Assembly (NCBI GenBank): GCA_013388565.1
Contig: JACAEZ010000175.1
Location: 1-12,153 of the forward strand
DNA: 12,153 bases
From: Campylobacterales bacterium
Lineage (GTDB): Bacteria > Campylobacterota > Campylobacteria > Campylobacterales > JACAEZ01
Reading direction: 5' to 3'
Below the pieces are notes generated by a model. The model saw only the letters and a list, made by a program, of their open reading frames with translations. It did not search any database and had not been told where the DNA came from. The first letter of the stretch is position 1. Each line of letters starts with the position of its first letter. Shown piece by piece: positions 1 through 12,153 of the stretch. The position numbers and the translations under genes were made by a program.

Positions 1-598
1 ATATTATACCATCAAAATTCTCTTTTTTTGCAATTTTTATCATGATGTTTTCAAATTCACATATATACATCAGTGATTTTTTTACATTTTGTTTAACAAA
101 TTTTGATAAAGACCAATATTTTTTTAATCCAACTATTTTTCTAATTTTATTTAATGGTTTATTTACACTTAGCAAAAACATATAAGCACTATCACCAAGC
201 AAGGCTAACCACTTTTTTGTCAATGTAATTGTGTCAAATATATCACCATGTGTTACTAAAAATTTTTGATTATTTAAATCATAATATGTATATTCATGTA
301 AAATAGTTATATTATCACCCAATTGCAGTGGTAAAAAAGGTTTTACAAATTCGTCATGATTACCTAAAATATATATGACATTTGTACCTTTTCTAGCTTT
401 TCTAAGTATTTTTTGTATTACATCAGAGTGAGACTGAAACCAAGTTATTTTTCTTTTTAAAGCCCAACCATCTATTATATCTCCGACCAAAAATAGATTT
501 TCACACTCTACATTTTTAATAAACTCTAATAGGCTTTTAGCCTTTGCATCTTTTGTACCTAAATGAATATCAGATATAAAAACAGACCTATATTGCAT
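1..598 (-). CDS. LpxH-like metallophosphoesterase (UDP-2,3-diacylglucosamine diphosphatase family), 3' end missing
   Basis: Reading leftwards from the ATG at 598, 199 codons are open to the window edge, so the C-terminus is missing. The translation shows calcineurin-like phosphoesterase metal motifs in order: D-x-H at residues 10-12 (SDIHLG), GD at 39-40 (VGDIIDGW), GNHD at 79-82 and THGD at 116-119. The final GHTH-type motif would lie beyond the edge. The YRSVFISDIHLGT start and the GDIIDGW and ARKGTNVIYILGNHDE stretches fit the COG2908 family, which includes LpxH/LpxH2 enzymes that cleave UDP-2,3-diacylglucosamine to lipid X in lipid A synthesis at the cytoplasmic membrane face. It looks closer to the broader LpxH-like group than to classical LpxH, so no symbol is given. 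An AAAGAG sequence about 5 bases upstream supports the start. A perfect inverted repeat spans the start codon (see 597-624). Confidence 0.85.
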   Translation of the reverse strand, partial: MQYRSVFISDIHLGTKDAKAKSLLEFIKNVECENLFLVGDIIDGWALKRKITWFQSHSDVIQKILRKARKGTNVIYILGNHDEFVKPFLPLQLGDNITILHEYTYYDLNNQKFLVTHGDIFDTITLTKKWLALLGDSAYMFLLSVNKPLNKIRKIVGLKKYWSLSKFVKQNVKKSLMYICEFENIMIKIAKKENFDGII

Positions 599-624
599 TA
601 CAACTCTTTAATTTTTGTTGTAAT
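597..624 (-). promoter_or_regulatory. Inverted repeat over the translation start of the LpxH-like gene
   Basis: An 8-bp perfect inverted repeat, ATTACAAC at 597-604 and GTTGTAAT at 617-624, has a 12-base loop. On the mRNA the 3' arm includes the first two bases of the ATG (598), and the loop carries the AAAGA part of the ribosome binding site. It could be an mRNA hairpin modulating initiation or a DNA operator. The stem is A+T-rich and no regulator is known, so a function is inference only. The rest of the 63-base gap (599-661) shows no clear promoter and no GC-rich terminator. Confidence 0.4.
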
Positions 625-661
625 TTTAATAGATTATTGTTACTATTTAGAAATATATTTA

Positions 662-1201
662 TTAAACCTTATTTACACCTATTGAAATAATCAATTTAAA
701 AGCCTCTTCCATTGATAAGTCACAATGTTCTACATCACTTTCATCAAATAAAAAAAGTAATCCTGTTGTTGGATTTGGAGTTGTTGGTACAAAAACAATC
801 AAATCTGTACCATTTTTTTGAGTCACAAAACCTATCATTTTTGCATTGCCAACTTTTACATACACAACACCCAAATAGTTTTCACTGTTGTTTGATGAAA
901 AAAGTTCGACTATATCTTTAACAATTTTATATACAGTTTTTGCAATAGGAATTTTATTTACTATCTTTTCTGTAAACTTTAACAAAATAAATTTTTTATT
1001 TTTTTCAACCAAATAGCCTATATAATACAATAAAGAGATAGAGACAATAAATATAGATATAGTAACTATCAAATTATTATTTGTAATACCAAACATAAAA
1101 TTAAATAAATTTTCAACAATCTCAAAGAAATAATTAAAAACAGCTATAACAACTATAATAGGTATTAAAGATAAAAATCCTTTTATAACTCTTTCTATCA
1201 C
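662..1201 (-). CDS. DUF502 family inner-membrane protein
   Basis: A 179-residue protein with two N-terminal hydrophobic segments (about 8-27 and 43-64) followed by a soluble domain. The soluble part carries the DUF502 signature: VPTTPNPTTG at 138-147, then an acidic DESDV (153-157), and a SMEEAFKLIISIGV tail (163-176). Length and layout match the family, which has no firmly established biochemical role; the protein should sit in the inner membrane. The start is GTG (1201), chosen because AAAGGA lies 5 bases upstream and no in-frame ATG follows nearby with such a site. It starts 13 bases after the kinase stop codon, with the ribosome binding site inside that gap, so co-expression with the kinase is likely. 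Nothing in the sequence links it functionally to its neighbours. Confidence 0.85.
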   Translation of the reverse strand: MIERVIKGFLSLIPIIVVIAVFNYFFEIVENLFNFMFGITNNNLIVTISIFIVSISLLYYIGYLVEKNKKFILLKFTEKIVNKIPIAKTVYKIVKDIVELFSSNNSENYLGVVYVKVGNAKMIGFVTQKNGTDLIVFVPTTPNPTTGLLFLFDESDVEHCDLSMEEAFKLIISIGVNKV

Positions 1202-1214
1202 AAAAATCCTTTAA

Positions 1215-2678
1215 TCAAAATTTAATAGTAAATCTTACACCATTTTCAATATTATCAAAAGATATATTTGCACTATATTCAGATTGTAGTATCATTTTTG
1301 CAATATTCAAGCCTATTCCTGTCCCTTCTTTACCTTTTGTTGTAAAATACTCTTGAAAAATCTTATTTATATGCTCTTTTGGTATTCCACCGCCATTATC
1401 TTGAACTATTATCTGTTTATTGCTTCCATTAATATCTATAAAAATAGTTCTATCTTTTATATCATTTAAAATAAAAGCATCTTTTGAATTGTTAATCAAA
1501 ATAATAAACACTTGTGTTAATTCATTTATCAATCCATGAAGTATAAATTGATTATCTGATTTTACATTTACTTGTATCTGATTAGCTTTGATAGAAGGAT
1601 TTAAAATTTTAAGTGCATTGTTTACCGATTCAATAGCATCAAAATCTATCTTTTCTTTATTTGGTTTAAAAAAATTTCTAAAATCATCTATTGTTGTACT
1701 CATATATTTAATCTGTGAAATAGAATTTTTTACAAAATTATCCATACTCTCTTTATCCAACTCATTTTCACTAAACATATCTTCGACATTCATAATCATC
1801 AAAGACATGGCATTTAATGGTTGTTTCCATTGATGAGCAATATTTCCTATCATCTGTCCCATAGCAGCAGATTTTGACTGTTGCAATAGTAAATTATATT
1901 GATACTCCTCTTTCTCTTTTTCAAGCCTTCTTTGCATAATAATAATTATATAAATAATAAGATATATAGATAAAAATACAATAGCTGTTACACTACTTAA
2001 AATATAAAATATCTTCATGGAGTTACTAAGCAACTCATCTAATGGAACTTTTAAAGAGATAATTGCTCTAATTTCACCAACTTTTTCAAAATATCCACTA
2101 TCTGTTCCATATCTGTCTATCATCTCTTTTGGTGCATCTTTTGGGTCACCATGACATTTTAAGCAAGATTGTTGATTTGAATTTATTGGAATTGCAGTGT
2201 AAAGATACTTTTTACCATTTTCATCTAATATTTTGTCAAAATGTTTAAAAGATTGTTCATTAGCTTTTTTAATTAGCTCTGCTTCTAACTCATTTGCTTT
2301 ATTTATAGGATTTCTAGGATTGTTTGAAGCTAGTTTGTAAGAATAGGGCTCTAAATTTTGCTTTTTCATCTCTTCAATAAAAAAGTTGTGCATATTTCTT
2401 GCAATAAATGTAGAAGATAAAACCTCTGGTTGAAAAAATTCATTGTACAATTTTCCATCATACTTTAGTTTATATATAACAGGTTTTTGCATATTTTCAA
2501 CATATGAGTGTATCGCTCTGTGTTGAAAAAGTATCTGGTCAACTCTTTTATGACCCTCTTCAATAGCATATTTATTTGTATTAAAGTAGTATATATAAAC
2601 CAAAAAAAGATACGAAATAAAAAAAAGAGCACCTATAATAATAGGTGAATTTTTTTTACTTATAAAAGATTTAAACAT
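1215..2678 (-). CDS. Sensor histidine kinase with periplasmic heme-binding (Tll0287-like/DUF3365) domain
   Basis: A 487-residue membrane kinase. The N-terminal helix is at about 12-32, then a periplasmic domain to about 220, a second helix at about 223-247, and a short coiled-coil linker (249-270) with no obvious HAMP or PAS domain. The periplasmic part has CLKCH (172-176), a CxxCH c-type heme motif, in the context typical of Tll0287-like/DUF3365 sensors. The kinase core is complete: phosphoacceptor H282 in AHQWKQPLNA, N-box NN at 396-397, G1 DNGGGIP (427-433), F-box near 440-447 and G2 GTGIGL (452-457). It probably senses redox state or a small ligand through a covalently bound heme and phosphorylates a response regulator. 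No regulator gene is in the window, so its partner is unknown. The start at 2678 is supported by AAAAGG 6 bases upstream. A terminator-like hairpin lies within codons about 9-20. Confidence 0.92.
   Translation of the reverse strand: MFKSFISKKNSPIIIGALFFISYLFLVYIYYFNTNKYAIEEGHKRVDQILFQHRAIHSYVENMQKPVIYKLKYDGKLYNEFFQPEVLSSTFIARNMHNFFIEEMKKQNLEPYSYKLASNNPRNPINKANELEAELIKKANEQSFKHFDKILDENGKKYLYTAIPINSNQQSCLKCHGDPKDAPKEMIDRYGTDSGYFEKVGEIRAIISLKVPLDELLSNSMKIFYILSSVTAIVFLSIYLIIYIIIIMQRRLEKEKEEYQYNLLLQQSKSAAMGQMIGNIAHQWKQPLNAMSLMIMNVEDMFSENELDKESMDNFVKNSISQIKYMSTTIDDFRNFFKPNKEKIDFDAIESVNNALKILNPSIKANQIQVNVKSDNQFILHGLINELTQVFIILINNSKDAFILNDIKDRTIFIDINGSNKQIIVQDNGGGIPKEHINKIFQEYFTTKGKEGTGIGLNIAKMILQSEYSANISFDNIENGVRFTIKF
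2619..2657 (-). terminator. Intrinsic-terminator-like hairpin inside the 5' end of the kinase gene
   Basis: On the minus strand, a run of eight A (2657-2650) precedes CACCTAT (2647-2641), a 4-base loop and ATAGGTG (2636-2630). CTC and eight T (2626-2619) then follow. The 7-bp stem plus U-tract is the layout of a Rho-independent terminator, and the flanking A and T runs could extend the pairing. It would also work on the plus strand. It lies in codons about 8-20 of the kinase, coding for the first membrane helix, so it may act as an attenuator or simply reflect Ile/Phe-rich coding in A+T-rich DNA. The stem has only three G-C pairs, so strength is doubtful. Confidence 0.35.
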
Positions 2679-2706
2679 TAAATGCCTTTTTTATACATTA
2701 ACTTGA

Positions 2707-3027
2707 CTATTTTTTTTTACCGATACTCTCTAAAAAATCTTCTAAATTATATTTTTCTCTATATTTTTGACTCATAAGATGAATTAAAATATCGCCCATA
2801 TCAACAACAACCCAATCGTCACTCTCATCAACATGCAAAAAACTCTCCTCTTTTCTGAGGTTATCTTTTAAATAATTTAACAAAGCAAAACCATGTTTGT
2901 CTGCTAATGTAGTTGCAACTACAACAAAATCAACAAAATAATCTTTACCTCTTAAATCAAAAAATGCTACCTCTTCTGCTTTTTTTTCTTCTAGTAAAGC
3001 AACTATTTTTTTTACTCTATTTTCCAT
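2707..3027 (-). CDS. rsfS: RsfS module, possibly also translated alone from an internal start
   Basis: This is the C-terminal 106 codons of the NadD-RsfS frame, beginning MENRVKKIVALLEEKKAEEV. From this ATG the product would have the usual length of a free-standing RsfS, and the N-terminal helix is where separate RsfS proteins normally begin. GAGGG ends 5 bases before the ATG, a better ribosome binding site than that of nadD itself. The likely outcome is either a fusion, a separate RsfS, or both. The sequence alone cannot decide. Confidence 0.5.
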   Translation of the reverse strand: MENRVKKIVALLEEKKAEEVAFFDLRGKDYFVDFVVVATTLADKHGFALLNYLKDNLRKEESFLHVDESDDWVVVDMGDILIHLMSQKYREKYNLEDFLESIGKKK

Positions 3028-3567
3028 GAATACCCTCGTTTTATAAAATTTTTCAACAATTTGTTTGATACTATCTGGAATATATCTAATATCAAAATGC
3101 TCTCTTAAAAAAGAGGAGCTAATGTCTATATCGCTATCTAGTATCAAAAAATTATTTTCGCAATTATACCCTTTTCTATTTGCAACAACAACTTTTACCA
3201 TTTTTAAAAGCTCTTCATATTGAAACCACTTGTTTAAAGTTTGTAAGTTATCAGCACCAACTATTAGATATATTTTTGAAATATCATATATTTTTTTAAG
3301 TTCCAAAACTGTCTCATAAGTTGTAACTTTTCTATTTTTTGATATTTCAATATCTAATATTTTTACATTTTTATAATTTTTAAAAACCTTTTCGCACCAC
3401 TTTAGTCTTAAAAATGGTGGAGCAAAAAAAGAGTCTTTAAATGGATTTAGATATGTTGGAATAATAAATAACATATCTATATCTAACATTTTTAAAGCCC
3501 TCTCTACAACATCTACATGACCTACATGAATTGGGTCAAAACTACCACCAAAAATTGCAACATTCAT
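2707..3567 (-). CDS. nadD: Nicotinate-nucleotide adenylyltransferase fused in frame to ribosome silencing factor (NadD-RsfS)
   Basis: A 286-residue open frame made of two normally separate proteins. Residues 1-180 are NadD, which adenylates nicotinate mononucleotide with ATP in NAD synthesis. Visible motifs are GGSFDPIHVGH (7-17) with the HxGH signature, GADN (104-107) and SSSFLRE (150-156). Residues 181-286 are a full-length RsfS (DUF143), which binds ribosomal protein uL14 and blocks subunit joining; it shows DLRGKDYFVDF, ADKHG and DMGDILIHLM stretches. No stop codon separates them. At the junction M181 is preceded by GAGGG 5 bases upstream, so RsfS may also be made separately. The NadD start (3567) lies 3 bases after the cyclase stop with no clear ribosome binding site, suggesting translational coupling. 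In many bacteria nadD and rsfS are adjacent separate genes. A sequencing error removing a stop is possible but not needed to explain the frame. Confidence 0.9.
   Translation of the reverse strand: MNVAIFGGSFDPIHVGHVDVVERALKMLDIDMLFIIPTYLNPFKDSFFAPPFLRLKWCEKVFKNYKNVKILDIEISKNRKVTTYETVLELKKIYDISKIYLIVGADNLQTLNKWFQYEELLKMVKVVVANRKGYNCENNFLILDSDIDISSSFLREHFDIRYIPDSIKQIVEKFYKTRVFMENRVKKIVALLEEKKAEEVAFFDLRGKDYFVDFVVVATTLADKHGFALLNYLKDNLRKEESFLHVDESDDWVVVDMGDILIHLMSQKYREKYNLEDFLESIGKKK
3028..3037 (-). promoter_or_regulatory. Internal ribosome binding site for RsfS
   Basis: On the minus strand GAGGG (3037-3033) is followed by TATTC and ATG (3027). The same bases encode residues about 178-180 of the NadD-RsfS frame. 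This is one of the few G-rich stretches in the surrounding A+T-rich coding sequence, and its spacing is right for initiation. Confidence 0.5.
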
Positions 3568-3570
3568 TAA

Positions 3571-5742
3571 CTATTTTGTAGTAAATGTAAATACACCATC
3601 AAAATCAACAGGTGGATTTTCTATATAGTGATTACACCTATCTATATATACACTATACAAAGTTTTTGCACTCTCATCATCTTTTAATAACTGTTCAAAC
3701 AACTCTTTTGATTCTGTAAAATTTGAACTTCTATAAAATTTTAATGCTTCATGATATATATCTATAAACTCTTTTAGCTTATCATCAGCTACTCCAAAAT
3801 CTAAAACTTGAAATATATTTACAGGCTCTTTTTTACCTTTAACTCTAACAAGGTCTAAATCTCTTATAATATAATCGTTTTTCAAATTTGCTTTTGTAAA
3901 TTCTGAAATAATTATATGACTGCCATAAGGTTTATTTAAACCTTCAAGTCTTGATGCCAAATTTACAGGGTCACCAATAACCGTATAATCACTTCTACCA
4001 AAACTCCCCATTTCACCGACTGTTGATAAACCACTATTTATTCCAATACCTATATCAATAGGTGGTTTTTTTTCATTTTTTAGTTTTACATTTAAATCTT
4101 TTAATGCATGAATTTGTTTAATCGCAGCACTAACTGCAAAATCTTCATGATTGGGTAAATCATTTGGTGCATTCCAATATGCCATGATTGCATCACCTAT
4201 AAATTTATCTACTGTACCTTTATGCTCGATGATAATATCAACCATTGGTGTCATGTACTCATTTAATAGTTCAATCAATGCTTTTGGCGAACCCATAGCT
4301 TCAGATAGTGTGGTAAAATCTCTAATATCACTAAAAAATATCGTTATAAACTTCTCTTTACCCTCCATTGATAACTCATCAGGATTTTTAATAAGGTCTT
4401 CCATGACACTTGGTGAAACTTTTTTTGCAAATTTAGCTTTTATAAGCTCTTTTTGTTTTGTTTCAAAAAAGTAATTTGAGATTAGATTTAATATAAGAGT
4501 AAACATAAAAGCCAAAAGAGGAAATATCATATTAAATACCAAACCTTCATGAAACAGAAGATGTCTATATATATAATATAAAATTACAAGTAAAGAGATA
4601 GATGAAATTGAAGCAATAAGTGGTGAAGTAAATATTAAAACTGTTGTCAATACAAATACAACAGCAATAATAATTGCAAAATCAACCGCTTCTGCCCAAA
4701 GTGGTCTATAGATAAAATCTTGATTTAATATATTATCAATCATGTTAGCATGAACTTCAACCCCTACAAAAGCGGTATCAAATGGACTAACTCGCAAATC
4801 CAAAAGTCCAGATGCTGATGTTCCAATTAATATATATTTCCCCTCTACAAAACTTTTGTCAAAATTTTTATCTATAATATCAACTGCTGATAGATATTTG
4901 TATGTCTTTTTAGGACCTTTATAGTTTATAAATAATCTTCCAAATCTATCTGTTGGTATTGTTAAATCGCCAAGTTGAACATTTTCTATTCCAAGCTCTG
5001 AATAGTTTATAGTTATTTTTTTAACTCCTAAAGCAGCTCTTATCATTTCAAGTCCAAGTGATGGATAGATATAATCTTTATATTTAATAACAAGTGGCAC
5101 ACTTCTTGAAACTCCATCATTATCAGGAATTACATTAAAAAAGCCACTTGAATAACTATTATCTTGCAAAATATCAAGATTTTGAACTATTCCTTTTGAA
5201 GTTAATATAAAATCATCACTCTTTTTGTTTTTTTCAATGACAATAGCAGGAATTTGAGGCAACTTCTCTTTGTCAAAATTTGTCGGATTGTCAAAGTCAA
5301 AAACATACCCTAATATGGTAGGCGTATTAGCAACCGCTTGGGCAAAAATTTCATCATAATTTGGCAAATTTTCACTAGGAATATCATATTTATCTGCAAT
5401 TTTTTTAGGTGAACTATTGTCACTTTCAGCAAAAACAATATCAAATCCAATAACACCAGCTCCACTTTCAGCCAAATTATAAACCATTTGAGCCAAAATA
5501 TCTCTACTCCATGGCCATTGTCCAATTTTTGCCAAACTTTTTTCATCAATATCAACAATAACTATATCACTACTTGCTTGTTGAACACCTCTTTCAACAA
5601 ACATCAAATCCCTTATTTTGTTGCCAAAGTTTGCAAAATTGTTATAATAATTAAGATACAAAAATATTGTAAAAACAATTATAAACAGTGCTATTAAATA
5701 GTTAATTACAATTTTTTTATATTTAAAGAAAAATTTTTTCAT
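3571..5742 (-). CDS. CHASE2-domain class III adenylate/guanylate cyclase
   Basis: A 723-residue inner-membrane cyclase. One N-terminal helix (about 11-30) leads into a large periplasmic CHASE2 domain (about 40-345, with VDIDEKSLAKIG and WPWSR at 63-80 and a GVEVHANMI stretch near 327-335). About three helices follow (351-371, 376-392, 402-422), then a cytoplasmic class III cyclase domain (about 463-648). Catalytic residues are present: metal aspartates D472 (FSDIRDF) and D517 (KFIGDA), substrate lysine K513, and N594/R598 in GDPVNLASR. The usual base-specifying Asp is replaced by T587 (YTVIGD), a Lys/Thr pair characteristic of class IIIb adenylyl cyclases. A short TPR-like tail (653-705) ends in a PPVDFDGV motif. 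It should make cAMP in response to a periplasmic signal. It begins 3 bases after the FecR gene with no clear ribosome binding site, so the two are probably translationally coupled. The cAMP product is inferred. Confidence 0.92.
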   Translation of the reverse strand: MKKFFFKYKKIVINYLIALFIIVFTIFLYLNYYNNFANFGNKIRDLMFVERGVQQASSDIVIVDIDEKSLAKIGQWPWSRDILAQMVYNLAESGAGVIGFDIVFAESDNSSPKKIADKYDIPSENLPNYDEIFAQAVANTPTILGYVFDFDNPTNFDKEKLPQIPAIVIEKNKKSDDFILTSKGIVQNLDILQDNSYSSGFFNVIPDNDGVSRSVPLVIKYKDYIYPSLGLEMIRAALGVKKITINYSELGIENVQLGDLTIPTDRFGRLFINYKGPKKTYKYLSAVDIIDKNFDKSFVEGKYILIGTSASGLLDLRVSPFDTAFVGVEVHANMIDNILNQDFIYRPLWAEAVDFAIIIAVVFVLTTVLIFTSPLIASISSISLLVILYYIYRHLLFHEGLVFNMIFPLLAFMFTLILNLISNYFFETKQKELIKAKFAKKVSPSVMEDLIKNPDELSMEGKEKFITIFFSDIRDFTTLSEAMGSPKALIELLNEYMTPMVDIIIEHKGTVDKFIGDAIMAYWNAPNDLPNHEDFAVSAAIKQIHALKDLNVKLKNEKKPPIDIGIGINSGLSTVGEMGSFGRSDYTVIGDPVNLASRLEGLNKPYGSHIIISEFTKANLKNDYIIRDLDLVRVKGKKEPVNIFQVLDFGVADDKLKEFIDIYHEALKFYRSSNFTESKELFEQLLKDDESAKTLYSVYIDRCNHYIENPPVDFDGVFTFTTK

Positions 5743-5745
5743 GAA

Positions 5746-7773
5746 CTATTTTTTAAATCCGCTAAATGCACCAACAGCTATATTTCCACTATCAGTTCCT
5801 GCATTAAATCCACCAGCTATCGCTTGGGCAGTACTTCCAAAAAACTTTCCATTTCCACTAAAATTATCTATAGTTTGACCATCACTTACAGTTCCAGAAA
5901 ATTTGTCAAAACTAAATCCAGCAGTTTCAACTTTCCCACTATATACTTTTATATCCCAAACATTATTACTATTTTTAAAATTCATATCTCCATTTAAATT
6001 TGCATTTGCAAAATCAAAATTAAGATTTACAACACCTTCATGAATAACAGATGTTTTTTGAGCTTCAAATAAATTATATACAGAACCTATAATATCACCA
6101 TGATATGTAGCTTTTGCACCATTTGCTATAAAGTTTTTAATCACATCCTCTTTTGTTTGAGAAACACCTTCAAAAGCTTTTACCCAGCCACCATATGTAT
6201 TAGATTGAAGATTTGAACTATCAAAACTATTTTCAGCCCAATATCCGTAACTAAAATAGTCATTTGCACCAATTTGTTTAGCAACCATTTCTATCTCTTT
6301 TGATTTATTTGCTACAAACATACCATAAGCTATTTCATCAAAATTTTCTGAAAAATTTTCATTTTTGTTATCTGTTAGTTGAAAATAGCTACTTACTTGC
6401 TCTAAATTTGAACCAAAAAATCTATCATAAAAAAAAGCATCACTAACTGCTGGTGTAAAGTTTGAATAAAATTGATTTTCATCAATCATGTAGCCTGTTG
6501 GAGAAATTGCATTTTTTCCAACATTTGCAAAATATAAAACCCACTCATCTGTAGTATTGTAATATCTGTTATTTACCAAATAGCCTATATTTCCAAGCAA
6601 TAACCTATTTCCCATATCAAACATTAAATTAACTTTAGAGTTTGTACTATCTATTAATGAATATTGGCTATTATATTTCACACTTCCAGCAACAACACCA
6701 TCATAAAAACTAACTACCCTACCCTTTGAATTTCCATCCCAAAACTCATAAACTTTTTGATTTATCTCATCATATCCCATTTTTTTTGCAACATCAGAGG
6801 CTTGACTCTCTAATATAGAGGTTCTATACATCTCCAAATTTCCATATTTATCTTGTGTAAAATTTGTCATATCAGCTTTTGATAAATTATTATAATCAAT
6901 ACCTAACTCATCTTTTACATAAAATCCAAATTTTATAGGCGAATATTTATCACTTTCAATAGCTTGAACATTCAATAAATTAGACACATCAGCTTTTTTA
7001 TTACTTGCTTCTAAAAATTGTTCATACTGCTCATTTAAAGAGTTTTCCAATTTATTTAAAGCATTTAACACCAAATCGTTATCTTTAATCTCTTTAAGTG
7101 CTTCAAATACCTCTTTGAGTTTATCTTTATCAACACTCAAATCTTTAGTTAATTTTACACTTTGAATAAGCTTCGTTACTTTTTCATCTAATTTAAACCC
7201 TTTTTCAATCTTCTCTATATCATCTTTTTTAAATTTAACTGGTATTGATGGAACTAAACCTGCTTTAAACTCTGTCATCTCACCCTCTATAACATCAACT
7301 GTTTTACCATTAGCAGTTACTGTTATAGCACCTTTTAAACAAACAATCTTTTCTCGCTCTTTTGAGATAGAACCAGCAAAGTGAGTCCCTCTAATACCAC
7401 ATGTTGCACTGTTTGTTTTTAATTCAAAATTTTGTTTTGCAACTTTTGAAATTTTCCCAGTAACAGCTTTGAAAAAACCACTACTGACTTTAAATTTTGC
7501 TTCAGAATTTTCAGAATTATCAAATAGATAATTTTCTATCTCAAATGTTGAACTTTTTCCAACTCTAATAACACTCTCATCTTGAAATAGAAGTTGTGCT
7601 TGTCCATTTTCAAGAGTTTTTACAACATCTTTATTTTCTAATTTAAATCCATTTGAACCATTTAATGAATTTGTACCTCTAAGCACAACAACATTACCAC
7701 TCATTGCCACTATTTCACCAACATTAGCCAACACATAAGATGCAACTATTGAAATAAATAGTAAAACCTTCAT
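5746..7773 (-). CDS. Secreted FecR-domain protein with C-terminal TbpB-like beta-barrel domain
   Basis: A 675-residue exported protein. The signal peptide is residues 1-16 (cleavage likely after VLA; no lipobox Cys). The FecR domain is about 17-170, with ENGQAQLLFQDESVIRVG (55-72), the CGIRGTHF motif (125-132) and the strand KGAITVTANGK (147-157). A helical, Lys/Glu-rich stretch (180-265) follows. A less recognisable middle part (270-505) comes next, then a Gly-rich beta region (about 505-675). The last region has YGYW, GGW, ATYHGDIIGSVYNL, NGDMNF and a final GKFFGSTAQAIAGGF...GAFSGFKK, resembling the C-terminal barrel of TbpB/Slam-dependent cargo. FecR domains usually relay or sense signals in the periplasm. 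The gene lies between a Slam-like gene (13-base gap) and the cyclase (3-base gap), with AAGGA 6 bases before its ATG. C125 and C145 could form a disulfide. Its role as Slam cargo is inference. Confidence 0.85.
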   Translation of the reverse strand: MKVLLFISIVASYVLANVGEIVAMSGNVVVLRGTNSLNGSNGFKLENKDVVKTLENGQAQLLFQDESVIRVGKSSTFEIENYLFDNSENSEAKFKVSSGFFKAVTGKISKVAKQNFELKTNSATCGIRGTHFAGSISKEREKIVCLKGAITVTANGKTVDVIEGEMTEFKAGLVPSIPVKFKKDDIEKIEKGFKLDEKVTKLIQSVKLTKDLSVDKDKLKEVFEALKEIKDNDLVLNALNKLENSLNEQYEQFLEASNKKADVSNLLNVQAIESDKYSPIKFGFYVKDELGIDYNNLSKADMTNFTQDKYGNLEMYRTSILESQASDVAKKMGYDEINQKVYEFWDGNSKGRVVSFYDGVVAGSVKYNSQYSLIDSTNSKVNLMFDMGNRLLLGNIGYLVNNRYYNTTDEWVLYFANVGKNAISPTGYMIDENQFYSNFTPAVSDAFFYDRFFGSNLEQVSSYFQLTDNKNENFSENFDEIAYGMFVANKSKEIEMVAKQIGANDYFSYGYWAENSFDSSNLQSNTYGGWVKAFEGVSQTKEDVIKNFIANGAKATYHGDIIGSVYNLFEAQKTSVIHEGVVNLNFDFANANLNGDMNFKNSNNVWDIKVYSGKVETAGFSFDKFSGTVSDGQTIDNFSGNGKFFGSTAQAIAGGFNAGTDSGNIAVGAFSGFKK

Positions 7774-7786
7774 GACACTTCCTTTT

Positions 7787-9094
7787 TTAATAGATGTAGT
7801 TTAGATTTATAGAATACATCTCTTTTTCATACTCGACAGGCAAATATTTAGAACTATTATCTATATAATTTGCATTAAACATTACAGATAAATTACTCAT
7901 TAACTCTTTTGAAACATTTAATTGATAACTTTTGTACAAATCCATTCGTTTTTCACCACTATCTTTTGAGTAAGTATCTTCATAATCGACATCTCTTAGA
8001 TTGCATGAAATCATTAAATCAAATATATCAAAATCTCTAAAATATGCAATTTTGTAGCTATTTATTGATTTGTCTATAAATTTTGTATCAACATCTTTAG
8101 AAAGAGTCTCTTTTGCATAAGCATATCCAATAGAAACCATATTTTCATCAAATTTTTTAGAAAGAGAGATAAAAGCTTCATTAAAATTTGAATTTTTAGA
8201 ACTATCTATCTCTTTTTTGTAATATTTTTTTTGAGCTTTTACACCTGTTGTTAAAAACATCTCTTCAATAAGCGGTTTTTGAAATTTTGCACCAATAGAC
8301 AAAGAGTCCATCAAAGAGCTACCACTATATAAAATTTTATCAGCACTAATTGGAATATCTATTTTATAACCATCACCTAAAAATCCTAAACCACTACTAA
8401 CAGATAGATATGTCAAATCAAAATCTGAATTATCAAAATAGTTTTGATTATACATTGTAAAAGAGTTATCTATAAAATATCCACCTTTATTGCCAATATC
8501 ATAAACATAACTTACAAATAGAGACTCTTGTAAAAATGTATCTTCTATTTTATCATCTGCTTGTACATTTTGCTTATCCATTTTATACTCATTTTGCATA
8601 TAATTTATAAGCTCTTCACGACCAGGATTTGAATTTAAATTTGTATCATAGCCAAAACCAGCACTTACAGTTACCTTTGAAAAATCTTTTTTATCTTTAC
8701 TCTCTATAAAAGCAAACATTTTTTCAATATTTTCTTTTACATTTTGAGGTGGATTTGACTCCAATACTTTATCCAACTCACTTTTTGCAAGTTCAAGCAT
8801 GTTTAAACTAATAAATGTATCAGCCAACTCCAACCTTGCTCGTTGATGGTTTTCATCTTGCACCAACACTCTTTCAAACATTATCATAGCCTCTTCAAAA
8901 AGCCCCAATGCTTTGGCATTTAAAGCTAAGTAAAAATTTACAATAGAGTTAGATTTACTTTTATCCACTTCACTTTTAAATATCTTATATGAATTAACAT
9001 AATCTTTATTTTCATACAACTTCACTCCATCTTCTATATTTGAAGCTACAACTAATGTAGCACAAATAGAGCTAACTAATATTTTTTTTAGCAT
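7787..9094 (-). CDS. TPR plus outer-membrane beta-barrel protein, Slam (DUF560)-like
   Basis: A 435-residue envelope protein. The signal peptide (about 1-18, MLKKILVSSICATLVVAS) is followed by three or so TPR units (18-115). These include RARLELA (85-91) and NPPQNVKENI (114-123), then a short helix and GFGYDTNLN (146-154), where an alternating beta-strand region begins and runs to the end. The last residues, SINLNYIY, end in an aromatic residue as outer-membrane barrels do. TPR with an NPP-V-NI motif followed by GYDxN and a ~290-residue barrel is the layout of Slam, the translocon of type XI secretion that moves TbpB-barrel cargo to the cell surface. The next gene encodes such a barrel. ATG at 9094 is preferred over ATG at 9100 because AAGGA lies 5 bases upstream of 9094 but overlaps the earlier ATG. 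A generic TPR-porin remains possible. Confidence 0.75.
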   Translation of the reverse strand: MLKKILVSSICATLVVASNIEDGVKLYENKDYVNSYKIFKSEVDKSKSNSIVNFYLALNAKALGLFEEAMIMFERVLVQDENHQRARLELADTFISLNMLELAKSELDKVLESNPPQNVKENIEKMFAFIESKDKKDFSKVTVSAGFGYDTNLNSNPGREELINYMQNEYKMDKQNVQADDKIEDTFLQESLFVSYVYDIGNKGGYFIDNSFTMYNQNYFDNSDFDLTYLSVSSGLGFLGDGYKIDIPISADKILYSGSSLMDSLSIGAKFQKPLIEEMFLTTGVKAQKKYYKKEIDSSKNSNFNEAFISLSKKFDENMVSIGYAYAKETLSKDVDTKFIDKSINSYKIAYFRDFDIFDLMISCNLRDVDYEDTYSKDSGEKRMDLYKSYQLNVSKELMSNLSVMFNANYIDNSSKYLPVEYEKEMYSINLNYIY

Positions 9095-9104
9095 AAACAT
9101 CCTT
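9095..9104 (-). promoter_or_regulatory. Ribosome binding site that decides the start of the Slam-like gene
   Basis: AAGGA (9104-9100) is followed by TGTTT and the ATG at 9094. The upstream in-frame ATG at 9100 overlaps the AAGGA, leaving no usable spacing, so the shorter form is favoured. Its signal peptide then begins directly with MLKKI, a typical export start. Confidence 0.65.
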
Positions 9105-9110
9105 TTATAT

Positions 9111-12100
9111 TTATTTTACATATACCCAATAACCAATACCACTAGGGATAAAATCTATATTTGTATCATCAATATATCTATTTTCTTCAAATATATAGAG
9201 CTTTTCTATATTACTATATTGCTCTTTTATAGATTTAATCGAATCTATTTTTCCTCCTACTAAATTCCATCCATCTTTTAATATAGAAACATCAAAATTA
9301 TAACTATTTCCATAAAAACCTACTGTTGCATTTGATGTTGATTTTAACCAAAAACCTTCATGAGGCTTGATAATTGATGGATTTAGAATGTAATTTTTAT
9401 CTCGATATGTGTATAGTGATACTAAAATAGAACTATATTTTTCTATAGATGTATTTTTATCTACAGGAATAGATAATAAATTCCATCCATTTTTTATAGA
9501 TTGATTTATGTCACTATCTATTTTATATATCCAATAACCATCTCCACTATTTAATATATAATTATCTGTTGTATTCCATGAATTGTTTCTATATTGATAT
9601 ACAGATTTTATTTCAGGATTTAACTCTTTTATATTTTTAATGGTAGTATTTTCAGAATTACCTAATAAACTCCAACCTCTTGGATATAAATCATAGTTTT
9701 GAGTATATTCAAATCCAGTAAAATTGATATTTTGCATATTCTTAGATTTTATCCAGTAACCTTGTTTACTTTTGATTATTTCTGGGTCTTTTTGATAATT
9801 ATTGTTACTAAAAGTGTATATATAATCATAATCTTCATATATGAACATATCTGTAATATCTTTATCAATAGGCGATGATTTTTGATTCCATCCACTATTG
9901 AATTGAACTTGAATATTTTTAACCTCTCTTATATTATCATCTGTTGTTTGAGGTTTATTTGATGGAACTATGTACTCTTTATTTAATATCATCTGTTCAG
10001 TTATTTCATTCAATGTAATCATAGAACTACCTTCAATTAACATGATAGTTTTTATACCATTAAAATAGACTCTTTCTATAAATTTTGCATCATCTGAAGG
10101 TAAAATTAAAGCCAAAATTACATCTTTAGACTCTTTTTTATTAAATGTGCTATTTTGTTCTTGAAAAAATTCATAATCACCACTAAAATCAAATGATTTT
10201 CTAGTTGAATATGTCACTTTTAACCTTTTATCTAATTTGTCAAACAAAGATTTAGTTAAATCTTCAATAAGTTCAATTTTTGCACTATCAAAATCTTTTC
10301 TAACAGAGTAACTAATTTTTTCTCTTTTATTGTTATTTTTATTTATTGCTAGTATATCTGCTGTAAGGTCTAAATTATTGCTTAATTTAATTTCTGTTTG
10401 ATATTTATTACTACTATCTTCTTCAATTTTTGATGATTGTATCTCTTGTTGCTTTGTTGAGTTGAATTTAATAGCATTTTTTATAACAAATTCTCTATTT
10501 TGTCCATATTTTTCATAATTTGAAGAAATATCAACTATACCATTTGTTAATTTTAACTCTTTATATCCAGCTAAATATACAACCTCTTCAAATTGTGTAT
10601 CATTTACTGGAGTTAATGTTATATTAGTGTTATAATCTATATTTCTTTGTTGATTTTTAACATACATCTTTCTTGTTTTTGTATCAATAACTGTTTCTGT
10701 TATATTTATATCCCTTGGATTGTAACTATACTCTTTTCTTGTAGAATAGCTTACTTTCAATCTAGGCTCTTTTTTTACTATATTTCTAACATTAGATGGT
10801 TCTGTTTGTGATAAATACTCTATTGTAGCACTGTTATAATCTTTTCTTAATGAGTAATTTATAGTTTTTAGTTTTGTTTTTTTAGAAACATTTTCTGTTA
10901 TATTATACTCTCTATATAAAATATCTCTTAATGATTTTGTATCTACCAACTCTTCACTTTGAATAATAGTTGCTAAAATTTCACCATCTGATTTTGCAAT
11001 TATCTCATTTTGAATAGTTCCATTTTGAATAGCCTCTTGTTTAGTTGCTGTTATTGTTCCATCATTTGTAGCAATAATTTGACTACCTTCTTGTAAAGTT
11101 ATCTCTCTTTTTATACCATCAATATTTTCTATAACGGTTTTTGAATCCCCCTTTTTATTTGCTTCAATTTGTGTAACTACCTTATCTGTAGTTATATGAT
11201 TTGTAATAGTTCCATTTTCTTTAATTTCTGTTTTACTACCAACAGGTAAATTAATTTTAGTATCAATCCTGTCTTCATTATTTAATGTTGCCTCAATTTC
11301 GCCATTTTTTGAAATTTTAACATCTGTAACAATTTTTTCAACACTTAATACTTGTTCTATACTACCATCTTGTTTTAATGTTAACTCAGAACCAGCAATC
11401 GTATTAACAACTGATTCTAACATTTTTCCAGTACTATCTTTTATTTTAACAGTAGTTTCACTTTTTCCATCAACTTTTAAAACTATATCTGTTGTTGTTT
11501 GAATACCTGTTGTTGTATCCATTGATATATTTTCAATTTTTGTAGAACCATCTTGTAAAATTGTAGCAGTTACTCCTGCTTCAGTAGTTAAAGTAGTTTG
11601 TTTAGTTTCAATATTATCATTTTTAAGAGTAACAGTAGCAGTTACTGTACCATCTTTTGATAATTCTAAATTTGATGACACTTTGGTTCCATTTACTAAT
11701 TCTGTTAAAGTTGAGACTATTTTTTTGTTGTCTAATTCAGATATTGTTACTCCATTTAAGTTTTCTATTTGAATTTTTGTCTGTAAATCACCTTCTATTG
11801 AGCTAATAATAGTATCAATTTTTACAGATGATGAAGATGATTGAATTGCAGACGAATAAATAGATGAAATTGCAGAAGTTATAGATGAAGTTATATTATC
11901 TATATAATTATATGAAGAAGATGATGATGAATAACTATATGAACTACTATAATTATTTGGAAAAGATGTTTTAAATGAGATTAAACTACTATTTATTTCA
12001 TGATAGTAATTATCATAACACTCATTTACATTATATGAATTAACTTCTACATAAGATAAGATTACTTCATAATTTGTATTTGAATTTAAATTTGTTAGAT

Positions 12101-12153
12101 TTACTTCACTATTTTTTAACCAATTATATCCATTTGTATTTGAACCATAAAAA
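9111..12153 (-). CDS. Large repeat-rich, probably extracellular protein (5' end outside window)
   Basis: The frame is open from the right edge (first full codon at 12152) to the TAA at 9111, giving at least 1013 residues; the start lies beyond the window. The GTG at 11681 is internal, since 157 open codons with protein-like content precede it. Domains in window numbering are: the end of a fibronectin type III-like domain (1-62, LTNLNSNTNYEV...ISFKT), and a Ser/Tyr-rich linker (66-109). Beta-rich repeats with a G-S/T-x6-DGS/T core follow (about 152-372). Two copies of a module bearing paired YSxRK motifs come next (about 427-559 and 607-730). Four C-terminal GW...GYW repeats end the protein (753-1013). 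There is no membrane helix or C-terminal barrel. I do not recognise the whole protein. It looks like a surface or secreted adhesin-like protein, and the Slam-like gene begins 16 bases downstream, so the two may be functionally linked. Confidence 0.8.
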   Translation of the reverse strand, partial: FYGSNTNGYNWLKNSEVNLTNLNSNTNYEVILSYVEVNSYNVNECYDNYYHEINSSLISFKTSFPNNYSSSYSYSSSSSSYNYIDNITSSITSAISSIYSSAIQSSSSSVKIDTIISSIEGDLQTKIQIENLNGVTISELDNKKIVSTLTELVNGTKVSSNLELSKDGTVTATVTLKNDNIETKQTTLTTEAGVTATILQDGSTKIENISMDTTTGIQTTTDIVLKVDGKSETTVKIKDSTGKMLESVVNTIAGSELTLKQDGSIEQVLSVEKIVTDVKISKNGEIEATLNNEDRIDTKINLPVGSKTEIKENGTITNHITTDKVVTQIEANKKGDSKTVIENIDGIKREITLQEGSQIIATNDGTITATKQEAIQNGTIQNEIIAKSDGEILATIIQSEELVDTKSLRDILYREYNITENVSKKTKLKTINYSLRKDYNSATIEYLSQTEPSNVRNIVKKEPRLKVSYSTRKEYSYNPRDINITETVIDTKTRKMYVKNQQRNIDYNTNITLTPVNDTQFEEVVYLAGYKELKLTNGIVDISSNYEKYGQNREFVIKNAIKFNSTKQQEIQSSKIEEDSSNKYQTEIKLSNNLDLTADILAINKNNNKREKISYSVRKDFDSAKIELIEDLTKSLFDKLDKRLKVTYSTRKSFDFSGDYEFFQEQNSTFNKKESKDVILALILPSDDAKFIERVYFNGIKTIMLIEGSSMITLNEITEQMILNKEYIVPSNKPQTTDDNIREVKNIQVQFNSGWNQKSSPIDKDITDMFIYEDYDYIYTFSNNNYQKDPEIIKSKQGYWIKSKNMQNINFTGFEYTQNYDLYPRGWSLLGNSENTTIKNIKELNPEIKSVYQYRNNSWNTTDNYILNSGDGYWIYKIDSDINQSIKNGWNLLSIPVDKNTSIEKYSSILVSLYTYRDKNYILNPSIIKPHEGFWLKSTSNATVGFYGNSYNFDVSILKDGWNLVGGKIDSIKSIKEQYSNIEKLYIFEENRYIDDTNIDFIPSGIGYWVYVK
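9114..9896 (-). repeat. Four C-terminal GW...GYW protein repeats
   Basis: Four diverged copies of about 50-55 residues lie at 9896-9744, 9680-9522, 9494-9342 and 9278-9114. Each opens with G-W-N/S (SGWNQKS, RGWSLLG, NGWNLLS, DGWNLVG). Each has a central Y-x-F/Y strand (YIYTFSNN, VYQYRNN, LYTYRDK, LYIFEEN) and closes with G-Y/F-W (QGYWIK, DGYWIY, EGFWLK, IGYWVY). The pattern suggests a repeated small beta fold, perhaps for carbohydrate or surface binding; the function is not known to me. Confidence 0.8.
9963..10874 (-). repeat. Duplicated module with paired YSxRK motifs
   Basis: Two diverged copies lie at 10874-10476 and 10328-9963. Each contains two YSxRK motifs: NYSLRKDYNSATIE and SYSTRKEYSY in the first, SYSVRKDFDSAKIE and TYSTRKSFDFS in the second. 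A conserved R-LKV precedes the second motif in each. Both then carry F-E-VYLAG/F-E-RVYFNG followed by a Leu/Ile-rich strand, and end in REFVI/KEYIV. The order is the same in both copies, supporting an ancient internal duplication. I do not recognise the family. Confidence 0.7.
11037..11690 (-). repeat. Beta-rich tandem repeats with GS-x6-DGS core
   Basis: About five diverged protein repeats. Cores are GTKVSSNLELSKDGT, GVTATILQDGS, GSELTLKQDGS, GSKTEIKENGT and GSQIIATNDGT. The last three are spaced 51 residues apart and the earlier ones are less regular. The intervening sequence is Thr/Val/Ile/Lys-rich with alternating polarity, as in fibrous beta structures of surface proteins. Confidence 0.65.
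11826..11957 (-). other. Low-complexity Ser/Tyr-rich linker in the large surface protein
   Basis: 44 codons (window residues 66-109) are dominated by Ser with interspersed Tyr, Ile and Asn, between the fibronectin-like piece and the beta repeats. Serine is encoded mainly by TCA/TCT/AGT runs, giving the visible GATGAAGATGA-type plus-strand pattern. It is probably a flexible stalk or a surface-exposed linker open to modification or length variation. Confidence 0.7.

Follow-up and report, generated by a model that had tools for sequence, protein, structure and literature searches.

Two adjoining genes in this Campylobacterales genome, one for an outer-membrane barrel protein and one for a FecR-domain protein, raise the question of what such a pair does beside a CHASE2 cyclase. 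The window, meaning the whole stretch of DNA that was analysed (12,153 nucleotides), is the entire contig C53 of a 1.41-Mb genome in 238 contigs that is about 90% complete. The earlier note had proposed that the pair consists of the translocon and cargo of a type XI (Slam-like) export system. This pairing is supported by DUF560 similarity in relatives of the barrel protein, by the modelled barrel fold of the cargo and by the cargo gene being a conserved neighbour. It is likely, in our judgement, that the two genes form a Slam-type export pair and that its cargo serves a CHASE2-cAMP module as input protein.

The larger reading frames of the window all lie on the minus strand. The run begins with an open-ended frame of at least 1013 aa (12152..9111), followed by the Slam-like outer-membrane protein gene (7787..9100), the gene for the 675-aa FecR/TbpB-like cargo (5746..7773) and, 3 bases past it, a CHASE2 adenylate/guanylate cyclase gene (3571..5742; CHASE2, E 2.7e-62; Guanylate_cyc, E 7.7e-21). 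Past the cyclase, further minus-strand genes encode, in order, a NadD-RsfS fusion, a histidine kinase, a DUF502 protein and a phosphoesterase. Genes were simple ORF calls (longest open frames) made with no trained gene finder, and signal peptides were assigned by eye. The barrel protein has 437 aa from the ATG at 9100 and 435 aa from 9094, a start with a better-placed Shine-Dalgarno-like AAGG than the in-frame upstream ATG. The first five genes are separated by 3 to 13 bases (by 16 with the barrel start at 9094) and so look like one operon. The 13 bases that the earlier note had counted between barrel and cargo genes were confirmed, as were its landmarks: RARLELA at residue 85, NPPQNVKENI at 114 and GYDTN at 148 of the 435-aa protein (9094..7787, minus strand), and GKFFGSTAQ at residue 642 and GAFSGFKK at 668 of the 675-aa protein (7773..5746, minus strand).

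The barrel protein is predicted, through its relatives, to be of the Slam type and too diverged for a direct DUF560 match. Its N-terminal TPR domain, which would lie in the periplasm (residues 22–136 of 437; 8693..9037), scores over the cut-off for Pfam TPR_19, and the model has helices up to residue 136; TPR_Slam (PF24575) gave E 0.039, below the cut-off. The C-terminal part (residues 139–437; 7790..8686) is modelled with 14 strands at a pLDDT of 92.5, and its assignment as a DUF560-type outer-membrane barrel comes from relatives. The DUF560/Slam similarity proposed for it divides accordingly: PF04575 (SlipAM, DUF560) found no match in the window's own protein, nor in a search of its genome, where control genomes gave none either, whereas 20 of the 41 aligned family members matched at E<=0.01. 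Three of five close relatives scanned exceeded the 22-bit cut-off, these being L065 (28.4 bits; 40% identical to the window protein over the full length), L066 (42.2) and L067 (33.6), with no match in L068 and L071. The top PDB match in Foldseek was BcsC (E 1.8e-11), and a Slam structure was absent among the best 50 of 1552 Foldseek matches and among the matches listed by VIA. When the barrel profile was compared with PDB sequences, the best 60 of 242 matches covered the TPR part only.

The cargo starts with a Sec-type signal peptide and has no cysteine within its first 40 residues and hence no lipobox, as had been claimed. Its FecR-type domain (residues 17–169 in the model and 49–150 in Pfam; 7267..7725) matches PF04773 at E 8.5e-12 and also matches the periplasmic cell-surface-signalling domain of FecR/PupR. 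The TbpB-like C-terminal barrel that had been proposed does appear in the model, but the cargo has two such lobes, not one. The N-lobe (residues ~352–503; 6265..6720) is weak, with a profile match at residues 355–478 and modelled strands partly at low confidence. The C-lobe (residues 506–675; 5749..6258), the predicted Slam recognition part, is modelled as a handle with an eight-strand barrel and matches NHBA, fHbp and TbpB. NHBA is itself Slam-dependent. NCBIfam slam_lipo (NF041636) scored 34.7 bits against the cargo (E 1.9e-8), under its cut-off of 80, and a single-sequence homologue search with the cargo end recovered itself only. A TbpB-type lobe is found in 45 of 56 cargo-profile proteins, nine of the 56 being truncated by the end of a contig or stretch; among held-out proteins it is found in 13 of 17. 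Lobes are also repeated, up to four in L079, one of them weak. Of the 53 cargo proteins whose start is intact, two have a lipobox-like one, and one of the two (L079) is doubtful. T11SS cargo lacking a lipid is known (PMC12282271, in excerpt), and predicted Slam-dependent cargo share an eight-strand barrel (PMC5449769, in excerpt).

To follow the pair across loci, the narrower query A2 was used in place of A1, which was too diverged. Among named genomes one scan found 39 loci. In 37 of these a cargo-profile gene adjoins the barrel gene; L096 and L101, the remaining two, have a contig end directly past the barrel gene. Addition of loci from further relatives, with duplicates removed and identical sequences counted once, yielded 61 distinct loci, window included. 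In 52 of them the Slam-like gene is directly flanked by a cargo-profile gene, in every case on its own strand. Of the remaining nine, four belong to family f23 (L039, L040, L041, L044), four are at contig ends (L053, L058, L059, L096) and one (L060) has its cargo gene two genes off. The f23 genomes G038, G065 and G078 encode a FecR + TbpB-like protein elsewhere, and this points to a functional tie that goes further than neighbourhood. The cargo is not always of the FecR type, since at L050 the neighbour carries a lipobox and FecR has no match in the genome. Nor does the pair always have the appearance of a translocon with TbpB-type cargo, because FecR proteins lacking a TbpB-like end adjoin Slam-like genes at L092, L093, L057 and L056. 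No TbpB-like end was found in the genomes of these four loci (G080, G081, G016, G070), and the L056 protein (G070), of which only the start is cut off, has no lobe at its end. The L096 and L101 genomes also yielded none (four of the eight genomes checked match). Taxa titled in the records of FecR-cargo loci are Campylobacterota, Desulfobulbaceae/Desulfobacteraceae and Thiomicrospira/Hydrogenovibrio.

Co-occurrence was assessed in 80 genomes of the order (that of the window is one of them), with matches to the Slam-like protein in 30 (28 after subtraction of two Bat-type), to the TbpB-like end in 26, to FecR in 40 and to CHASE2 in 41; the window's genome has one match for each. L063 and L064 (G053, G039), with weak TPR matches and 546-aa proteins that we take to be Bat-type, were left out of the 61-locus count and of the co-occurrence tables, apart from the reduced table below. 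Slam-like and TbpB-like matches occur together in 24 of the 80 genomes, singly in four and two, respectively, and not at all in 50 (p 3.6e-14), and CHASE2 is present in all 26 TbpB-like genomes versus 15 of 54 others (p 9.3e-11), both by Fisher tests that ignore shared ancestry. With the seven profile-feeding genomes and G007 removed, and Bat-type hits counted as Slam-like, the Slam-like versus TbpB-like table becomes 17/5/2/48 (p 2.8e-10). Within the six families having both TbpB-like states, the presence of Slam-like and of TbpB-like matches agrees in 30 of 31 genomes, the sole exception, G046, having a weak TbpB-like match and no Slam-like match. CHASE2 is less strict in these families, being found in seven of 17 TbpB-negative genomes, and G029 has a Slam-like match with neither a TbpB-like nor a CHASE2 match. 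Chance neighbours were rejected on the conserved adjacency and the genome co-occurrence; that the Slam-like and FecR/TbpB-like proteins form an export pair is, in our view, very likely.

The FecR branch is probably common among the DUF560 relatives of Gammaproteobacteria as well, the class of Thiomicrospira and of the L075 genome, to judge from sequence comparison. PF04575 matched 20 of 185 genomes of the class at E<=0.001, 14 of those 20 over the cut-off; it undercounts, since the L075 genome (G086) has the system and no PF04575 match. From the 26 matches that PF04575 gave in the class, 20 stretches were examined, and 14 contain a FecR-cargo-profile protein, directly adjoining the called barrel gene in ten; in the remaining four the barrel gene was missed by the gene caller. 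Three of the six stretches lacking such a protein come from one genome, G236, and one of its stretches (L130) has a TbpB-like neighbour with no FecR. The ends of 12 of the 17 FecR-profile proteins from the class were aligned as A6, with five kept out: four with no obvious barrel end, and the 1201-aa FecR + barrel-like frame of L134. A6 matches the A4 profile (hhalign probability 94.3, E 1e-7) and, in the PDB, TbpB (3.2e-5). It is these matches, together with the FecR-cargo proteins in 14 of 20 stretches, that point to the commonness of the branch.

The enzyme encoded beside the pair is predicted to make cyclic AMP. In 27 of the 61 loci a cyclase is at most three genes away, in 20 a PDEase_II (class-II cAMP phosphodiesterase) protein is at most four genes away, and one or the other is nearby in 31; two of three PDEase_II proteins scanned also have GAF + HD domains. 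In many close relatives (e.g. L032–L036) the cyclase is not adjacent to the pair. FecR genes lie within about 2 kb of CHASE2 genes in relatives lacking a Slam-like gene (G021, G025, G032, G033, G037, G042, G075), and a cyclase accompanies the FecR-only neighbours of L092 and L093. We lean towards a link between the pair and CHASE2-cAMP signalling, and a surface-export pair beside a cAMP enzyme suggests sensing of the outside of the cell.

This context, which does not appear in the earlier note, has a counterpart in print. A four-gene Campylobacterota cluster, in which a CHASE2 adenylate cyclase and a phosphodiesterase are joined by a FecR ‘outer membrane protein’ and a TPR protein, has been proposed to form one pathway (PMC9239204). 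Positions 3571–9100 of the window likewise cluster a CHASE2 cyclase, a FecR protein and a TPR protein, but no phosphodiesterase is among the window's domain matches and no class-II one was found in its ~90%-complete genome. The main text of PMC9239204 contains none of the terms ‘Slam’, ‘DUF560’, ‘TbpB’, ‘type XI’ and ‘T11SS’. Slam was described in the earlier note as found mainly in Pseudomonadota, a statement to be qualified, since earlier work had found Slam-related sequences in every proteobacterial clade, among them epsilon; in the excerpts of that source epsilon neighbourhoods are not analysed and Campylobacter is stated to be without such sequences (PMC5449769). The main text of the T11SS surveys PMC8406197 and PMC12282271 contains neither FecR, CHASE2 nor cyclase. 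In the open-access literature searched, we found no paper joining FecR with DUF560 or T11SS, none on DUF560 and Sulfurimonas, and none on FecR, adenylate cyclase, phosphodiesterase and TbpB together; PMC11233812 and PMC2662411 contain FecR and TbpB, their topics, by title, being siderophore production and meningococcal iron responses. As the cluster and the epsilon Slam-like sequences are already published and no link between them was found, what appears to be new is a reading that joins them, in which the TPR protein would be a Slam-type translocon and the FecR protein a TbpB-type cargo.

Compared with known Slam/type XI systems, the pair shares a TPR N-domain, a 14-strand barrel and an adjoining gene for TbpB-fold cargo, but differs in the absence of a direct DUF560 match, in its unlipidated, FecR-bearing cargo, in the adjoining cyclase and, in 20 of 61 loci, a nearby phosphodiesterase, and in having no TonB receptor among the eight window proteins scanned. 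TbpB, LbpB, fHbp, HpuA and hemophilin are published Slam/T11SS cargo; with these and NHBA the window cargo shares the C-terminal handle and eight-strand barrel, being bilobed like TbpB, and it differs in its N-terminal FecR cell-surface-signalling-like domain and its lack of a lipobox. The FecR domain fold and the cross-envelope logic recall FecI-FecR-FecA and PupI-PupR-PupB. A classical Fec system was rejected, as Pfam found neither an ECF sigma factor nor a TonB receptor domain among the eight window proteins, and the output here would be a cyclic nucleotide.

Signals of CHASE2 cyclases are mostly not known, and in Burkholderia a FecR-LysM protein adjoins a CHASE2 kinase (PMC5192318, in excerpt). 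The Sinorhizobium (S.) meliloti CHASE2 cyclases CyaK, CyaD1 and CyaD2 answer a protein signal via the outer-membrane barrel protein NsrA (PMC13001267 and PMC7529298, in excerpt). With this precedent, the TPR-barrel protein could itself be a surface receptor, and the FecR/TbpB-like protein a periplasmic relay to CHASE2, with no export; the FecR-only neighbours of Slam-like genes, two of them with a cyclase, would suit such an arrangement. NsrA differs in having its barrel portion at residues 600–1200, and Slam-type export goes unmentioned for it in the excerpts of PMC7529298. The dispensability for signal perception of S. meliloti smc02177 (FecR domain), smb20495 (TPR) and smc02178 (PMC5498481, in excerpt) speaks against direct analogy. 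A receptor without export is also hard to square with the prevalence of the TbpB-type lobe, held-out proteins included, with the barrel shared by predicted Slam-dependent cargo and with repeated lobes that suggest an exterior function, and we consider it improbable.

An ordinary type XI pair, whose FecR part would be a passenger on a displayed or released binding protein or adhesin, with the cyclase a mere neighbour and no signalling, would account for a cargo fold shared with nutrient-binding and other surface cargo, for the many loci where the cyclase is not adjacent and for the lipobox cargo of L050. It sits less well with the presence of CHASE2 in every genome with TbpB-like cargo, even where unlinked, with a cyclase or phosphodiesterase near half of the loci and with the FecR match to a signalling domain; we hold it to be unlikely, if less so than the receptor. 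The rank of BcsC and the TPR + barrel layout would fit a BcsC/PgaA/PelB-like polysaccharide exporter with an incidental neighbour, a notion to which we give hardly any credence, as it is disfavoured by the poor BcsC fit, the 14 strands and the absence of polysaccharide synthase genes among the eight window proteins scanned.

Under the favoured explanation of an export pair feeding a CHASE2-cAMP module, the signal peptide implies that the FecR/TbpB-like protein would cross the inner membrane by Sec, and by homology to Slam its C-lobe would be recognised and threaded outward by the TPR + 14-strand barrel protein. One or both lobes would then fold at the surface into ligand-binding handle-and-barrel units, and the protein, having no lipid anchor, may be released, or held at the outer membrane via its FecR part or the barrel. 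The FecR part may report to CHASE2 in the cyclase of the same operon, altering cyclic nucleotide output. A fuller version, which we offer tentatively and with some doubt, is a trans-envelope second-messenger system whose sensor is set outside by a type XI translocon; in it the lobes would bind ligand and the FecR domain, either staying in the periplasm or leaving it, would gate the CHASE2 cyclase.

If true, the role of Slam in Campylobacterota, Desulfobacterota and environmental Gammaproteobacteria would be in signalling and not in nutrient capture. Type XI-like pairs would extend to FecR-domain cargo, and in the Campylobacterota cAMP cluster the ‘TPR protein’ and the ‘FecR outer membrane protein’, so far unexplained, would gain candidate roles as translocon and cargo, respectively, offering a testable route by which CHASE2 cyclases could learn of the cell exterior.

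The pairing of FecR and CHASE2 genes also occurs independently of the Slam-like gene. FecR genes were found within about 2 kb or less of CHASE2 genes in the genomes G021, G025, G032, G033, G037, G042 and G075, none of which returned a Slam-like match in the genome search. These genomes therefore carry the FecR-CHASE2 pair with the export arm missing.

A Desulfurivibrionaceae MAG encodes a FecR cargo of 2052 aa (L079:9315-15473) in which the profile matches four TbpB-like lobes, one of them weakly. FecR proteins also adjoin the Slam-like gene at L056:1-741 (genome G070) and L057:8757-9539 (genome G016); both lack the TbpB-like lobe, and end in Gly-rich or Gly/His/Asn-rich tails. At another locus, a 1201-aa frame (L134:1019-4624) matches the FecR-cargo profile and has an end resembling an outer-membrane barrel, its size being similar to that of NsrA, the Sinorhizobium meliloti outer-membrane protein that feeds CHASE2 cyclases.

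On a single 72-kb Thiovulum contig the Slam-like/cargo locus occurs twice; the two copies (L069 and L070) are identical, lie in opposite orientation, and represent either a true inverted repeat or an assembly artefact. The MAG records of three further loci (L065, L071 and L072) carry the title Helicobacter cetorum, which is surprising for isolates named SulCav, and these species labels are possibly wrong.

Within the window, the run containing the Slam-like gene includes a histidine kinase (1215-2678), whose sensor domain is Tll0287-like by domain scan, and a 286-aa single frame fusing a NadD-type nucleotidyltransferase to the RsfS ribosomal silencing factor (2707-3567; PF01467 and PF02410). 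Ending 10 bases ahead of the Slam-like gene is an open-ended frame of at least 1013 aa (9111-12152), containing repeated GWNL...GYWI-type units, for which a Pfam scan gave no match. A 1750-aa relative lies at the equivalent locus in L032/L065 (phmmer 3.9e-78), and the frame may encode a further surface protein of the operon.
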